A stretch of 64,000 bases of DNA from Aliikangiella sp. G2MR2-5 (GTDB lineage: Bacteria; Pseudomonadota; Gammaproteobacteria; Enterobacterales; Kangiellaceae), in the NCBI RefSeq assembly GCF_015687155.1, contig NZ_JADPQF010000001.1, positions 124,001 to 188,000 of the forward strand, read 5' to 3'. Position numbers and translations under genes: made by a program. Of this stretch, positions 1-64,000 are shown in pieces. The stretch's first letter is position 1. The number at the start of each line of letters is the position of its first letter. The notes under the pieces were generated by a model. It saw only the letters and a program-made list of their open reading frames with translations, had not been told where the DNA came from and ran no database searches.

Positions 1-490
1 TACAGGGCTCATCGCGGGATTTGTCAAAAAGAGGCAACTTCACGGGTTTGAATTTATCTGTACGGCTAAGTTGTCTAAGCAGTGAGATCCCTAGTGCAAC
101 ATTGTGAGTTCCTGGTACCCCGCGTTTTTTTAACAGGGGGTGGATTTTATCGGCAAGTTCGGCTCGGTCTTCTCCTGACAGGTAAAGGTCGTCGATAGAA
201 AAGTTTAAGACTTCAAGAGAAAAGCAGGATTTAAGCAAAATATTTAACAATCTGGCCAGCGTCGACTTGCCGGAACCTTGAGCACCATTAATGCCCACTA
301 CAAATGCTTTGTGTGGATTGTTTTCTCTATGTTCGAGGTATTTCGAATAAAGCTGAGTTAATAGTGGAAGGTAAGCTTGCTGCAAAGAGTGACTAAATAA
401 ATCAAATTCGATCTTTTCCTGTTGGCAAAAAAACCATAGGTGACGAGCCACCTCATTAAGATCGACTTTTTGATTTTCACTACATTTCAT
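1..490 (-). CDS. D-glycerate 3-kinase-like P-loop kinase (3' end beyond window)
   Basis: Partial gene: the ATG is at 488-490 on the minus strand and the frame stays open to base 1, giving 163 residues. A Walker A motif NGAQGSGKST lies near residues 68-77, followed by SIDDLYL, RGVPGTHN and LPLFDKS. These blocks are typical of the plant-type glycerate kinase/yeast Tda10 family, which phosphorylates glycerate or related small substrates in the cytoplasm. The substrate cannot be decided from the sequence. The gene follows prolyl oligopeptidase on the same strand, but a terminator lies between them, so it is probably transcribed separately. Confidence 0.75.
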   Translation of the reverse strand, partial: MKCSENQKVDLNEVARHLWFFCQQEKIEFDLFSHSLQQAYLPLLTQLYSKYLEHRENNPHKAFVVGINGAQGSGKSTLARLLNILLKSCFSLEVLNFSIDDLYLSGEDRAELADKIHPLLKKRGVPGTHNVALGISLLRQLSRTDKFKPVKLPLFDKSRDEPC

Positions 491-582
491 TGGTTTAACC
501 GTTTGGTGAATGACTAACGGATAATACAATTGCCGTTGCTTTTATTTTAACCAGTGTATCCATTCCTTGAATAATAGACAAT

Positions 583-608
583 AAAAAGCCCGGCTGTCCG
601 GGCTTTAA
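583..608 (-). terminator. Rho-independent terminator after prolyl oligopeptidase
   Basis: An AGCCCGG/CCGGGCT stem with a short loop is followed on the minus strand by a run of T. It lies 20 bases past the stop codon of the prolyl oligopeptidase gene and before the kinase-like gene. Confidence 0.8.
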
Positions 609-627
609 GTTTATCTGGATAAAACAA

Positions 628-2808
628 CTAGTCGATCGACTCGACTCCCATATTAAATAATGTGAATGCGTAGATATCTGCATATTGTTCAATGGTTTTA
701 GAAACTGGCGTGCCAGCGCCATGGCCTGCGTTGGTTTCAATTCGAATCAAGGTTGGTGCTGCACCAGCTTGTTTAGCTTGAAGCTCTGCAGCGAATTTAA
801 ACGAATGAGCAGGAACGACTCGATCATCATGATCGCCAGTTGTTACCATAGTCGCCGGATATTTGACGCCAGCTTTTACATTGTGAACCGGGGAGTAGCT
901 TTTGAGATATTCAAACATGTCCTTACTTTGTTCCGCGGTGCCATAGTCATAGGCCCAGCCAGCGCCAGCGGTAAAGGTGTGATAGCGAAGCATATCCAGT
1001 ACACCTACTGCGGGTAGTGCTACCTTCATCAGATCTGGACGCTGTGTCATTACCGCGCCAACTAGCAGGCCGCCGTTGGAACCGCCTTTGATTGCAAGAT
1101 AGTTGCTCGAAGTATAATTTTCTTTTATCAAATGCTCACCGGCGGCAATAAAGTCATCAAATACATTTTGTTTGTTCATTTGAATACCCGCTTTGTGCCA
1201 TTTTTTGCCGTACTCACCACCTCCGCGCAAGTTAGCCACTGCATAGATACCGCCCTGTTCCAGCCACACTGCATTGGCTACACTGAAAGAAGGTGTCAAG
1301 CTAACGTTAAAGCCGCCATATCCGTAAAGAATTGTCGGATTCTTGCCGTTTAACTTAATTCCTTTTTTATAAGTGATAATCATCGGGATTCGGGTGCCAT
1401 CTTTTGAGGTATAAAATACCTGCTTGGACTCATAATCATCGCTATTAAATTTTGCGCCCGATTTTCGATATATACTTGATTTACCACTTTCTACATTGAA
1501 AGAGAAAATGGTTGATGGTGTTTTATAGTTCGTAAACGAGTAATAAAGAGTTTTGTCACTACTCTTACCTGAAGGGGAGGATGCGCTACCCGGTCCAGGT
1601 AATTCAATTTCTCTAATTTGATTTCCGTCATAATCAAACTGAACGATTTTAGACAAAGCATCCACCATGTAGTCCGCAAAGATATAACCACCACCGGTTG
1701 TAGGCGACAGAACATTTTCTGTTTCCGCTATAAAGTCGACCCATTTATCCGGGGTTGGAGAGTTTGTGTCAACGGTCACTACTTTTTTATTGGGAGCATT
1801 AAGGTTGGTGACCAGATAGAGTTTGCTTCCAATGTTGTCCAGAATATAGGTATCTGAGTCAAAGTGATCCAGGATGGTAACTAAAGGGCTATCTGCTTTA
1901 GTTAAGTCTTTAAGATAAAGATCATTTCCTGAAGTAGAGACAGCGCCACTGATAATCAGGTAGTTGTCATCTTCAGTTACTGTGCCTGACACATAGCGTC
2001 TTTTTTCTGTTTCACTTGCACCAAAAATCACTTTGTCTTCAGACTGCTTTTGACCCAGCTTATGATAGTAGAGCTTGTGTTGATCTGTTTTCGCCGAGAG
2101 TTCACTTCCTTCAGGTTTATCATAACTTGAGTAGTAAAAGCCTTCGTTTCCTTTCCATGAAATTCCAGAGAATTTCACATCTACCAGAGGCTCTTCGAGT
2201 TGCTTCCTGGTTTCTGCATCGATGATAATTATTTTGCGCCAGTCACTGCCGCCTTCAGAAATTGAATAAGCTGCAATTGAGCCATCTTTGGAAAAACTGA
2301 GGGTTGCAAGGGAAGTTGTACCGTCTTCACTAAACTTGTTCGGGTCGAGAAATATTTCGGGCTCACCGTTTCCTTTCTGCCGCCAGATAACCGACTGATT
2401 CTGGAGGCCATCATTTTTACTAAAATAGGTGTAGTTTCCTTCAGTATACGGTGCCGAGATTTTTTCGAAATTCCACATTTCCTCGAGTCTTTTCTTCAGT
2501 TTTTCACGATAGGGAATTTTTTCCAGATAAGAGAAGGTCACTTTATTTTGAGTTTTGACCCACTCACCGGTTTCCAGACTCATATCATCTTCCAGCCAGC
2601 GGTAGGGATCAGCGACGTCAGCACCGAAGTATGTATCAACAATTTCGCCTTTGCGAGTTTTTGGATAGCTAATACCAGACACCTGATTTTCCATTGCCGG
2701 TTCGATTCGTGTTTCCGGGACTTTTTTCTCCACTTCCTTTTGTTCAGGAGCTTCTCCTGAACAAGCAGCAAGCATTGCCGCCAGTATTATTATTGTGAGC
2801 TTTTGCAT
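628..2808 (-). CDS. Prolyl oligopeptidase family serine peptidase (S9A), lipoprotein
   Basis: Encodes 726 residues, the usual length for S9A prolyl oligopeptidases, which cut short peptides after proline. An N-terminal lipoprotein signal (LAAMLAAC) predicts export and lipid anchoring. A beta-propeller region precedes the C-terminal alpha/beta hydrolase domain. The catalytic triad is visible: Ser near 577 in GGSNGG, Asp near 661 in DHDDRV and His near 696 in AGHGAG. The ATG at 2806-2808 is preferred over an in-frame TTG 15 bases upstream, because GAGAG precedes it at workable spacing and the signal peptide starts there. It sits next to an M17 aminopeptidase, consistent with peptide feeding. 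Confidence 0.93.
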
Positions 2809-2949
2809 CAGTGACTCTCTCAATTATCGTTTTCGTTAATTTAATCTAAACTCCCGCTTACCTTAATCAATAGGCGAAAGAGATAAAAGCTAGCAGGTAT
2901 CATTTTAAAAAGAGTTTACAGAGAGTCTGCCAGCTTTAAATTGGAGCAT

Positions 2950-4497
2950 TTATCTAAGGTATTTTGCCGCTAGAGCCATAATAGGCGCAGCCGTTGGTTT
3001 ATCATGTTGCCAGTCTCCGCTTTCAACACCACTCCCCGCAATATCAATATGTACATAGGGAATCGGCGTACTGCTGCTGTTGCCATGATCATCCAGACCA
3101 GAAGCGAGAGATAAGAACGCCATTGGAAACTGGTGTCCGCGAGCGACAGAAACCGACGGGCCATTGTTAGATGAAAGTACGTCGTCAGCTTTACTACGAG
3201 GACGAATAATTTTCCAGTCTTCTCTGCGTGAACGACTGATTTCGCAACCATCTCCCCATTGCTCGCCTGCTGCAGCAATATCCTGAGCAAGGCTCTGGTT
3301 TCTTGCTGGACCATTGGCTACCAGAATCGTATAAGGACCGGCAGTTAATGCAGCATGACCGGTGAGAGTAGCAACGGTAAATAATGCTGGGTTAACTTCC
3401 TGTGAAGCTTGCGCGCGCATGTGAGATAAACTATCCACCATCGCAAGGCGTCCTTCAGCATCGGTATTACCGACCCGAATTCTTTTGCCAGAATGACCTA
3501 CGATAATCTCGTCAGCAACATAGCAGTCAGTGCCAATTGAGTTTCTGACAGCGGCAATCTTGGCAACAACTTTGATTCCTTCTGGTTTCAGTTCGGCAAG
3601 AGTCTTCATAAAGCCGGCTACAGCTGCGCCGCCGCCTTTGTCGCGACTCATACCAGCCATATGGCCACCCGTTTTTACGTCGGCACCTCCAGTATCGTAG
3701 GTTACAGCTTTGCCCACCAACATCAGAGTGTTTTTAATATCGCCTTTGCCCTGATATTCCAGCTCGATAATACGAGGGTGGTGCCTTTCTACAGAATAAG
3801 AGGCTCTGGCGACTGCGGAAAATACCGGAAAATCTTTTTCGAGTTGGGCACGGTCGCTAATAACGTTAACTTTTATTTCAGAGTTCTCAAAAGACTCGAC
3901 GCAGGTTTGAGCAAAGCCAATAGGTGCCATGCGCTCTGGCTCGGTACCACAAAGATCTCTGGCTAGTCTTTTTCCTGCTTCGGTCGCTGACAGATAGGCC
4001 AGATCAACCTGACTATCCGGATCATAAAGTCCGATGGACTGCACTGGTTCAAGGTCTTCTCCCAAATCCTGTCTTGCTTCCAACGGTTGCCATAACCCTT
4101 GGCAGGCTCCCAGATAAGCTGCTTCCAGCGCGAATTGGTAGTCAGAGGATTGCGGTGCGCCGTCGACGATGATTGCTGGTTTTACTGAACCTGCCGCTTT
4201 GGCAATATCTATAGCCTGTTTGGCTGCATCGCTAAAATTTCTGACGTCATCATAATCATTTTTGAGATTGCCGGTAAACGCGTGAATTAGACGGCCACCC
4301 GCTAATTTAGACGCATGTAGCATGACTGTTTCGGTTCCGATACGGTTGTCGATTTTCTTAGCCGCGGAAAGGGCTTGGTCGATTTCAGGTAGGGCAGCAT
4401 AGCTGGCAGATGGTGAAACCAGAATAACTGCGTCGAAGTCATCGCCTTGAAGCACCTGAGATAGCTTCTCGACGCGAATTGGAGTTGGATAACCCAT
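2950..4497 (-). CDS. Leucyl aminopeptidase family protein (M17)
   Basis: Encodes 515 residues. The M17 signature NTDAEGRL is present near residue 345, and the upstream metal-site region has Lys and Asp residues in VGKAVTYDTGG and MSRDKGGG. M17 enzymes are cytosolic, two-metal hexameric exopeptidases that remove N-terminal amino acids. No signal peptide is seen. AAGGACATTCC just before the ATG is a good ribosome binding site. The sequence diverges from PepA around the active site, so it is probably the less-studied M17 branch rather than PepA itself. It lies between the LysR gene upstream and prolyl oligopeptidase downstream, all on the minus strand. Confidence 0.9.
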   Translation of the reverse strand: MGYPTPIRVEKLSQVLQGDDFDAVILVSPSASYAALPEIDQALSAAKKIDNRIGTETVMLHASKLAGGRLIHAFTGNLKNDYDDVRNFSDAAKQAIDIAKAAGSVKPAIIVDGAPQSSDYQFALEAAYLGACQGLWQPLEARQDLGEDLEPVQSIGLYDPDSQVDLAYLSATEAGKRLARDLCGTEPERMAPIGFAQTCVESFENSEIKVNVISDRAQLEKDFPVFSAVARASYSVERHHPRIIELEYQGKGDIKNTLMLVGKAVTYDTGGADVKTGGHMAGMSRDKGGGAAVAGFMKTLAELKPEGIKVVAKIAAVRNSIGTDCYVADEIIVGHSGKRIRVGNTDAEGRLAMVDSLSHMRAQASQEVNPALFTVATLTGHAALTAGPYTILVANGPARNQSLAQDIAAAGEQWGDGCEISRSRREDWKIIRPRSKADDVLSSNNGPSVSVARGHQFPMAFLSLASGLDDHGNSSSTPIPYVHIDIAGSGVESGDWQHDKPTAAPIMALAAKYLR

Positions 4498-4600
4498 GGA
4501 ATGTCCTTAGATCATTGAAAAGTCTCTATCATACTGATATTGAATGCTTTGTAAAATGAACTCGTTCAGGACCGATGAGGATGTCAGCAACCGGGACTAA

Positions 4601-5530
4601 TTAAAACTTGAGCTGCGCCACCAAAGGCTGAATTCTCAGTTCCGTTTTCTTCATTTCAGCACTGAGCCAGGCCATGAATTTTTTGACTTTGTCTTTTTCA
4701 AAGTGGCTTTCCGGAGCGACCGCATAGAAGTTGTATCCATGAAAGGCGAAATCATCGGAAAATACGAGTTCGCCAGCATCGATCATATCTGCAACCAGGC
4801 TAAGGCGCTGCAATGAAATGCCCTGTCCGGCTCGTGCTGCTTCCGCTCCTAGACTACCATCTTTTAATAAAAGCGTTTCAGAAAGCTCATTGTCCTTTAT
4901 ACCATAAGCCTGCTGAATATTTCTCAATGCGGTACGAACTCCGTCAGTGATACCTGCGATCATGGGTAACGAAAGAATATCCTTGCGGGTGATAGTCGGA
5001 CCTTTCAATAAGCGAGGGCTGCACACCAAAACCGTCGGGTCTTTCATCAATAATATACTTTTCAAGCCAGGATAAACTCCCTGGCCGTAACGAATGGCCA
5101 AATCTAGTTCACCCTGCTCAAAGCTTTTTCTTTCTACCGAAGTATCCATGGTTATCGTCAGTTCTGGATGAATTTCGTTAAAGAATATCAATCGTTGAAT
5201 TAGCCAATGAGTAGCTAGAGAAGGCATTGTCGATATATTTAGCCGGTTGGGATTGGGATCTTCTGCGAGCAAATTGATTCCCTGAATCAGACTGGTGAAG
5301 GCCGATTGTACATAAGGAAAAAGTTTTTCCCCATCTGCAGACAGTATGACTTTTTGATGTTGCCTTTCGAATAATTCGATGCCCAGCTGTGATTCAACTT
5401 TGCGTATTTGCTGGCTTATGGCTGCTTCGCTGACAAACAGTTTCTCGGCGGCTTGTTTAAAGCTGCCAAGTTTTGCCGCCCAGTAAAAGTGTCTGAGCCC
5501 TGTAAGGGGGAGAGGGTAGTTTTCTTCCAA
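4601..5530 (-). CDS. LysR-family transcriptional regulator (GcvA-like)
   Basis: Encodes 309 residues. An N-terminal winged helix-turn-helix (about residues 8-67, with FKQAAEKLFVSEAAISQQI) is followed by a LysR effector-binding domain. The opening LTGLRHFYWAAKLGSF resembles the GcvA/AmpR subgroup. No ATG is available near the start of the domain; the frame begins with TTG at 5528-5530. LysR proteins usually control a neighbouring or divergent gene. Here the M17 aminopeptidase follows on the same strand, and a small secreted protein gene diverges at 5716. The effector is unknown. Confidence 0.88.
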   Translation of the reverse strand: MEENYPLPLTGLRHFYWAAKLGSFKQAAEKLFVSEAAISQQIRKVESQLGIELFERQHQKVILSADGEKLFPYVQSAFTSLIQGINLLAEDPNPNRLNISTMPSLATHWLIQRLIFFNEIHPELTITMDTSVERKSFEQGELDLAIRYGQGVYPGLKSILLMKDPTVLVCSPRLLKGPTITRKDILSLPMIAGITDGVRTALRNIQQAYGIKDNELSETLLLKDGSLGAEAARAGQGISLQRLSLVADMIDAGELVFSDDFAFHGYNFYAVAPESHFEKDKVKKFMAWLSAEMKKTELRIQPLVAQLKF

Positions 5531-5715
5531 TGGAGCAATCCTATCACTTACCAGTCTTTGACTTCTTGCTTAAGAATAACTTAAGTGTAGCTAATTTTAA
5601 ATCGTTTGTGAGTATTAAGCGATAAGCCTAAGATTTTAATCAATGATTGATTGTTTAATCATTTCGCATCGAGGTGATGCAATTAAGATTTTATTAACTG
5701 ATTTTGAGGTGACTT

Positions 5716-6084
5716 ATGAACCATACAGCTACTTATGCCAAAAAGTTTATGATTTTAATGGCTTTTTTTATCTCCGGGATTTTCTCTCAGCACTCTCTAG
5801 GCGCCCAGGAAAATGGATTTTATCAGGAAAAACTGGTGGAAAAGCTTTGCCAGTCAGTAAAGCAGGATAATTTGGCCAGGTTTCGAAAAACACTGAAAGA
5901 CTCTAGAACCCACTTAACTCAAATTTATCCGGTGGCTGAATGTAGCGGTGCTTCTTTGATTGATTTTGCGACTCTGAATCAATCGGAACTGGTACTTGCC
6001 TACATCGCCCGTAAAACTGAAGTACGTGATTTACAGGCTTACAATCAAACACAATCGCTGGCTTTAGAATCCGTCTCAAAATAA
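5716..6084 (+). CDS. Hypothetical secreted protein
   Basis: Encodes 122 residues, not recognised as a known family. Residues 1-31 form a signal peptide with a hydrophobic core (FMILMAFFISGIF) and a likely cleavage near SLGAQ. The mature part is about 90 residues with two cysteines (LCQSV and AECSG), which could pair in the periplasm. The ATG follows GAGGTGACTT, a good ribosome binding site. The gene diverges from the LysR regulator with about 185 bases between, so it could be its target; that is inference only. Confidence 0.65.
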   Translation: MNHTATYAKKFMILMAFFISGIFSQHSLGAQENGFYQEKLVEKLCQSVKQDNLARFRKTLKDSRTHLTQIYPVAECSGASLIDFATLNQSELVLAYIARKTEVRDLQAYNQTQSLALESVSK

Positions 6085-6269
6085 CCAATGCGTTTGCCAA
6101 AGTGACAGTTTTCCTTCTAATTTCAAAACCTTGAATGTTAGCCCTTGGGAGTCAGCAAAATAACTTTTTGCCTGATTCCCTTTTTTCTAACTGATCCGGC
6201 CGGATTTGTTTTGTCGATAAATAGTTGATACTTTTGTGTGGACAATATTTCGTTTTTTAGGAGAGCTGC

Positions 6270-6671
6270 ATGCTAAAAGGAGAGTGCAACTGTGGACAGG
6301 TTGCTTTTGAAGTTGATACGTCAGTTTCTGACGTCTACTACTGCCACTGTTCGATTTGCCGCCGGGCGACGGGGACCAATGGTATTCCTGTCATCGTTAT
6401 AGCAAATGAGCATTTTCGATGGATACAGGGTGAAGATAAGATAAGTTCCTGGGAAAAGCCCGGGCATGACTGGCAGATGAGTTTCTGCTCCAACTGTGGT
6501 TCACCTTTACCTGGCTCAAATGATGAAACTCGCATGTACGTGCCTTGCGGTTTGATTATGAGTGGCGATGAAAACCTAAAAGTGGCCCATCATATCTGGG
6601 TAGATTCAAAGGCGCCCTGGGATGAAATTTGTGGAGAAGCAAAGCAGCATCGAGAAGCCTTTGAGGGCTAG
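6270..6671 (+). CDS. GFA/CENP-V domain zinc-binding protein
   Basis: Encodes 133 residues, the usual size of a single GFA domain. The cysteine pattern of the family is complete: CNCG near residue 6, CHCSICRR near 27-34, and CSNCG near 74-78. These bind zinc. The family is named after a glutathione-dependent formaldehyde-activating enzyme, but most members have no proven reaction. AGGAGAGCTGC precedes the ATG. It stands before a small P-loop kinase gene with a 40-base gap. Confidence 0.88.
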   Translation: MLKGECNCGQVAFEVDTSVSDVYYCHCSICRRATGTNGIPVIVIANEHFRWIQGEDKISSWEKPGHDWQMSFCSNCGSPLPGSNDETRMYVPCGLIMSGDENLKVAHHIWVDSKAPWDEICGEAKQHREAFEG

Positions 6672-6713
6672 CGCTTTTTGTACGTTTAATTTAATGAAAA
6701 TACGATTATTTCA

Positions 6714-7247
6714 ATGAAAAGGATCGCAGTATTCGGCAAACCGGGAGGCGGTAAGTCGACCTTTAGTAAACAACTGGCAAAAAAACTTGAGGTTTCACTG
6801 TATCCGCTTGATTTGTTCGAGTATCTGGCTGATGGAACCAGGGTTGATGCTGAAACCTATAAGGCAAAACATGATGAAATTATACAATCACAAAGCTGGA
6901 TTATTGAAGGTCTTGGAACCTTTGAATCATTTTATCAAAGACTCGATGCCGCCGATACGCTGATTTATATCGACTTGCCCTATAGCGTCCATTATCGATG
7001 GGTGATCAAGCGCTTTGTGATGAGTCTTTTTCGAAAGCCGGAAGGATGGCCGGAAGGCAGTAATGTGTTTAAGGGAACTGTTGCAAGTTTAAAAACGCTA
7101 AAGCTTTGTCCCAAATTCTGGAATGAAAAGTTTCTGAATGATTTGTATGAAAAATACCTGGATAAAAATATCTTCGTTATTCGCTCGGTTTCAGCGTTGA
7201 ACGCTCACTGCTTAGAATTTTGTTTAGATGTTTATCGGAGATCTTAA
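6714..7247 (+). CDS. Adenylate-kinase-like P-loop NTPase
   Basis: Encodes 177 residues. FGKPGGGKSTFS near residues 7-18 is a Walker A motif, and WIIEGLG and LIYIDLPYSVHYRW match the topology-modulation/adenylate-kinase-like small P-loop proteins. It is cytoplasmic with no signal. The substrate is not known for most of this group. No strong ribosome binding site precedes the ATG. It is on the same strand as the GFA gene and may be cotranscribed with it. Confidence 0.75.
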   Translation: MKRIAVFGKPGGGKSTFSKQLAKKLEVSLYPLDLFEYLADGTRVDAETYKAKHDEIIQSQSWIIEGLGTFESFYQRLDAADTLIYIDLPYSVHYRWVIKRFVMSLFRKPEGWPEGSNVFKGTVASLKTLKLCPKFWNEKFLNDLYEKYLDKNIFVIRSVSALNAHCLEFCLDVYRRS

Positions 7248-7452
7248 AACCTTTTATCGTCCTTCTATGTTTGACAAAAATACTAATCGATCAAGCATTA
7301 ACAATGTGATGCTTCATAATAGCGAATAATACGACCTATAAATTTAAGAACCACAAGGAACTTCGATAAGAAAATATATCGTAGTATTATGTATTCGGTT
7401 ACGTCGGTTCATACTAAAGCTGACATATTCGAATTTTAGTTGTTCTGAAATC

Positions 7453-7620
7453 TGACAGTTATCAAGGTGGTAGCTTTTTATCTAAAGGGGACTTCCGCTT
7501 TTTTTAAAAGCTTGGCAAAATTTTAATTTAAAAGAATTTCGCACCGCTACGCTTGCGTGCGACCTACTTTTGCCAAGAGCTGCAAAAGTAGGCAAAAAAG
7601 CCCTTTATCGCTGCGCTGGC
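7453..7620 (-). repeat. Extragenic repeat, copy A (inverted relative to copy B)
   Basis: Reading the minus strand, this stretch matches copy B at 7967-8130 in several blocks in the same order: GCTCTTG(A/G)CAAAA inside a hairpin, a purine-rich GCAAGCG(T/C)AGCG block, TGCGAAA followed by CTTTTAAA or CTCTTAAA, AGCTTTTA, GTCCCCTTTAG and GATA(A/G)CTGTC. The hairpin CCTACTTTTGC/GCAAAAGTAGG is at 7563-7592. No open frame of note exists here. Similar hairpins are common in gammaproteobacterial intergenic regions. Confidence 0.7.
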
Positions 7621-7966
7621 ACTCTTACATGAGCGCGTTAATATCTCCTAAATCTTTAACATAGATAAAACTGATAATTGCTATCGCCCTCTCGGTATGA
7701 TTGCAGCCAAATGCTGGGCATGGTTGCTTTCGCGCCGGGGTTACGAATTGAGTTAAGTTCAGGCTGTAAAATCCATCCAAACCTTTAACTTATTTCGATC
7801 AGTTCTGGTTTTATTAACCCAAAAAGGTAGTTCTGTCAACGAGTATAGTCACAACTCAAAATGTATTATTCATGGTTCATAGAGAGGTCCTACTAGAGGG
7901 TGGGGAGTGAATACAAATTGTTGGTGGGCGACCAGGAAGTGCTAAGGCCTTATCAAGAGTCAATTG
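7621..7966. other. Non-coding stretch between two inverted repeat copies
   Basis: About 345 bases between the two repeat copies. No credible coding frame, RNA gene or promoter was recognised. Confidence 0.5.
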
Positions 7967-8130
7967 CGCTGGCCCGGTGGCCTGAGCGTTGGGCATTTTT
8001 TGGTGACTTTTTGTTGCTCTTGACAAAAAGTTACTCGCAGGAAAGCGCAGCGCTGCGAAACGCTCTTAAATTAAGTTTTCCCTAGCTTTTATAAAAAAGC
8101 TAAAAGGTCCCCTTTAGTGAGATAGCTGTC
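7967..8130 (+). repeat. Extragenic repeat, copy B
   Basis: This is the direct-strand copy of the repeat at 7453-7620. Its hairpin is GACTTTTTGT/ACAAAAAGTT around a TGCTCTTG loop at 8003-8032, followed by the GCGCAGCGCTGCGAAA block and GGTCCCCTTTAG at 8106-8117. A 61-codon open frame across it (7900-8085) is judged to be a by-product of the repeat and not a gene. Confidence 0.7.
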
Positions 8131-8153
8131 CTCAGAGTCAATCAACAGCCAAA

Positions 8154-8639
8154 TCAAAAATGCAATTTAAACCCTTCATGACTGGCTACAAACCCCAATT
8201 TTTCATAAAAACGAATCGCATCTGGACGTTTCTTATCGCTGGTCAACTGAACAATTTTACAACCTCGCTCTTTCGCTCGAGAAATTGACCATCGAAACAC
8301 CTTCTCTCCAAGGCCTTTTCCACGACAGCTCTTATGAACTCTGACGCCTTCAATTTGCGCTCGCCATGCACCTTGATAGGTGAGCGATGGAATATAGGTT
8401 AGTTGGAGAACCGCGACCACACCTGAAGGGCATTCCGTGTTGGGCGTTGTTCGCGCGACAATCAACTCATTGTTCGGGTCTTCTGAAATATGAGAAAAAG
8501 CAACTGAGTAGGGTTCTGAAATAGTCGCCGATTCAGAATTCGTAGTCGCTTCTCTTTGTTGACCAAGCGGGTCATCAACCAGCATTTCGACAATAGCATT
8601 TAGTTCTGCTTGTTTGGCAGTCCCAAAAGTAACTTCCAT
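8154..8639 (-). CDS. GNAT-family N-acetyltransferase
   Basis: Encodes 161 residues with the GNAT acetyl-CoA binding motif SCRGKGLGEKVFRW (about residues 108-121) and the C-terminal block RFYEKLGFVASHEG. The family moves an acetyl group from acetyl-CoA to an amine; the acceptor cannot be told here. The ATG has AAGGACATTCC directly upstream. The copy B repeat lies 24 bases past the stop codon. A small membrane protein gene lies just upstream and may share its transcript. Confidence 0.88.
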   Translation of the reverse strand: MEVTFGTAKQAELNAIVEMLVDDPLGQQREATTNSESATISEPYSVAFSHISEDPNNELIVARTTPNTECPSGVVAVLQLTYIPSLTYQGAWRAQIEGVRVHKSCRGKGLGEKVFRWSISRAKERGCKIVQLTSDKKRPDAIRFYEKLGFVASHEGFKLHF

Positions 8640-8669
8640 GGAATGTCCTTACAATCTTAACTCTACTTG

Positions 8670-8864
8670 TTATTCAGAGTTTTTCTTTTTATCGGATTTG
8701 AATTGCTCTTCAAGTACTTTCAATTGTTTTTTCTTTTCGTTTTCGTCAATCTTTTTTCTAATCATCTCTAACTTATGTTGGTGGGCCTTGTTCTGAACGC
8801 GAACGCTATACCAGTAGACCAGCCCACCAAGAATGAGAAAAAATATTACGAAAGCAAAAAACAA
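8670..8864 (-). CDS. Small membrane protein with basic coiled-coil tail
   Basis: Encodes 64 residues. A single hydrophobic segment (FFLILGGLVYWYSV, about residues 8-21) is followed by a highly charged Lys/Glu-rich helix likely to form a coiled coil. The start is TTG at 8862-8864, preceded by AGAGTAAG, since no ATG is available. The protein is not recognised. It is about 30 bases upstream of the GNAT gene on the same strand. Phage-shock or envelope proteins have a similar shape, but no function should be assumed. Confidence 0.55.
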   Translation of the reverse strand: MFFAFVIFFLILGGLVYWYSVRVQNKAHQHKLEMIRKKIDENEKKKQLKVLEEQFKSDKKKNSE

Positions 8865-8911
8865 TAGCTTACTCTGGTTTCAATTAATATCAGGTCGTGA
8901 ATACCGGGTTG

Positions 8912-9397
8912 TCAGGTTAAAGGCTTTTCCCAAAAAGTCGCTTTGCCCATTTCCGGATCAAGCTCATAGCCTTTAAATCCAAAATTAACATAGGCCTGTT
9001 TGGCTACTTCGTTTCCTTCGAGAACTTCCAGCGTGAGTTTGCAGCAGTGTCTGGACTTCGCCAAATCTTCAGCCGCCTGCATCAGCAATCTGGCAATGCC
9101 TTTACCGCGATGACTCCGTTTGACCGTTAAATCATGAATGTTCATCAAAGGCTTCGCTTTAAAAGTTGAAAAACCTTCAACACAATTGACTAAACCTACC
9201 GGTTCATCTTGCTCATAGGCAATAAAACTGAAGACATCATTTCGCTCTGCCATTGCTCGCACGAGTTTTTCTTTAACGTCCGGTTTCAGCGGGGAGCCAC
9301 CACCCATGGGATCTTTGGCGTAATCATCAAGAAGCTCGACCAAATTATTGGCGTCAACAGAGTTCGCATAGTCAACCGGGCGGCAATCAATAGTCAT
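8912..9397 (-). CDS. GNAT-family N-acetyltransferase
   Basis: Encodes 161 residues. The acetyl-CoA loop is SHRGKGIARLLMQAAEDLA near residues 95-113, and the family C-terminal block AKQAYVNFGFKGYEL follows. The opening residues contain an acidic DDYAKDPMGGG segment like that of many GNAT proteins acting on small substrates. No specific substrate can be given. It is not an obvious duplicate of the 8154-8639 gene, as the two align only over the motifs. Confidence 0.88.
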   Translation of the reverse strand: MTIDCRPVDYANSVDANNLVELLDDYAKDPMGGGSPLKPDVKEKLVRAMAERNDVFSFIAYEQDEPVGLVNCVEGFSTFKAKPLMNIHDLTVKRSHRGKGIARLLMQAAEDLAKSRHCCKLTLEVLEGNEVAKQAYVNFGFKGYELDPEMGKATFWEKPLT

Positions 9398-9623
9398 TGT
9401 TACAGTCTTTATTTTATATCAGCTGAAAGAAAGTCTGCCCATGATGCCTTATTAAAATCCATTTCGAAAGAGTCAAAAGTTCTAACTTGGGCGTTTCAGC
9501 CAAAAAAATTGTTAGTGCTTGTGTCAACCTACTGGAGGCTGGTGCGTTTTAGTCACTATAACGACGATTGAACAAGCGACGTTCTAAATAACGGTATTCA
9601 AAATAACAATCGAGGATATAACA

Positions 9624-11525
9624 ATGAATTTGATTGGTGAAGGTTCAAAAACCGAAAATTCCGGGAGAAACTTCTGGATAACAGCTTGTTGTTTAGCGTT
9701 TGGCATTAGTTTATTGACCTCCTGTGGCGGTAGCTCCGAAGAAAACCTCCCTATCGCCGAAGCAGCGGAGTGCGAGCTTTTTGACGAAGACGAAGATGGT
9801 AGCGCCGACTGTGGCACGGTACTTATTGGGCTGACTGATGCTGATGGTGACTTTCTTACCTATCAGGTGGAGGTAACCGGTTTGTCGCTTATTCGCCGAG
9901 ATGGCGCTGAAGTTTCAGTAATGCCATCGACTCAGTCTATCGATTTTGCTGACTATGTTGATCTAAGTGAATTGGCGGCAGCTGCGACCATTCCAACCGG
10001 GGTCTATGAGTCAGGCAGCATTCGACTCAACTACGCCAATGCGGATATACAAGTTGAGAAATCCGGTGAAGCGGTCGTCGCTTCTATGGTCGATGAGTCG
10101 GGACAGGCAATCACTGAAGCAACTTTGACACTTTCGCTGGATGCGGATAATCCGCTGGTTATTAGCAGAACGCGGGCTGCCTTGCTGGAGCTGGATTTTA
10201 ATCTGGCGGCGTCACATTCGGTTGATCTGGAGGTAGAACCTGTCACAGTTACCACAGAACCCTTCATCGTTGCCGAAGTCGATCCGGTACTGAGTAAAGA
10301 GTTCAGACTTCGTGGGCCGCTGGTGCGAGTCAACGAAGAAGAGTCAGCCTTTAAAATTGCGGTAAGACCATTTCATCGAAAAGAAGGACGTTTCGGTGGC
10401 GCACCAATCTTTGTCGATGAAAACACCCAGTTTGATATCAACGGTGAAAGCTACTCGGGAGACACAGGGTTAACAGTTCTGGCTGAATTGCCTGCAGGCA
10501 CGGCGACAGTGACTCAAGGTCTGTTTGAGCATTCCAGTCGTCATTTTACCGCAGCGACTGTTGTGGCTGGTTCTAGTGTTCCAGGGTTTGACAGGGACGC
10601 GGTTAAAGGGGTTATTGTCGCTCGCAAGGACAATCAATTGACTGTGCGTGGCGCTTCACTTATTCGTGAAAGTGGTGAGGTTACATTTAGAGATGAACTC
10701 AGCGTATCCATAGGTGAGGAAACCACGGTCAAAAAGTGGAGAAGAAGCGATGAAGTGTTAACCATCGACGATTTATCTGTTGGTCAGGCGGTCACTGTTT
10801 TAGGTACCTATATTGAGGCGAGCGAAGAAGCTGAAAATGCTAGTCTGGATGCAACTGATGGCGCAGTAAAAATGCGTCTGACATATGCTTCGGGTCATGC
10901 TGTGGCAATAGACGCTGTACAAATTGATTTGAACTTGCAGTCATTGCAGGCGCGTTCTCCCGAGCAATATGATTTTTCCGGAACCGGAGTCGATGCCAGC
11001 TTTGATGCGGATCCTCAGAACTATGAAATTTCAATCGCCGACTTGATGGTGACCAATGCCGAGTCAGGTGATTCGGTTCGAGTGAGTGGTTTTGTGTCGC
11101 CCTTCGGCACCGCTCCTGCTGATTTTGACGCCATGAGCGTGACCAATTATGCCGAGTCAGGAAGCCAGATATATATCAACTGGCCTGATAGTGATGAACT
11201 GGTTGCCTTTGCTGAAATCACCGCATCTACTCTGATAATCAATACGCCAGAGGAAGGGGTTTACAAGTTGCAACAAGGCGGAATCCGAACCGATTTGACC
11301 AGCTTCGACACTTTGGTAACTCTGACACCTAAGTCTGAGCGAGGGATCTATACTATTCGCAGCGGAGAGATGGTTCTGGCTTTCTCAGATTTTCTTGATT
11401 TTTCCAATGAGTTGCAGCAACGCCTCAATGAAGGTGAGTCGATCGATGCTATGCACGCGATTGGTGGTTTTTCAAGCGATAGCAAAGTGATGGATGTCAT
11501 CAAGTTGTCTGTCAAACTGCACTGA
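9624..11525 (+). CDS. DUF4382-like secreted lipoprotein
   Basis: Encodes 633 residues. The lipobox LLTSC puts the lipidated cysteine at residue 34. An acidic linker (FDEDEDGSADC) leads into a DUF4382-like region of about 150 residues (LTDADGDFLTYQVEVTGL onward). The long C-terminal part looks like repeated beta-rich DUF5666-type modules with VRGxxL and VSGFVSP motifs. The protein is very acidic and likely sits on the outer membrane. AGGATATAACA precedes the ATG. It is upstream of the sigma factor operon on the same strand. The domain assignment is from pattern memory, and its function is unknown. Confidence 0.75.
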   Translation: MNLIGEGSKTENSGRNFWITACCLAFGISLLTSCGGSSEENLPIAEAAECELFDEDEDGSADCGTVLIGLTDADGDFLTYQVEVTGLSLIRRDGAEVSVMPSTQSIDFADYVDLSELAAAATIPTGVYESGSIRLNYANADIQVEKSGEAVVASMVDESGQAITEATLTLSLDADNPLVISRTRAALLELDFNLAASHSVDLEVEPVTVTTEPFIVAEVDPVLSKEFRLRGPLVRVNEEESAFKIAVRPFHRKEGRFGGAPIFVDENTQFDINGESYSGDTGLTVLAELPAGTATVTQGLFEHSSRHFTAATVVAGSSVPGFDRDAVKGVIVARKDNQLTVRGASLIRESGEVTFRDELSVSIGEETTVKKWRRSDEVLTIDDLSVGQAVTVLGTYIEASEEAENASLDATDGAVKMRLTYASGHAVAIDAVQIDLNLQSLQARSPEQYDFSGTGVDASFDADPQNYEISIADLMVTNAESGDSVRVSGFVSPFGTAPADFDAMSVTNYAESGSQIYINWPDSDELVAFAEITASTLIINTPEEGVYKLQQGGIRTDLTSFDTLVTLTPKSERGIYTIRSGEMVLAFSDFLDFSNELQQRLNEGESIDAMHAIGGFSSDSKVMDVIKLSVKLH

Positions 11526-11552
11526 TAAAGATGGATTGAGAAGGTGAAGGAT

Positions 11553-11672
11553 ATGATGAGTCCCGGTGCAAGATCTTTAATCACAATGGATAGGCAGTAC
11601 GCCGCCAATCGCCTTCTTAAAAACAGCAGCGTTGCTTTGCTGCGGTGCTATCAGTTATTCTCAAGGAGATAG
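11553..11672 (+). CDS. Short ORF leading into the sigma factor gene
   Basis: A 39-codon frame opens at tandem ATGs, with AAGGA four bases before the first. It stops with TAG two bases before the sigma factor ATG, and the sigma factor's own ribosome binding site (AAGGAG) lies inside its last codons. This arrangement would couple translation of the sigma factor to the short frame. The predicted peptide is basic with no recognised motif, and it may be a regulatory leader rather than a functional protein. Confidence 0.4.
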   Translation: MMSPGARSLITMDRQYAANRLLKNSSVALLRCYQLFSRR

Positions 11673-11674
11673 GC

Positions 11675-12304
11675 ATGATTTGGGAAGAGCAAGAACTCGG
11701 CTGTTTTCACTGGGGGGTTAATCCCGGTAGCACACAGCAACACCGATTAAAAAGCGAACAAGGGTTATTGAATTTGTCGATAGAGAAATTCTTAATGGAA
11801 GTAGAGAAGAAAGCTTACCGTATGGCGCAGCTGGCGACTGGTAATTCTTCTGATGCTTTGGATATTGTTCAGGACACCATGATTAAACTTGTCGAAAAGT
11901 ATGCTGGAAATCCGGCAGAAGAATGGAAGCCTTTGTTTTATCGAATTCTACAATCGCGTATAACTGATCATCTGCGTAAGAAAACACTTCAGGCCAAAGT
12001 GTTTTTCTGGCGGAGTACATCAGAAGAGTCGGAAAGCGGTGACCTTATTGACCAGGCGAGTGATTATATTACTCCAGAAAGGGAACTTGATGGGCAGAGA
12101 AATGTTGAGTTGGTGATCGATGCCGTTAAGAAGTTGCCACATCGCCAGCAGCAATGCTTTTTGCTAAGAAGCTGGGAAGGTCTCAGTGTTAAGGAAACTG
12201 CATTAGCAATGAATTGTAGTGAAGGTAGCGTAAAAACCCATTATTCAAGAGCGAGAGAAGCATTGCAACAGGCTCTTGAAGAAGTGTCGTCAGGTACGGA
12301 CTAA
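11675..12304 (+). CDS. ECF-type RNA polymerase sigma factor
   Basis: Encodes 209 residues. Region 2 (about 50-105) contains ALDIVQDTMIKLVEKY, and region 4 (about 145-200) contains KKLPHRQQQCFLLRSWEGLSVKETA with a helix-turn-helix. The ATG at 11675 has AAGGAGATAGGC upstream; longer forms lack support. The first 40 residues are an unusual N-terminal extension rich in Trp and Gly. The next genes encode a DUF3619-like membrane protein and a DUF3106-like protein, a known arrangement in which the membrane protein may act as anti-sigma factor. Confidence 0.88.
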   Translation: MIWEEQELGCFHWGVNPGSTQQHRLKSEQGLLNLSIEKFLMEVEKKAYRMAQLATGNSSDALDIVQDTMIKLVEKYAGNPAEEWKPLFYRILQSRITDHLRKKTLQAKVFFWRSTSEESESGDLIDQASDYITPERELDGQRNVELVIDAVKKLPHRQQQCFLLRSWEGLSVKETALAMNCSEGSVKTHYSRAREALQQALEEVSSGTD

Positions 12305-12335
12305 TTACGCACTAATAAAGAGTGAGGTAAGCAGA

Positions 12336-12692
12336 ATGAATGATCCAAATGAAAATTCTGATCCAGAAATCTTGGCTAAAGACTCTATCGAGCAGCGAGT
12401 TTGTGAAGGCCTGGATGAAAGTGTCTCCAGTTTAAATCCTGATGTTAGACGCGCTTTAAATCAGGCAAGAGCTAAGGCCGTAGAAAAGAAAGGTGCGAGT
12501 TTTCCTTTTCTTAAACTGGCTGGTGGTGTGAGTTTTGCTTTTGCTGTGCTTATGGTGTCCCAGTTTTATACACAACAGCCAGAGGAAAACCTAACGCCTT
12601 TTGCCGAAGTGCTGGAAGAGGATATTGAAATGTTGGATGACCTGGAGTTTGCTTATTGGTTAGCGGAGGAGGAAGAAAGTGCGAACTTGTAA
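12336..12692 (+). CDS. DUF3619-like membrane protein, possible anti-sigma factor
   Basis: Encodes 118 residues. An N-terminal cytosolic part with ESVSSLNPDVRRALNQARAKA resembles DUF3619. It is followed by one membrane segment (GGVSFAFAVLMVSQFY, about residues 63-78) and an acidic periplasmic tail (LEEDIEMLDDLEFAYWLAEEEE). The start at 12336 follows GAGGTAAGCAGA. The single-span layout and the place right after the sigma gene suggest it holds the sigma factor at the membrane; this is inference. It overlaps the next gene by 14 bases. Confidence 0.75.
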   Translation: MNDPNENSDPEILAKDSIEQRVCEGLDESVSSLNPDVRRALNQARAKAVEKKGASFPFLKLAGGVSFAFAVLMVSQFYTQQPEENLTPFAEVLEEDIEMLDDLEFAYWLAEEEESANL

Positions 12693-12996
12693 AAAAGCCG
12701 CACTGATTGCAGCCATGATAATAACGACTCCAGGATACGCTGCTCAGCCAAATAATAGTGGGCACTCAGAAAGCGACGAAAGGCACTCTGTTCCGTCCGG
12801 TGAGGAAGAGCAAGCGGCAATGGTGTCTAATAAATCGAAAGAAACAGTAGAAATGGATGAAGCCTTTTTGAGTTTTTTAGCCGATAGTGCGCAGCTTGAT
12901 GATGAAATGACGGATCCGTTAGATATGATGGATATTGATGAAGAGTTAATGCCGGCAGAGGCTAGTTTGTTAGAGTCTGCCAAGGAGGAAAAATAA
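12679..12996 (+). CDS. Small acidic exported protein of the sigma operon
   Basis: Encodes 105 residues from a GTG start, preceded by GGAGGAAGAAA. Residues 1-22 form a short signal peptide (CKKAALIAAMIITTPGYA). The mature part is acidic, with the motif FLSFLADSAQLDDEMTDP. No family is recognised. It overlaps the previous gene by 14 bases and shares a base with the next (TAATG), so the three are translationally coupled. It probably works in the envelope with its neighbours. Confidence 0.7.
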   Translation: MRTCKKAALIAAMIITTPGYAAQPNNSGHSESDERHSVPSGEEEQAAMVSNKSKETVEMDEAFLSFLADSAQLDDEMTDPLDMMDIDEELMPAEASLLESAKEEK

Positions 12997-13475
12997 TGAA
13001 ACGGTTATTTTTTCTAATTGTAGCTAGCTGGATGACCCTGGCTTCCTTAAATAGTTTTGCCAGTTCGACTGAGTGGCAGTCTTTAAACGGTGATGTACAG
13101 AAACTTTTACAGCCATTTGAAAAGCGCTGGGATGATATGCCGGATGCCAAAAAAGAAAAGCTGGTGGCGGGTGCCAATCGTTGGTTGAGTATGACGCCTG
13201 AGCAGCGAAGTGTGGCCTCCGAACGTTTTAAAAAGTGGCAGTCCCTGACACCAGAACAACGAGCTAAACTGAATAATCGATTCGAAAAATTCAAACAATT
13301 ACCGCCTGAAGAGCGAAAGCGTTTGCGAAAAGCCTTTGCTCGATTTAAAAATATGTCGCCCGAACAAAAAGCCAGGTTAAGGGAAAGGTTTCGAAAAATG
13401 TCTCCGGAGCAAAAGAAACAGTTTCTAAAACGAATGAAAAAACGTCAGCAACACAAAAAGTCGCGAAGAGGGTAG
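12996..13475 (+). CDS. DUF3106-like periplasmic repeat protein
   Basis: Encodes 159 residues: a signal peptide (about 1-22), then repeats of about 17-22 residues with the core SPEQ(R/K)xRLxxRFxKxxxLxPEER. This is the DUF3106 pattern. The mature part is strongly basic and helical, opposite in charge to the acidic protein encoded just upstream, which makes a complex plausible (inference). AGGAGGAAAAATA precedes the ATG. It is the last gene of the sigma operon. Confidence 0.82.
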   Translation: MKRLFFLIVASWMTLASLNSFASSTEWQSLNGDVQKLLQPFEKRWDDMPDAKKEKLVAGANRWLSMTPEQRSVASERFKKWQSLTPEQRAKLNNRFEKFKQLPPEERKRLRKAFARFKNMSPEQKARLRERFRKMSPEQKKQFLKRMKKRQQHKKSRRG

Positions 13476-13488
13476 GCGAGGCTTTTGT

Positions 13489-13519
13489 AGGATGGGGGAA
13501 GCCTGGCGTAACCCATCCT
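13489..13519. repeat. Inverted repeat of the AGGATGGG/CCCATCCT type
   Basis: A perfect 8-base stem surrounds a 15-base loop just after the DUF3106 gene. Hairpins with this core and a GCGTAACCCATCC arm are a widespread extragenic element in bacteria. It may also end transcription of the sigma operon, but no T run follows. Confidence 0.55.
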
Positions 13520-13707
13520 GGGGATTTGTATCCGATGTATTTCACTTCTTTTGGCGTGCAGCGTTAAATCATTCATTCCTAGAGTCAGATTTGCTCAACC
13601 AATTTCCCGTAATTATTTCTTGTGGTTATTTGTAACATTAGACGAAAGTGTCAGTCATTAGGCTACCGATTACAGTTTTAACCATGAAGTTCATTTTTGG
13701 GAGTCCT

Positions 13708-14277
13708 ATGTTTAATACAAAAGCATTATTGATTACTATTTCTCTTTTTGTGAGCCTGCTTTTTGGCGTCAATGCAAATGCTAAAGCGTTGAAATCCATT
13801 CGAGTGGGGCCGTCCATTGGTTCACAGGTGCCCGAAATTATGGCTATCGACCAGCAAAATCAGCCGGTGAAATTGGCTGATTTTTATGGCGAAAAAGGTG
13901 TGGTTGTGGTCTTTTTTCGCTCGGCAGACTGGTGTCCTTTTTGTAAGCGACATTTAGTTGAACTCAATCAAATTGTTCCGCAAATCGAGCAGGCAGGTTA
14001 TAAAATGGTCGGCATTTCTTACGACTCGGTTGAAACGCTAAACACTTTTAGCAAGTCGATGAATATCGCGTTTCCACTGCTGGCAGATCAAAAGGCAAAA
14101 ACGGTTAGGCGGTTCAAAGTTCTTAATAAGGATTATAAATTAGGCGATAAACATTACGGGATACCTTATCCGGGTGTCATGGTGATTTCTCCAGACGGAG
14201 AGCTAAAGGATAAGTATTTCTATAAAGGATATAAAAAGCGGATCACTGCTGAAAGCTTGTTAGAAAAGTTAAACTAG
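13708..14277 (+). CDS. Secreted redoxin-domain protein (AhpC/TSA-like)
   Basis: Encodes 189 residues. The start at 13708 has GGGAGTCCT upstream and gives a signal peptide (ALLITISLFVSLLFGVNANAKA). The redoxin domain carries SADWCPFCKRHL, so both cysteines of a CxxC-type active site are present, as in periplasmic thiol-disulfide proteins and peroxiredoxin-like AhpC/TSA proteins. Its place in the periplasm suggests reduction of peroxides or disulfides. It stands alone between the sigma operon and the cassette stretch. Confidence 0.82.
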   Translation: MFNTKALLITISLFVSLLFGVNANAKALKSIRVGPSIGSQVPEIMAIDQQNQPVKLADFYGEKGVVVVFFRSADWCPFCKRHLVELNQIVPQIEQAGYKMVGISYDSVETLNTFSKSMNIAFPLLADQKAKTVRRFKVLNKDYKLGDKHYGIPYPGVMVISPDGELKDKYFYKGYKKRITAESLLEKLN

Positions 14278-14698
14278 GGAATAAACTCTATCGGTTTATA
14301 CTCGAACTGATGCATTCTGATTCCTGGTTTTATAAAGTCTGACAACAAATGATAATTCTGCTCTATATCTAAAGTAGAAATTCACCATTTCAATAGTTCA
14401 CTTTAAGCTCCCCATTGAAAAGTGGAGGGAGCTTAAAACTTCCAGTCGAGTTTTAGCGAATTAGTAAGATTTTCAGTGAAACCTAATTTTCAGAGTTGTT
14501 GCGCATGATGCGCGATAATTCGAATTATGAACTTCTAGCTTTTTGATTTTAAGGGGAAAAGATATTTTCTATCAAAGAGCAAATTTAGAGTTATTAACAA
14601 AAACAAATAGTCTCTTATTGCTGGTTGAATAATAATATAATCCTTAGAGGTCTTGAGTTTCCTCGAAAAAACGGATAACTTGAGTTCACTTTAAAATC
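14278..14698. other. Non-coding stretch upstream of the cassette region
   Basis: No credible gene is seen. It holds an 11-base perfect inverted repeat (TTTAAGCTCCC at 14402-14412 with GGGAGCTTAAA at 14427-14437) that may end the redoxin transcript. It also holds a palindrome pair, GCGCATGATGCGC at 14501-14513 and ATAATTCGAATTAT at 14515-14528. The first is echoed by GCGCACAGTGCGC at 14721-14733. Confidence 0.5.
14402..14437 (+). terminator. Hairpin, possible terminator of the redoxin gene
   Basis: An 11-bp perfect stem lies about 125 bases past the stop codon. There is no clear T run, so termination is only possible. Confidence 0.4.
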
Positions 14699-14751
14699 AA
14701 TAACGCACAATTTGCATATCGCGCACAGTGCGCAATAATAAGCTGTTAGGA
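14699..14751 (+). repeat. Weak attC-like site in front of the first cassette gene
   Basis: AATAAC at the left pairs with GTTAGG at 14745-14750, and the inner arms GCGCAC/GTGCGC form a stem with a partly paired middle. The GTTAGGAG end also supplies the ribosome binding site of the next gene, as often happens in gene cassettes. Middle pairing is poor, so the call is tentative. Confidence 0.35.
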
Positions 14752-14757
14752 GTCAGA

Positions 14758-15324
14758 ATGATACGGGCCGTTGCTATCATTTCAATTATGCTAATGCTTA
14801 GTGCTTGCGTCTCAGTTCCGGTTCCTAGCAAAGGCCCTCTCATTGTTCGAGCCATTCCAAAGTCGTCGGACAGCACAGGTTGGTACAGGGACTTTTGCAC
14901 ATTTGGACAACCAGTCAATAACAAAGATATATATTATGGTGACTCTTGTAAAAGCAGACAGATTTTACATCACGCTTTCTTAAATAAGGTTAGGCTTTCA
15001 AATGTTCATAGCTTGTCTGGTGCTTATTATGGTAATGATATCTATGCGGGAATGTCTGGAGGGCAGCGAGTATTTTGGACTCAAAATAATCGAGAGCAAG
15101 GATATTTCATTCTTCAAAGGGTTGAACTTGAATTTACAAAAAAAACCGGTATTAATTTCTTGATGACGCCAGTCTCATACAACAAAAACTTACAGTGCGT
15201 CGTTAGTTTTGGGTATTATCCTCATTCAGATTTTCGAGCTTGCCCTGATGAAAAATTCCACGAAGGGCACTATGATGATTGTTTACCAATTAATAAAGTA
15301 TTGGAGCACTTTGCAAATGGTTGA
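14758..15324 (+). CDS. Hypothetical lipoprotein, probable cassette gene
   Basis: Encodes 188 residues. The start ATG follows TAGGAGTCAGA. The lipobox LMLSAC places the lipidated cysteine at residue 17. The mature protein has several aromatic and cysteine residues (YRDFCTFG, YGDSCKS, FRACPDEKF, YDDCLP) but no recognised domain. The gene fills the space between the weak site at 14699-14751 and the clear attC at 15328-15393, and its stop codon lies four bases from the latter: the standard layout of an integron gene cassette. It is AT-rich compared with nearby housekeeping genes. Confidence 0.7.
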   Translation: MIRAVAIISIMLMLSACVSVPVPSKGPLIVRAIPKSSDSTGWYRDFCTFGQPVNNKDIYYGDSCKSRQILHHAFLNKVRLSNVHSLSGAYYGNDIYAGMSGGQRVFWTQNNREQGYFILQRVELEFTKKTGINFLMTPVSYNKNLQCVVSFGYYPHSDFRACPDEKFHEGHYDDCLPINKVLEHFANG

Positions 15325-15327
15325 AGC

Positions 15328-15393
15328 TCCTAACCAGTGCCTGCAATTGAAGGCAAGAAAACAACAGCGCCTCAATTGAGACATGCGTTAGGT
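15328..15393 (+). repeat. attC recombination site (integron cassette)
   Basis: The outer cores are CCTAAC at 15329-15334 and GTTAGGT at 15387-15393. The inner arms are CAATTGAAGGC on the left and GCCTCAATTG on the right, complementary apart from an extra base in the left arm. This matches the R''-L''-L'-R' pattern of attC sites with an extrahelical base. A spacer of about 14 bases forms the loop. The site follows one short gene and directly precedes another. Confidence 0.72.
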
Positions 15394-15400
15394 ACTCAAA

Positions 15401-15733
15401 ATGTTCAGAAAAGCTTTATCTAAAACGTTGCGAGCATACGCCAACTTGCTTTTGAAGTTTGAGCGAACGAATCAATTTGGTAAAGAATTACTTTCTAGTG
15501 CTGACATCGGGAAGGCTTCAAGAGCAACAAAGTTAGGGAACTAAGAAGAAGCTGTGTCCATATACCAAGGGATCTTGATGCGAGGCGGAAATACTGTTGG
15601 CGAGATGATTGCCTGTAAAAAACTCGCAAATTATTATCGCTCTGGTCGTTTTGTAGAGAAGGACATCGACTACGCGATTAAGCTGGAAAATAAAGCGAAT
15701 GAAAGTTTTGAAGAAATCAATGAAGGTACTTAG
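15401..15733 (+). pseudogene. Sel1/TPR-like cassette gene broken by a stop codon
   Basis: One frame of 111 codons runs from ATG at 15401 to TAG at 15731-15733, interrupted only by TAA at 15542-15544 (codon 48). The second half reads AVSIYQGILMRGGNTVGEMI and YYRSGRFVEKDIDYAIKLE, a Sel1-like helical repeat pattern. The first half is basic and helical. It begins eight bases after the attC at 15328-15393 and ends at the start of a second, weaker site. It is either a recent nonsense mutation or a sequencing error. Confidence 0.6.
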
Positions 15734-15790
15734 CTAGTACTTGAATTTGATTCGGCAGAAATCGCCTTACAAATTAAATAAGCGTTAGAG
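15731..15790 (+). repeat. Degenerate attC-like site
   Basis: The left arm CTAGTACTTGAATTTGATTCGGC and the right arm ending AAATAAGCGTTAG pair imperfectly (AATTTG with CAAATT, GGC with GCC). The right end GCGTTAGAG resembles GCGTTAGGT of the clear attC. The left core CTAG departs from CTAAC. It overlaps the stop codon of the broken Sel1-like gene. Confidence 0.38.
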
Positions 15791-15826
15791 ATTCGAGTTA
15801 CCCACAAACAGTAGACTCCGTCTATA

Positions 15827-15844
15827 GTTAGGTTCAGTCCTAAC
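15827..15844. repeat. Inverted attC core-like sequences
   Basis: GTTAGG and CCTAAC face each other across six bases. These match the outer cores of the clear attC but in reversed order, as if the end of one site met the beginning of another. It could instead be a plain hairpin in the leader of the next gene. Confidence 0.35.
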
Positions 15845-15905
15845 ACGAATATATTTGGAGTGTCAGATACTTATCACTGATTTAAACTGGAGGGAATAAT
15901 AAATA

Positions 15906-16421
15906 ATGATTGATATCGGTGGGACCGAATGGGTGTCCGAAGACCCTGAGTTTTATGCAGACTTACTGTCTCGAAAAGATAGAAAGTTAAAGATAATTCT
16001 AAAACAATTAAAAAGTGATTTTTCTAGTATTAAGATTGTTTTGGGATTTCTGATAGTCGGATTTTTAATTGGAGCAGGAATAACTCAAAACGAATTAAAG
16101 CTAGGAGTGATAGGCATAGGTCTTTTGGGTGTTTATCTATATATATTCATCAAAAATATAGTGGCATATATTTATTCTCCAATATTTGAGGGTGAGCTGA
16201 TCGCTGGGTATGAAAGTAAGTCGAAATGGCCTGGTTTCATCCATTCAGAAGCTTTTTTTAACAATGTCGGTGAAAAAATTCCCATTGCAATAAGTAAAAA
16301 GTTATTTAATGATGTTGTGTCTAAGAGGTCCAATACCAAAATAAAAATTTTATACACACCATCTTTTGAATATTCGCTAGTTATTGCGGCAAAAAAGGAA
16401 AGATTAGACACTCCGATTTAA
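15906..16421 (+). CDS. Hypothetical membrane protein, probable cassette gene
   Basis: Encodes 171 residues, family not recognised. Two membrane segments are clear (IVLGFLIVGFLIGAGI, about 40-55, and VIGIGLLGVYLYIFIKNIV, about 68-86), with a charged N-terminal stretch and a C-terminal soluble part of about 80 residues. GGAGGGAATAATAA precedes the ATG. Codon use is very AT-rich, like the cassette genes before it. No attC was found after its stop, so if it is a cassette it is the truncated last one. It converges on the outer-membrane protein gene with 23 bases between. Confidence 0.65.
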   Translation: MIDIGGTEWVSEDPEFYADLLSRKDRKLKIILKQLKSDFSSIKIVLGFLIVGFLIGAGITQNELKLGVIGIGLLGVYLYIFIKNIVAYIYSPIFEGELIAGYESKSKWPGFIHSEAFFNNVGEKIPIAISKKLFNDVVSKRSNTKIKILYTPSFEYSLVIAAKKERLDTPI

Positions 16422-16444
16422 ATATTAACTTTCAGCAAGAACAA

Positions 16445-17461
16445 CTAAAAACTAAACCCAACATCAATATCCAGACTCAAAATATCCGGCTCCGATGATA
16501 AAGTTTGATTAATCGAAAAACTGCTACTCCAGTTATTTTCCCAGTCAAAATTTAGTGCGAACTCCAGATAACCCGAGTCCGGTATCCTAAAACTGTCCAG
16601 CAATTGGTCGCTTACGCGGGTTAACAAACGTCTTTCTTCGCCTCTTGCGATAACAATTACCGGTTCGCCGTCAGTTGAAACTTCCGCCGTCCAGCCAAAG
16701 GAAAAAGAAGGCGCCCAGCTGAATGAGTCCTGTTCCATCCAGTAGCTCATGGTCAGATCCAGATACAGACTCCAGCTTTTCGGGTCGTAGTCTGCTGCGG
16801 CTACAGTTGGCGGCTCTCCAATAAAAGCTTGTCGGCTAAAACTTTTAGTTTCCAGATACTGGATGCCAATACTGTAGTCCAATATCCAGCTATCCATACC
16901 TGTTGAACTGTCATAGGAGAAACTTAATGCAGAATCGTCGCTTTCAAGCGATTCGATTATCGCCGGTACGCGAGATAGGGCTCTTTCCACCGTATCTATC
17001 TGACTATAGGTGGCCGAAAGGGCAAAATCTTCAGCAAACCAGCTGACGCCGATGGCGTAGGCCTTGGTTTCAGTTTCTGCGCCGCTCGATAAAACTCCAA
17101 GATCACCAAAGTCGACTTGCCAGACTTCTTTTGCGCTTTGCTTATTGATACTCGCCGAAAGCATCCAGTCTTCATTAACAAAATGGCTGGCTCCCAAACT
17201 AAAACCGTCAGGTCTGGTCTCACTGGGATAGCGGCTGAAGTAGTCGTATTGACTGATTGAGCCTCCTAGCCAGATACTGCTTGTAGCCAGGTTTTGAGAG
17301 GTTTCAGACTCTTCAGCGATGGTGGAGCCGGGCAATAGCGCTGGGAAGCAAAGCAGGGCAATAGCTAATAATTCGAGTCCTTGTCCTGTGCACTGAGGAC
17401 CAGGTTGAGAGAGGGGGATTGGTTTCATATTTCTGCTGTTGCGCTCAAGAGAAATATCCAT
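16445..17461 (-). CDS. Outer-membrane beta-barrel-like protein
   Basis: Encodes 338 residues from the ATG preceded by AAGGAATTTTTT. An N-terminal hydrophobic segment (LELLAIALLCFPALLPGSTIAEE) is likely a signal peptide, though a polar stretch of about 25 residues precedes it. The rest consists of alternating strands rich in Ser, Trp, Tyr and Asp (SIWLGGSISQYDYFSRY, AYAIGVSWFAEDFALSATY) and ends in FSF, the C-terminal aromatic signature used for outer-membrane barrel insertion. The family is not known; it could be a transporter-type or autotransporter-like barrel. Confidence 0.7.
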   Translation of the reverse strand: MDISLERNSRNMKPIPLSQPGPQCTGQGLELLAIALLCFPALLPGSTIAEESETSQNLATSSIWLGGSISQYDYFSRYPSETRPDGFSLGASHFVNEDWMLSASINKQSAKEVWQVDFGDLGVLSSGAETETKAYAIGVSWFAEDFALSATYSQIDTVERALSRVPAIIESLESDDSALSFSYDSSTGMDSWILDYSIGIQYLETKSFSRQAFIGEPPTVAAADYDPKSWSLYLDLTMSYWMEQDSFSWAPSFSFGWTAEVSTDGEPVIVIARGEERRLLTRVSDQLLDSFRIPDSGYLEFALNFDWENNWSSSFSINQTLSSEPDILSLDIDVGFSF

Positions 17462-17590
17462 AAAAAATTCCTTGTCCATTTTTCGGAAGCAATGTTTTTT
17501 TGCTACCCGGATAATATTTGTTATTGATTCGTTTGCGTCAGTTTAAAGGCAATTTTATGATAGTAAATTCTTCACGCTCGATTTGTTGCA

Positions 17591-17651
17591 AGTCTGGCTT
17601 AAACAGAGAGTCTGACTTAAACAGAGAGTCCGATTTAAGTAGAAAGTCCGG
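17591..17651 (+). repeat. 18-base tandem repeat in the ada leader
   Basis: Three consecutive 18-base units, the first two of the form AGTCTGRCTTAAACAGAG and the third more diverged, are followed by a partial fourth (AGTCCGG). The period is a multiple of three, and the frame running into Ada reads through it as SDLNRE-type hexapeptides. Confidence 0.8.
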
Positions 17652-17679
17652 TGAGTACATTATATCAGGATTAAACCCC

Positions 17680-18750
17680 ATGACCGAAAAGGTAAGTTTA
17701 CCCGATCAGCTGACCATGTATCAGGCATTGGTCGACAAAAATTCTGCCTATGAAGGCGTGTTTGTGGTCGGCGTAAAAACTACCGGGATCTGTTGCCGGC
17801 CTACCTGTAATGCGCGTAAGCCCAAGCCGGAGAATGTCGAGTATTTTAGTAACGTGAAGCAGGCGCTAGGTTTTGGCTATCGTCCTTGCAAGGTATGTCA
17901 GCCGCTTAAACCTTTTGGCGAGGAGCCCGAATGGCTGAAAGGTTTGCTGCAAAAAATGGAGCAGGCGAGCAGTGAAAAAATCAAGGATCAGGATTTGCGG
18001 GAGTTAGGGCTGGATCCGGTGCGTGTACGCCGCTGGTTTAAAAAACATCATGGCATGACATTCCAGGCTTTTGCCCGGGCAACACGGATAAACCGCGCTT
18101 TCGGACTCATCAAGCACAAGGAGAAAGTGATCGACGCGGCGATGGATAGCGGTTTTGAATCTTTAAGCGGGTTTAATGACGCCTTTAAGCGGGTAACCGG
18201 AAATACGCCGAGTAACAAGCATCAGGCGATCATCACCATTACCCGAATACTGACGCCGCTCGGCCCCATGTTCGCCGGAGCCAGCGATAAAGGGATCTGT
18301 CTGCTTGAGTTTACCGACAGGCGAATGCTGGAAACCCAGATCGACCGTTTAACCAAATTATTAAGCGCCCGATTTGTTCCGGGAAGTCATCCATTATTTG
18401 ATTTACTGGATCGGCAGCTCAAAGAGTATTTTGCAGGTCAACGTACCGAGTTCACCGTACCGCTGGATTGTCCCGGCACTGAATTTCAGCAAAAAGTCTG
18501 GGCTCAATTACAAACCATTCCCCACGGTAAGACCCGCGCCTATCAGGAGCAGGCTGAAGCGATTAATAACCCCAAAGCGGTGCGCGCGGTAGCCAAAGCC
18601 AACGGCGATAACCGCATCAGCATCCTGATTCCCTGTCATCGGGTGATAGGGAAAAACGGCCAATTGACCGGCTACGGCGGCGGGATCTGGCGTAAGCAAC
18701 GGCTGCTTGAACTGGAGCAGGGCAATATCAACTGGCAGTCGTCGCTCTAA
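17680..18750 (+). CDS. ada: Ada: bifunctional DNA methyl-repair protein and regulator
   Basis: Encodes 356 residues, matching the length of E. coli Ada. The N-terminal zinc domain has Cys39, Cys43, Cys70 and Cys73 (CRPTC and CKVC), which accept methyl groups from phosphotriesters. An AraC-type DNA-binding region (about 90-185) follows. The C-terminal O6-methylguanine methyltransferase carries the active IPCHRVIG motif. Ada repairs alkylated DNA and activates repair genes when methylated. The start at 17680 fits the family; an upstream in-frame ATG at 17557 with AAAGG before it would add 41 residues including the 18-base repeat. Confidence 0.93.
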   Translation: MTEKVSLPDQLTMYQALVDKNSAYEGVFVVGVKTTGICCRPTCNARKPKPENVEYFSNVKQALGFGYRPCKVCQPLKPFGEEPEWLKGLLQKMEQASSEKIKDQDLRELGLDPVRVRRWFKKHHGMTFQAFARATRINRAFGLIKHKEKVIDAAMDSGFESLSGFNDAFKRVTGNTPSNKHQAIITITRILTPLGPMFAGASDKGICLLEFTDRRMLETQIDRLTKLLSARFVPGSHPLFDLLDRQLKEYFAGQRTEFTVPLDCPGTEFQQKVWAQLQTIPHGKTRAYQEQAEAINNPKAVRAVAKANGDNRISILIPCHRVIGKNGQLTGYGGGIWRKQRLLELEQGNINWQSSL

Positions 18751-18860
18751 CGCCTTTATTTTAAGCTGCCTTCTTATCTAAATAACGGGGGAAATTGTCT
18801 TAAAATAAGACTAGAATTGCGCCCCGGCTAACCAATCGCTCACTTTGGAGAAATCATTCT

Positions 18861-19757
18861 ATGACCTCTCGCAATATCGCCAATCTGGTGTTACTGGCGG
18901 CCATTTGGGGATCGTCTTTTTTATTGATGCGAGTTTCGGTACCTGAGTTTGGTGCCGCACCCATGATGTTTTTCCGGGTACTTCTGGCCGGGTTGGCGTT
19001 GCTGCCTTTTGTTTTTATCCAGAAACGTCAGGGAGTCATGCTGTCAAAGGCTAAAGAAATGACCATTGTCGGCCTGTTTAATTCTGCTTTGCCTTTCTCT
19101 TTGATTGCATTTTCAACACTCTATGTTACTGCAGGTTTTGCTTCAGTACTTAATGCTGCAACCCCCATGTGTGCAGCAGTCATCGCTTTTGTCTGGCTGG
19201 GTCACAGACTCACAATGCTGGCTGTTTTGGGTCTATTGGTAGGCTTTATTGGTGTAATCATTCTGGTATGGGACAAGTTGGAGCTAACCGGTCAATTGAG
19301 TGAGTCCAGTCTGGCGACCTCTCTGGCTATTGCTGCAGGTCTCGCTGGCGCCTTTAGCTACGGAATTGCAGCCAACTACACTAAGCAACACCTGGCAGGT
19401 GTGGACCCGATGGTTTCGACCGTTGCCAGTCAACTAACTGCGGCCGTTATTCTGCTGCCTTTTACTGTTTACTGGTGGCCTGAGACCATACCGTCTTTTG
19501 AAGCCTGGAGAAATGTACTCATACTTGCTTTGCTCTGTACCGGCTTTGCGCAAATTCTCTATTTTCGTCTGATTGAGTCTGCCGGTGCTGCTAACGCGAC
19601 TACGGTTACTTTCCTTATCCCTGTTTTTGGCCTGCTCTGGGGAGGTTTGATTCTGGATGAGTCGTTGGAGCCGAGAACGCTACTGGCCTGTGTTGTAATA
19701 CTATTAGGAACCGGGTTAACTACCGGTCTGATACGGCGCAGAAAGCTCGCCAGTTGA
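18861..19757 (+). CDS. EamA-family (DMT) transporter
   Basis: Encodes 298 residues with ten predicted membrane segments in two EamA halves (ANLVLLAAIWGSSFLLMRVS at the start and ATTVTFLIPVFGLLWGGLIL in the second half). These are inner-membrane exporters of amino acids, nucleosides or other metabolites; the substrate cannot be told. GGAGAAATCATTCT stands before the ATG. A small GTCTTAAAATAAGAC hairpin lies between it and ada. It is probably transcribed alone. Confidence 0.88.
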   Translation: MTSRNIANLVLLAAIWGSSFLLMRVSVPEFGAAPMMFFRVLLAGLALLPFVFIQKRQGVMLSKAKEMTIVGLFNSALPFSLIAFSTLYVTAGFASVLNAATPMCAAVIAFVWLGHRLTMLAVLGLLVGFIGVIILVWDKLELTGQLSESSLATSLAIAAGLAGAFSYGIAANYTKQHLAGVDPMVSTVASQLTAAVILLPFTVYWWPETIPSFEAWRNVLILALLCTGFAQILYFRLIESAGAANATTVTFLIPVFGLLWGGLILDESLEPRTLLACVVILLGTGLTTGLIRRRKLAS

Positions 19758-19920
19758 ATGTTTTTTGAACACAGGTACAACCAGCAATAACTGGCCATTT
19801 TATTTAATCCTCTGTATAGTGCGCGCACACTAAAATGGCCCCAGATATGGCGGGTTATCTGACATCTGAATTGTCAGGTTTAGATAGAAAAAATTCAGAT
19901 TGCACTGGATGGGAGAATTT

Positions 19921-20628
19921 ATGTTTGTCGAGCGTTATTACACTCAAACTGAAGATACTTTTTCGTTCTCACGAGAACAGGCGAGCGATTTTGCTAAATC
20001 GATAGCGGGTGACTTTAATCCAATCCATGATCCTGACAACAAGCGCTTTTGTGTTCCCGGTGATCTGCTTTTCTCCCTGACCCTCAGTAAATATGGTGTT
20101 AGCAAGGCGATGAGCTTTAATTTTCAGGGAATGGTAGGTAGTGACACACCTGTTCACTTTGTTGAAGAGGGTTCTCAGGTTTCTATCCAGAACGAGAAAG
20201 AGAAGACTTTTCTTACCGTGGACAGAACTGGTGATGTTAGTGTTAATGAAGCTTTTATCGAAGGACTCATCCGCTCCTACGTGGCTTTCTCTGGGAAGAC
20301 TTTTCCGCATATTTTGGTCGAGCTGATGGAAGAGGAAGGCATGATGCTTAACGCAGAACGTCCGATGGTAATTTACGATCTGATGAAAATAGAGTTCACC
20401 AGTTTCGCTGAGACTGCGCCCGAAGTCGTTCTTCAGAGTAAGCGATTTGATGTAGATGGCAAACGCGGTATGGTTATCATGAATTTTGATATCCAGGCTG
20501 ATGGCAAGTCTATTGGTAGTGGTGAAAAACATATTATTATGAGTGGCTTACGCCCCTACGAGCAGTCAGGTATTGATATGCTGGTGAATAACTATGAAGA
20601 AGCAAAAGCGAGATACTTCGAAAATTAA
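19921..20628 (+). CDS. DUF3581 family protein
   Basis: Encodes 235 residues. The opening YTQTEDTFSFSREQASDFAKSIAGDFNPIHD closely fits DUF3581, a gammaproteobacterial family with a hot-dog-like arrangement (AGDFNPIHDPD looks like a MaoC-type hydratase motif). No enzyme activity is established. The ATG follows GGGAGAATTT, preferred over a start 21 bases upstream. A strong terminator follows at 20651. Confidence 0.85.
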   Translation: MFVERYYTQTEDTFSFSREQASDFAKSIAGDFNPIHDPDNKRFCVPGDLLFSLTLSKYGVSKAMSFNFQGMVGSDTPVHFVEEGSQVSIQNEKEKTFLTVDRTGDVSVNEAFIEGLIRSYVAFSGKTFPHILVELMEEEGMMLNAERPMVIYDLMKIEFTSFAETAPEVVLQSKRFDVDGKRGMVIMNFDIQADGKSIGSGEKHIIMSGLRPYEQSGIDMLVNNYEEAKARYFEN

Positions 20629-20650
20629 TCGAAACTGTCGATAAATTGTA

Positions 20651-20678
20651 CGAAAAGCGGCTAAATGGCCGCTTTTTT
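20651..20678 (+). terminator. Rho-independent terminator after DUF3581 gene
   Basis: AAAAGCGGC and GGCCGCTTTTTTG form a GC-rich stem with a short loop and a T run, 23 bases past the stop codon. Confidence 0.88.
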
Positions 20679-20851
20679 GTGTCCGGTCACCAGTAATCTT
20701 GCCTGATTCTTATAGAAAGGAATATAAAATCAGTTTATTAAAAATTTGCTTTATTAGTAAAAAAATCCTAAATTATCAGTCAGATAGAAAAAAATAAACA
20801 CTCCAGAAGCATCCACACTGGCTGCTGACTGGTTGGTTTGGGTGAAGGCTT

Positions 20852-21562
20852 ATGGCAGCGAAAATCATTTCTATTGCGCAGGCTAAGGGAGGCGTTGGCA
20901 AGAGCACTATGTGCGCTAACCTGGCAGTGACTTTCTCCCAGTCGGATAAGGTCATGATGATTGACTGTGATCCACCACAAAACTCCCTGTCTGCCTGGTT
21001 CAAGGTTCGAACCGATCTCTATGAAGATACCGGGCTGGTGCTTGAGCAAGCTTCTACGCCTGCTCAGTTATTGAACCTTATCGAAAAAAATAAGGATGAT
21101 TTCAGCTATATCCTGATTGATGGTGCACCGCATGTAAACCCGGTTGTTCGTGCCATGATGCTTTGTTCAAATCTGATTTTAGTGCCGCTGGCACCGTCAT
21201 CAGTAGAAATCTGGTCGTTTGAAGCTTTTGAAGAGTTGCTTTATAAGGCGGAAACGCTTAATAAATCTTTGAAAACCAAAATATGCTGGAACAGGGTCAG
21301 GCGTCGCGTTAAGTCATCTGAAGAGGTGATGCAGTCTGTTGGCAAGCATTCCAAATTAACCGCTTTTAAAAATCAGCTAACTTTTCGGGTTGCCTATATG
21401 GATTCTTTTGCCGAAGGTTGCAGTGTTTACGAGTGGACGGACCCAGTGGCCAGTGCTGAAATCTGGTCATTGAGTTCTGCTATCAAACGAGCGGTTGCTA
21501 AAATGGAACCTGTGAAAATTTCAAAATCCAATGCGGTCCAGGAGTTTTTGAAAAAGGGGTAG
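20852..21562 (+). CDS. ParA/MinD-like ATPase without ParB partner
   Basis: Encodes 236 residues. The deviant Walker A AKGGVGKST (residues 11-19) and the switch motif MIDCDPPQNS (about 38-47) identify the ParA family, which drives positioning of DNA or protein cargoes by ATP-dependent dimerisation. YILIDGAPH is the second Walker-type strand. No parB, parS cluster or chemotaxis genes lie nearby, so this is an orphan ParA; the cargo is unknown. A weak ribosome binding site (GGTGAAGGCTT) precedes the ATG. Confidence 0.85.
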   Translation: MAAKIISIAQAKGGVGKSTMCANLAVTFSQSDKVMMIDCDPPQNSLSAWFKVRTDLYEDTGLVLEQASTPAQLLNLIEKNKDDFSYILIDGAPHVNPVVRAMMLCSNLILVPLAPSSVEIWSFEAFEELLYKAETLNKSLKTKICWNRVRRRVKSSEEVMQSVGKHSKLTAFKNQLTFRVAYMDSFAEGCSVYEWTDPVASAEIWSLSSAIKRAVAKMEPVKISKSNAVQEFLKKG

Positions 21563-21598
21563 CTGTAGCGTCGTTACCTGTCGCGATTGCTTAAGGTG

Positions 21599-22384
21599 TT
21601 AGCTTGTAGGTCTGTTTTTTCTTCTTTGCCAGGTAATAAAACCACTAATTGCCAATAATATCAGAATGAATGCCGAAAGATCATTGGTTGTCTGGCCGGA
21701 TAGTCCGATGACTCTGCCGCTGTGCAAGTCCTGCACAAAGCGAAGATGAGTGATCTGGTTTTCTCGATAAAGCGATTGTAATAATTCTACTGATTCCGAG
21801 CCAGGAGAGAAAGTTGGCTGTTCTTGTATCTCCTGCGGCTTTTGCATCGACTCCCACTCTTCCTGCTCTAAATCAAATCGAAAGAAATCATTTGCTGATC
21901 TTACGATGAGTGGCTCATTGTTATCTTGGTTAAGAGGCCAGTAAACTGCATCGATATTCTGTCCTATAGACTCAGCTATTAGTTCCTGATCAATTAACTG
22001 TAGTTTTGGACTAAGGATAAAACGTTCGCTTTCCGTTAGCAGATACAGGCTGTCTCCGGTTTGAATAAGCCCTAAAAGCATATCCTCGCTTTCCTGCCAG
22101 TAGCTCTGGTTAATAAAAATCTGTCTTCCCAGTTGGCAAGCCGTGAAGCTTGTTTGCTGATAGCAGCGCACATCTTCAGGGGCTTTTACACCGTAAAGGT
22201 CAAGTAACCAGCTACTGGAAACAAAGGATTTATGTAACCCCAACTGCTCATAGTGGTTGAGTAGAATACCGGTAACGGCCAGGTTGAGTATAAACAGCGA
22301 AGCGGCGAAGCCCATTCGTCGATGCCATTTACGAAAGATACTTTTGCGCTTTTTTTGTTTTTGTTTTTTTTGATAGGCGTTCAT
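21599..22384 (-). CDS. PepSY-associated membrane protein
   Basis: Encodes 261 residues. An N-terminal membrane helix (FRKWHRRMGFAASLFILNLAVTGILLNH) and a C-terminal helix (LSAFILILLAISGFITWQRRK) flank a periplasmic domain, the layout of PepSY-TM proteins. RFVQDLHSGRVIG is the typical PepSY block. Its start overlaps the FMN-binding gene stop by four bases (ATGA-type junction), so the two are coupled. Such proteins often pair with flavin or haem redox proteins of the periplasm. Confidence 0.82.
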   Translation of the reverse strand: MNAYQKKQKQKKRKSIFRKWHRRMGFAASLFILNLAVTGILLNHYEQLGLHKSFVSSSWLLDLYGVKAPEDVRCYQQTSFTACQLGRQIFINQSYWQESEDMLLGLIQTGDSLYLLTESERFILSPKLQLIDQELIAESIGQNIDAVYWPLNQDNNEPLIVRSANDFFRFDLEQEEWESMQKPQEIQEQPTFSPGSESVELLQSLYRENQITHLRFVQDLHSGRVIGLSGQTTNDLSAFILILLAISGFITWQRRKNRPTS

Positions 22385-22926
22385 TGGTTAACTAGTTTAT
22401 CAAGCATTAGCGCCATACGGGTAATTTTTTTCATGGCGTTAACCGACATTGTAGCACCAGTGATACCGTCGATAGATTGATCCAGCTTATTATTTTCGTC
22501 AATAGATATATTGTTAAACTGCTCGGTAAATGACTGCATTCTTATCTCGCCACCACGGCTTTCGCGAAATGCAAGTACACGAATGAGGTCGACTTTGTTA
22601 TTTTGAATACTGATCCCGAAGCTAATTGGTCGCTCTTTGCCAATTTTATCGAGAAACCAGACCGTCTGGTTATTCTTTTGCCAGTATTTAAGACGAAGCT
22701 TTGGATAGTTATGGTCAATAATTGCCCGTATTCGAGACTGCAATTCATCGTCCAGCCAGAGGGTTTTCTTTTCCGGTTCTATCGTTTCGCCGGACTCTGA
22801 GGTTGAGGTATTATCTTGAGAAAATGCCATGGCCAGAAAATCTTTTTTAGTCAGGTATGTTTTGGCTTGCACGTTTACAGCACAAATAACCAGGACTCCA
22901 ATAAAAAAGAATTTTGCCAGTTTCAT
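22381..22926 (-). CDS. Periplasmic FMN-binding domain protein (flavinylation site)
   Basis: Encodes 181 residues with a signal peptide (FFFIGVLVICAVNVQA). DGITGATMS at residues 153-161 is the site where ApbE attaches FMN covalently, with Thr159 as the likely acceptor, as in NqrC and RnfG. It is part of a porin/FMN-binding/PepSY set read from the promoter at 24265-24293 or through the terminator between. The likely role is electron transfer in the periplasm, perhaps for iron reduction given the Fur box upstream (inference). Confidence 0.86.
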   Translation of the reverse strand: MKLAKFFFIGVLVICAVNVQAKTYLTKKDFLAMAFSQDNTSTSESGETIEPEKKTLWLDDELQSRIRAIIDHNYPKLRLKYWQKNNQTVWFLDKIGKERPISFGISIQNNKVDLIRVLAFRESRGGEIRMQSFTEQFNNISIDENNKLDQSIDGITGATMSVNAMKKITRMALMLDKLVNQ

Positions 22927-22966
22927 TAATCAGCTTTCTCTTTTTACCTATCTTTCAAAATCTAAA

Positions 22967-22998
22967 AAGGAAAGGCAAGAATTCTCCTGCCTTTCCCA
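22967..22998 (-). terminator. Terminator or attenuator between porin and FMN-binding genes
   Basis: GGAAAGGCA and TGCCTTTCC form a 9-bp stem; on the minus strand the stem is followed by TTTTTAG. It lies between the porin stop at 23041 and the FMN-binding start at 22926, so it would set a ratio between the genes. Confidence 0.8.
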
Positions 22999-23040
22999 AT
23001 CCACCATACTGATTTAACAGCTTATTCTAACAACCAGAAA

Positions 23041-24198
23041 TTAGAATTGGTATCCGACGCCAACGTTGAAGCCGTCGCCATCTTGAGTTCCGCCGCGGTT
23101 CTCAAGGTCAAATTTGAAAACAACATTTTCATGTGGCCAGTAGTTCAGACCGATATTGGTTTGTTCTTTTTCAGAGTCTAGCGCATCGCCTTCTGTGTTA
23201 TCCCAAGCCGCAAATCGTGCAAATACACCGAAATTTTCGTTAATTTTGTAGCTTGGTTCAATATAGTAACCGGATTGCTTGTCACGACCGAATGCAGCTG
23301 CTTCGTCACCGTCGATATCCCAGCTTGCGTAAAGAGCGCGTAAGCCAAAGCTGCCACTATTGTATACAGCGTGCGCTTCAATCAAGTTGGCGCTAGCATC
23401 AAGCTCACCTTGCGTAATATCTGTCTGATGCTGAATAGTAGCGGCTAATTCCAGGCCTGGAACAGCAGTATACTTAACACGTGCAGTGTACGCGAAGTTT
23501 TCAGCTGCAGCTTCGGATACTTTCTGGCGGCCACTACGGATATTAAAAGCTTTATCGCCATCCAATGGAGTATTTAAACCCGAGTGAATTGCAAAATCAG
23601 CTGAAAAGCCTTCGCTAAACTGAGTATTGATTGTCGCGCCAGCTTCCCACCAGGTTGCTGGAATGATATTTTTCTCTACCGGGTTGCGCTCAACCCCATA
23701 GAATGTATTTGGTTCGTGAGTTTCATTCAAAATACCCACCGGGATGAGGAACAAACCAGACTTAAGTTTGGTGTCGTTTGATAAGTCCATCTCGATGTAA
23801 GCTTGTTCAAGCTCAACTTCTCCATTTTTACCGTCGCCCGCAATTGAGTGTTCTACTTCCAGCTCAGAGAAGAAGCGGATTTTGTCGCTAAATTCGTAGC
23901 CGGCAAACAATACAAAACGATGGAAATCAATCTCTTCAGCGCCTTCAATATTATTGTAGTGAACTTCACCGTAACCACCGATAGTCGTTTTAGAGCCACT
24001 TGAAGCCATGTTACTTTCAACTGCTTCGACCGTTTGCTCAACTTGCTTTTGAGACTTTTTGACAGCTGTTTTCAGTTCTTTAATTTGAGCTTCCTGCTTT
24101 TCGATGAGCTCCAGAAGTTCTTGATTTGTTGGCTCTGCCGCCATTGCAGTACCTGAAGCGATAAGGGCTGCAGCAAGTGCGGATAATTTAAATTTCAT
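23041..24198 (-). CDS. Outer-membrane porin (OprO/OprP-like)
   Basis: Encodes 385 residues. A signal peptide (LSALAAALIASGTAMA) is followed by a coiled-coil segment (LLELIEKQEAQIKELKTAVKKSQKQVE, split here as 23-50) and a 16-stranded-barrel-like region beginning GGYGEVHYNN. The C-terminal VGVGYQF ends in phenylalanine, as expected for a barrel substrate of BamA. The coiled coil plus barrel layout is that of the phosphate-selective porin O/P family, though the solute is not shown. A Fur box and a sigma-70-type promoter precede it. Confidence 0.86.
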   Translation of the reverse strand: MKFKLSALAAALIASGTAMAAEPTNQELLELIEKQEAQIKELKTAVKKSQKQVEQTVEAVESNMASSGSKTTIGGYGEVHYNNIEGAEEIDFHRFVLFAGYEFSDKIRFFSELEVEHSIAGDGKNGEVELEQAYIEMDLSNDTKLKSGLFLIPVGILNETHEPNTFYGVERNPVEKNIIPATWWEAGATINTQFSEGFSADFAIHSGLNTPLDGDKAFNIRSGRQKVSEAAAENFAYTARVKYTAVPGLELAATIQHQTDITQGELDASANLIEAHAVYNSGSFGLRALYASWDIDGDEAAAFGRDKQSGYYIEPSYKINENFGVFARFAAWDNTEGDALDSEKEQTNIGLNYWPHENVVFKFDLENRGGTQDGDGFNVGVGYQF

Positions 24199-24264
24199 TG
24201 TATTCCCCGAGTATTTTCAATTCGTTGCTGGCTTTAAGCCTGCGTTAGTTCTAAAAACAGGCGA

Positions 24265-24293
24265 AATATACGTAATCTCGAACACAAATGCAA
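24265..24293 (-). promoter_or_regulatory. Promoter of the porin gene
   Basis: On the minus strand TTGCAT (24288-24293) and TATATT (24265-24270) are 17 bases apart, close to the sigma-70 consensus in spacing and sequence. Confidence 0.65.
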
Positions 24294-24306
24294 ATCATTC
24301 TTATTA
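24286..24306. promoter_or_regulatory. Candidate Fur box over the porin promoter
   Basis: The 21 bases AAATGCAAATCATTCTTATTA match the Fur consensus AAATGATAATNATTATCATTT at about 15 of 20 informative positions and cover the -35 element. Binding there would block transcription when iron is plentiful. Confidence 0.55.
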
Positions 24307-24656
24307 ATAATTGCAGATAATTTTGATTTAGATCATCATTTAAACTTATTGACCTGTAATTCTTGTCAATTGATGTTATTGGTTGATAGTTGAAATACAA
24401 TCTAAATAAGAATCTTTTCGAGAGTATTATCGGGGACAGTGGGCATTTCAGATAATATTTACGCGTAAAATATTGTGATGTAAACAAATAGCAACATTTT
24501 GAGCGACATTCCCATACCAATTCTGATTTATAATAGCGAGCAATCGAAGCTCGGGCGCTGTTGGCTCCTGGAGCATCATGTTGATAAAGACTTCGGGAGA
24601 TTTATGTCTATATTTAAGGCTATCCGAAGTCGGGTAATACACAAAATGGAAGGATT

Positions 24657-27527
24657 ATGAAACGACTATCAATAAGCATTCTGTCTGCGGCAGTCCTTAT
24701 GGCGGGCTGCGCTGGCATTAATCAGAAATCTTCAAGTTTGACCGATAATAGTAGTGTTATTGTCAGTCCGAACGATACTCGCGGTTACGAAGCTGTCACT
24801 CTGGAAAACGGTATTACTGTAATGTTGGTTTCTGATCCCAGTGTAGAGAAGTCTGCTGCTGCCTTGAGTGTTGGTGTCGGCCTGCTGAATGACCCTATGA
24901 GCCAGCAAGGGATGGCGCACTATCTTGAGCATATGCTATTTATGGGAACTGATAAGTATCCTGAAGTTGCTGGCTACAGTGAGTTTATGTCAAAAAATGG
25001 TGGCTCTTCAAATGCATACACCTGGTTAGATATTACCAACTATATGTTCGAGATTAACAATGACGCCTATGATGAAGCGTTAGACCGTTTTTCTGACTTT
25101 TTTAAAACACCAAAGCTCTATCCTGAATATACAGAAAAAGAAAAAAATGCGGTGAATGCTGAATGGTCTATGCGTCGAGAAATGGATTTCTTTGGTATGT
25201 TCAAGTTAGGACGCTCGATGATGGGGGAGCACCCTGCAAATCGCTTCCTGATTGGTAATCTTGAAACTTTGGGCGACAAAGAGAATTCAAAGCTTCACCC
25301 GGAAACTGTCGAGTTCTATAACCGGTATTATTCCGCCAACATTATGAAAGTTGCGTTGGTCTCAAATAAGCCGCTTAGTGAGATGAAGTTATTAGCTAAG
25401 AAATACTTCTCGAACATCAAGAATAAGTCCATAGAAAAGCCGGAAGTTGAACAGAAGCTAAACTTTGATGAGTTTGGTGGCAAGAAAATTCACTATGTCC
25501 CTAACCAGGATATCAAGCAGCTGATTATCGACTTTACAATTGAAAACAATGTTGATGACTATAAATCCAAGCCCAATCGCTATATTGCCTATCTGATCGG
25601 TAGCGAAATGCCGGGAACTCCAGCTTATCTATTGAAAAAAATGGGGTTGATATCAAATTTAAATGCCTCTGCAACTCCAGATATGTATGGTAATTATGGA
25701 CGTCTGGCGATTAATATCGATTTGACCGATGCCGGAATGAAGCAGCGAGAAATGATTACTTCGGTCGTTATGAACTATATCGAAAAAATCAAAAAAGAAG
25801 GCGTTGATAAAAAATATTTTAAAGAAATCAAGACGTCTTTAAACAATCAGTTTCGCTTTCTGGAAAAAGGTAATGCCTTCAGTTACGTGTCAAACCTGAC
25901 CGATGAAATGCAAACCTATTCTGCAAGAGATGTGATTGTAGCACCATATACATATGAGACTTTTAATGCTGAGGCTATTCGTTCAGTTTTGTCTCAACTA
26001 ACTCCAGAAAGATTGAGAGTCTGGTATGTTAGCAAACAGGAGCCCCATGATAAGAGCATGCATTTTTATGATGGCAAATATAAAGTTGTCGATATAGCGC
26101 AAAGTGAAATTGATTCATGGAAAGATTCTTCTGGCCTGGCTTTATCTTTGCCTAAAGTGAATACCCTATTGCCTGAGGCTTTCGATCTGAAAACTGAAGA
26201 CAATAAGCAAACAAAGCCTGAAGTAGTTTATAACGAAAATGGAATCAAAGTCTGGCAATATCCTTCTCAAGCTTTTAAAACACAACCTAAAGGTGTTCTT
26301 CGCGTCTATTTCAATAGTCCGGAGAGACAACAGGGTATTGAGGGACAAATTCTCTTCTCTCTTTGGAGTGACCTGTATAATTTGCGTCAGAGTGCTTTAG
26401 CGACGGAAGCTTCGATTGCTGGAATGGGACTCTACCTGAATGATGCAAATGGACTTGAACTCCTGGTCAGCGGATTTACCGATAAACAGGCCCTTTTACT
26501 TGAAAAAGGACTGGCTGCAATGATATTTGATTTTGATGATAAAGCGTTTACTCAAGCTGTCGACCGTTTTATCCGTAATATTAAGAATCAGGGCAAACAG
26601 TTTCCAATTTATCAGCTTTTTGGCAAAGTGACTGCATTAACAACCAAAGCAGGTTACTCCGATGATAAGTTGATAAATGCGGCTGAAAATCTTAAAGCAG
26701 AAGATCTGAAAAACTTTATGCGCAAAGTGATGAAAAACAACCAGATCCGTGCTTTTGCTTTCGGAAACTATGATCAAAGTGACATAGAGTTTTTTGCGAA
26801 AAAGATCAATGAACGTCTGCCTGAAGGACGCAAGATTACAGAGTATACAAGAACTCAGCACTGGAAACCTTCGCAAGGGGAAGTTATCTCGTTGAAGCAG
26901 AATCTGGATGTTGCTGATGTCGCTATTTACGATGCACACTTTCATCCGGAGCCTACACTGACGCAGGAAGCTCGTGGACGAGTGTTAAGATCACACTTGA
27001 GAACGCAGACTTTTGAAACGCTGCGTACGGAAGAACAACTAGCTTATGCAGTTACTGCAATGGCGACTCAAGTTAAGGATTACACTGGAATTGGATTTGC
27101 GATTCAGACACCTGTGAAAAATGTAGTGGATATGCAGGCGCGCTTTGATGATTTTAAGAAGGAATATGTAGCGAAATTGAATGCCATTACTCCTGATGAG
27201 TTTGAAAAACTTAAAGCGAGTGTGTTGGTTGAGCTTAATGAGAAACCTAAAAATCTAAGAGAAGAACAGGCTCCTATGTTGAATGACTGGTATCAGGAAA
27301 AATGGGACTTTAATTCTCGACAAAAGTTAATTGCTGAAGTCGAAAAAGTTTCACTTGACGATATCAAGACTTTTTATCAAGAAACCATTAATAATCAATC
27401 TAACGCAAGGCTCTCAATTCAGTTAAGAGGAAGCAAGTTTAAAGACAAGCCGTTTGCGTCGATAAAGGGGGAGAGGGAAGTTAAAGATTTTGAGAAATTC
27501 CACAAGGAAATGAAGTATCAAAAGTAG
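24657..27527 (+). CDS. Pitrilysin-family M16 metallopeptidase, lipoprotein
   Basis: Encodes 956 residues, the full four-domain length of pitrilysin/insulysin enzymes. The inverted zinc motif HYLEH is at residues 88-92, with the distal glutamate expected in the EKNAVNAEWSM block near 165. A lipobox (LMAGC) puts lipidation at Cys18, so it is exported and anchored. The C-terminal half keeps RTEEQLAYAV, used for substrate binding in the family. These enzymes degrade small proteins and peptides up to about 50 residues. AAGGATT precedes the ATG. Confidence 0.93.
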   Translation: MKRLSISILSAAVLMAGCAGINQKSSSLTDNSSVIVSPNDTRGYEAVTLENGITVMLVSDPSVEKSAAALSVGVGLLNDPMSQQGMAHYLEHMLFMGTDKYPEVAGYSEFMSKNGGSSNAYTWLDITNYMFEINNDAYDEALDRFSDFFKTPKLYPEYTEKEKNAVNAEWSMRREMDFFGMFKLGRSMMGEHPANRFLIGNLETLGDKENSKLHPETVEFYNRYYSANIMKVALVSNKPLSEMKLLAKKYFSNIKNKSIEKPEVEQKLNFDEFGGKKIHYVPNQDIKQLIIDFTIENNVDDYKSKPNRYIAYLIGSEMPGTPAYLLKKMGLISNLNASATPDMYGNYGRLAINIDLTDAGMKQREMITSVVMNYIEKIKKEGVDKKYFKEIKTSLNNQFRFLEKGNAFSYVSNLTDEMQTYSARDVIVAPYTYETFNAEAIRSVLSQLTPERLRVWYVSKQEPHDKSMHFYDGKYKVVDIAQSEIDSWKDSSGLALSLPKVNTLLPEAFDLKTEDNKQTKPEVVYNENGIKVWQYPSQAFKTQPKGVLRVYFNSPERQQGIEGQILFSLWSDLYNLRQSALATEASIAGMGLYLNDANGLELLVSGFTDKQALLLEKGLAAMIFDFDDKAFTQAVDRFIRNIKNQGKQFPIYQLFGKVTALTTKAGYSDDKLINAAENLKAEDLKNFMRKVMKNNQIRAFAFGNYDQSDIEFFAKKINERLPEGRKITEYTRTQHWKPSQGEVISLKQNLDVADVAIYDAHFHPEPTLTQEARGRVLRSHLRTQTFETLRTEEQLAYAVTAMATQVKDYTGIGFAIQTPVKNVVDMQARFDDFKKEYVAKLNAITPDEFEKLKASVLVELNEKPKNLREEQAPMLNDWYQEKWDFNSRQKLIAEVEKVSLDDIKTFYQETINNQSNARLSIQLRGSKFKDKPFASIKGEREVKDFEKFHKEMKYQK

Positions 27528-27548
27528 ATAGACTCTCTAACCATTAAA

Positions 27549-27577
27549 AAGGCCGACTAACCGTCGGCTTTTTTATA
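27549..27577 (+). terminator. Rho-independent terminator after M16 protease
   Basis: GCCGAC and GTCGGC with a five-base loop are followed by TTTTTTAT, 22 bases past the stop codon. Confidence 0.9.
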
Positions 27578-27707
27578 CCGCAATTTAGTACATAAGCTAT
27601 ATCGACTGTTTTTGTATTTCATCCTGATAATGACGATAGGCATCATCTTTAAGATGTATAAAATCATCTCTTCATTTGTTGACTGTGGTCGAAGCCAGGC
27701 CTGATTT

Positions 27708-27878
27708 GTCGAAGACAGGGTTGAATTCACTAATGGCTGGCAAAACTTGTCTGTTGGTGATATCGAAGCTGCCTCTGGCGCGCAAGGTGTGACAGTGGGG
27801 ATCAACCATAGAGTTGTTGATTCAGGCGAATTTGCATATTTTATCGATGATGTTTATTTTATGACAAAAGAAAGGTGA
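27708..27878 (+). pseudogene. C-terminal remnant of a secreted carbohydrate-binding-like protein
   Basis: A 56-codon frame without start codon follows a TGA at 27702. It reads FTNGWQNLSVGDIEAA, then VTVGINHRV and GEFAYFIDDVYFM before the stop, which looks like the end of a beta-sandwich domain found at the C-terminus of secreted enzymes (WxxLxV and FDDVxL pattern). No upstream part of the gene remains. A short CAGG duplication with GTCGAAG lies at its left edge. The stretch from 27578 to 28023 contains nothing else recognised. Confidence 0.45.
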
Positions 27879-28023
27879 TGTATTGTTTATAATAATATCA
27901 AAATCTCGCTTTGAGTATCGCATGATTGGCAAGTACAGCTAACTAGACTATAGTCGACAATACAACCAACTATAATCTTTCGGCTATTGCAGTTAAATTT
28001 AGTCGCTTCTTAATAAAAATAAT

Positions 28024-28575
28024 ATGATCGAAAATATTACTCAGCTTCTATCAGATGTTAATAAAGGCGATGAAAAGGCAATGGAAAGTCTGTTTCCTGC
28101 CATTTACAAGGAGTTAAGACAGATTGCTCACAGACAACTTGGTAAAGTCTGGTCGGTTGACACCATTTGTACTACCGTACTGGTCAATGAGGCCTACCTG
28201 AAGTTAGTGGGAAGTAAAAAGCTTGAGAGTAACGATCGTAGTCACTTTTTTGCGATAGCAGCAAAAGCCATGCGCCAAATTCTCATTAACTATTCCAAAC
28301 AAAAGCAGACCTTGAAGCGAGGATTAGAATGGCAAGCGACTGCCAGTATTGATGAATTGTCTGTAAATAGCAAGCTGGAGCAGATAATCAGTATTGATGA
28401 AGCCTTAAGGGAGTTGGAGTCGTTAGATCCTGATTTGGTCAAACTGGTTGAGTTAAGGTTTTTTGCAGGCTTGAATGAGCAGGAAACAGCAAAAATACTG
28501 AATATAAGCGAACGCAGTGTACGGCGAAACTGGCAAAAAGCAAAAGCATTGTTGGCGCGAGCTCTATCCACCTAG
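28024..28575 (+). CDS. ECF sigma factor of the TIGR02999 (kinase-associated) family
   Basis: Encodes 183 residues. The opening ITQLLSDVNKGDEKAMESLFP, the block TTVLVNEAYLKLV (about residues 50-62) and the region-4 ELRFFAGLNEQETAKIL match TIGR02999/ECF43 sigma factors. In studied members (EcfP of Vibrio parahaemolyticus, EcfK of Xanthomonas citri) the sigma factor lacks the usual acidic residues in region 2.2 and becomes active when a partner kinase phosphorylates a threonine there; Thr50/Thr51 lie in the matching place here. The kinase gene follows 184 bases downstream. No ribosome binding site of note precedes the ATG. Confidence 0.87.
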   Translation: MIENITQLLSDVNKGDEKAMESLFPAIYKELRQIAHRQLGKVWSVDTICTTVLVNEAYLKLVGSKKLESNDRSHFFAIAAKAMRQILINYSKQKQTLKRGLEWQATASIDELSVNSKLEQIISIDEALRELESLDPDLVKLVELRFFAGLNEQETAKILNISERSVRRNWQKAKALLARALST

Positions 28576-28759
28576 ATGAGGGGGACTGCATGGAGCTAAG
28601 TGGATCAAATTCAACACAAGGGAACTGACTAGATGTAGCCGGAACTAGTTAGGTAAACCCAGAACCAACATTAGATCTTCCTTTCTGACCGGTAATGAAT
28701 ATCGTCAGGTTTAAAACAAGTTCCTGTTTTATTGGGCACTAACTGTTAAGGAAAGTACA

Positions 28760-31684
28760 ATGGCAATAGGAATTTCCAAATCTCGGTGGCTAGAAATCCA
28801 AACTGCTCTGGACGACGTGCTAGAGCAACCTCAATCAGAACAACTAAACTACATAGAAAAATATCGTGACGATATGTCGTTGTATCTTGAGTTGAAGCAG
28901 TTGCTTGATGAAGACCTTTCTCAGTTAAACCTACTGGAAGAATCTGCGTTAGATCTATTTAATCAAGAATCAATCAGTGTTGAATCAAATCGTGAAAAGA
29001 CTGGTGAGCCTGAAAAAGAGTCAGCCTTAACCCTGGAGGAACAGTCAGCAATAGTTACTGCAACTCAAAGATTTCCAAACCTGGGTAAAAAGTACCAGAT
29101 TGTTGAAGAAGTTGGCTGTGGTGGAATGGGAAAGGTTTACAAAGCTAGACTTCTGAGTGATTCATTTGAAAAACTGGTAGCTATAAAAATTTTGACTACC
29201 GGAAAATCAAGTGAACACCTGGTTCAGCGATTCGAAAAAGAACAAAAGCTTTTGGCCAGGCTTGAACATCCCAATATCGCAAGGTTGCTTGATGGCGGTA
29301 TTTCTTGTGACCAAACTCCATTTTTCGTAATGGAATATATCGAAGGAGAGCCCATCGATAGTTATTGTGATAATAACCAATTGAGTATCAAGTCTCGTCT
29401 GCGCTTGATCTTACAGATTGTTGATGCGCTAGATTATGCCCACAAAAACCTGGTCGTCCATCGAGATATTAAGCCTTCGAACATATTAGTAACTAGCGAA
29501 GGAAAGGTTCGGTTAGTTGATTTTGGGATCGCTAAGTTAATAGACGAAGAAAAAGAGCAGCAACTAACTCAAACTGGAAATCAGATTTTAACGCCGGGTT
29601 ATGCTGCACCAGAACAATTGCTGGACCAACCGATTACTACCGCGACTGATACTTATTTGTTAGGTCTCGTCACCTATCAGCTTTTGACTGGACGACAGGC
29701 ATTTCAAGATCTTGCTGGCTCTTTGCTGGAAGTGGCACAAATTATGTGCTCTGAACCACCTACAAAACCAAGCGTCATCAATGAAAAGGTTGGGATATGC
29801 GAAAACAGCAAAATTTTTCAATCGCGTCAGGCCACACCCACTCAATTAAAAAATACGCTGCAAGGTGATTTAGATGCAATTATTCTTAAATCACTCAATG
29901 CGAAAGTTCAAGATAGATATTCGTCGATGACAGCATTGCGTTCTGATATTGAAGCATACTTTGAAAATCGCCCCATCAGCGCTCAACAGTTGACTTTTGT
30001 TTATCAGTCAAAAAAATATCTAAAACGTCACTGGAAAGGAGTGGGCTCGCTGGTATTATTTGTTGCGATGCTAGCAGCCTACACAACAACGCTAAAAATT
30101 CAATCAGAAAAGATTCAAGCCGCGCTAGCACAAAGTAATCTTGAGAAAAATAAAGCCCAAAAAATTTCAGATTTCATGCTAGATATTTTTAAAGCGGCAG
30201 ATCCCAATATCTCCGGTCTTAACAAAATAACAGCCGATGAGTTATTGCAAAAAGGACACCAGAAAATTCTCAATGAACTAGACTCTGCACCACTAATTCA
30301 AGCCCATATGTTGACTAACTTGGGCGAGATATATTTCAGTCAGGGAGAGTTGGACAAGAGTACAAAGTTGCTAGAAGAAGCGTTAGAAAAGCAAAGGCTA
30401 CAGAGTAGGCCTGACTCATTTACGCTTGCGCATACATTGACCAATCTTGGCGTTAGCTATGTTAATAGCAACAAATTGTCAGAAGCTCAAAATTTATTTG
30501 ATGAAAGCCTGAGGCTTCATCAAGCATTACTTGATGACGGTGAAAATAAACTGACTATTGAGTATGCCGAGGCTCATATAGCACTCGCTCAGCTCAAAAG
30601 AAAACAGGGAAATACCAAAGAATCCCTTCAGCTTTACCAAAAAGCTATCGATACCATTAACCAAGTCGGTGAAGAGGAGCATGAACAAATGGCGGTAGCG
30701 CTAAATGGCCTGGCGAGCATTCAGCAAGATCGCGGTGAGTTTAATGCTGCTTTGGAAAATATGAAAAAGGCAATTCGAATACATGAAAAAGTCCTGGGAT
30801 CAGAGCACACCTATTTTACAATCTATTTGAATAACCTGAGTATTCTCCTTATAAGTATGGAGCGATTCGATGAAGCGCTAGTTCATAGCAAACGCGCTTA
30901 TCAGATACAACAAAATATTTTGCCAAACAATCATCCTTATTTTTCAGCGCCTTTACGTTCTTTGGGGAAGATTTCTCATGCGCGAGGAGAGTTGTCAAAG
31001 GCAAGGGAGTATTTTTTAGAAGCTCTGGATAATAATCTGAAATCAAGTTCAAAAAATAACTTTATTCGTGCTGTCCTCTACGCAAGGCTTGGACAGGTTT
31101 CACAGGACTTGGGAGCGTTAGAAATTGCTGACGACTATTACCAGAAGATGCTTAATGTTTATCAGGATGTTGCTGCTGGAGAGAGGGTTGTATCTAGAAG
31201 TTTACATCTGCTAGCTAAGCTCGCTCTACTAAATGGAGAGCTGTCGAAAGCTCGAAGTTATTATCAAAATGCAATCGAAAGTCTTCCTGATAATGGTATC
31301 TATTTTGCCATTAGTCAGTTAGGTTACGCACAGTTGATTCTGTATTTATCCGCAAAGCAAGATGACTCCATTGCAAAAACTACTAATTTCGTTTCTACAA
31401 AGCAGGCACTGAGCGAAGCACAGGAAATGGTAACCAATGCAATGACTATTCTGATGCAGAAGTTACCTGCCAGTCATTCTTTAATTGCCGAAGCCAAACT
31501 GACAAATGGATTATTGAATCAGCATCTTTCAATTAGAAAACAGGCTGAAGAAACTAGAGTCCCTGATAAGCACAATAGTAAATCCATCGTAGAAACTTAT
31601 AAGCAACTTAGTAAGCTTTCAGTCTATCAATATGGTCATCGGCGACTATTGTTAGATCTGGCTCGAGAAATTATCGAAAAGTAG
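28760..31684 (+). CDS. Membrane Ser/Thr protein kinase with TPR repeats
   Basis: Encodes 974 residues. A helical leader (1-105) precedes a complete Hanks-type kinase domain (about 111-400): GCGGMGKV loop at 119-126, Lys143 in AIKIL, HRDIKPSN with Asp236, DFG at 254-256 and APE at 283-285. A single membrane helix (about 425-443) is followed by a periplasmic or extracellular part with about ten TPR-like repeats. The layout fits sensor kinases that turn on TIGR02999 sigma factors, and the sigma gene is just upstream. The outside TPR part would sense a protein or peptide signal (inference). AAGGAAAGTACA precedes the ATG. Confidence 0.92.
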   Translation: MAIGISKSRWLEIQTALDDVLEQPQSEQLNYIEKYRDDMSLYLELKQLLDEDLSQLNLLEESALDLFNQESISVESNREKTGEPEKESALTLEEQSAIVTATQRFPNLGKKYQIVEEVGCGGMGKVYKARLLSDSFEKLVAIKILTTGKSSEHLVQRFEKEQKLLARLEHPNIARLLDGGISCDQTPFFVMEYIEGEPIDSYCDNNQLSIKSRLRLILQIVDALDYAHKNLVVHRDIKPSNILVTSEGKVRLVDFGIAKLIDEEKEQQLTQTGNQILTPGYAAPEQLLDQPITTATDTYLLGLVTYQLLTGRQAFQDLAGSLLEVAQIMCSEPPTKPSVINEKVGICENSKIFQSRQATPTQLKNTLQGDLDAIILKSLNAKVQDRYSSMTALRSDIEAYFENRPISAQQLTFVYQSKKYLKRHWKGVGSLVLFVAMLAAYTTTLKIQSEKIQAALAQSNLEKNKAQKISDFMLDIFKAADPNISGLNKITADELLQKGHQKILNELDSAPLIQAHMLTNLGEIYFSQGELDKSTKLLEEALEKQRLQSRPDSFTLAHTLTNLGVSYVNSNKLSEAQNLFDESLRLHQALLDDGENKLTIEYAEAHIALAQLKRKQGNTKESLQLYQKAIDTINQVGEEEHEQMAVALNGLASIQQDRGEFNAALENMKKAIRIHEKVLGSEHTYFTIYLNNLSILLISMERFDEALVHSKRAYQIQQNILPNNHPYFSAPLRSLGKISHARGELSKAREYFLEALDNNLKSSSKNNFIRAVLYARLGQVSQDLGALEIADDYYQKMLNVYQDVAAGERVVSRSLHLLAKLALLNGELSKARSYYQNAIESLPDNGIYFAISQLGYAQLILYLSAKQDDSIAKTTNFVSTKQALSEAQEMVTNAMTILMQKLPASHSLIAEAKLTNGLLNQHLSIRKQAEETRVPDKHNSKSIVETYKQLSKLSVYQYGHRRLLLDLAREIIEK

Positions 31685-31685
31685 G

Positions 31686-31718
31686 CAAGTAGGGAAAAAA
31701 TAGCTTTATCCCTACTTG
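31686..31718 (+). terminator. Hairpin between convergent kinase and Cys-repeat genes
   Basis: CAAGTAGGGA and TCCCTACTTG form a 10-bp perfect stem two bases past the kinase stop codon. It could end transcription from both directions; the A-rich loop and lack of a strong T run lower confidence. Confidence 0.6.
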
Positions 31719-31740
31719 ACTGGCGATAAATGACAATGAA

Positions 31741-32637
31741 CTAGTGATCGAATTTATCGGGTGGTACGCAGGCGTAAGCGGGAATTGTAGTAAAGTTATC
31801 CGGATTAGAAGTATCGAAGCTAGGAATATTAACCTGTTTCTTTAAATAACCTTCTGGACAGCTCAGTGGTTCTTTAGAAATGCGAAAATTATCACCAGGC
31901 ATTTGCTCACAGTTAAAATCTCTTCCACATATGTGCAGGTTGTAGTCCGGCAAACAAAATCCGCCATCGATTTTTCTACTCCAGTTCAGCGGACACTCAC
32001 CGCGGGGTATTTCAAAATCTTCTTCTTGCGGCTCTGCTACTAGTGCCAGGTTGTTTGCGATACAAAAATGAAAACCTGGAGGTTTAATAAAACCTGGCTC
32101 ACACTCGATAGGCGGTGCGGCAAAGAGACCAACAGCTTCATCAGGAGGCACGCTGGTTCCCCCTCCATCCGGATTGATAAGCTTTAGCATTTGGTCCTGT
32201 TTAATTAATGAGAGCTTTATATCAAGACAAATATCAGAGTCTTGTGGTCGAGAGTGGTTTTCTGGACAGTAGCTTTCGAATTTTCCTGCGATCAGATAGG
32301 TTGTTTCTCTTGCTGATACAAAATGTTTTTTTTCCGTACAGAATAGAGTGCCGATAATCTGTTCATAGTTTTTTTCACATTTGCCATCACGAGACAGGTT
32401 TGATACTACCAAGGATGCTAACTCATTCGCGATACAAACGTTAGCGACGGCGCTTTGCCTGAAACCTTGTGGGCAGTCGGACAAGTTCGTCGAATCATAA
32501 GTAGAATCTGAAGTTGTGTTAAAAGTACTCAAATTCTCACTCGTTTCTGAGTTGACCGTCAGGCTGACACAAAATGGAATTAAAACTCTAAGAATGATTG
32601 CGTTGAAGGTACAGAGTTGTGCTCCGGGTGAATTCAT
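31741..32637 (-). CDS. Secreted protein with CX12C repeats (divergent paralogue)
   Basis: Encodes 298 residues from the ATG preceded by AAGGAGCAAATC; longer forms overlap the upstream gene and are not supported. A hydrophobic start (FNAIILRVLIPFCVSL) suggests export. Five units keep two cysteines exactly 13 positions apart: CPQGFRQSAVANVC, CEKNYEQIIGTLFC, CPENHSRPQDSDIC, CEPGFIKPPGFHFC and CPLNWSRKIDGGFC, with a longer sixth unit at the end (SCPEGY to YACVPP). It is a diverged copy of the gene upstream. No known family is recognised. Confidence 0.68.
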   Translation of the reverse strand: MNSPGAQLCTFNAIILRVLIPFCVSLTVNSETSENLSTFNTTSDSTYDSTNLSDCPQGFRQSAVANVCIANELASLVVSNLSRDGKCEKNYEQIIGTLFCTEKKHFVSARETTYLIAGKFESYCPENHSRPQDSDICLDIKLSLIKQDQMLKLINPDGGGTSVPPDEAVGLFAAPPIECEPGFIKPPGFHFCIANNLALVAEPQEEDFEIPRGECPLNWSRKIDGGFCLPDYNLHICGRDFNCEQMPGDNFRISKEPLSCPEGYLKKQVNIPSFDTSNPDNFTTIPAYACVPPDKFDH

Positions 32638-32670
32638 GATTTGCTCCTTTCTAAACGTCCTTGTAACAAC

Positions 32671-32699
32671 AAATTGCGCTCGTTTATGGAGCGCAATTT
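32671..32699 (-). terminator. Hairpin between the two Cys-repeat genes
   Basis: AAATTGCGCT and AGCGCAATTT make a 10-bp perfect stem flanked by A and T runs. It follows the stop codon of the upstream gene by about 15 bases and could reduce readthrough into the second gene. Confidence 0.7.
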
Positions 32700-32713
32700 T
32701 TCCTTTCCCAGTA

Positions 32714-33637
32714 TTAGTTAACGCCATTGGGCATATAGGTAACCGTTTTGGCTGCGCAACTTTGAGTATTAACAAAGCCGACAATTTTTCCTGATTTGTC
32801 GAATACCGGCATGTCCCACCATAGTTGGTATTCATCGCTAGCGCAAGTTCTGGATTCCCGAGATTTCAAGATGTTTTCTACCTTGGTTAAACTGGGATCC
32901 AGATTCCCACACTCATCGTGGCACGCTGTGGTTTTGTTTTCAGGCATACAAAAACCATTTACTCCTTTATACCAGCCCTTTGGACACTCGCCTTCAGGAA
33001 CGGCTAGAGGGTTAATTAGTTCGTTACCACCTTCGACAACTGTTGATGCAACACAAAAGCGTACACCTGGTGGACGGTAGAAGCCAGGTGGGCAATCTGA
33101 AGCATTAGGAAGCGGTAGCTGGGTAGCCAGAAAGTTTTCAGGCACACAAAAACGCACCCCTACCGGTTGGTGAAAGCCCTCAGGACAACCTGGCTCAAAT
33201 TTGACTAGCTTTACTTCTCGCTCGATTGTATCCAATACCAGGTTATCCGCTACACAAATGGTAGAACCTACAGGACGGGAAAATCCTGGAGGACAATCAC
33301 CTCCGATAACACCTTCCAGAAGCATCATATTATCAGGAATTTGAATTTGCAGGTTTGTTGCTACACAGAACCTCACGCCGGGAACACGCTCAAAACCGGG
33401 AGGACAGTCTTCTCCTGGGGGGGCTTCGGCGGTGGGTTCTATGGTTAAGTTTTCCGCTGCACAGGCCAAGCCAGAAGGTATCGGATAGAAGCCTTCCGGG
33501 CAGCCGTCGATTCCGCCAATAGTAGTGGTAGTAAAAGTTGTATCTGTTGTACTTGAGCTTCCTGCTTGAGCAGGGACAGCAAATACTGCTGTTAAGCTGA
33601 GTAGTATCCCTGTAAAAGAAATTAACGTTTTATTCAT
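32714..33637 (-). CDS. Secreted protein with six CX12C repeats
   Basis: Encodes 307 residues: signal peptide (1-25, ending VPAQA), Thr-rich linker, then six units with cysteines at 46/59, 78/91, 115/128, 151/164, 182/195 and 218/230. The clearest unit reads CPPGFYRPPGVRFCVA. Each unit begins after a short acidic spacer, and the period is about 31-37 residues. A C-terminal block of about 70 residues has further cysteines at 239, 243, 265 and 294. The constant spacing suggests one disulfide-closed loop per unit. It is unlike EGF or other repeats I know. Its place next to the sigma-kinase pair suggests regulation by it (inference). Confidence 0.75.
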   Translation of the reverse strand: MNKTLISFTGILLSLTAVFAVPAQAGSSSTTDTTFTTTTIGGIDGCPEGFYPIPSGLACAAENLTIEPTAEAPPGEDCPPGFERVPGVRFCVATNLQIQIPDNMMLLEGVIGGDCPPGFSRPVGSTICVADNLVLDTIEREVKLVKFEPGCPEGFHQPVGVRFCVPENFLATQLPLPNASDCPPGFYRPPGVRFCVASTVVEGGNELINPLAVPEGECPKGWYKGVNGFCMPENKTTACHDECGNLDPSLTKVENILKSRESRTCASDEYQLWWDMPVFDKSGKIVGFVNTQSCAAKTVTYMPNGVN

Positions 33638-33966
33638 TACTCTATCTCCATGTTAGTTAGTAGTGAGGAAATTGAACTCCTCTAACTGGAGATAACAGGA
33701 ACCACAGAAAATCCGGCCAAAAAAATCACAAAAAATTCAAAATAAAATTAACTATTTGAATAGTAAGGAAAAAGTTTTAGATTTATATCGATGTTTCGAG
33801 GCTGGATTGAGAAAAAGCAGGTTAATTCAGCTAACGGATATTTATAATTCTGTGGTAGGGAAGTGATTATAAGCGCTCGAATGGTACTGCTGTTTTGCTA
33901 TTCGCCTGGGTTAATTGTTCGCGCGAAATAAAAGCGCGAACTTGCACGAATTCTTATCCGGTAAAT
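33638..33966. other. Intergenic region with a hairpin
   Basis: AT-rich leader of the Cys-repeat gene on one side. A GTTCGCGC/GCGCGAAC stem (33917-33924 and 33934-33941) lies just after the dioxygenase stop and may end that transcript on the minus strand. No gene is seen. Confidence 0.55.
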
Positions 33967-35112
33967 TTAGTATTCAGGTTGTCTTCTTTGTGGTTGTTGT
34001 ATTGCCGAGTCATTAAATAGATGAGTGATTAAATTGTAGCGAGTTCCACTAGTCGTCTCCTGTACTTCGTGTAGTAGTGAGCTAGAGAAAATCATTACAG
34101 TTCCAGGCTCTGCTCTATAGGGATGATCGCTAAATTCTTTAAAAACAACACCCCCTCCTTGATAGTCATCATTCAAGTTCATTGAAAACGCAAAGCGCCT
34201 GTACGCGACTTTTGGGTTGGTATTATCTCTGTGTCCCATCTCATTGCCTCCGCGTTTACCGACATATCTCGCAATATGCAGGTCTTCACGTCGGGTAACA
34301 TCAAACGCAAACGCTTTTTTAATCATGGGATTGACTCGTTGATGAGTTCTTTGGTCGATAAATTGAGTCAACTTTTTATCTCTAATTACCTGATCAACTC
34401 TATCTTGCCGGTTATGTTCGTAAATAGGCATCTTAAAATCTGTAGTAAAACCTGCCGTTTGGCTTCCAGATACAAAAAAGTTTCCCTGGGTTTCGAATGA
34501 GTCAATAAGCATCTTGCACTCATCACGTGTAAATACATTGGGAATTGTCAGGACGGGAGCATGAAATGGGTACCACTTTTCATTCTCGCTTTGCTGTGGA
34601 GGTGTAATTTGTTCCATAATATCTCTAATTGTTACATTGATATCTTGAGGATCGTCAAACCAGGAGCGAATTTGTCGAAGCCTGGTAAGTAAGACAATTC
34701 TGACTTGATGTCCATGATTTTTATGAAGACCGTAAGTAGCATGTATTGTACCTCCAGAGTCAGAAAGTACCGGGTTAGCAAATCTCGAGTCTTCTTTAAG
34801 CTTCTTATTAATAGACGCGTCACTGTTTGAGTGTATTGCTAGTACGCTGGCATTGCTATTGGTTAGCCGTTGATTGTTTTCAGCAAATGACCGTAAAATT
34901 TCGAGCGCTGTCGATTCTCTGGTGTTATTCAGAAATATTAATATTAAATGCCTGCCCGACAGGTGATCGTCTGCCAGGTTTAATATACGGCCGTCTTCAT
35001 CTCGTGATTCAAATGGTTTGGCTAAGTCTCCAGCTGATAGAGGTTGCACAAACTGTTTAATCAGAGGATCTGCAATTTCATATGTAGGTTTCATATTGTT
35101 CATATGGCGCAT
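33967..35112 (-). CDS. Redoxin-like domain fused to 2OG-Fe(II) dioxygenase
   Basis: Encodes 381 residues. The first 170 follow the AhpC/TSA fold (FESRDEDGRILNLADD, LILIFLNNTRES, ANPVLSDSGGTIHATYGL), but the site where a peroxidatic cysteine normally sits is NNTRES, so it is unlikely to be a peroxidase. The second half is a prolyl-4-hydroxylase-type oxygenase with GHRDN (His and Asp near 290), a distal His in SSLLHEV (near 347) and Arg in GTRYNL that would bind 2-oxoglutarate. No signal peptide. The substrate is likely a protein or a small molecule; unknown. Three in-frame ATGs occur at the start; the first is used here. Confidence 0.85.
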   Translation of the reverse strand: MRHMNNMKPTYEIADPLIKQFVQPLSAGDLAKPFESRDEDGRILNLADDHLSGRHLILIFLNNTRESTALEILRSFAENNQRLTNSNASVLAIHSNSDASINKKLKEDSRFANPVLSDSGGTIHATYGLHKNHGHQVRIVLLTRLRQIRSWFDDPQDINVTIRDIMEQITPPQQSENEKWYPFHAPVLTIPNVFTRDECKMLIDSFETQGNFFVSGSQTAGFTTDFKMPIYEHNRQDRVDQVIRDKKLTQFIDQRTHQRVNPMIKKAFAFDVTRREDLHIARYVGKRGGNEMGHRDNTNPKVAYRRFAFSMNLNDDYQGGGVVFKEFSDHPYRAEPGTVMIFSSSLLHEVQETTSGTRYNLITHLFNDSAIQQPQRRQPEY

Positions 35113-35402
35113 ATTAACTTATATTTCCTTCCTAACTCAATCGCTAACTCGATTAATAGCATTACCTTTGTTGTTCATTGTATGCAATATAATCCGTTTT
35201 GATTATTGTGCTTTGCAATAAGTATTCTTCAGAAAAGTATGTCGATTAAAAATTGAGTAATAAAAACAATAGTGATGATTTAAAATAAAAAAATTCAACC
35301 TGCATAATCAACATCCTGTTTAAACTGAGATTTTAATTTTGCATAAAAACGCTCTGGTTAAGAGGATGCTTGTAAAGGAAACTTATAAAGAAATCTGTCC
35401 GA

Positions 35403-35957
35403 TCACTTTAGTTCTTTTTCAAACTTCAGCGCTAGTTTTTTTATACCTTCACGCTTTTGAACTGCTTCATTTATCAAGCTTTGCTCGATACCTCGTTGCT
35501 TGCCTAGTTCGATAAATCTGTCGAGCTCTGCTACTTTTTCTCTTGCAGCAATGATATAAGATCGTTTGAGTTGAATCCTGGATTCTTGTTCATATTGAGC
35601 ATATAGCTCATGATCGGCGATCTGTTGTTTAGATGCCCGATTGTTAGTGAAACTACCTGATAATTGGGGGAGGTCGGCTGGTGGGACATTGATAGAACGT
35701 GCAAGGCTGGCAATCGCTTGATTGTCAAGTTTGATCTGATTTCCCAATTGTTTTTCTTTGATGACTAGTTCCAATTCAGATTTGAAATTGGGTAGATTTT
35801 TATCGCTTGTTTGTTTCGCAATATTGGAAATGTTAGGATCCTTCGCTGAAAAATTTTCTCTGTCTAGCGGAATTGGGTCTGGACTTTTACCATTTGTGAA
35901 CAAGTAGAGACATGTGCTAGCTATAACGAAAAAAAGACTAAGCAAAAATTTATACAT
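35403..35957 (-). CDS. Membrane-anchored helical periplasmic protein
   Basis: Encodes 184 residues, family not recognised. A single N-terminal membrane helix (FLLSLFFVIASTCLYLF) anchors a periplasmic, highly charged helical domain rich in Lys, Glu and Gln. Its start overlaps the stop of the parvulin-like gene by eight bases, so it is the third gene of an operon with the phospholipase-like gene. The anchored helical shape recalls lipase-specific foldases, but the sequence signature of that family was not found. Confidence 0.62.
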   Translation of the reverse strand: MYKFLLSLFFVIASTCLYLFTNGKSPDPIPLDRENFSAKDPNISNIAKQTSDKNLPNFKSELELVIKEKQLGNQIKLDNQAIASLARSINVPPADLPQLSGSFTNNRASKQQIADHELYAQYEQESRIQLKRSYIIAAREKVAELDRFIELGKQRGIEQSLINEAVQKREGIKKLALKFEKELK

Positions 35958-37131
35958 TGATTGTGATCCGTATTTGTTTTTTTAGTTTTCTTAGTAGAAA
36001 TTCGTAGCGTTTTCTGGCATGTTTTTTTGCAATTTCCAATGACGCGATATATCGTACTGTTTCGCTTTCAAGCGGATAGTAGTCATATTTGACATCGACT
36101 ACAGAAACCAATGTCCATGTTTTGACAGGAGAGAGTATCGGTTCGCTAACTTTATTTACAGGCAGACTAAATGCTAAATTATTCAACCACTCATTATTTT
36201 TGAGATGCCATTGCGTTTTTTTTTCTACTTGACCATTATCTAACTGGTCTTTAAACGTTTCGCTCAATCGTCTGGAAGAAAACTCCCAAGCAGCATATTT
36301 GACCTTCTGCTTGAATTTGAAAGACTCTCTATGAGCGTTATAAAAATCTTCAATATCTTTGCTGGTAACCTGCTTCTTGAAAGTTCTCAATGAATCGTTA
36401 TTGCCGTGTTGATTGAGTGATATTCCGTAATGGTCTCGTAACACATTTCTAAAATGTAAGGATTTGAAAATAGCCTTTGCCATTGAAAGTTCGCTCTCTG
36501 ATTTGTTCTTACAGTATTTTTTGTAGGAGATTTGAAAGCCGATTTCTCGAGAAATAATTTGGTGGTCGCCTTCAAATAGTCTTTGCTTATCTTGAATGTT
36601 TAAATTATTAAACAATGTTAGCAGGCTAAATCTTTTATATTTATCGAGCGGTAAAAGAATAACTTTATCGAGTGAGTGCTTTTGTTCGTCGGATAATACA
36701 TATCCAAGTCTCGATGTCAGTTTGAAATTACCAACCAGTTTTTTTAACTGAGGTAGAGTAAATTTCCTGGATGGATTTTCATCTTCCGAACTTAGTATGT
36801 TTTGCGGAAACTGTGAATGACAGAAGTTAATTATCTGCCTATTAATATGCCAGCTTAGAGAGTAATCAACTTCACTTAACTTTAACAGTTGTGGCTGCGT
36901 TTCTAACGTGTACTGATAGATTAACCTGTTATCCACCAGCTCTTCCGAAAAACGTGTTTTGTCGATCTCTTTGTTTGGTATCCAATGAGAATAGAGCCAG
37001 TCAAAAGTTAGCCGATCGATATAATGATTGCCAATCTTAATCGCGTACTTGCCGTTAAAGGCGTGGAGTGGGTAGACTGCAAGCAGCAGCCAACCCAACG
37101 ATAGGTAACTTGCTATTTTCAAGACTTTCAT
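35950..37131 (-). CDS. Exported parvulin/SurA-like protein
   Basis: Encodes 393 residues with a signal peptide (ASYLSLGWLLLAVYPLHA). The C-terminal third holds a degenerate PpiC-like pattern: EDFYNAHRESFKFKQKVKYAAWEF, then LPVNKVSEPILSPVKTWTLVSVVDVK and the closing basic helix typical of SurA/PrsA proteins. Many usual parvulin residues are absent, so isomerase activity is doubtful and a chaperone role is more likely. Six bases separate it from the phospholipase-like gene upstream, and it overlaps the next gene. Dedicated chaperone for that enzyme is inference. Confidence 0.62.
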   Translation of the reverse strand: MKVLKIASYLSLGWLLLAVYPLHAFNGKYAIKIGNHYIDRLTFDWLYSHWIPNKEIDKTRFSEELVDNRLIYQYTLETQPQLLKLSEVDYSLSWHINRQIINFCHSQFPQNILSSEDENPSRKFTLPQLKKLVGNFKLTSRLGYVLSDEQKHSLDKVILLPLDKYKRFSLLTLFNNLNIQDKQRLFEGDHQIISREIGFQISYKKYCKNKSESELSMAKAIFKSLHFRNVLRDHYGISLNQHGNNDSLRTFKKQVTSKDIEDFYNAHRESFKFKQKVKYAAWEFSSRRLSETFKDQLDNGQVEKKTQWHLKNNEWLNNLAFSLPVNKVSEPILSPVKTWTLVSVVDVKYDYYPLESETVRYIASLEIAKKHARKRYEFLLRKLKKQIRITINV

Positions 37132-37137
37132 AACAAT

Positions 37138-38151
37138 CTAAAAGCGAGTCATTGCATGGTTAAGGATATGAACCACCATTGCAATTGCGTGAGGCACGAC
37201 CTCTCGGGCTACTACCAGACGATCGGCATGAGATGTGGAATGAAGGACTGCGCCTCCATTGGCATAGGAAAAAGCACCTCCTTCGGTGAGAATTGGGCGA
37301 ATATCTGAACTTGAAGGATCGAGTACGGTAAAACTTTCCAGTGCAGTTGTTACTTTCTCAAAGTCGTTTAGTCTTTCCGACTCATAATAGTCTTTAACCC
37401 ATCCTTCCCAGCCAGAATGGTTTAAAGCTGAGGTTGTCCAGGTGTGATGAGGTTGTAGTAAATCTGTCGCATGCATTACGAACCCCAGTGATTGAATGTT
37501 AGGTTGATTCCAAAACTTCGAATACCAGTATTGCGCCAGATTGTCGAGAGGCTGGAAAGGGATGGTCTCAAAATCTTTATACATGCTGTAGTTTGAATAG
37601 CTATCAATACGATAATTGCTTTCAGTAATCTGGTAAGATTCATATTCTGAATCTTCACCAAACCAGCCTTTTTGACCTCCTCTACCGTCATCAAGATGGT
37701 CTCCTCGTAGCCAGGTTGCTGCCATATTGTCGACATCTCCCCAAACAGTTAGCTTGTCATAGTTGTAACCACCAATGTCATTGCCGTGAACATCGACTCC
37801 TTGGGTATGATTCTGAAAGTGCCAATAAGAGGTATAATTAACAATGCTTTCAGCGATTCCCCATAGCGGTGCATTCACACAGTCACCGGTAACAGCGCCG
37901 CATATGAAAGTATCCGCAAAATCGTCTACATCGTAAGCTCCCTGACCGAGTCTTTGCGCAAGTTCCTCAACGGTTATCCCTGCTGCTAGTGCGACTGCTT
38001 TCAATTTGTTATATGCCGTTGTTTCTGGATGGGCTTTCATGTAGGCGATTGCATCGAGGACAATTCGTTTGTGAGTTTCCTGTTTGTAGGCAAACGTTGG
38101 ATTAGAGAGACTCAGGAATAACAGTCCGATTATTATCCGTTTAAATAGCAT
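37138..38151 (-). CDS. Zinc-dependent phospholipase C/P1-nuclease-like secreted enzyme
   Basis: Encodes 337 residues. The ATG at 38149-38151 is chosen because the signal peptide (IIIGLLFLSLSNPTFA) starts there; an in-frame TTG lies 36 bases upstream. The mature part begins YKQETHKRIV and contains HFQNH and HATDLLQPHH, the metal-binding pattern HxxxDxxxxHH of zinc-dependent phospholipase C and P1 nucleases. W and H residues at the N-terminus of the mature form also fit. Such enzymes hydrolyse phospholipids or nucleic acids outside the cell. It is the first gene of a three-gene operon. Confidence 0.74.
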   Translation of the reverse strand: MLFKRIIIGLLFLSLSNPTFAYKQETHKRIVLDAIAYMKAHPETTAYNKLKAVALAAGITVEELAQRLGQGAYDVDDFADTFICGAVTGDCVNAPLWGIAESIVNYTSYWHFQNHTQGVDVHGNDIGGYNYDKLTVWGDVDNMAATWLRGDHLDDGRGGQKGWFGEDSEYESYQITESNYRIDSYSNYSMYKDFETIPFQPLDNLAQYWYSKFWNQPNIQSLGFVMHATDLLQPHHTWTTSALNHSGWEGWVKDYYESERLNDFEKVTTALESFTVLDPSSSDIRPILTEGGAFSYANGGAVLHSTSHADRLVVAREVVPHAIAMVVHILNHAMTRF

Positions 38152-38391
38152 GTTTCTGGCTCTTGGTATAATGAATGAGAGCTTCAAAATTTAGGCGATT
38201 TATATGACATATTCTTTAAAGTAATAAGAAGACTTAAAGAGAATGGGTAAAAATAAAGTGAAGAGATATTTAACTAAGAGTGAGATTGGGAAATTATCCT
38301 GTTTGGTGATATTTCAACTAACTTAGCGTATGATGCCTGTAAATCGTATCCTGCTTTACAGGATATTATTACCGATGAAAAAGGAGAAGCA

Positions 38392-38796
38392 ATGAAGCTT
38401 ATTATAAAAGGTTTAATGGGATTGGTTATTCTGTTGGCTCAGGTAGATGCCTATGCGAAGGTTTATAAATGGGTTGATAAGGATGGGAAGGTCCACTATT
38501 CCGATAAACCACAAAGTGAAAAAGCTCAGGAAGTTGAAGTCAAGGAAATTCCTACAACAAAAACGGTTAAAGCGAAAATAAAGCCTATTCAAACGAGCAA
38601 TAGTAATACTTCAAGCTCATCAAGATCGAGCTCCTCATCTAAAAACTATGGCAACATGCAATCTTGTAGCTATATTAAAGGTGAAATGCGAAAGGCTCAA
38701 AAAAAAGTTAACAGCAAAGATGAAATGGAAGCCAGGTTTGCAAAAGTCTATGTAAATAAAGCGAAAGAAATGCTAGCTAACAAAAAGTGCAAGTAG
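38392..38796 (+). CDS. DUF4124 domain-containing protein
   Basis: Encodes 134 residues: signal peptide (LMGLVILLAQVDAYA), then the DUF4124 core VYKWVDKDGKVHYSDKP at 24-40, a Ser/Asn-rich linker and a basic helical C-terminus with two cysteines. DUF4124 proteins are small periplasmic proteins of unknown function common in proteobacteria. GGAGAAGCA precedes the ATG. A TCCTGCTTTACAGGA hairpin lies in its leader. It converges on mnmC with three bases between. Confidence 0.85.
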   Translation: MKLIIKGLMGLVILLAQVDAYAKVYKWVDKDGKVHYSDKPQSEKAQEVEVKEIPTTKTVKAKIKPIQTSNSNTSSSSRSSSSSKNYGNMQSCSYIKGEMRKAQKKVNSKDEMEARFAKVYVNKAKEMLANKKCK

Positions 38797-38799
38797 CTT

Positions 38800-40884
38800 C
38801 TATATTGTTCCCGCTCCAGAAGACCTGCGTTTCATTTGTTGAATGACATATCTTCCCGGGAATAATACTTTGGCAAGAGTACTTGCTATCGGACTTATCT
38901 GGCCGGCAATCTGACTGGCCAGAAACTCACTGCCTAATAGCGAATAAACCAGACCGTGAGAACCATAGGCTGTGTTGAGCCAGAGCCCAGGCAAGTTATA
39001 ATAGCTAAGATTCTCTCGTCTTAATCTGGATTGACCTAAATTTGCGAAGTCAGAGCTGAGCTTTTCCAAGTTGATTGCAGCTCCGATAATCGGTAATCGA
39101 TCAATTGCATGCCGGCGATAGCCCAGTGTGCCTCTAAGAGGAATGGCTTCAACTTCTTCCTCTCCAATAAATTCAATTCCCAATTCTCGAGTTAAAGCGA
39201 TGGCATTCTTAAGAATATCATTCTGACTATTGCGGTCGAGCTCATCGTTCAAAAAATTTTCAAATGTAGTGCCTATATGAAGAGTTTTGTCCGGGCGATT
39301 GATCAGGTAAGCTTTTTCGCAAATAGCTTCTTTTAAATTTGGCGAAAGATTTTTGTGAGAAATAAAAACTGTTTGCCCGCGACTCATATTGGTCGGGTAG
39401 TGGAGGTATTGATCCAGCAACTTACAGTTTGCGCCACCTGCTAAAATGACATGATCGTAGTACTCGGTCTGTGTTACTTCATCCAAGTTGTTTAATGAAA
39501 TATTCAAAATCCATTTGCTATCATGATTGATAACTGAATCAATCGTGTGATTAACTTTTAAAGCTAGTTTGTCATCGCAAAGAGAGAGCAGAGTATTGCA
39601 GTATTCTGGAATAGACAATGCCGCCGAATGTGGGAAGCGAACAGCTCGTTTATTGTTGAAGTACTCTTCTGGTTTTATCCAGTCAGACAAGCCCAATTTT
39701 TGTGCGAGAGACAGTAATTGATGCTGGCTTTTTTCATCCGGTAAAAGGCGAATGAGTCCGTCGCTTAAAAACAAGCCCTCTTTTCTCGATGGTTCCAAAC
39801 TATTGATGAATTGCAGCAAATATAAATAGGCTAGCCAGTTAAACTGACTGTTCAGGTTCATATCGGAAGTTAACTGGGGATGATAAATACCAGCTGCAGC
39901 GCCTGATGCAGCACAAGCTATAGTATTTTCTTTTTCATATAAGTCGACGTTAAATCCCTTTTCAACAAGTTTATAGGCAGTGGCACAACCTGCCAGTCCT
40001 GCTCCAATGATTGCTACCCTGGTTTTTGCGACCATTAGTCGAGAGTTTTTTATTGTTAACCAGGGACTCTCGTATTTTAAGTTGACAAATTTTGGTAAAT
40101 GGTCGCTGTCTTCATTCGGGGCGAAGACTGCTGTCAGCATCTCTCGTTTTCTTCCATACCCCTTACGCTTACAAATTGTAAAGCCCGCGTTTATCAGTGG
40201 CTTTTTAACTGCGGCGGCAACACTAAATGTTGATAGGCGGGTTCCTTTTTTTGAAATTTTAGCGACCTGTTTACAAATAGATTCTCCCCACATACTTTCA
40301 TTTTTTGCTGGCGCAAAACCGTCGAAGAACCAGTGATCTATTTTATTTTTATCAGGCTGGTGGCTGAACTCTTCATTTAAATCTTCTAGCGCATCTTCAA
40401 CCGGCATTAGAAAAAGCGTCAGTGATAGTTTAAGTTCGGGAAATTCAATGCGGTGACGACCAAAGGTTAATGACGGATAGTTTTGATAAAGTTGAGCGGC
40501 AATCTCATTAAATTCTGACCAGTGTTTAGTCGCTCTTAAAAAGTCCTTTGAGCGAAATGGTCGTTTCTCAATCGAAATGTAATGAAGATGCCGAACGTTA
40601 TTGTCACTTTGATCTTGTATGAAGTCACGCCAGCAATCGGCTGTCATTAAAAAGTTGAGCCCGCTGCCAAATCCAAGTTCCGCTACAGTAAAGTAAGACT
40701 GATTTGTCACCTTCCAGTCATCGGGAAGCTGGTTTCCTTCTAAAAATACATAGCGAGATTCAGCCAGACCATCTTCAGGGTTAAAGTAGATATCGTCAAA
40801 TTCTCGGCTAAAAGGAACATCATTACGCCACTCGATGTCTGCGGGTTTAACAGAATCGAATTGGCGTAAGAATCCGCTGCTCAT
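38800..40884 (-). CDS. mnmC: MnmC: bifunctional tRNA wobble-uridine modification enzyme
   Basis: Encodes 694 residues, typical of full-length fused MnmC. The N-terminal half (about 1-250) is the SAM-dependent methyltransferase (GFGSGLNFLMTA), and the C-terminal half opens with an FAD-binding motif IGAGLAGCATA near 292. The enzyme removes the carboxymethyl group from cmnm5(s2)U and then methylates to give mnm5(s2)U at position 34 of several tRNAs. The gene is cytoplasmic housekeeping and upstream of nothing obvious on its strand; folE precedes it with about 50 bases between. Confidence 0.95.
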   Translation of the reverse strand: MSSGFLRQFDSVKPADIEWRNDVPFSREFDDIYFNPEDGLAESRYVFLEGNQLPDDWKVTNQSYFTVAELGFGSGLNFLMTADCWRDFIQDQSDNNVRHLHYISIEKRPFRSKDFLRATKHWSEFNEIAAQLYQNYPSLTFGRHRIEFPELKLSLTLFLMPVEDALEDLNEEFSHQPDKNKIDHWFFDGFAPAKNESMWGESICKQVAKISKKGTRLSTFSVAAAVKKPLINAGFTICKRKGYGRKREMLTAVFAPNEDSDHLPKFVNLKYESPWLTIKNSRLMVAKTRVAIIGAGLAGCATAYKLVEKGFNVDLYEKENTIACAASGAAAGIYHPQLTSDMNLNSQFNWLAYLYLLQFINSLEPSRKEGLFLSDGLIRLLPDEKSQHQLLSLAQKLGLSDWIKPEEYFNNKRAVRFPHSAALSIPEYCNTLLSLCDDKLALKVNHTIDSVINHDSKWILNISLNNLDEVTQTEYYDHVILAGGANCKLLDQYLHYPTNMSRGQTVFISHKNLSPNLKEAICEKAYLINRPDKTLHIGTTFENFLNDELDRNSQNDILKNAIALTRELGIEFIGEEEVEAIPLRGTLGYRRHAIDRLPIIGAAINLEKLSSDFANLGQSRLRRENLSYYNLPGLWLNTAYGSHGLVYSLLGSEFLASQIAGQISPIASTLAKVLFPGRYVIQQMKRRSSGAGTI

Positions 40885-40932
40885 TGACTTATTTTCTCTT
40901 TTATCTGAAACGAAAAAGCAGGAAATCGAGGA

Positions 40933-41487
40933 CTAGTCTTTTACCAGGGTTAGAAACTCTGCTCGTGTTGCTGGTTTTGAACGGAAAGTACCAAGCATTA
41001 CCGAGGTTTTCATAGTGGAATTCTGTTTTTCGACACCGCGCATCATCATGCACATATGTTTGGCTTCGATGATAACGCCAACGCCAGAAGCACAGGTAAC
41101 TTTCATAATTGCTTCTGCAATTTGTTTGGTCATGTTTTCCTGTATCTGCAAGCGGCGAGCGAACATATCTACGATACGAGCAATTTTTGAAAGCCCGATA
41201 ACTTTACCCGTGGGTAAGTAGGCTACATGACACTTGCCGATGAATGGCAGCATATGGTGTTCACACAAAGAGTAAAGCTCAATATCTTTAACGATAACCA
41301 TTTCATCATTGTCTGACTCAAAAATCGCGCCGTTGACAACTTCATCGAGGTCCTGATGGTATCCACGAGTAAGAAACTGCATGGCTTTAGCTGCCCGTTT
41401 GGGAGTATCGAGTAAGCCATCTCGATTTATGTCTTCGCCCAGTGCAGTCAAAATGTTTTGATAGTTTTCAGTAAGTTTGTCAATCAT
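40933..41487 (-). CDS. folE: FolE: GTP cyclohydrolase I
   Basis: Encodes 184 residues. CEHHMLPF at 75-82 holds the zinc ligands Cys75 and His78, with Cys146-type region in [11 protein letters not shown] next to the GTP-binding residues. It converts GTP to dihydroneopterin triphosphate, the first step of folate and pterin synthesis. Full length for the family. It may be read together with mnmC. Confidence 0.95.
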
Positions 41488-41584
41488 TGGATTTCTCTTG
41501 AGTTGTTACTCTGCGCCAGGAGTTTAAACTGAGTTCTTTCTCCGAAGCGCGCTTTTGGCCACTATTGTAGATGAGCCTGCGCTT

Positions 41585-42208
41585 CTAGCCAAGTGCAAGC
41601 CAAAGTCCGACGCCCACCATCAGGCTACCTGAAAGTCTGTTCAGTAATTGAACATTGCTGGTGTTTTGCAGTAATTTTCCTAATGTTCGGCCTCCAGTAG
41701 CGTATAGCGTAAGGAAGACAAACTCTGTAATTAGAATGATAGCAACCAGTGCCGCCAGTTGTGGAGCCATGGAAAGTTCAGGGTTTATAAAAGGGGGTAA
41801 AAGGGAAACGGTAAATGCCCAACCTTTTGGATTGGCAATTGCTGTAACAAAGCCCTGGGTCATTAGCTGCTTTTCGCTGATTTGAGTCGTTTGTTTCGTG
41901 TCCAGATTAATCGCCATCTTCCCCTTTGACAACCACATCTGAACGCCGAGGTAAATCAGGTAGGCTCCGCCGCAATATTTAAGGACTAAAAAAGTCAGAG
42001 GGAAGTTCAACATGATGGAAGCGACGCCGATAACGGCAAGTACGGACACAGTTGCTACGCCAACGAGCTCACCCCACATCATCCAGAATGTTTTTCGTAC
42101 TCCCAGAGTGATCCCTAGCGTCAAGGCTAGTGTCATACACATACCCGGGGTAGCTGATACCAGCATAAAAGTGGGGATAAATAATGAAAGTAGAGTAAGG
42201 TCAAGCAA
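41585..42208 (-). CDS. LysE-family amino acid exporter
   Basis: Encodes 207 residues with six membrane segments. The N-terminus LLSLFIPTFMLVSATPGMCMTLALTLGITLGVRKT has the PGP-like PGM turn of LysE/RhtB proteins, which export amino acids across the inner membrane. The start is TTG at 42206-42208, since no suitable ATG exists in front of the first helix. Substrate unknown. Confidence 0.85.
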   Translation of the reverse strand: MLDLTLLSLFIPTFMLVSATPGMCMTLALTLGITLGVRKTFWMMWGELVGVATVSVLAVIGVASIMLNFPLTFLVLKYCGGAYLIYLGVQMWLSKGKMAINLDTKQTTQISEKQLMTQGFVTAIANPKGWAFTVSLLPPFINPELSMAPQLAALVAIILITEFVFLTLYATGGRTLGKLLQNTSNVQLLNRLSGSLMVGVGLWLALG

Positions 42209-42411
42209 GCTAAAAGGATCCGTTAACGAAAAAGCCCGTCACTTATTATACTCTTCAGCGAGAGCGACAAAGTACATAAGAAGCGGATATTAACATATCC
42301 ACTGATAAGGCGTTACAATAACTGGATTAGTACTTATCTATAGAATCTGAATCGCGCTTGAGATGGATATAACCTGACAAGTTTTCAGATTCTTATTGCT
42401 GAAACATAACG

Positions 42412-43629
42412 ATGCCTCCCTCATCGACCAAGGATAATCAGTTGAGTAATAAGTTAAAAATTGTTGCAGACGAAAATATGCCGCATATCGACTCGCTTTT
42501 CGGCGATTACGCTGAGATCTCTTTTAGGCCTGGTCGTCAGATTTCTGCCCAAGATGTCAGGCATGCGGATGCCTTGCTTTGCCGTTCTATTACCGATATC
42601 AATGCCCGCTTATTGCAGAGTTCAACGGTAAAGTTTGTAGGATCTGCAACAATAGGCACTGATCATCTGGACACAGAATGGATGGACAACAATCAAATTT
42701 GCTGGACAAATGCCGCTGGTTGCAATGCCGACGCGGTCGCACAGTATGTTATGAGTGCAATCGCTCATTGGCTGATAAATGAAAATAGACGGTTAGAAGA
42801 TATTTGCGTTGGAATCGTTGGCGCCGGTAATGTGGGTACCAGCTTATCTCGTTGTCTGGGCTGGTTCGGTGTTAAATACCTGCTGTGTGATCCTTTATTA
42901 GAATGCCTGGGCGACCCAAGAAGCTTTGTGAGTTTTGACGAGGTATCTGGTTGTGATGTTGTTACTTTTCACGTGCCTATGTCCCACAAAGGTAACTATC
43001 CTACCTATCATTTAGTTGACAAAAACTGGCTCGGCACTCTTACTGATAAACAGTTGGTTATTAATGCTTCTCGCGGCGCAGTGATAGATAATTGTGCTTT
43101 GTCTGATTATTTGAAAAGAGGGAATTCTGCTCAATTTGTACTCGATGTTTTTGAGAACGAGCCCGAGATTGATCAAGTGCTTGTTGAAGGATGTTTGTTA
43201 GCTACACCGCACATAGCCGGTCACACTATAGAAGGAAAGTCGCGCGGTAGCTGGATGATATATCAGCGCTTTTGTGAGTATTTTGACTTGCCTTGCACGG
43301 TTACGCTGGATGAGTTGTTACCTGCTAAAAATGAAGTATTGCTGGCCGCTGGGCGTACACTCGATAACATTCTCCTCGTGTATGATATTGTCAAGGATAG
43401 CAGTCACTTAAAGCATTTTGTTAGCAATAAAACTTCACAAGAAAAACATCTCGGTCATTTTTTTGATAGTTTAAGACGAAACTATGTTCAGGAGTTTGGT
43501 CTTCAGTCTAACGGTTTGCCGCGAAGAGATTATTCCGGCTGGATACTGAGGACTTCCGATAGTTGTCATACTTCTGAAGCAAAGCTCCTGCTTGATTCAT
43601 CGCGTGCCTGGCAAGTTGGGGCTGTTTGA
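42412..43629 (+). CDS. pdxB: PdxB: erythronate-4-phosphate dehydrogenase
   Basis: Encodes 405 residues. KIVADENMPHIDSLFG is the family's N-terminal block, GIVGAGNVGTSLSRCL the NAD-binding loop and HIAGHTIEGK the catalytic histidine region; PdxB has the extra C-terminal dimerisation domain seen here. It acts in the second step of pyridoxal phosphate synthesis. The ATG at 42412 gives a short leader; a TTG at 42442 with AAGGA before it would start closer to the usual N-terminus. The stop codon lies 33 bases inside the convergent GGDEF gene. Confidence 0.93.
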   Translation: MPPSSTKDNQLSNKLKIVADENMPHIDSLFGDYAEISFRPGRQISAQDVRHADALLCRSITDINARLLQSSTVKFVGSATIGTDHLDTEWMDNNQICWTNAAGCNADAVAQYVMSAIAHWLINENRRLEDICVGIVGAGNVGTSLSRCLGWFGVKYLLCDPLLECLGDPRSFVSFDEVSGCDVVTFHVPMSHKGNYPTYHLVDKNWLGTLTDKQLVINASRGAVIDNCALSDYLKRGNSAQFVLDVFENEPEIDQVLVEGCLLATPHIAGHTIEGKSRGSWMIYQRFCEYFDLPCTVTLDELLPAKNEVLLAAGRTLDNILLVYDIVKDSSHLKHFVSNKTSQEKHLGHFFDSLRRNYVQEFGLQSNGLPRRDYSGWILRTSDSCHTSEAKLLLDSSRAWQVGAV

Positions 43630-44928
43630 AAACAGAGCAATTTGATTGCGGCCATTCTCTTTTGCATGGTAGAGGGCCTTGTCTGCTTGATTAACCAGCA
43701 GATCTTTTATTTCGCTTGTACTACTTTCCAAAATATCGTTTTTTGCTGATTGAGTTTTATCCGGCGTCCAGCAGCTTACACCAATAGAAAGAGTTAGATT
43801 TAGATACTTTGCTTTTTCATATTCGACCGGTTGTTGTTCGACTTTACCCCGGATTCTTTCTGCAATTTCTCGGGCACCCTGAATATCTGTGTTGGGAAGT
43901 AATACTGTGAACTCTTCTCCGCCAAATCTGGCGAGTGTGTCAGATTGACGTAGCTGAGCCTGAATCGTTCGTGCAACGCTTTTTAGCGCCCTGTCTCCGG
44001 CTGCATGCCCATATCGGTCGTTTATCTTTTTGAAGTGGTCTATGTCCAGAAAAAGGCAGCTGACTGATTGTGCGGAGCGACTAGCTCTCGAGATTTCTTT
44101 GCCAAGAATCTGAAAAAAGTAGCGACGATTTTTGGTTCGAGTAAGCATATCTACAAGGCTGAGATGCTTGAATCTTTCCTGACTTACTGAATTATCAATA
44201 CATACGCTGATTATCGAGGCAAGGTGGTCTAGAAAATTGGTGGCGAGGTTAGGAGAAAAACGATTCAGATCTTTACTTCCCAGATGTAAGCTGCCGGTGA
44301 ATATTTTGCCTCGTTTTAGTGGAAGTAATGCAACACTTTTGCTGGCTTGAATCTCACTCTGTTGGATTTGTGTGCTGTCAGTAATTGAAGCTGTTGGCGT
44401 GAACAGATGATTAATAATATCCCTTTTTTGCGTCAAGGTTGTTTTAAGCTGAGTGTCAGTGTTAGTCAGACTATTTCGTTCTGTAGAATAAAAGCTTTGT
44501 ATTATGCTTAGAGAATCACAATAGTGCAAATTAATGTGCGGTAATTGACCATATATTTCATTGATTAGCTGCCTAATGTCATTGTCTGGATCGAACAGAT
44601 ATAATTCCAGCTGGTCTACTTTAAACTGACTCTTAAAGTCTTGTAACAGTCGGGACATTAATTGTTCGAATGACAGAGCCTGGAGAAAATAGAGTTCTAA
44701 CTGAAAAAATTTTTCCTGAGTCTGTTGATTCTTGTGGGCACTGTCGAGGAGTTGATTCAGTGTTCTTTGCAATAACAGGTTATGAGTTTTCGCACTATTT
44801 GCTTCGGGTCCAATAGTTGTAACCGGATCCCTGTTATCCTCCATTAAGGATGCAGTTTCTTCACTAGCCAAAGTCTCTTCTTGTTTATCCGGCCAGTGGT
44901 GTTTTCTGGACTTCTTTTTTGTCATTTT
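43597..44928 (-). CDS. Diguanylate cyclase (GGDEF domain)
   Basis: Encodes 443 residues. An N-terminal basic stretch and a GAF- or DUF484-like region of about 250 residues precede a GGDEF domain with the active GGEEF sequence. It makes cyclic di-GMP from GTP. No membrane helix, so a cytosolic sensor is expected. The ATG at 44928 is chosen over an in-frame GTG 39 bases upstream, neither having a clear ribosome binding site. Its last 33 bases overlap the end of pdxB in convergent orientation. Confidence 0.9.
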   Translation of the reverse strand, partial: KMTKKKSRKHHWPDKQEETLASEETASLMEDNRDPVTTIGPEANSAKTHNLLLQRTLNQLLDSAHKNQQTQEKFFQLELYFLQALSFEQLMSRLLQDFKSQFKVDQLELYLFDPDNDIRQLINEIYGQLPHINLHYCDSLSIIQSFYSTERNSLTNTDTQLKTTLTQKRDIINHLFTPTASITDSTQIQQSEIQASKSVALLPLKRGKIFTGSLHLGSKDLNRFSPNLATNFLDHLASIISVCIDNSVSQERFKHLSLVDMLTRTKNRRYFFQILGKEISRASRSAQSVSCLFLDIDHFKKINDRYGHAAGDRALKSVARTIQAQLRQSDTLARFGGEEFTVLLPNTDIQGAREIAERIRGKVEQQPVEYEKAKYLNLTLSIGVSCWTPDKTQSAKNDILESSTSEIKDLLVNQADKALYHAKENGRNQIALFSNSPNLPGTR

Positions 44929-45246
44929 ATAAAACGCAGAAATAGGCACTTTGAATGAGTTTGGCACAAATTCGTAATATTTTCAGTGCGAATACCTTTC
45001 TTAATTGACTGGCTACTTTGAGTTAAAACTGAATAACCAGAAAAAATCTATTTTTTATATCGAAAATCTATGACAGCAAATAAAAAAGAGATATCGGATG
45101 ATTCATATCTATACTTACTTTAAGGATATAGGTTATGGTAGTCGTAACATTTTGAATTGAGATTAAACGTTCACCATGCTGTCCAGTAAGATATCTTGTT
45201 AAAGCGGGATTTTGGGCGAGGGCACTACACGGATAGATAAACAACT

Positions 45247-45471
45247 ATGGCTAAAGACGACATGAGTATTGACTCGTTAGAAGATGAAGTACTTTGGACT
45301 TCCCGCAAAAAAGCGAGAAGCGGAAAAGATCGGCGCTCAGGTGTTGATCGTCGTCAGCTGAGCGGTCGCATGATTACCGTTCCAGATATGCGTAGTGGTA
45401 TAGATCGGCGCTCAGGAGAAGATCGAAGAAAAGTGCGTTTAGTCATTACTGGTCGGGCAATGGATGTGTAG
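45247..45471 (+). CDS. Small basic protein with RSGxDRR repeats
   Basis: Encodes 74 residues, family not recognised. Two blocks with the core RSGKDRRSGVDRR and RSGIDRRSGEDRRK make it strongly Arg/Asp-rich; the remainder is an acidic start and a short hydrophobic tail. No signal peptide. The RRxGxDRR pattern is found as tails on regulators in other bacteria, but here it is a free protein. It is flanked by long stretches without genes, and may be transcribed alone. Confidence 0.6.
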   Translation: MAKDDMSIDSLEDEVLWTSRKKARSGKDRRSGVDRRQLSGRMITVPDMRSGIDRRSGEDRRKVRLVITGRAMDV

Positions 45472-45996
45472 AATTTAATATTGATAACTACTTGACTGAG
45501 TAGTATTGATGTTGCTAGTATATCTGTCCCCGCTGGTAACATTGATTAACAGGATATCTAGGCAAAAGGAAGTGACATTGGTAGCAGGGGTTTGCTGCCC
45601 AAAGCCGCTTCTCCGGTATTTTCTCCACAGAAAAGATTATCGTCGCCGGAAGGCTCCGCTTAGTTATCTGGTCTACAAATTCACAGGGGCGTGATGGCAG
45701 GATGCTCAAACTTGCCGTGTTGACAAACTTTCTTTGTTTTCAGCGGGACCAACTTCATTTTGACCTTTTTACAGGTCTAATTATTTTTAACTCTGTTTAG
45801 CCTCTAGATGATATGATGTCGCAAACTCTAATCAGCAAAGGTTGGACTTGCATATTCTTCATAGGCGTAACTGTTTGTGCATTTGCACCACATGTTTACG
45901 GGTATATCATGAGGGAGCAGGTATCAAAAAAAACAATATTATTTAAGCCTAATCAGATTATTTAATTAGGTTAGCTAAATGGCAAGCAGGTGGTAA
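45472..45996. other. Intergenic stretch upstream of rmuC
   Basis: About 525 bases with no credible gene. Frames of 60-64 codons occur on both strands but overlap each other and lack ribosome binding sites. No RNA gene was recognised. Confidence 0.45.
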
Positions 45997-47484
45997 ATGG
46001 GGATTTCCGAGTCAGAAATTAATCTTATTTTGATTGCAATTGCATCTTTAAGTTTACTTTTATTGATCTTTTTGAGTTGGCGCTCGGCTCAGCAAAAATC
46101 CTACCTTACTCATTTATCAGAACTTAATCTAAAGCTGGAAAGACAAGAAGCGCTGTTGCTAGAAAGACAGAAGCAAATGGATGAAAAGATTTCTCGTGAC
46201 CAGCAACAGATTATCGATACGATAATGAGAGATCGTGATCGCCAGCTTAAATCTCTCGCTGAACTGCGAGTCGAGCTTGAGAAAAGGTTTGCTGATTCCG
46301 GCTCAACTCTTTCCAATAATGTTCAGGAATTTAAGTCTCAGATGGTGGAAAAATTTGAGACCCTTCAAAGAGCTACCGCATTGTCTTTAGGTGATGGCCA
46401 GCAACGAGTATCTAACACGGTTAATGAGTTTGCAGAGAAAATTTCATCCTCACTTGAAAATTACCAAAAACAGACAAGGGATCTAATCACTGATAATATT
46501 CGAAAAGGCATTTCTGACCTAAGAGCCGATTTGGATCGAAGCCTTAAACTACAGACTGAAACAGTGGAAAAATCAATCCAGGGTTTAACCGAGTCTACCG
46601 ATAATCGATTGAAGGATATTAGTGGGCAGGTTGAAAAGCGACTGAGTGAAGGCTTTGAGAAAACTACTAAAACATTTAATGATGTGCTCAAACGGCTTGC
46701 GCTGATTGATGACGCACAAAAGAAAATAACAGAACTGTCGAGCAATGTTGTTAGCTTGCAGGAGATACTAAATGATAAGCGCTCCCGTGGAGCATTTGGA
46801 GAAGTTCAGCTTCAATCTTTGGTAAGTAATGTAATGCCTGATAGCCATTACAAAATGCAGTATCGATTTAGCAACGACAAGGTGGCGGACTGCGTGCTGG
46901 AGTTGCCTGAGCCGACGGGTAAAATCGCTATTGACGCTAAATTCCCACTAGAAAGTTATAAGCGCATGATGGATGTATCATTAGGTGAATCTGACCGAAA
47001 AGAGGCTTCGCGACAGTTTTCGAAAGATATCAAGAAACACATTAATGATATTGCTGACAAATATGTACTACCGCCAGAAACGAGTGATGGTGCTGTGATG
47101 TTCATTCCGGCTGAAAGTGTTTTCGCAGAAATACATGGACATAATCCGGAACTAGTCGAGTTTGCCTATCAACGCAAAGTTTGGATGGTTTCGCCGACTA
47201 CACTGATGGCAATCTTAACTACTGCATCAGCGGTAATTAAGGATGAACAAACTCGTCAACAGGTCCATATTATCAAAGAGCACCTATCGGCCCTGGGTAA
47301 AGATTTCGTGCGATTTGAGTCCAGAATGAATAATTTGTCTAAACATATTGGACAGGTAACTAAGGACGTTGAGCAAGTTCATACTTCCGCACGCAAAATT
47401 TCTTCAAGGTTTAGTAAAATTGAAAGGGTTGAGCTGGGGGAAGAAGAAGAAATGGCTGCCCTTAACCTGCCTGAACCATCATAA
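45997..47484 (+). CDS. rmuC: RmuC: DNA recombination protein
   Basis: Encodes 495 residues. A membrane helix (LILIAIASLSLLLLIFLSW) is followed by a long coiled coil (about 30-250) and the RmuC nuclease-like domain with EVQLQSLVSNVMPDSHYKMQY and IDAKFPLESYKRMMD. RmuC limits inversions between short repeats in E. coli. It is a full-length family member. Confidence 0.93.
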   Translation: MGISESEINLILIAIASLSLLLLIFLSWRSAQQKSYLTHLSELNLKLERQEALLLERQKQMDEKISRDQQQIIDTIMRDRDRQLKSLAELRVELEKRFADSGSTLSNNVQEFKSQMVEKFETLQRATALSLGDGQQRVSNTVNEFAEKISSSLENYQKQTRDLITDNIRKGISDLRADLDRSLKLQTETVEKSIQGLTESTDNRLKDISGQVEKRLSEGFEKTTKTFNDVLKRLALIDDAQKKITELSSNVVSLQEILNDKRSRGAFGEVQLQSLVSNVMPDSHYKMQYRFSNDKVADCVLELPEPTGKIAIDAKFPLESYKRMMDVSLGESDRKEASRQFSKDIKKHINDIADKYVLPPETSDGAVMFIPAESVFAEIHGHNPELVEFAYQRKVWMVSPTTLMAILTTASAVIKDEQTRQQVHIIKEHLSALGKDFVRFESRMNNLSKHIGQVTKDVEQVHTSARKISSRFSKIERVELGEEEEMAALNLPEPS

Positions 47485-47838
47485 AACTAATCTTGCCTGG
47501 TAACTGCAAAGCCATCAATTTTTCGCTGGTTTCTTTTTCCTATTGTAGGATGCCGGGAAGTCTTTGATATTTAATGTGATAACAGATAAAAATCTATTTA
47601 TCTCAGTGCGTTATATAAAATCGATGTTTTGGAATTAGCTCACATTTTGCTCTTATTTGTTCTCTTAACAGCCAATATTTGACTATAGTTAATGGAGTGG
47701 TACCGCCTGAGGTTTCACCTCGGTTCGGCTTAAATCCGCGGAGTTAAAACTGTCTTTTGCTGTATGTTTGCTTTGTAGGTAAAAGGTTCAAGGCGAAAGA
47801 ATAGTTACGGGCTTCCAACTACTGAGCAGGTAAATCCA
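47485..47838. other. Leader of the YbaK-HDOD gene with a hairpin
   Basis: No gene. CCTGAGGT and ACCTCGG (47706-47723) form a short hairpin about 115 bases before the next start. No known riboswitch was recognised. Confidence 0.45.
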
Positions 47839-49224
47839 TTGGCTATTTTAGAATCAATTTCAAAAGTCCTTGAAAGTAAAGAAGTTTCCTATACAGAACA
47901 AGCAATCGAGTCCAACTTGACGATAGTCGAGCTTGCTCGCCAGTTAGGCGCTGAATCAAGTCGTCTATTGAGAGCTGTACCTATGAAAACTGGAGAGGGG
48001 CCTGTTGTTGCCGTTTTACCATTTGATTCTTTGCTTGATGTGACAGAGTTCGAGAAGTTGATTCAACAACAGTTTGAAAACATGTCTGAAGCCGATCGGG
48101 ATAAGTTATTCAAGGGATGCAAAGCCGGTTATGAACCAACTTTCCCTGAAGTCTACGATTGTCGGCTTATAGTAGATAAGAGTATTTTTGAACTGCCCCA
48201 TGCGTTGATTCATTCAGGCGCTGAAGCGCTTCTTCACCTCGATCCCGAAAACCTGCTGAAACTATTTGCTGAGATTGATAGAGGAGAGTTTTCGGTGCCA
48301 TCGGAGCGCCTCTATTCTGGAAGAAATGTTGAGTGTAAAGAGAAAGACCTGGATACCAGTTTTACGCCTATTCGCTTGAAGCAAAGAGTTGATGAAACTT
48401 TTGACCTTCCAGCTATGCCTGAAATTGCTCAGGATATAATGAAGTTACGAGTTGATCCGAGTGCGGATGCCCATAAATTGGCTGAAATAGTTTGCCGTGA
48501 TCCATCGCTCGCGGCGCAAGTCATTAGTTGGGCTAGTTCTCCCTATTATGGTTATCAGGGAAAAGTTGATTCGGTTGAAACGGCCATAGCCAGGGTTCTT
48601 GGCTTTGAGCTCGTTATGAACCTGGCTTTGGGGATTTCGATAGGAAAGTCACTTAAAGTTCCAGCAGAAGGACCCTTAGGCATCAGGCAATTCTGGAAAC
48701 AGGCAATATACTCCGCCAATTTATCAGAAAAGCTATGCCGTGCCATGCCGATAAAACAAAGACCTGAACGAGGACTCATATACCTTAGTGGTTTACTCCA
48801 TAATTTTGGGCATTTACTGCTTGGTCATATATTTCGGCCTCAATTTGAAATCGTCAATCGCACAATTGAAGCGAATCCCCATCTCTCTATAGAGGATATT
48901 GAATTTTATACTCTGGGTGTCACTCATGAAGAAATTGGTGCCTGGTTAATGCACAACTGGCACATGCCCGATGAACTCATCGTCGCTGTTCGCCGCCATC
49001 ATCAGGAAGAGTTCTGGAGTAAACATGCTGTTTATTCAAACATTGTTCTAGTTGCAAACAGGCTTCTGAAAAGGATTGGTATTGGCGATGCTGTGGAAAC
49101 GGTGGTGCCACAATCAACCTTGGATCTTTTATCCCTTGATTTGGAAACCGTGGAGCAAAATCTGGGAGAAATTGAAGCTGAGTCTGATACCTTAAACTCG
49201 ATGGCGAAACAGTTGGTCGCGTAG
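47839..49224 (+). CDS. YbaK-like domain fused to HDOD domain
   Basis: Encodes 461 residues. The first 150 look like a YbaK/prolyl-tRNA-synthetase-associated domain (SNLTIVELARQLGAESSRLLRAV, VVAVLPFDSLLDVTEFEKL, FKGCKAGYEPTFPEVYDC). Residues about 185-400 form an HDOD domain (FDLPAMPEIAQDIMKLR, DPSLAAQVISWASSPYYG, HNFGHLLLGHIF). HDOD proteins regulate signalling and motility without clear catalysis. The start is TTG with AGGTAAATCCA before it; no better start exists. Confidence 0.82.
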   Translation: MAILESISKVLESKEVSYTEQAIESNLTIVELARQLGAESSRLLRAVPMKTGEGPVVAVLPFDSLLDVTEFEKLIQQQFENMSEADRDKLFKGCKAGYEPTFPEVYDCRLIVDKSIFELPHALIHSGAEALLHLDPENLLKLFAEIDRGEFSVPSERLYSGRNVECKEKDLDTSFTPIRLKQRVDETFDLPAMPEIAQDIMKLRVDPSADAHKLAEIVCRDPSLAAQVISWASSPYYGYQGKVDSVETAIARVLGFELVMNLALGISIGKSLKVPAEGPLGIRQFWKQAIYSANLSEKLCRAMPIKQRPERGLIYLSGLLHNFGHLLLGHIFRPQFEIVNRTIEANPHLSIEDIEFYTLGVTHEEIGAWLMHNWHMPDELIVAVRRHHQEEFWSKHAVYSNIVLVANRLLKRIGIGDAVETVVPQSTLDLLSLDLETVEQNLGEIEAESDTLNSMAKQLVA

Positions 49225-49520
49225 AGTTTTTCCGACAAATCATAGTGTTTTTAATCTTCAGCCTTTGTAGATTCGACAGTGCTCTTGGAGAGCCGCTTGT
49301 CGTCGTTTAAGCAAAATACTCTTCTATTATTTTAACAGTTCAGCTGCAGTTCATTTATTCAGGCTTAAGCTTAATCAATATGGTTTGTAGCAAGTCAATA
49401 AGGTTGCTTGTAACTGGTTAAGCAGACTGATAAAGTGTGGCAGATTTTGTATTTATATGTAGAGTCATTAGCCTTCATTTGGTCTTTCAGGCAACTAATA
49501 TTTCAGAGTTAACTGTTAAT

Positions 49521-49889
49521 ATGAAACATCAATATCACGCAGCTAGAAAAATAATCGACTTGTGGTTAGCAGAAGCAGGGCGGAAAAGCGCAAAATTCCT
49601 AGTGTGGACACTACTGAGTGTTTTGTCTTTCTCTTCTAATGCCGAAGAACCTTTGCCATCAGAATTTGCTAATAAAGTCGCTTTTGCTGAAGTTACAAAA
49701 GACAAAAACGCGGAACAAAACTGTCAGCTCTTGACGACCCAAGAAGCGATAAAAAAAGCCAATCGGAAAGTAGAGGGTAAAATAGTCAGTATTAAACTGG
49801 AAAAAAAAGGCGCTGACTCCGTATATCGAGTTAGAGTTCTGGTTGGAAACAAGCGAATTAAAAACCTGACTGTCAAAGCCTGTCGTTAG
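49521..49889 (+). CDS. Exported PepSY-domain protein next to two-component system
   Basis: Encodes 122 residues from the ATG at 49521. An N-terminal membrane helix or signal (SAKFLVWTLLSVLSFSSNA) is followed by a PepSY-like domain: LLTTQEAIKKANRKVEGKIVSIKLEKKG and VYRVRVLVGNKRIKNLTVKA. It lies 58 bases before a PhoP-like response regulator and its kinase. PepSY proteins commonly precede such pairs in proteobacteria and may sense or protect in the periplasm. Confidence 0.78.
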   Translation: MKHQYHAARKIIDLWLAEAGRKSAKFLVWTLLSVLSFSSNAEEPLPSEFANKVAFAEVTKDKNAEQNCQLLTTQEAIKKANRKVEGKIVSIKLEKKGADSVYRVRVLVGNKRIKNLTVKACR

Positions 49890-49947
49890 ATCCAGGCAGT
49901 TGAGTATTCCGCAGATTATTACCTCAAAACATTTAGTGTAGGGAAAT

Positions 49948-50628
49948 ATGAAAGTATTAATAGTTGAAGATGAGCAACGTTTGAGAGAGAACCTCGTAAG
50001 CTCTTTTAAGTCAGCCGGATTTGCGACTGAGTCAGCAGAAAGTGGAGAAGATGGGTTATATATAGCGAGCGAGTATCCTTTGGATATTGTCGTTGTTGAT
50101 ATTGGCCTTCCCGGGATGTCAGGCCTGGAATTGATATCCAGACTGAGAGAAGATGGAAATTCATTACCTGTAATCGTGTTAACTGCTCGAGATTCGTGGC
50201 AAGATAAAGTTGAAGGCTTGTCTACCGGAGCGGATGACTATATGGCTAAGCCTTTTCAATTTGAAGAGCTGTTAGCTCGGTGTAATGCATTGTTAAGACG
50301 TAGCGCTGGATATGCTTCGCCAACAATCAAATTTGCGGATATTGAGCTAGATACTATGGCTCAGTCTGTTACCAAAGCCGGAAAATCAATCGAGCTGACG
50401 GCCTATGAGTACAAAGTTCTTGAATATCTGTTTTTAAATCCTAAAAAGGTAGTGTCTAAGACTGAATTGACAGAGCACATCTATGAGCAGGATTTTGATC
50501 GTGACAGCAACGTTCTTGAAGTTTTTGTTGGCCGCCTGCGTAAAAAAGTCGATCCCGATCAAGAGCTAAAGCTGATTCAAACATTGCGTGGACAAGGGTA
50601 TCGTCTGAACCCTGAATATCTTTCTTGA
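49948..50628 (+). CDS. OmpR-family response regulator (PhoP-like)
   Basis: Encodes 226 residues. Receiver domain with acidic EDEQ at 7-10, phosphorylated Asp51 in VVDIGLPG and Lys in MAKPFQFEEL; a winged-helix OmpR DNA-binding domain follows with ELTAYEYKVLEYLF and RGQGYRLN. It is read with the histidine kinase gene, which begins just after its stop codon. Target genes are unknown. Confidence 0.92.
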   Translation: MKVLIVEDEQRLRENLVSSFKSAGFATESAESGEDGLYIASEYPLDIVVVDIGLPGMSGLELISRLREDGNSLPVIVLTARDSWQDKVEGLSTGADDYMAKPFQFEELLARCNALLRRSAGYASPTIKFADIELDTMAQSVTKAGKSIELTAYEYKVLEYLFLNPKKVVSKTELTEHIYEQDFDRDSNVLEVFVGRLRKKVDPDQELKLIQTLRGQGYRLNPEYLS

Positions 50629-50629
50629 T

Positions 50630-51976
50630 ATGATGAAACGCTGGTCTTTAAAATGGCGCTTGGCTATCGTTAGCACGACTATCGTTATGCTCGCTTTTTA
50701 TGCTGTCTACGTGATAACCAAAACAGCCTATATTAACGCAAGCAAGTCTCGTATTCAGGAAAGTTTGACCGCGCAAATCTATGCTCTAATGGCTGTCGCC
50801 GAAGATCGTGATGCTCAACTCACCATTCCTCTGGTTTCAAGAAATGACCGGCTTAATCATTTAAATTCGGGACTCGTCGCTTATGTACTGGATGTCGATG
50901 GTGATTTGATCTGGCGTTCTAAATCTAGTGATACATATGCGACCTTGCCGGATATCTCTGCAGCTTACTCTTTGGATTCGCTAACTTCAGGTAAGCTTGA
51001 TCAATATGCGATGTTTTGGGTTGGAGACACCATAATTTGGGAACACGAAAATGGAATGGAAGGAGAGTACCTGTTTTTAATCGGTGAAAAGCAGGAAATT
51101 ATGCGGGAGCAGGTTAATCAGTTTAAAACTCAGGTTTCACTTTGGCTTTGGGTTACGACCGTTTGTATTGTGCTGGTTTTAATCGTTTCATTGGAACTTT
51201 CGTTGAGCCCTCTCAAAATAGCGCAGAAGCAAATTGAAATGGTTGGACATGGGGATGCTGATAAGGTTGAAGGGGTATTCCCTAAAGAGCTAGTACCTCT
51301 AACTTCCAGTATCAACAGTTTGCTGGAGTCAGAAGCTCTGCAAAAAAGGCGCTACCGAGATAGTCTTGGAAATCTTGCGCATAGCTTAAAAACTCCGCTT
51401 GCGGTAATGAAAAGCGAATTGCAGAATTTATCTGAATCTGAAAGTCGTAAACAGCTAGCAAAACAGGTTGAGCGCGTTGACGATATCGTTAAATACCAGT
51501 TAAATCGTTCAGTAATTTCCGCTGGACAAACACTTCGCCGCAAATGTCTTGTAGAACCTGAAGTTTATAAAATTGTTGATGCGCTTAACAAAGTTCATCA
51601 AACCAAAGGTTTGAATATCAAAGCTGATGTTCATCATGAAGCTTTTTTCCCGGGTGAGCCAGGCGATCTCATGGAACTCGTAGGTAATCTCGCCGACAAT
51701 GCTTGCAAGTGGGCTAAAAGTGAAGTCCTAATCAGTGTTGACAACCAGTTTGCCGAACTTTTTATTACTGTTGACGATGATGGCGCTGGCATCCCGCAGG
51801 AAAAGACAGAATTGATTCTAGCACGCGGTAAGCGTCTCGATCAGCAAGCTGAAGGGCAAGGACTTGGCCTTTCAATTGTAATGGACATTATTAAGACTTA
51901 TCGTGGTGAAATAAGTATTGATAAAAGTGAATTAGGCGGCGCAAGATTCAAAGTATCTATTCCAACCGCCGCCTGA
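50630..51976 (+). CDS. Sensor histidine kinase (PhoQ-like)
   Basis: Encodes 448 residues. Two membrane helices (about 11-27 and 172-187) enclose a periplasmic sensor of about 140 residues with acidic patches. The histidine is His251 in NLAHSLKTPL, and the ATPase part has LVGNLADNACKWAKSE, DDGAGI and GQGLGLSIV. It pairs with the upstream regulator, and a Mg2+ or peptide signal like PhoQ is possible (inference). The start codon lies two bases after the regulator's stop. Confidence 0.92.
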   Translation: MMKRWSLKWRLAIVSTTIVMLAFYAVYVITKTAYINASKSRIQESLTAQIYALMAVAEDRDAQLTIPLVSRNDRLNHLNSGLVAYVLDVDGDLIWRSKSSDTYATLPDISAAYSLDSLTSGKLDQYAMFWVGDTIIWEHENGMEGEYLFLIGEKQEIMREQVNQFKTQVSLWLWVTTVCIVLVLIVSLELSLSPLKIAQKQIEMVGHGDADKVEGVFPKELVPLTSSINSLLESEALQKRRYRDSLGNLAHSLKTPLAVMKSELQNLSESESRKQLAKQVERVDDIVKYQLNRSVISAGQTLRRKCLVEPEVYKIVDALNKVHQTKGLNIKADVHHEAFFPGEPGDLMELVGNLADNACKWAKSEVLISVDNQFAELFITVDDDGAGIPQEKTELILARGKRLDQQAEGQGLGLSIVMDIIKTYRGEISIDKSELGGARFKVSIPTAA

Positions 51977-52001
51977 AGTAATTGATATTTTGCAGCGGGC
52001 G

Positions 52002-52030
52002 CTCGACAACTGTCATTGTCGAGATGACAT
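52002..52030. terminator. Bidirectional terminator between kinase and hydrolase genes
   Basis: CTCGACAA and TTGTCGAG form an 8-bp perfect stem with a six-base loop, followed by ATGACATTTTTATTT. It stands between convergent genes. Confidence 0.75.
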
Positions 52031-52032
52031 TT

Positions 52033-52923
52033 TTATTTCCACTGTTCAATCTGTTGTCTGATTAACCCCAGCATTCTATTGTATTCGTCAACTCGGCCCA
52101 GAGTCGGTGGCTGATAAAGCTTTGGTTCCCAGGTAAACCATAACACCAGATCGCTGAGCTCATCATGTCCCAATTCTTCGTCGAGTTTGGTAACTTCTGT
52201 TGGACCCGAGTAGTTTTGGTAAAATTCAAGAGTGGTATTTTTGGGGGAAGAGAAGTACCACTCCGGTAGCTTGTTAGGCGAATAGAATCGGTGGATAGGT
52301 AAATTTATTTTGTTAACGTTGAGAGTTTTCTTGAGGGCAGGCCAGCCCATTTTTTCATTTTTCCAACTTTCATTGCCTTCTATACTGATTAAACCGGATG
52401 CAGGAAAAGTTTCAGAAAGGTGTAGAGCTACACCTGCACCAGAGTGGAAGCCGTAAAACACAGTCTTACTTGATTGACGAATCAGTTTCTCATATTTGTG
52501 TAAAACTTGTTTGACCATTTTCACCTGATCTATTAACGATTCCCTGCCGGTATCGACATAGAGTATCTGATATCCATGACTTGCAAAATACTCAGCAGTC
52601 ACAGGAAATGCTGAGCTAACATAGCCTCCGGGGACTATAAGTAAAGGAGCCTGTATTTCCTGCGGAGAGTGTTGGAGCGTGGCGTGAAGAGAGACATCAG
52701 GAATATTTGTATTTTCGGCATTGAGCGCTTTCAGCAGAGTTTCAACTCCCATGTCTTTTAATGTTAATGCCTGGCCCTGACAATCACAGGGTTGCCATAA
52801 GTGGGTGTTAGCTTCCAGCTTGATATAGGCTACATTATTGTCTCCGTAATCAAATGGAATCTTATATGTAGCACTATAAGCAGGAAAGGAGAGCAGCATT
52901 AAAAACAGGCGAAACAGTTGCAA
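52033..52923 (-). CDS. Exported alpha/beta-hydrolase-like protein
   Basis: Encodes 296 residues with a short signal peptide (LFLMLLSFPAYSA). The middle has LLIVPGGYVSSAFPVTAEYFASHGYQILYVDTG and FYGFHSGAGVALHLS, where GFHSG stands in the place of the nucleophile elbow (GxSxG) of alpha/beta hydrolases; the usual serine is thus flanked by histidine. A DELGHDELSD motif near the end may provide the catalytic acid and histidine. Substrate unknown. It may correspond to a DUF3530-like family, not certain. Confidence 0.62.
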   Translation of the reverse strand: MQLFRLFLMLLSFPAYSATYKIPFDYGDNNVAYIKLEANTHLWQPCDCQGQALTLKDMGVETLLKALNAENTNIPDVSLHATLQHSPQEIQAPLLIVPGGYVSSAFPVTAEYFASHGYQILYVDTGRESLIDQVKMVKQVLHKYEKLIRQSSKTVFYGFHSGAGVALHLSETFPASGLISIEGNESWKNEKMGWPALKKTLNVNKINLPIHRFYSPNKLPEWYFSSPKNTTLEFYQNYSGPTEVTKLDEELGHDELSDLVLWFTWEPKLYQPPTLGRVDEYNRMLGLIRQQIEQWK

Positions 52924-53050
52924 AATATACCTCTTGTTTAGTCCATCAGGTTAGATGTAAAGTCATCGAATATTAGTAATTTAATCCTCAACGTTAGAAT
53001 CCTCGAAAAAGGGTCAAACTTATTCGTTAACTGTTGCTTGGTGTGTGCGG

Positions 53051-53087
53051 TTGACTATGTTACGATTGGCGCTACTTATATAAGTAG
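53051..53087 (+). promoter_or_regulatory. Promoter and palindromic operator candidate of dinB
   Basis: TTGACT at 53051-53056 could be a -35 element. The perfect 16-base palindrome CTACTTATATAAGTAG at 53072-53087 covers the place where the -10 element would lie, 15 bases before the ATG. It resembles a LexA-type operator in layout but not in the usual CTGT/ACAG ends. Confidence 0.55.
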
Positions 53088-53102
53088 TTTTGAAGATTGT
53101 TT

Positions 53103-54158
53103 ATGCGCAAGATAATTCACGTTGATATGGATTGCTTTTATGCAGCCATTGAGCAGCGTGATGACCCGTCACTAAAAGGTATGCCTGTAGCCGTTGGTGG
53201 CAATCCTCATTCCAGAGGAGTGATAGCGACCTGTAATTATGAAGCCAGGCGTTTTGGAGTGCACTCAGCAATGCCATCTGCGCATGCCGCGCGGCTTTGT
53301 CCGGATCTCGTATTCGTTCGACCTAACCTCAATAAATATAAAGAAGAGTCGAAAAAAATCCGCCAAATTTTTCATCAATATACTGAACTGGTTGAGCCCT
53401 TATCGCTGGACGAAGCTTATCTTGATACTACAGAGTCCACTCACTATCACAATAGTGCAACCTGGATAGCTCAGGCTATTTGTTATGAAATTTATCAGCA
53501 AACCCAGTTAACCGCTTCAGCCGGTGTTGCCCGTAGTAAGTTTCTGGCAAAAATTGCGAGTGACTGGAATAAACCTGCTGGCTTGAAGGTAATATTACCT
53601 GAAGAGGAAACTTACTTTATCGAAAAACTTCCTGTGAAGAAGCTTCATGGTGTTGGGAAAGTTATGGCACGAAAACTGGAGTCTATGGATATTTTCACCT
53701 GCGGGGAGCTAAAAAAAGTTGAGCTCGGTGTGCTACTGGACAAATTTGGTAAAACAGGAAAGTATTTATACGATCTTTGTCGTGGAGAAGATAAGCGCAC
53801 GGTTAAGCCGCATTCAGATCGAAAGTCTCTCAGTGTTGAAAACACTTTTAATGAAAACATTAGTGAGTGGAGTGAGTGCGAGGCAAAGTTAATCGAGCTG
53901 ATATCTGATTTAACTCGTCGCCTTCAAAAAATCGATAAAGCGGAGAAAATCAACAAGGTCTATGTCAAAGTAAAGATGGCTGATTTTCAAATTCGATCAG
54001 CGGAGTCTATTTCCCAAGGTCTGGATGTTAGTCTCATAACAGCTCTGTTCAAAAGGTTACGCAAGAATTTTCCCGAGCCAATTCGTTTACTGGGAATTGG
54101 AGTTAAGTTTCCGCAAACTCCAAAAAGCAAGCTGGAACAGCTTGATATACCATTTTAG
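53103..54158 (+). CDS. dinB: DinB: DNA polymerase IV
   Basis: Encodes 351 residues, the family's usual length. DMDCFYAAIE near residues 8-17 and SLDEAYLD near 101-108 hold the catalytic acidic residues of Y-family polymerases. A helix-hairpin-helix (VKKLHGVGKVMARKLE) and little-finger domain follow. It copies past damaged bases. The ATG at 53103 matches other members. A C-terminal beta-clamp binding motif like QxxLxF was not clearly seen (end reads SKLEQLDIPF, which may serve). Confidence 0.95.
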   Translation: MRKIIHVDMDCFYAAIEQRDDPSLKGMPVAVGGNPHSRGVIATCNYEARRFGVHSAMPSAHAARLCPDLVFVRPNLNKYKEESKKIRQIFHQYTELVEPLSLDEAYLDTTESTHYHNSATWIAQAICYEIYQQTQLTASAGVARSKFLAKIASDWNKPAGLKVILPEEETYFIEKLPVKKLHGVGKVMARKLESMDIFTCGELKKVELGVLLDKFGKTGKYLYDLCRGEDKRTVKPHSDRKSLSVENTFNENISEWSECEAKLIELISDLTRRLQKIDKAEKINKVYVKVKMADFQIRSAESISQGLDVSLITALFKRLRKNFPEPIRLLGIGVKFPQTPKSKLEQLDIPF

Positions 54159-54248
54159 TTCTAAAGGGGATTCGATATCTGGGGGGGGGAATAAAAGGAC
54201 TGCTTTCCCTCCGAAGAATGATGCATCTCCAGAGGGACCTTTTTCAAC

Positions 54249-55007
54249 TTATTGCAATCTTGCCGCGCCATCAAGTCGAATGGTGGTGCCATTCAGCATC
54301 TGGTTTTCAACGATTTGTTGAACCAACTGGGCAAACTCATCAGCCTTGCCAAAGCGCGAAGGGAAAGGCACTGTAGCGCATAGCTGTTCACGAATATCGT
54401 CCGGAACATCAGCGATCATAGGGGTTTCAAAACTGCCTGGAGCAATTGCCATGATACGAACTCCAAGCTTTGAAAACTCTCTGGCCAGTGGCAGCATCAT
54501 TCCTACAATTGCAGATTTGGTAGCTGAGTAGGCAACCTGTCCGAACTGTCCTTCAAAAGCCGCGATTGAAGCAGTATGAACTATCACTCCACGTTCTTTT
54601 TCGATCGGCTCATTATTCTGCATAACTCTAGCCGCTGCTCGGGTTAACAGAAAGCTACCCACCAGATTGATATCAATAACCTTTTTAAAATAGTCGGCTG
54701 GCATGGGGCCCTTTTTGCTGATGATTCTTCCCGCGCCCAGAATTCCAGCGCAGCCAACTGCGAGGTTTATCTGACCAAAGGTCTCCACTGCTTTGTCGAC
54801 AGCACCATCAACATCATTTTCGTTACTGATGTCTGTCTTAACAAAAATTACCTGTTCAGGGTACTGAGCAGCAACTTTCTCGCCTTGCTCTTCATTGATA
54901 TCCAAAATGGCTGCTTTACCGCCTTGTGCCACGATGCGTTCGACCACTCCCAGTCCGAGTCCTGATGCGCCACCACTTACAACGGCATAAGTATTTTCAA
55001 ATGACAT
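54249..55007 (-). CDS. Short-chain dehydrogenase (HSD10-like)
   Basis: Encodes 252 residues. The NAD-binding loop GGASGLGLG at 11-19, NLAVGCAGI strand and YSATK catalytic Tyr/Lys pair are present. The domain order and the loop ERGVIVHTASIAAFEGQ match 3-hydroxyacyl-CoA dehydrogenase type II (HSD17B10), which oxidises 3-hydroxyacyl-CoA in fatty acid or branched-chain amino acid breakdown. No neighbouring pathway genes support the role. Confidence 0.87.
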   Translation of the reverse strand: MSFENTYAVVSGGASGLGLGVVERIVAQGGKAAILDINEEQGEKVAAQYPEQVIFVKTDISNENDVDGAVDKAVETFGQINLAVGCAGILGAGRIISKKGPMPADYFKKVIDINLVGSFLLTRAAARVMQNNEPIEKERGVIVHTASIAAFEGQFGQVAYSATKSAIVGMMLPLAREFSKLGVRIMAIAPGSFETPMIADVPDDIREQLCATVPFPSRFGKADEFAQLVQQIVENQMLNGTTIRLDGAARLQ

Positions 55008-55165
55008 AGTTTTTTCTTAGCTGGTTATTTACAAAGTGGCAGATATTGTATCAGTTTCGATATAAAAGGGCATTAGAGAACTCTCGCCCGAGGAGTCTAT
55101 TGACTCTTGAGATCTTGTTGTTGGTAAGGAAAGCTGGATATTATTGGTAAGAGAAGTGTGAACGA

Positions 55166-55187
55166 CAAAGCCCAACTACATTGGGCT
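55166..55187 (-). terminator. Hairpin after the small hypothetical gene
   Basis: AGCCCAA and TTGGGCT form a 7-bp stem with a six-base loop 26 bases past the stop codon of the gene at 55213. The T run is weak. Confidence 0.55.
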
Positions 55188-55212
55188 TCTGAGTAGCTGT
55201 TTGACCTAAAGA

Positions 55213-55599
55213 CTATCCGAAGATGCTCAATATTTGAGATCTATCATCTCGTCGGTTATGTCCGGGTAAGGAATCTTTATTTTTGCGTGCAAAAATTTCA
55301 TTAATATCATCGATGGTGTCATCCATACGACAACAACCATTTTCTTTCAAAGCATCCATCATACTGGAGGCGAAGTATTCAAATTCCGTTTGCCATAAAT
55401 GAGGGTTGTTGGCCTGTTTCATCCTTCGACTTATACGGCCGAGTATCCCGTAAAGCCGCGGCGCATCATGAGTTTTGCAATAATCACTGACCACTTCTTT
55501 CATCATATCAAACTGGGAGTTAGTGATTTTAATTGCGGTTTGTGCTTCAAATTGAGGACGCATAGTCTTCAAAATGGTCGGAATTTGCTGAATTGACAT
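55213..55599 (-). CDS. Hypothetical cytosolic protein
   Basis: Encodes 128 residues from the ATG that follows AAGGAGTTGAAT; a longer form has no support. It is helical and soluble, with two cysteines side by side (NGCCRM) and a central HDAPRLYGILGRISRRMKQA. I do not recognise the family. It lies between the SDR gene and pldA, with pldA divergent. Confidence 0.6.
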   Translation of the reverse strand: MSIQQIPTILKTMRPQFEAQTAIKITNSQFDMMKEVVSDYCKTHDAPRLYGILGRISRRMKQANNPHLWQTEFEYFASSMMDALKENGCCRMDDTIDDINEIFARKNKDSLPGHNRRDDRSQILSIFG

Positions 55600-55729
55600 A
55601 TTCAACTCCTTGTAATGATTTCCCAAAAATACATCATCGCCCAATTAAAGTACTCAAAGCGGCCTGTTTTTATGGGCGTTCATTTCAACTTGCCGCTATT
55701 TCCAGTAGACTTCATTACAAATATAGAAA

Positions 55730-56863
55730 ATGAACGTGAATATTACCATCAATATAATGAATCAATCTCAATTGGCTATATGCTTAGTTTTAACTGCTCT
55801 ATCCATGGTTATTGGTGGACAGTCTGTTGCTGACGAAGCGCTCCCACACGATTCTAAAGAACAGTCCAGTTACAAAGATTTAAGCTCTTGTCTGATGGAT
55901 AAGATGAAGACCCTTGACGAGCAAACTACAATAGCTCTCTTAAATAAGGTGTGTTCCAGATTAGTCGATAAATACGCGGGTGGGGTAGATGTCCTTGGAG
56001 ACTCTGAGCAGCAATCAAGGGGAAAGGAAGAGCTGGAAAAAGAGCTGGAGTCTGCTCTTGAGGAAAGATTAAAACGGGAACAGGCTACCAGAGATAATCC
56101 CAGCGTTATAACGCCACACAAAAGAAACTATTTTTTACCAATTACCTATGTGGATGACCCCAATGAGTTAGGATTTCGAGCCTCTGATAATGAAGCTCCC
56201 CTGGACAATTTTGAAGCTAAATTTCAACTCAGTTTTAAGGCTCCGCTAGCGGACGATATTTTCAAGAAAAATGATGTCCTTTTTTTTGGTTTTACTCTTC
56301 AATCTTTTTGGCAAGTGTACAATAGTGATATTTCATCGCCTTTCAGAGAAACCAACTACCAACCAGAAGTCTTCTACGGTTTTATGAATGACTTTAAAAT
56401 TGGCGAATGGCGAAATCTGGTCAATATTATCGGGATTGAACATCAGTCCAATGGTCGTACTCAGCCACTCTCAAAAAGCTGGAACAGAATCTACGCACAA
56501 ATCGTCTGGGAAAGGAAAGACTGGGTTTTTATGTTTAAGCCCTGGTATAGGCTGCCAGAAAAGGAAAAGGATGACCCGCTAGCATCTGATGGTGATGACA
56601 ACCCTGATATACACAAATATATGGGATTTTTTGAGTTTTCCAGTTATTACAAATGGGATGATCATACATTTAGCCTTATGTTCAGGAATAATCTCGACTC
56701 CGACGATAACCACGGTGCGTTGCAGCTGGAATGGACTTTCCCCATGGGTAAGCGTTTTAAAGGGTACGCTCAGATTTTCAGTGGTTATGGAGAAAGTTTA
56801 ATTGACTATGATCGGTCTGTTACACGTGCAGGTATTGGCGTTGTGCTCTCTGATTTCTTTTAG
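55730..56863 (+). CDS. pldA: PldA-like outer-membrane phospholipase A
   Basis: Encodes 377 residues. A signal peptide (ICLVLTALSMVIGGQSVADE) precedes a region of about 110 residues, then the barrel with RNYFLPITYVDDPNE and the catalytic block IEHQSNGRTQP, giving His238 and Ser240 with an Asn about 12 residues later. These match the His-Ser-Asn site of E. coli OMPLA, which cleaves outer-membrane phospholipids. It is longer than OMPLA (289 residues) because of the coiled N-terminal region. A second ATG lies 27 bases downstream. Confidence 0.88.
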   Translation: MNVNITINIMNQSQLAICLVLTALSMVIGGQSVADEALPHDSKEQSSYKDLSSCLMDKMKTLDEQTTIALLNKVCSRLVDKYAGGVDVLGDSEQQSRGKEELEKELESALEERLKREQATRDNPSVITPHKRNYFLPITYVDDPNELGFRASDNEAPLDNFEAKFQLSFKAPLADDIFKKNDVLFFGFTLQSFWQVYNSDISSPFRETNYQPEVFYGFMNDFKIGEWRNLVNIIGIEHQSNGRTQPLSKSWNRIYAQIVWERKDWVFMFKPWYRLPEKEKDDPLASDGDDNPDIHKYMGFFEFSSYYKWDDHTFSLMFRNNLDSDDNHGALQLEWTFPMGKRFKGYAQIFSGYGESLIDYDRSVTRAGIGVVLSDFF

Positions 56864-56959
56864 TCCGCTCTAGAATTTGAGCACAGGGTTGATTGAAGTG
56901 GTCAGAGTAAGGTTAATCTAACCACTAGCTCCCTCATTGCAATAGAGCCTCTAAAACCG

Positions 56960-58051
56960 CTAATCTTTATAAATTGCCGTGTAGACATTTCCCTGTGAAT
57001 CGATAAAGCCCCGATACATTCCTGAAGAATTGAAAGAGAATACTGGCTCTCCCTGAGGCGACATAGCAACAACACCTCCATCGGCGTTCATTTTCACCAG
57101 TTTCTCCAGAATGACTTCATCTGCTGCTTGTTGTAGTGTTATTTTTTTGTAGAGCACCCGAGCACAAATATCGTGGGCGACTGCTGCACGGATAAAGAAT
57201 TCACCGTGACCTGTCGCAGAAATCGCACAAGCTTTGTTGTCTGCGTAAGTACCGGCGCCAATTATCGGTGAATCGCCAACTCGTCCATACTTTTTGTTGG
57301 TCATTCCGCCTGTCGAAGTTCCCGCTGCCAAATTACCGAAACTGTCAAGCGCGACAGCTCCCACAGTACCGAACTTCTTATCATCCGGCCACACCGGATA
57401 ATCTGTACTATCGTTATTAGCGTGTTTGTCGTCTTTGTCTTCTGACAATTTGAAACTATCAGGTGATTCATTCAGAACTTTAAGTAATTGTTGCCAGCGA
57501 CGTTCAGTATGAAAGTACTCTGGAGCTACTAGTTCAATTCCACGAGTTTGAGCAAAATCTTCAGCGCCACTGCCACTTAGCATGACATGTTGAGAATGGT
57601 TCATCACCTCACTCGCCAACAAAATAGGGTTTTTGACATGAGAGACGCCTGCAACGGCTCCGGCATTGAGAGTTTGTCCTTCCATAATGGAGGCATCTAG
57701 CTCGTTGGTTTTGTGATGGGTAAATACTGCTCCCTTTCCTGCATTAAACAGGGAGGAGTCTTCCATAACCATGATGGCAGCCTGAACCGCTTCAACACTT
57801 GTACCGCCATTCGTTAATAACTGGTACCCGGCTTTTAGTGCTTGTCTAAGTTTTTGGTGATAGGCCTTTTCCAGCGCCGGACTCATATTGGATTTTAATA
57901 TTGTTCCTGCACCCCCGTGGATTGCAATGGCTATCTTTTTGTTCGACAGCGGGGGCTTTTTGTTCTTTTCCTGTGCCATGGCTTCTCCAAAGAATAGGTT
58001 GAATAACAGGGATATCAATAACAAAGGTGTCTGAAAGGAAGTTATTTTCAT
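56960..58051 (-). CDS. Isoaspartyl peptidase/L-asparaginase (Ntn hydrolase), exported
   Basis: Encodes 363 residues. An N-terminal signal peptide (TPLLLISLLFNLFFGEAMA) is unusual for the group and suggests periplasmic action. The body starts IAIHGGAGTI and carries the self-cleavage site GTVGAVALD, where Thr229 becomes the N-terminal nucleophile of the beta chain. YGRVGDSPIIGAGTYADN is the substrate loop. The enzyme removes isoaspartyl residues from peptides or hydrolyses asparagine. It adds to the peptide-feeding genes of the window. Confidence 0.92.
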   Translation of the reverse strand: MKITSFQTPLLLISLLFNLFFGEAMAQEKNKKPPLSNKKIAIAIHGGAGTILKSNMSPALEKAYHQKLRQALKAGYQLLTNGGTSVEAVQAAIMVMEDSSLFNAGKGAVFTHHKTNELDASIMEGQTLNAGAVAGVSHVKNPILLASEVMNHSQHVMLSGSGAEDFAQTRGIELVAPEYFHTERRWQQLLKVLNESPDSFKLSEDKDDKHANNDSTDYPVWPDDKKFGTVGAVALDSFGNLAAGTSTGGMTNKKYGRVGDSPIIGAGTYADNKACAISATGHGEFFIRAAVAHDICARVLYKKITLQQAADEVILEKLVKMNADGGVVAMSPQGEPVFSFNSSGMYRGFIDSQGNVYTAIYKD

Positions 58052-58353
58052 CTTTTTATTTATCCGAGATTTTATCGATGCAATCCCCTTCTATGAAGTA
58101 AAAAGACTTTGAAGGAGGATTTCTATCGAGGATTAAAAACAGTATCCGGCCGAAGATAAAGCTAACGTTTAGACGTCTAAATTGCAACCACCTGGATTAA
58201 TGCTGCTCTGACAAGACATTTTTTTTATCGATCCCTCTTGTCGGGCCCCTATGTTCTATGGTCTTATGGCAAGTTTAGGGCATATTTGACGTCTGAAAAA
58301 TGCTGTCTGAAATAGCTGACAGTGGAATAATAAATAATGAAGAAGGATTAGTA
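58052..58353. other. Divergent intergenic region
   Basis: Contains no gene. A CTGTC/GACAG hairpin (58303-58322) lies in the leader of the NSS transporter gene; promoters of both divergent genes are presumably here but none was clear. Confidence 0.45.
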
Positions 58354-59748
58354 ATGGCAACACAACGTGGCGGATTTAGCTCTCGCTTAGGTTTTATATT
58401 GGCTGCAGCAGGCTCGGCAGTTGGTCTGGGCAATATTTGGAAGTTTCCTTTTGAGGTTGGCGAAGGTGGCGGGGCTGCCTTCGTGGTTATGTATTTGGCC
58501 TTTTGTTTCATTTTGTGCTTTCCGGTGATGGTGGCAGAAATTGCCATAGGGCGAAAAACACAGCGCAATGCTGTTGGTGCTTTCACTGCACTGGGACACA
58601 AGAAGTGGTCGATTATTGGTTACCTTGGACTTACCAGCGGTGTATTAATTCTTTCCTTTTACAACGTTGTTGCTGCGTGGGCATTCGGATACTTTATTGA
58701 AATGGTCATGGGTAACTTTGAAATCGGCCAGCACTTTGGAGATTTCACCGCAGACTTTATTAAAGTCGGCGCCTACAGCGTTATTTTTATGGTAGGTACA
58801 GCTTTTGTTGTCTCGAGAGGCATCTCCGGAGGCATTGAAAAGGCTGCAAAAATATTGATGCCAACCTTATTCGTTATGATTTTGGCGCTGATTGTTTATG
58901 CACTAACTTTGCCTAATGCGATGGAGGGATTAAAGTTTTATTTGATACCTGAGTTTAGTGAAATTACTGGTACTGTGGTTTATTCCGCTCTTGGACAGGC
59001 ATTTTTCTCTCTTTCTCTAGGAATGGGGGCTTTGATTACTTACGGTAGTTATGTCAATAAAAATGACAATATTGTCAGCTCGGCTGCTCAGATTACTCTG
59101 GTTGATGTTGGCGTTGCTGTTTTGGCAGGTTTTATGATTTTCCCTTTTGTATTTTCTCAAGGGATTGAGACAAATGGTGGGCCGGGTTTAATTTTTGTAA
59201 CTCTGCCTGGCGTTTTTGAGTCTCTGGGGGATGTGTTAGGAGTTATTGTAGGTAGTTTATTCTTTCTGCTTCTTTCATTTGCTGCATTTACTTCAACCAT
59301 TTCTTTGCTAGAGGTCCCCACCGCATATATGGTCGACGAAAAGAAAGTTGATCGAACCAAAGCTACATGGATTGTTGCGTTAATTATTTTCGCCGTTGGT
59401 ATACCATCTCTGCTTTCTGCCGGCGCGGTTGAGGCATTGACCAAATTTATTACCTTGCCAGGTCCGGGCACTCTTGATTTCTTAAGCTTTGTTGCTTTGA
59501 TTGCTAGTGATACTTTCTTACCTCTAGGAGGTTTCCTCATTGCAGTATTCACTGCTTATATTTGGCGAAAAGAAAACTTTAACGAAGAGATTTCTCATGG
59601 TGACGAGGAAATTAAAGGAACCTGGTTACAATCTTACGTTGATTTTGCAATTAGCTATATTTGTCCGGTATTGTTGGGGGCTATATTTATTGTGACTGTT
59701 CTGGATAATTATTTTGGCGTGAAAATTCTTAATATGTTGCTTGGCTAG
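58354..59748 (+). CDS. Sodium-dependent transporter (NSS family)
   Basis: Encodes 464 residues with 11-12 membrane helices. GSAVGLGNIWKFPF near residues 19-32 is the sodium and substrate-binding signature of NSS carriers, which bring amino acids or related amines into the cell. AGAAGGATTAGTA precedes the ATG; a longer frame from 58300 lacks a ribosome binding site. It may import amino acids released by the nearby peptidases. A terminator follows. Confidence 0.93.
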   Translation: MATQRGGFSSRLGFILAAAGSAVGLGNIWKFPFEVGEGGGAAFVVMYLAFCFILCFPVMVAEIAIGRKTQRNAVGAFTALGHKKWSIIGYLGLTSGVLILSFYNVVAAWAFGYFIEMVMGNFEIGQHFGDFTADFIKVGAYSVIFMVGTAFVVSRGISGGIEKAAKILMPTLFVMILALIVYALTLPNAMEGLKFYLIPEFSEITGTVVYSALGQAFFSLSLGMGALITYGSYVNKNDNIVSSAAQITLVDVGVAVLAGFMIFPFVFSQGIETNGGPGLIFVTLPGVFESLGDVLGVIVGSLFFLLLSFAAFTSTISLLEVPTAYMVDEKKVDRTKATWIVALIIFAVGIPSLLSAGAVEALTKFITLPGPGTLDFLSFVALIASDTFLPLGGFLIAVFTAYIWRKENFNEEISHGDEEIKGTWLQSYVDFAISYICPVLLGAIFIVTVLDNYFGVKILNMLLG

Positions 59749-59813
59749 TGAGTGGAGAGGACAACTTTTACTTGAGTCCGATCTAAAGAATCTTAACTTA
59801 AGCGAATCTCAGG

Positions 59814-59851
59814 TACAGGCTTTTACTTTTTTAGTTGAGGCCTGTATTTTT
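59814..59851 (+). terminator. Rho-independent terminator after NSS transporter
   Basis: TACAGGC and GCCTGTA form a 7-bp stem with a long T-rich loop, then TTTTTG. Confidence 0.75.
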
Positions 59852-59982
59852 GTCGGGGATAAATTAGTTTATTAACTATTAATGGACTATTCGGGCCTGC
59901 ATTGCCTACCAGTAAAGCTATTGGCCTATTGCGCACGAAGCGTTGAAATTACAATTGATAATTTTTTTAATTGGAGAAAAAA

Positions 59983-61389
59983 TTGAAAGTTTCTCGTCTT
60001 GTACTATTTGCTTTGCTTTCGGTCAGTGCTGGTTGCCAGCCTGAGAAGCCACATGAAAAAGTAGAAGTTAAACGTCCTGAACCTGTATTTGTTTCAACAT
60101 ACAAACCACTACCCTCCAAAAGTATGCTATTCAAAAATGCTACCCTACTAGTTGGTACTGGTGAGCGTATTGATAAAGCTTTTCTGTTTATCAAAGATGG
60201 TAAAGTAGTGGAGGTGGGGAAAAGTGTGGCAGTCTCACCTGACGTGGAAATTGTCGATGTCAAAGGTAAATGGATTACACCTGGAATCATTGACGTTCAT
60301 TCCCATTTGGGTGTTTATCCTTCGCCTTCGCATAAAATGGCTGAAGATGGGAATGAAATGACAGCACCTAATACAGCTGAAGTCTGGGCTGAACATGCTG
60401 TTTGGACGCAAGATCCGGGATTTAACCTTGCGCGAGCGGGTGGGGTTACGAGTATGTTAGTGTTACCTGGCTCGGCAAACCTTTTTGGTGGACGCGGCGT
60501 GGCGTTGAAAAATGTTCCTTCTGTAACTATGCAGGGTATGAAGTTTCCTAATGCACCTCATGCGTTAAAAATGGCCTGTGGAGAAAATCCCAAAAGAGTT
60601 TATGGGAGTGACGGACGGTCACCAATGACTCGGATGGGAAATGTTGCAGGATATCGAAAAGCCTGGATAGAGGCGGTTGAATACAAGAAATCATGGGATG
60701 ATTACTATAAAAAAGCCGAACAGGGAGAAGAAGTAGAGCCTCCTGGCCGAGATTTGCAGCTAGAGACTTTAAAAGGCGTGCTTGAAGGAAAAATTCGAAT
60801 TCATAACCATTGTTATCGGGCTGAAGAAATGGCCGTAATGATCGATATAGCGAAAGAGTTCGGTTATAAGATTTCAACCTTCCATCACGCAATTGAAGCA
60901 TACAAAGTGGCTGATCTTCTTGCCGAAAACAATATTTGTGCAGCGATGTGGGCTGACTGGTGGGGGTTCAAACATGAAGCATTCGATACGGTTACAGAAA
61001 ATGTTGCCATGGTGGATAAAGCTAGTCCGAATGCCTGCGCTATTGTTCATTCTGATTCAGCAATAGGAATCCAACATTTAAATCAGGAAGCCGCCAAAGC
61101 AATGGCTGCCGGAAACCGAATGGGACTACAAATCAAACCAAAAGACGCGATTCGTTGGTTAACGTTAAACTCGGCCAGGTCTATGGGGGTAGATTCCCTG
61201 GTAGGCTCTTTAGAGAGCGGTAAGATGGCTGATTTTGTAATTTGGAATCAAAATCCATTTAGCGTCTATGCAAAGGCAGAAAAAGTGTTTATTGATGGAG
61301 CTCTGGTTTTTGATCGAGATGATAAATCAAGGCAGGCGGCGAGTGACTTTGAGTTAGGCATTGAAGACCCTGAAGGAGAGCGACTATGA
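59983..61389 (+). CDS. Exported amidohydrolase-family protein, lipoprotein
   Basis: Encodes 468 residues from TTG at 59983, which follows GGAGAAAAA. The lipobox (SVSAGC) shows lipidation and export. ITPGIIDVHSHLGVYPSP has the HxH metal motif of amidohydrolases, and HNHCYRAEEM and TFHHAIEAYK give further metal-binding His residues. Such proteins hydrolyse cyclic amides or dipeptides; imidazolonepropionase-like members dominate this group. Four bases overlap with the next gene (ATGA), which is a paralogue. Confidence 0.85.
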   Translation: MKVSRLVLFALLSVSAGCQPEKPHEKVEVKRPEPVFVSTYKPLPSKSMLFKNATLLVGTGERIDKAFLFIKDGKVVEVGKSVAVSPDVEIVDVKGKWITPGIIDVHSHLGVYPSPSHKMAEDGNEMTAPNTAEVWAEHAVWTQDPGFNLARAGGVTSMLVLPGSANLFGGRGVALKNVPSVTMQGMKFPNAPHALKMACGENPKRVYGSDGRSPMTRMGNVAGYRKAWIEAVEYKKSWDDYYKKAEQGEEVEPPGRDLQLETLKGVLEGKIRIHNHCYRAEEMAVMIDIAKEFGYKISTFHHAIEAYKVADLLAENNICAAMWADWWGFKHEAFDTVTENVAMVDKASPNACAIVHSDSAIGIQHLNQEAAKAMAAGNRMGLQIKPKDAIRWLTLNSARSMGVDSLVGSLESGKMADFVIWNQNPFSVYAKAEKVFIDGALVFDRDDKSRQAASDFELGIEDPEGERL

Positions 61390-62675
61390 AATGTTCAGCG
61401 TTAAAGCTTTGTTCTGGCATTGGGTTAAGTGTATTCGTTGCTTTCGCTCCGCAACTACAGGCGACAGAAAGTGAGTCGTTTCTCATAAAAAATGCGACAC
61501 TGCATACCGCGACAGCAAAGGGTCGATTAGATCATGCCGATCTTCGAGTAGCGAATGGCAAGATACAGCAAATTGGTGTCAATCTGGAGCCGCAAGAGGG
61601 TGACAAGGTTTTTGATGCAACCGGTAAACATGTAACTCCCGGTTTGATGAACGCCCGAACTCAACTGGGACTGGTTGAGATTAGCGCGGTGGAGAGTACT
61701 AATGATACTTCTACTGAAATGGAAGGTATGGGAGCCTCTTTTAATATCGCCCCAGCGATCAATTTTCATTCGACGCTCATTCCGCAAAACCGTACTAATG
61801 GTTTAACGCGTGCACTGGTCATGCCGTACAATGGAAATAATTTGTTTGCTGGAGAAGGAGCTCTGATCCTTCTGCGCTCTGAAAAGAACGGACTGATAAA
61901 ACAACGAGCGGTTCAGAGCGCAGTATATGGTAGCGCTGCGGCTGGCATGAGCGGTGGTTCTCGTGCTGCGGCATACGCCAGGTTGGAAAAGGCTTTGAGC
62001 GAAGCTACGTACGTTCGCTCGAATTTGTCTCAGTTCAAACCCGGAATTAAATATGAGTTCAGTCAGTCCTTAGATGATCTGAAAGCATTAATACCGGTTT
62101 TAACTGGCCAGGTTCCTCTGGTTATTGAGGCTGGTCGCGCTGATGATATATTGAACCTGATCGCCTTAAAGAAAAAGTTTGGATTTAAACTGGTAGTTTC
62201 GGGAGCAGGGGAGGCCTGGCAAGTTGCTAAAGAGCTGGCTGAGGGCAATGTACCTGTATTAATGGATCCTATTGCTAATATCCCTTCGTTCGATGCGTTA
62301 ACGGTTAGACTAGATGGCGCTGCCAAGCTTTACGAGGCTGGGGTGAAACTGATTTTTACCGGTGGTGGCACTCACAACGCTTACCTGGTCAGGCAGTCTG
62401 CAGGCAACGCGGTTGCTAATGGGTTACCGCATACTGCCGCGATTGAAGCAATGACTATTAATGCAGCAGAAGTATTCGGCGTGAAGAACTATGGCCAACT
62501 CGAACCGGGAATGGATGCTGATGTGGTTATTTGGGATGGAGATCCGCTGGAAGTGACCAGCAATACTTACGCAGTATTTATACAAGGGGAGAGACAGTCG
62601 ATGGTTTCCCGGGCGACTCGCCTGCGTGACAGGTATTGGCAATTGAAGGGAAGCCAAACAGGTTACAGCCGATAG
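61386..62675 (+). CDS. Amidohydrolase-like protein lacking the HxH motif
   Basis: Encodes 429 residues with a signal peptide (LCSGIGLSVFVAFAPQLQA). The fold is as in its upstream neighbour, but the first metal motif reads LMNARTQLGL instead of HxH, so the metal centre is incomplete and it is likely a non-catalytic or altered partner. It keeps the C-terminal block PGMDADVVIWDGDPLE. The ATGA overlap ties its translation to the upstream gene. The two probably form a complex (inference). Confidence 0.82.
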   Translation: MKCSALKLCSGIGLSVFVAFAPQLQATESESFLIKNATLHTATAKGRLDHADLRVANGKIQQIGVNLEPQEGDKVFDATGKHVTPGLMNARTQLGLVEISAVESTNDTSTEMEGMGASFNIAPAINFHSTLIPQNRTNGLTRALVMPYNGNNLFAGEGALILLRSEKNGLIKQRAVQSAVYGSAAAGMSGGSRAAAYARLEKALSEATYVRSNLSQFKPGIKYEFSQSLDDLKALIPVLTGQVPLVIEAGRADDILNLIALKKKFGFKLVVSGAGEAWQVAKELAEGNVPVLMDPIANIPSFDALTVRLDGAAKLYEAGVKLIFTGGGTHNAYLVRQSAGNAVANGLPHTAAIEAMTINAAEVFGVKNYGQLEPGMDADVVIWDGDPLEVTSNTYAVFIQGERQSMVSRATRLRDRYWQLKGSQTGYSR

Positions 62676-62753
62676 GGGGTTCTCCAGAGAATAAAAGTGT
62701 AGCTTTCCTAAGAATAAAACAAAAATTAATCAGGACCGACAAGGTAGATATTT

Positions 62754-64000
62754 ATGAGTAGTAAGACAAAAGCACCATCTTTGCTAGATGCTTTAATTCC
62801 GATTATTGCGCTAATTATTATGTTGGCTGGCTCGGTTATTTTATATGGGGATAGCTCTTCCTACGGAGCTAATCAGATAGCATTATTGCTGGCTGCCGCG
62901 ATTGCAATGCTTGTTGGCCATAAAAATGGATACCGATGGCGCGATATTGAAACTGGTATTGTTAAAGGGATTTCTATGGCATTGGGAGCTATTTTAATTC
63001 TGTTGATGGTTGGTTCTTTAATTGGTACCTGGATTTTATCGGGTACTGTGCCAACCATGATTTATTATGGACTCAAAATACTGGATCCCAGTATTTTTTA
63101 TGCCGCTGCTTGCGTTGTCTGCGCATTGGTTTCTATCAGTATCGGTAGCTCATGGACAACTGCAGGTACAGTCGGGGTCGCGCTGATCGGTATTGCCGCC
63201 GGGCTTGAACTATCTTTACCGATCACTGCTGGGGCAATTATTTCTGGTGCCTATTTCGGTGACAAAATGTCACCTCTGTCGGATACGACTAATTTAGCAC
63301 CTGCGGTTGCTGGAACCGAACTCTTTACCCATATTCGTCATATGGCCTGGACAACAGGGCCAAGTATTTTGATTGCGATCATTATTTTCACGGTGATCGG
63401 TTTCACAGGCTCAGCTGAAGGATCTTCAGAAGGTTTGCAAAATACTTTATCAATCATCAATGCTAACTTCTCAATTTCTTTTTTCACGTTATTGCCGTTA
63501 TTTTTGGTGCTATTTCTGGCGTATAAAAAAATGCCGGCATTTCCAACGCTATTTATTGGTGCTTTGGTTGGCGGCCTATTTGCCGCTTTTTTCCAGGCAC
63601 CTGTTGTCGAAAAAATGTCTGGTTCGTCTCAGTATTATTGGGTTAATGCTATTGATGCTGTGTGGCGAGCAATGTACGGCGGTTTTACCGTGGTAACTGG
63701 AGATAAAGTGGTTGACCAGCTTTTGAGTAGTGGTGGTGATGGTCGCGGCGGTATGGCTAATATGCTCAACACTGTCTGGTTAATTTTATGTGCAATGACT
63801 TTTGGTGCTGTGTTGGAAACAATCGGATTACTACAACGGCTGGTTACTAGTGCACTAAAAATGGTGAAAGGTACCGGGTCGCTAATTGGAACAGTTATCG
63901 GAACCTGTATTGGGACGAATATAATTGCTGCTGACCAATATATAGCGATTGTTCTTCCCGGCAGAATGTATCGTGCAGAATTTAAAAAACGTAAGTTACA
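62754..64000 (+). CDS. NhaC-family Na+/H+ antiporter (3' end beyond window)
   Basis: The frame runs from ATG at 62754 to the window end, giving 415 residues. Many membrane helices are clear, and SGAYFGDKMSPLSDTTNLAPA is the NhaC signature. It exchanges protons or organic acids for sodium across the inner membrane. It follows the amidohydrolase pair by 78 bases on the same strand and may be part of that operon. AAGGTAGATATTT precedes the ATG. Confidence 0.88.
   Translation, partial: MSSKTKAPSLLDALIPIIALIIMLAGSVILYGDSSSYGANQIALLLAAAIAMLVGHKNGYRWRDIETGIVKGISMALGAILILLMVGSLIGTWILSGTVPTMIYYGLKILDPSIFYAAACVVCALVSISIGSSWTTAGTVGVALIGIAAGLELSLPITAGAIISGAYFGDKMSPLSDTTNLAPAVAGTELFTHIRHMAWTTGPSILIAIIIFTVIGFTGSAEGSSEGLQNTLSIINANFSISFFTLLPLFLVLFLAYKKMPAFPTLFIGALVGGLFAAFFQAPVVEKMSGSSQYYWVNAIDAVWRAMYGGFTVVTGDKVVDQLLSSGGDGRGGMANMLNTVWLILCAMTFGAVLETIGLLQRLVTSALKMVKGTGSLIGTVIGTCIGTNIIAADQYIAIVLPGRMYRAEFKKRKL

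Follow-up and report, generated by a model that had tools for sequence, protein, structure and literature searches.

ECF43 sigma factors that are activated by a kinase have been described (PMC8999054, PMC13147305). The group is defined by an xTTA motif standing in place of DAED (PMC8999054, PMC13147305). In Xanthomonas citri the PknS/EcfK pair controls a type VI secretion system (T6SS) used against amoebae (PMC13147305), and in Vibrio parahaemolyticus the PknT/EcfP pair is linked to polymyxin resistance, with the second Thr of the STTA motif being phosphorylated (PMC8999054). The locus reported here resembles EcfK/PknS in that an ECF43-like sigma gene lies beside the gene of a membrane TPR kinase and in the position, 51, of the expected acceptor Thr. 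It differs from it in the output: the described target is a T6SS, whereas here a conserved promoter-like site precedes neighbouring genes of an exported Cys-rich protein family. With EcfP/PknT it shares the kinase-activated kind of sigma factor (STTA there, CTTV here), unlike that pair in that EcfP/PknT serves a response to polymyxin and that a CX12C gene is not mentioned for it in the available part of PMC8999054. The sigma-kinase pair is thus of a known kind; the new element is an exported partner, conserved like its shared promoter-like site. Our survey of the open-licence literature on kinase-linked ECF sigma factors and CPW-WPC proteins found no such module in titles and abstract openings, covering for some topics only some of the matching papers.

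The window, a 64-kb stretch of the 5.02 Mb genome of Aliikangiella sp. G2MR2-5, carries four genes within 28024-33637, as had been proposed from inspection of its sequence. The sigma factor gene (28024..28575, plus strand, 183 aa) is followed on the same strand by the gene of a Hanks-type Ser/Thr kinase (28760..31684, 974 aa), and tail-to-tail with the latter lie two minus-strand genes for the CX12C proteins B (31741..32637, 298 aa) and A (32714..33637, 307 aa). The original prediction spoke of two convergent genes; the CX12C pair does converge on the kinase gene, but the two genes themselves are arranged in tandem. For protein B the most likely start is the ATG at 32637, downstream of AAAGGAGC, which gives the 298-aa product; a 364-aa ORF (31741-32835) overlaps the protein A gene. 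A conserved promoter-like site, TGGCCGGATT-N11-CTGT (33695..33719, minus strand), starts 82 bases before the protein A ATG, and a weak possible copy, CGTCAGGTTT-N11-CTGT (28703..28727, plus strand, score 12 of 14), is placed ahead of the kinase gene. A hairpin masking the ribosome site before the protein A ATG was considered and rejected (z-scores of -0.85 and -0.89, no clear improvement over shuffled sequences).

Both flanks of the locus were also inspected. Just 5′ of the sigma gene, at 27690-27880, the broken end of a reading frame looks by eye like the remnant of another gene. Beside the CX12C genes, at 33967-35112, an AhpC/TSA domain is fused to a PKHD-like 2OG-Fe(II) dioxygenase. This gene is present in two of 40 genomes of the window's family and absent from two further CX12C genomes, G001 and G011, and was therefore not counted in the module. 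We also set aside the idea of a prolyl hydroxylase, which had come from the CPPG-rich repeats adjoining the gene.

The sigma factor was assigned to the TIGR02999/PF07638 kind with scores of 185.8 bits (TIGR02999, cut-off 126.15) and 160.2 bits (PF07638, cut-off 21.1), in agreement with the TIGR02999-type gene originally predicted. In this protein, the DAED motif of sigma2.2 gives way to an uncharged motif that contains a phosphorylatable Thr (xTTA in ECF43 factors, CTTV at residues 49-52 here), and Thr50 and Thr51 are located where they had been placed. By analogy with the described pairs, T51 is the expected phospho-acceptor. The acceptor Thr is kept in all eight sigma factors of the module that we examined, in the contexts CTT(V/A/S), STTA or NATI. 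As in other ECF43-type loci, a Ser/Thr kinase is encoded by the next gene and no anti-sigma factor was found: among the family matches listed for the nine scanned proteins of 24657-38187 there was none to an anti-sigma family.

The kinase contains a Pkinase domain (residues about 110-390) with intact HRDIKPSN and DFG motifs, C-terminal TPRs and one membrane-helix-like stretch (residues ~427-444, recognized by eye from the sequence), which bears out the transmembrane TPR kinase first proposed. The Hanks motifs, the by-eye membrane helix and the C-terminal TPRs are together those of a PknS-like TPR receptor kinase, and the top PDB match by sequence was 9eed, that is X. citri PknS according to a 2026 FEBS J. 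paper (PMC13147305). By analogy, the TPR part would be periplasmic. In a tree with eight other sigma-paired kinases of the window's family, which lack CX12C genes, the nine whole kinases from CX12C genomes formed one clade (99/97, and 100% of 200 bootstrap trees); long branches are seen for four rows that fall outside the clade and for G1166 within it. No CX12C gene was found in the 8.7 to 15 kb around each of the eight other sigma-paired kinases. Identity to the window kinase over the TPR part was 44% for G011 and 38% for G864, compared with 22-29% for the eight non-CX12C kinases.

The exported proteins are, as predicted, built of CX12C units, C-P-x-G-F...C with 12 residues between the cysteines. 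Protein A has five such pairs and one CX11C, and protein B has five; both open with the same Cys spacing (12-18-12-23-12) and they are paralogues with 25% identity. By eye, a signal peptide ending in AQA before G26 can be seen in protein A and a weak one in protein B. Protein A contains 16 Cys and protein B, with its first 30 residues removed, 14. An even number of Cys was counted in all 13 mature CX12C proteins (signal peptides trimmed by eye; related rows are not independent), which fits full disulfide pairing. After trimming, the proteins range from 146 to 302 residues. Their mean distance is 0.74, larger than that of the TPR part (0.65) or the kinase domain (0.48).

An AF2 model of protein B built from 13 rows was of good confidence (pLDDT 79.6, pTM 0.72) and consists mainly of short strands; an earlier model of protein A from 5 rows had a pLDDT of 42 and was discarded. 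Foldseek with the protein B model gave no PDB or viral-library match at E ≤0.001 (best E values of 1.7 and 0.59), and VIA-align gave nothing at Z ≥2 among 376 chains. Such results, obtained for a predicted model with PDB and viral libraries, do not prove a new fold. At the level of sequence, no match to the CX12C proteins was found in the PDB, the two window proteins had no family in NCBIfam or PADLOC, a plasmid search with protein B gave no match, and in Pfam there was none beyond a half-domain match to PF09717 (CPW_WPC).

As regards the latter match, the CX12C proteins resemble the apicomplexan CPW-WPC proteins (PF09717, TIGR01492) in being exported and made of repeated Cys-rich units. Protein B scored 28.1 bits trimmed and 27.4 untrimmed against PF09717 (cut-off 23), protein A scored below the cut-off, and the score under TIGR01492 did not reach the NCBIfam cut-off. 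Among the 13 CX12C members, eight matched PF09717 at E ≤1 and two rose above the cut-off. Unlike in CPW-WPC proteins, the match covers half a domain (profile positions 8-40 of 59), and WxC at the repeat ends, a named feature of that family (PMC3637178), is absent by eye from both window proteins. With half-domain matches only and two of 13 members above the cut-off, kinship with CPW-WPC proteins seemed doubtful, and we did not adopt it. A PF09717 search over 61 genomes returned nothing, missing even the window's own protein, and is uninformative.

CX12C genes were searched for in genome samples that overlap one another. With protein A, three of 80 relatives matched: the own genome, G001 (a Kangiellaceae MAG) and G011 (Pleionea sp. 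CnH1-48); the locus is carried by 3/40 genomes of the window's family. A CX12C profile matched three of 394 genomes in the order sample. In a class sample of 369 it picked up the own genome and, falsely, one other; in a phylum sample of 398 it picked up the own genome, G864 and one more, again falsely. Among 209 genomes around G864, seven matched, G864 included, and these represent one family and six genera. A scan of named genomes with narrow patterns found only G001 and G011. Two matches were judged false and left uncounted, namely G391 (two internal stops, an 18-aa frame) and G924 (an internal stop, 19 bits, surrounding ORFs that look unrelated). The real CX12C genes thus total ten genomes in two families of Gammaproteobacteria.

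Results of the locus comparison showed a close linkage of the CX12C genes to the kinase gene; co-occurrence of sigma, kinase and CX12C genes had been named beforehand as a check on the prediction. A TPR kinase gene lies tail-to-tail with CX12C genes in 9/10 of these genomes (the window, G011, G864, G1204, G1112, G1141, G1166, G1181 and G1150). Seven of the nine have a gap of 5 to 92 bases between the two, and one gene intervenes in G011 (gap of 1108) and in G1141 (gap of 2447). In the tenth genome, G001, the kinase gene is interrupted where contigs end. One contig carries the C-terminal kinase piece, which faces the CX12C genes, and a second holds the sigma gene and the N-terminal kinase piece; we infer the same tail-to-tail arrangement across the contig break. 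Counting G001, a sigma gene stands directly before the kinase gene in eight of the ten. The contig of G864 starts at the kinase. In G1141 (L060:13051-15951) the kinase and CX12C genes are kept without a sigma gene in a 19.9 kb stretch, as judged by tblastn with three sigma factors at E 0.01. The pattern that would have spoken against the association, CX12C genes being common without the sigma-kinase pair, was not seen among the ten genomes. Scoring in the order sample was limited to eight candidates per genome; there, the closest sigma factors, three in number (E ≤4.9e-66), sit in the three CX12C genomes; the next closest, from G002, has 45% identity and its genome is without a CX12C gene.

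A shared promoter motif upstream of 33637, also named in the original prediction as something to look for, was found. The motif, TGKCCGGWTT-N11/12-CTGT, was defined by aligning the regions upstream of the CX12C operons of the window, G001 and G011. Seven of eight CX12C units beyond this defining set scored 13-14 of 14 (G864, both G1204 genes, G1112, G1141, G1166 and G1181). For G864, the first G1204 gene, G1141 and G1166 there was no choice of the scored stretch, and all reached 13 or 14. For the second G1204 gene and for G1181 the match was already known when a later Met than that of the longest ORF was taken. For G1112 the presumed operon start was scored, again with the match known, an exported gene preceding the CX12C gene on the same strand; no site was present in the 350 bases directly before the CX12C gene itself. 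The remaining unit, G1150, scored 10 even with a later Met taken.

Among control genes of the same loci, 1/175 scored 13, this being the gene divergent from the G864 CX12C gene, and two scored 12. Random 320-base stretches of these loci, with the true sites left in, reached at least 13 in 45/4000 cases. A weaker, earlier test in G011 alone gave 44/5000 equally good shuffles. In the own genome a stricter pattern had one match, the CX12C site, and its reversed control none. A looser pattern matched 2, 2, 1, 0 and 2 times in G000 (the own genome), G001, G011, G002 and G003, and its reversed control 0, 0, 0, 1 and 2 times; with seven matches vs. three over five genomes, lone matches therefore mean little without their position. 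Three of the seven are CX12C sites and three fall within ORFs, among them a G003 match that lies ~270 bases upstream of the next gene. The second looser match in the own genome had no ORF of at least 100 aa behind it on the same strand in the 1.5 kb read. A pattern with the spacer fixed at 12 had no match in the window, whose spacer is 11.

The motif was not seen upstream of the sigma genes (best score of 10 among the eight scored), and therefore there is no sign of self-activation. Two other kinase upstream regions lacked it as well (at most 10). As these eight sigma and two kinase upstream regions reach no more than 10 and a control gene can score 12, the score-12 copy ahead of the window kinase may be due to chance.

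Several loci depart from the common layout. In G864 the gene divergent from the CX12C gene (L047:4522-5436), whose product is probably exported, has its own near-perfect site (score 13), which makes it a possible second target. In G1112 the conserved site and the CX12C gene are separated by a gene (L059:6850-7821) whose 323-aa product is probably exported, so that the operon may have extra members. In G1150 (L063:9454-10437 and L063:13248-13826) the promoter motif is absent and the sigma factor has NATI instead of CTTA; the module there may be decaying or rewired.

From the directly observed gene linkage, kinase clade and conservation of the promoter-like site, together with what is described for related pairs, the following course of events can be proposed. 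The kinase would sit in the membrane with its kinase domain in the cytoplasm and its TPR sensor in the periplasm, as in PknS. An envelope signal would lead it to phosphorylate Thr51 of the sigma factor, supplying the negative charge missing from sigma2.2, as suggested by EcfP and EcfK. The active sigma factor would then transcribe the CX12C operon from TGKCCGGWTT-N11/12-CTGT, as the genome comparison indicates; that this sigma factor, and not another regulator, reads the motif is our inference. The CX12C proteins would be exported and folded by disulfides, to judge from their signal peptides and even Cys counts, placing the response outside the cytoplasm, where they could also meet the TPR part of the kinase. 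We consider it probable, on these sequence comparisons, that the locus is a dedicated envelope-signalling module in which the CX12C genes, driven by the sigma factor, are its main target. Our confidence is slightly reduced by the fact that, for three of the seven promoter matches outside the defining set, the scored stretch was picked when the match was already known. The best reading is that a known switch, like EcfK/PknS, has been wired to a new exported output. The original suggestion that the exported proteins are targets of the pair thus appears well supported by linkage and site, while the roles of ligand, decoy or armour that were offered with it stay conjectural, the distance test described below giving p = 0.13.

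Chance neighbourhood, or common inheritance of a large locus without any functional link, could be argued from the fact that only 3/40 genomes of the window's family hold the locus. We regard it as highly improbable, as two families with differing flanking genes have the tail-to-tail order, the conserved promoter-like site and one kinase clade in common. As to their role, the exported proteins may be pure effectors that never contact the kinase, such as a surface coat, or an inhibitor or adhesin directed at predators, toxins or other attacks on the envelope. Known relatives do switch on protection (T6SS against amoebae for PknS/EcfK, polymyxin resistance for PknT/EcfP), and the CX12C proteins combine export with richness in disulfides and fast sequence change. 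Yet an effector would not need the one fixed kinase clade with which it is partnered in the loci examined, and no fold match suggests a function; we give this explanation a serious chance that still falls short of even.

Alternatively, the CX12C proteins may in the first place be the periplasmic partner of the kinase, binding the TPR part and holding the kinase off (or on), so that the sigma factor would make the regulator of its own kinase. Many ECF systems similarly produce their own anti-sigma factor. The pairing of CX12C genes with the kinase is at least as strict as with the sigma factor, given that G1141 has no neighbouring sigma gene; the sole promoter-placed pattern match in the own genome is the CX12C site, which would make the exported proteins the apparent main product; and in PknS the kinase seems to be held in check by the periplasmic part (PMC13147305). 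Against this, co-evolution of the TPR and CX12C parts by distances was not significant in nine genomes (partial r = 0.27, permutation p = 0.13), and the sizes of the trimmed proteins vary widely over the range given above. We hold a partnership of this kind to be possible, at a tentative level. A stronger form of it, a closed periplasmic feedback in which the sigma factor's main product, an exported disulfide-built protein of unknown fold, binds the TPR sensor of the activating kinase and its damage or loss serves as the alarm, seems to us rather unlikely.

To our knowledge, the signals to which kinase-activated sigma factors respond, and many of their direct targets, are not known. Here the putative sensor, the switch and the exported product are found side by side in eight loci (one of them across a presumed contig-break junction), seven of which have the promoter-like site. 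With sensor, switch and product co-located, the questions of signal and of target could therefore be addressed in one reporter strain.
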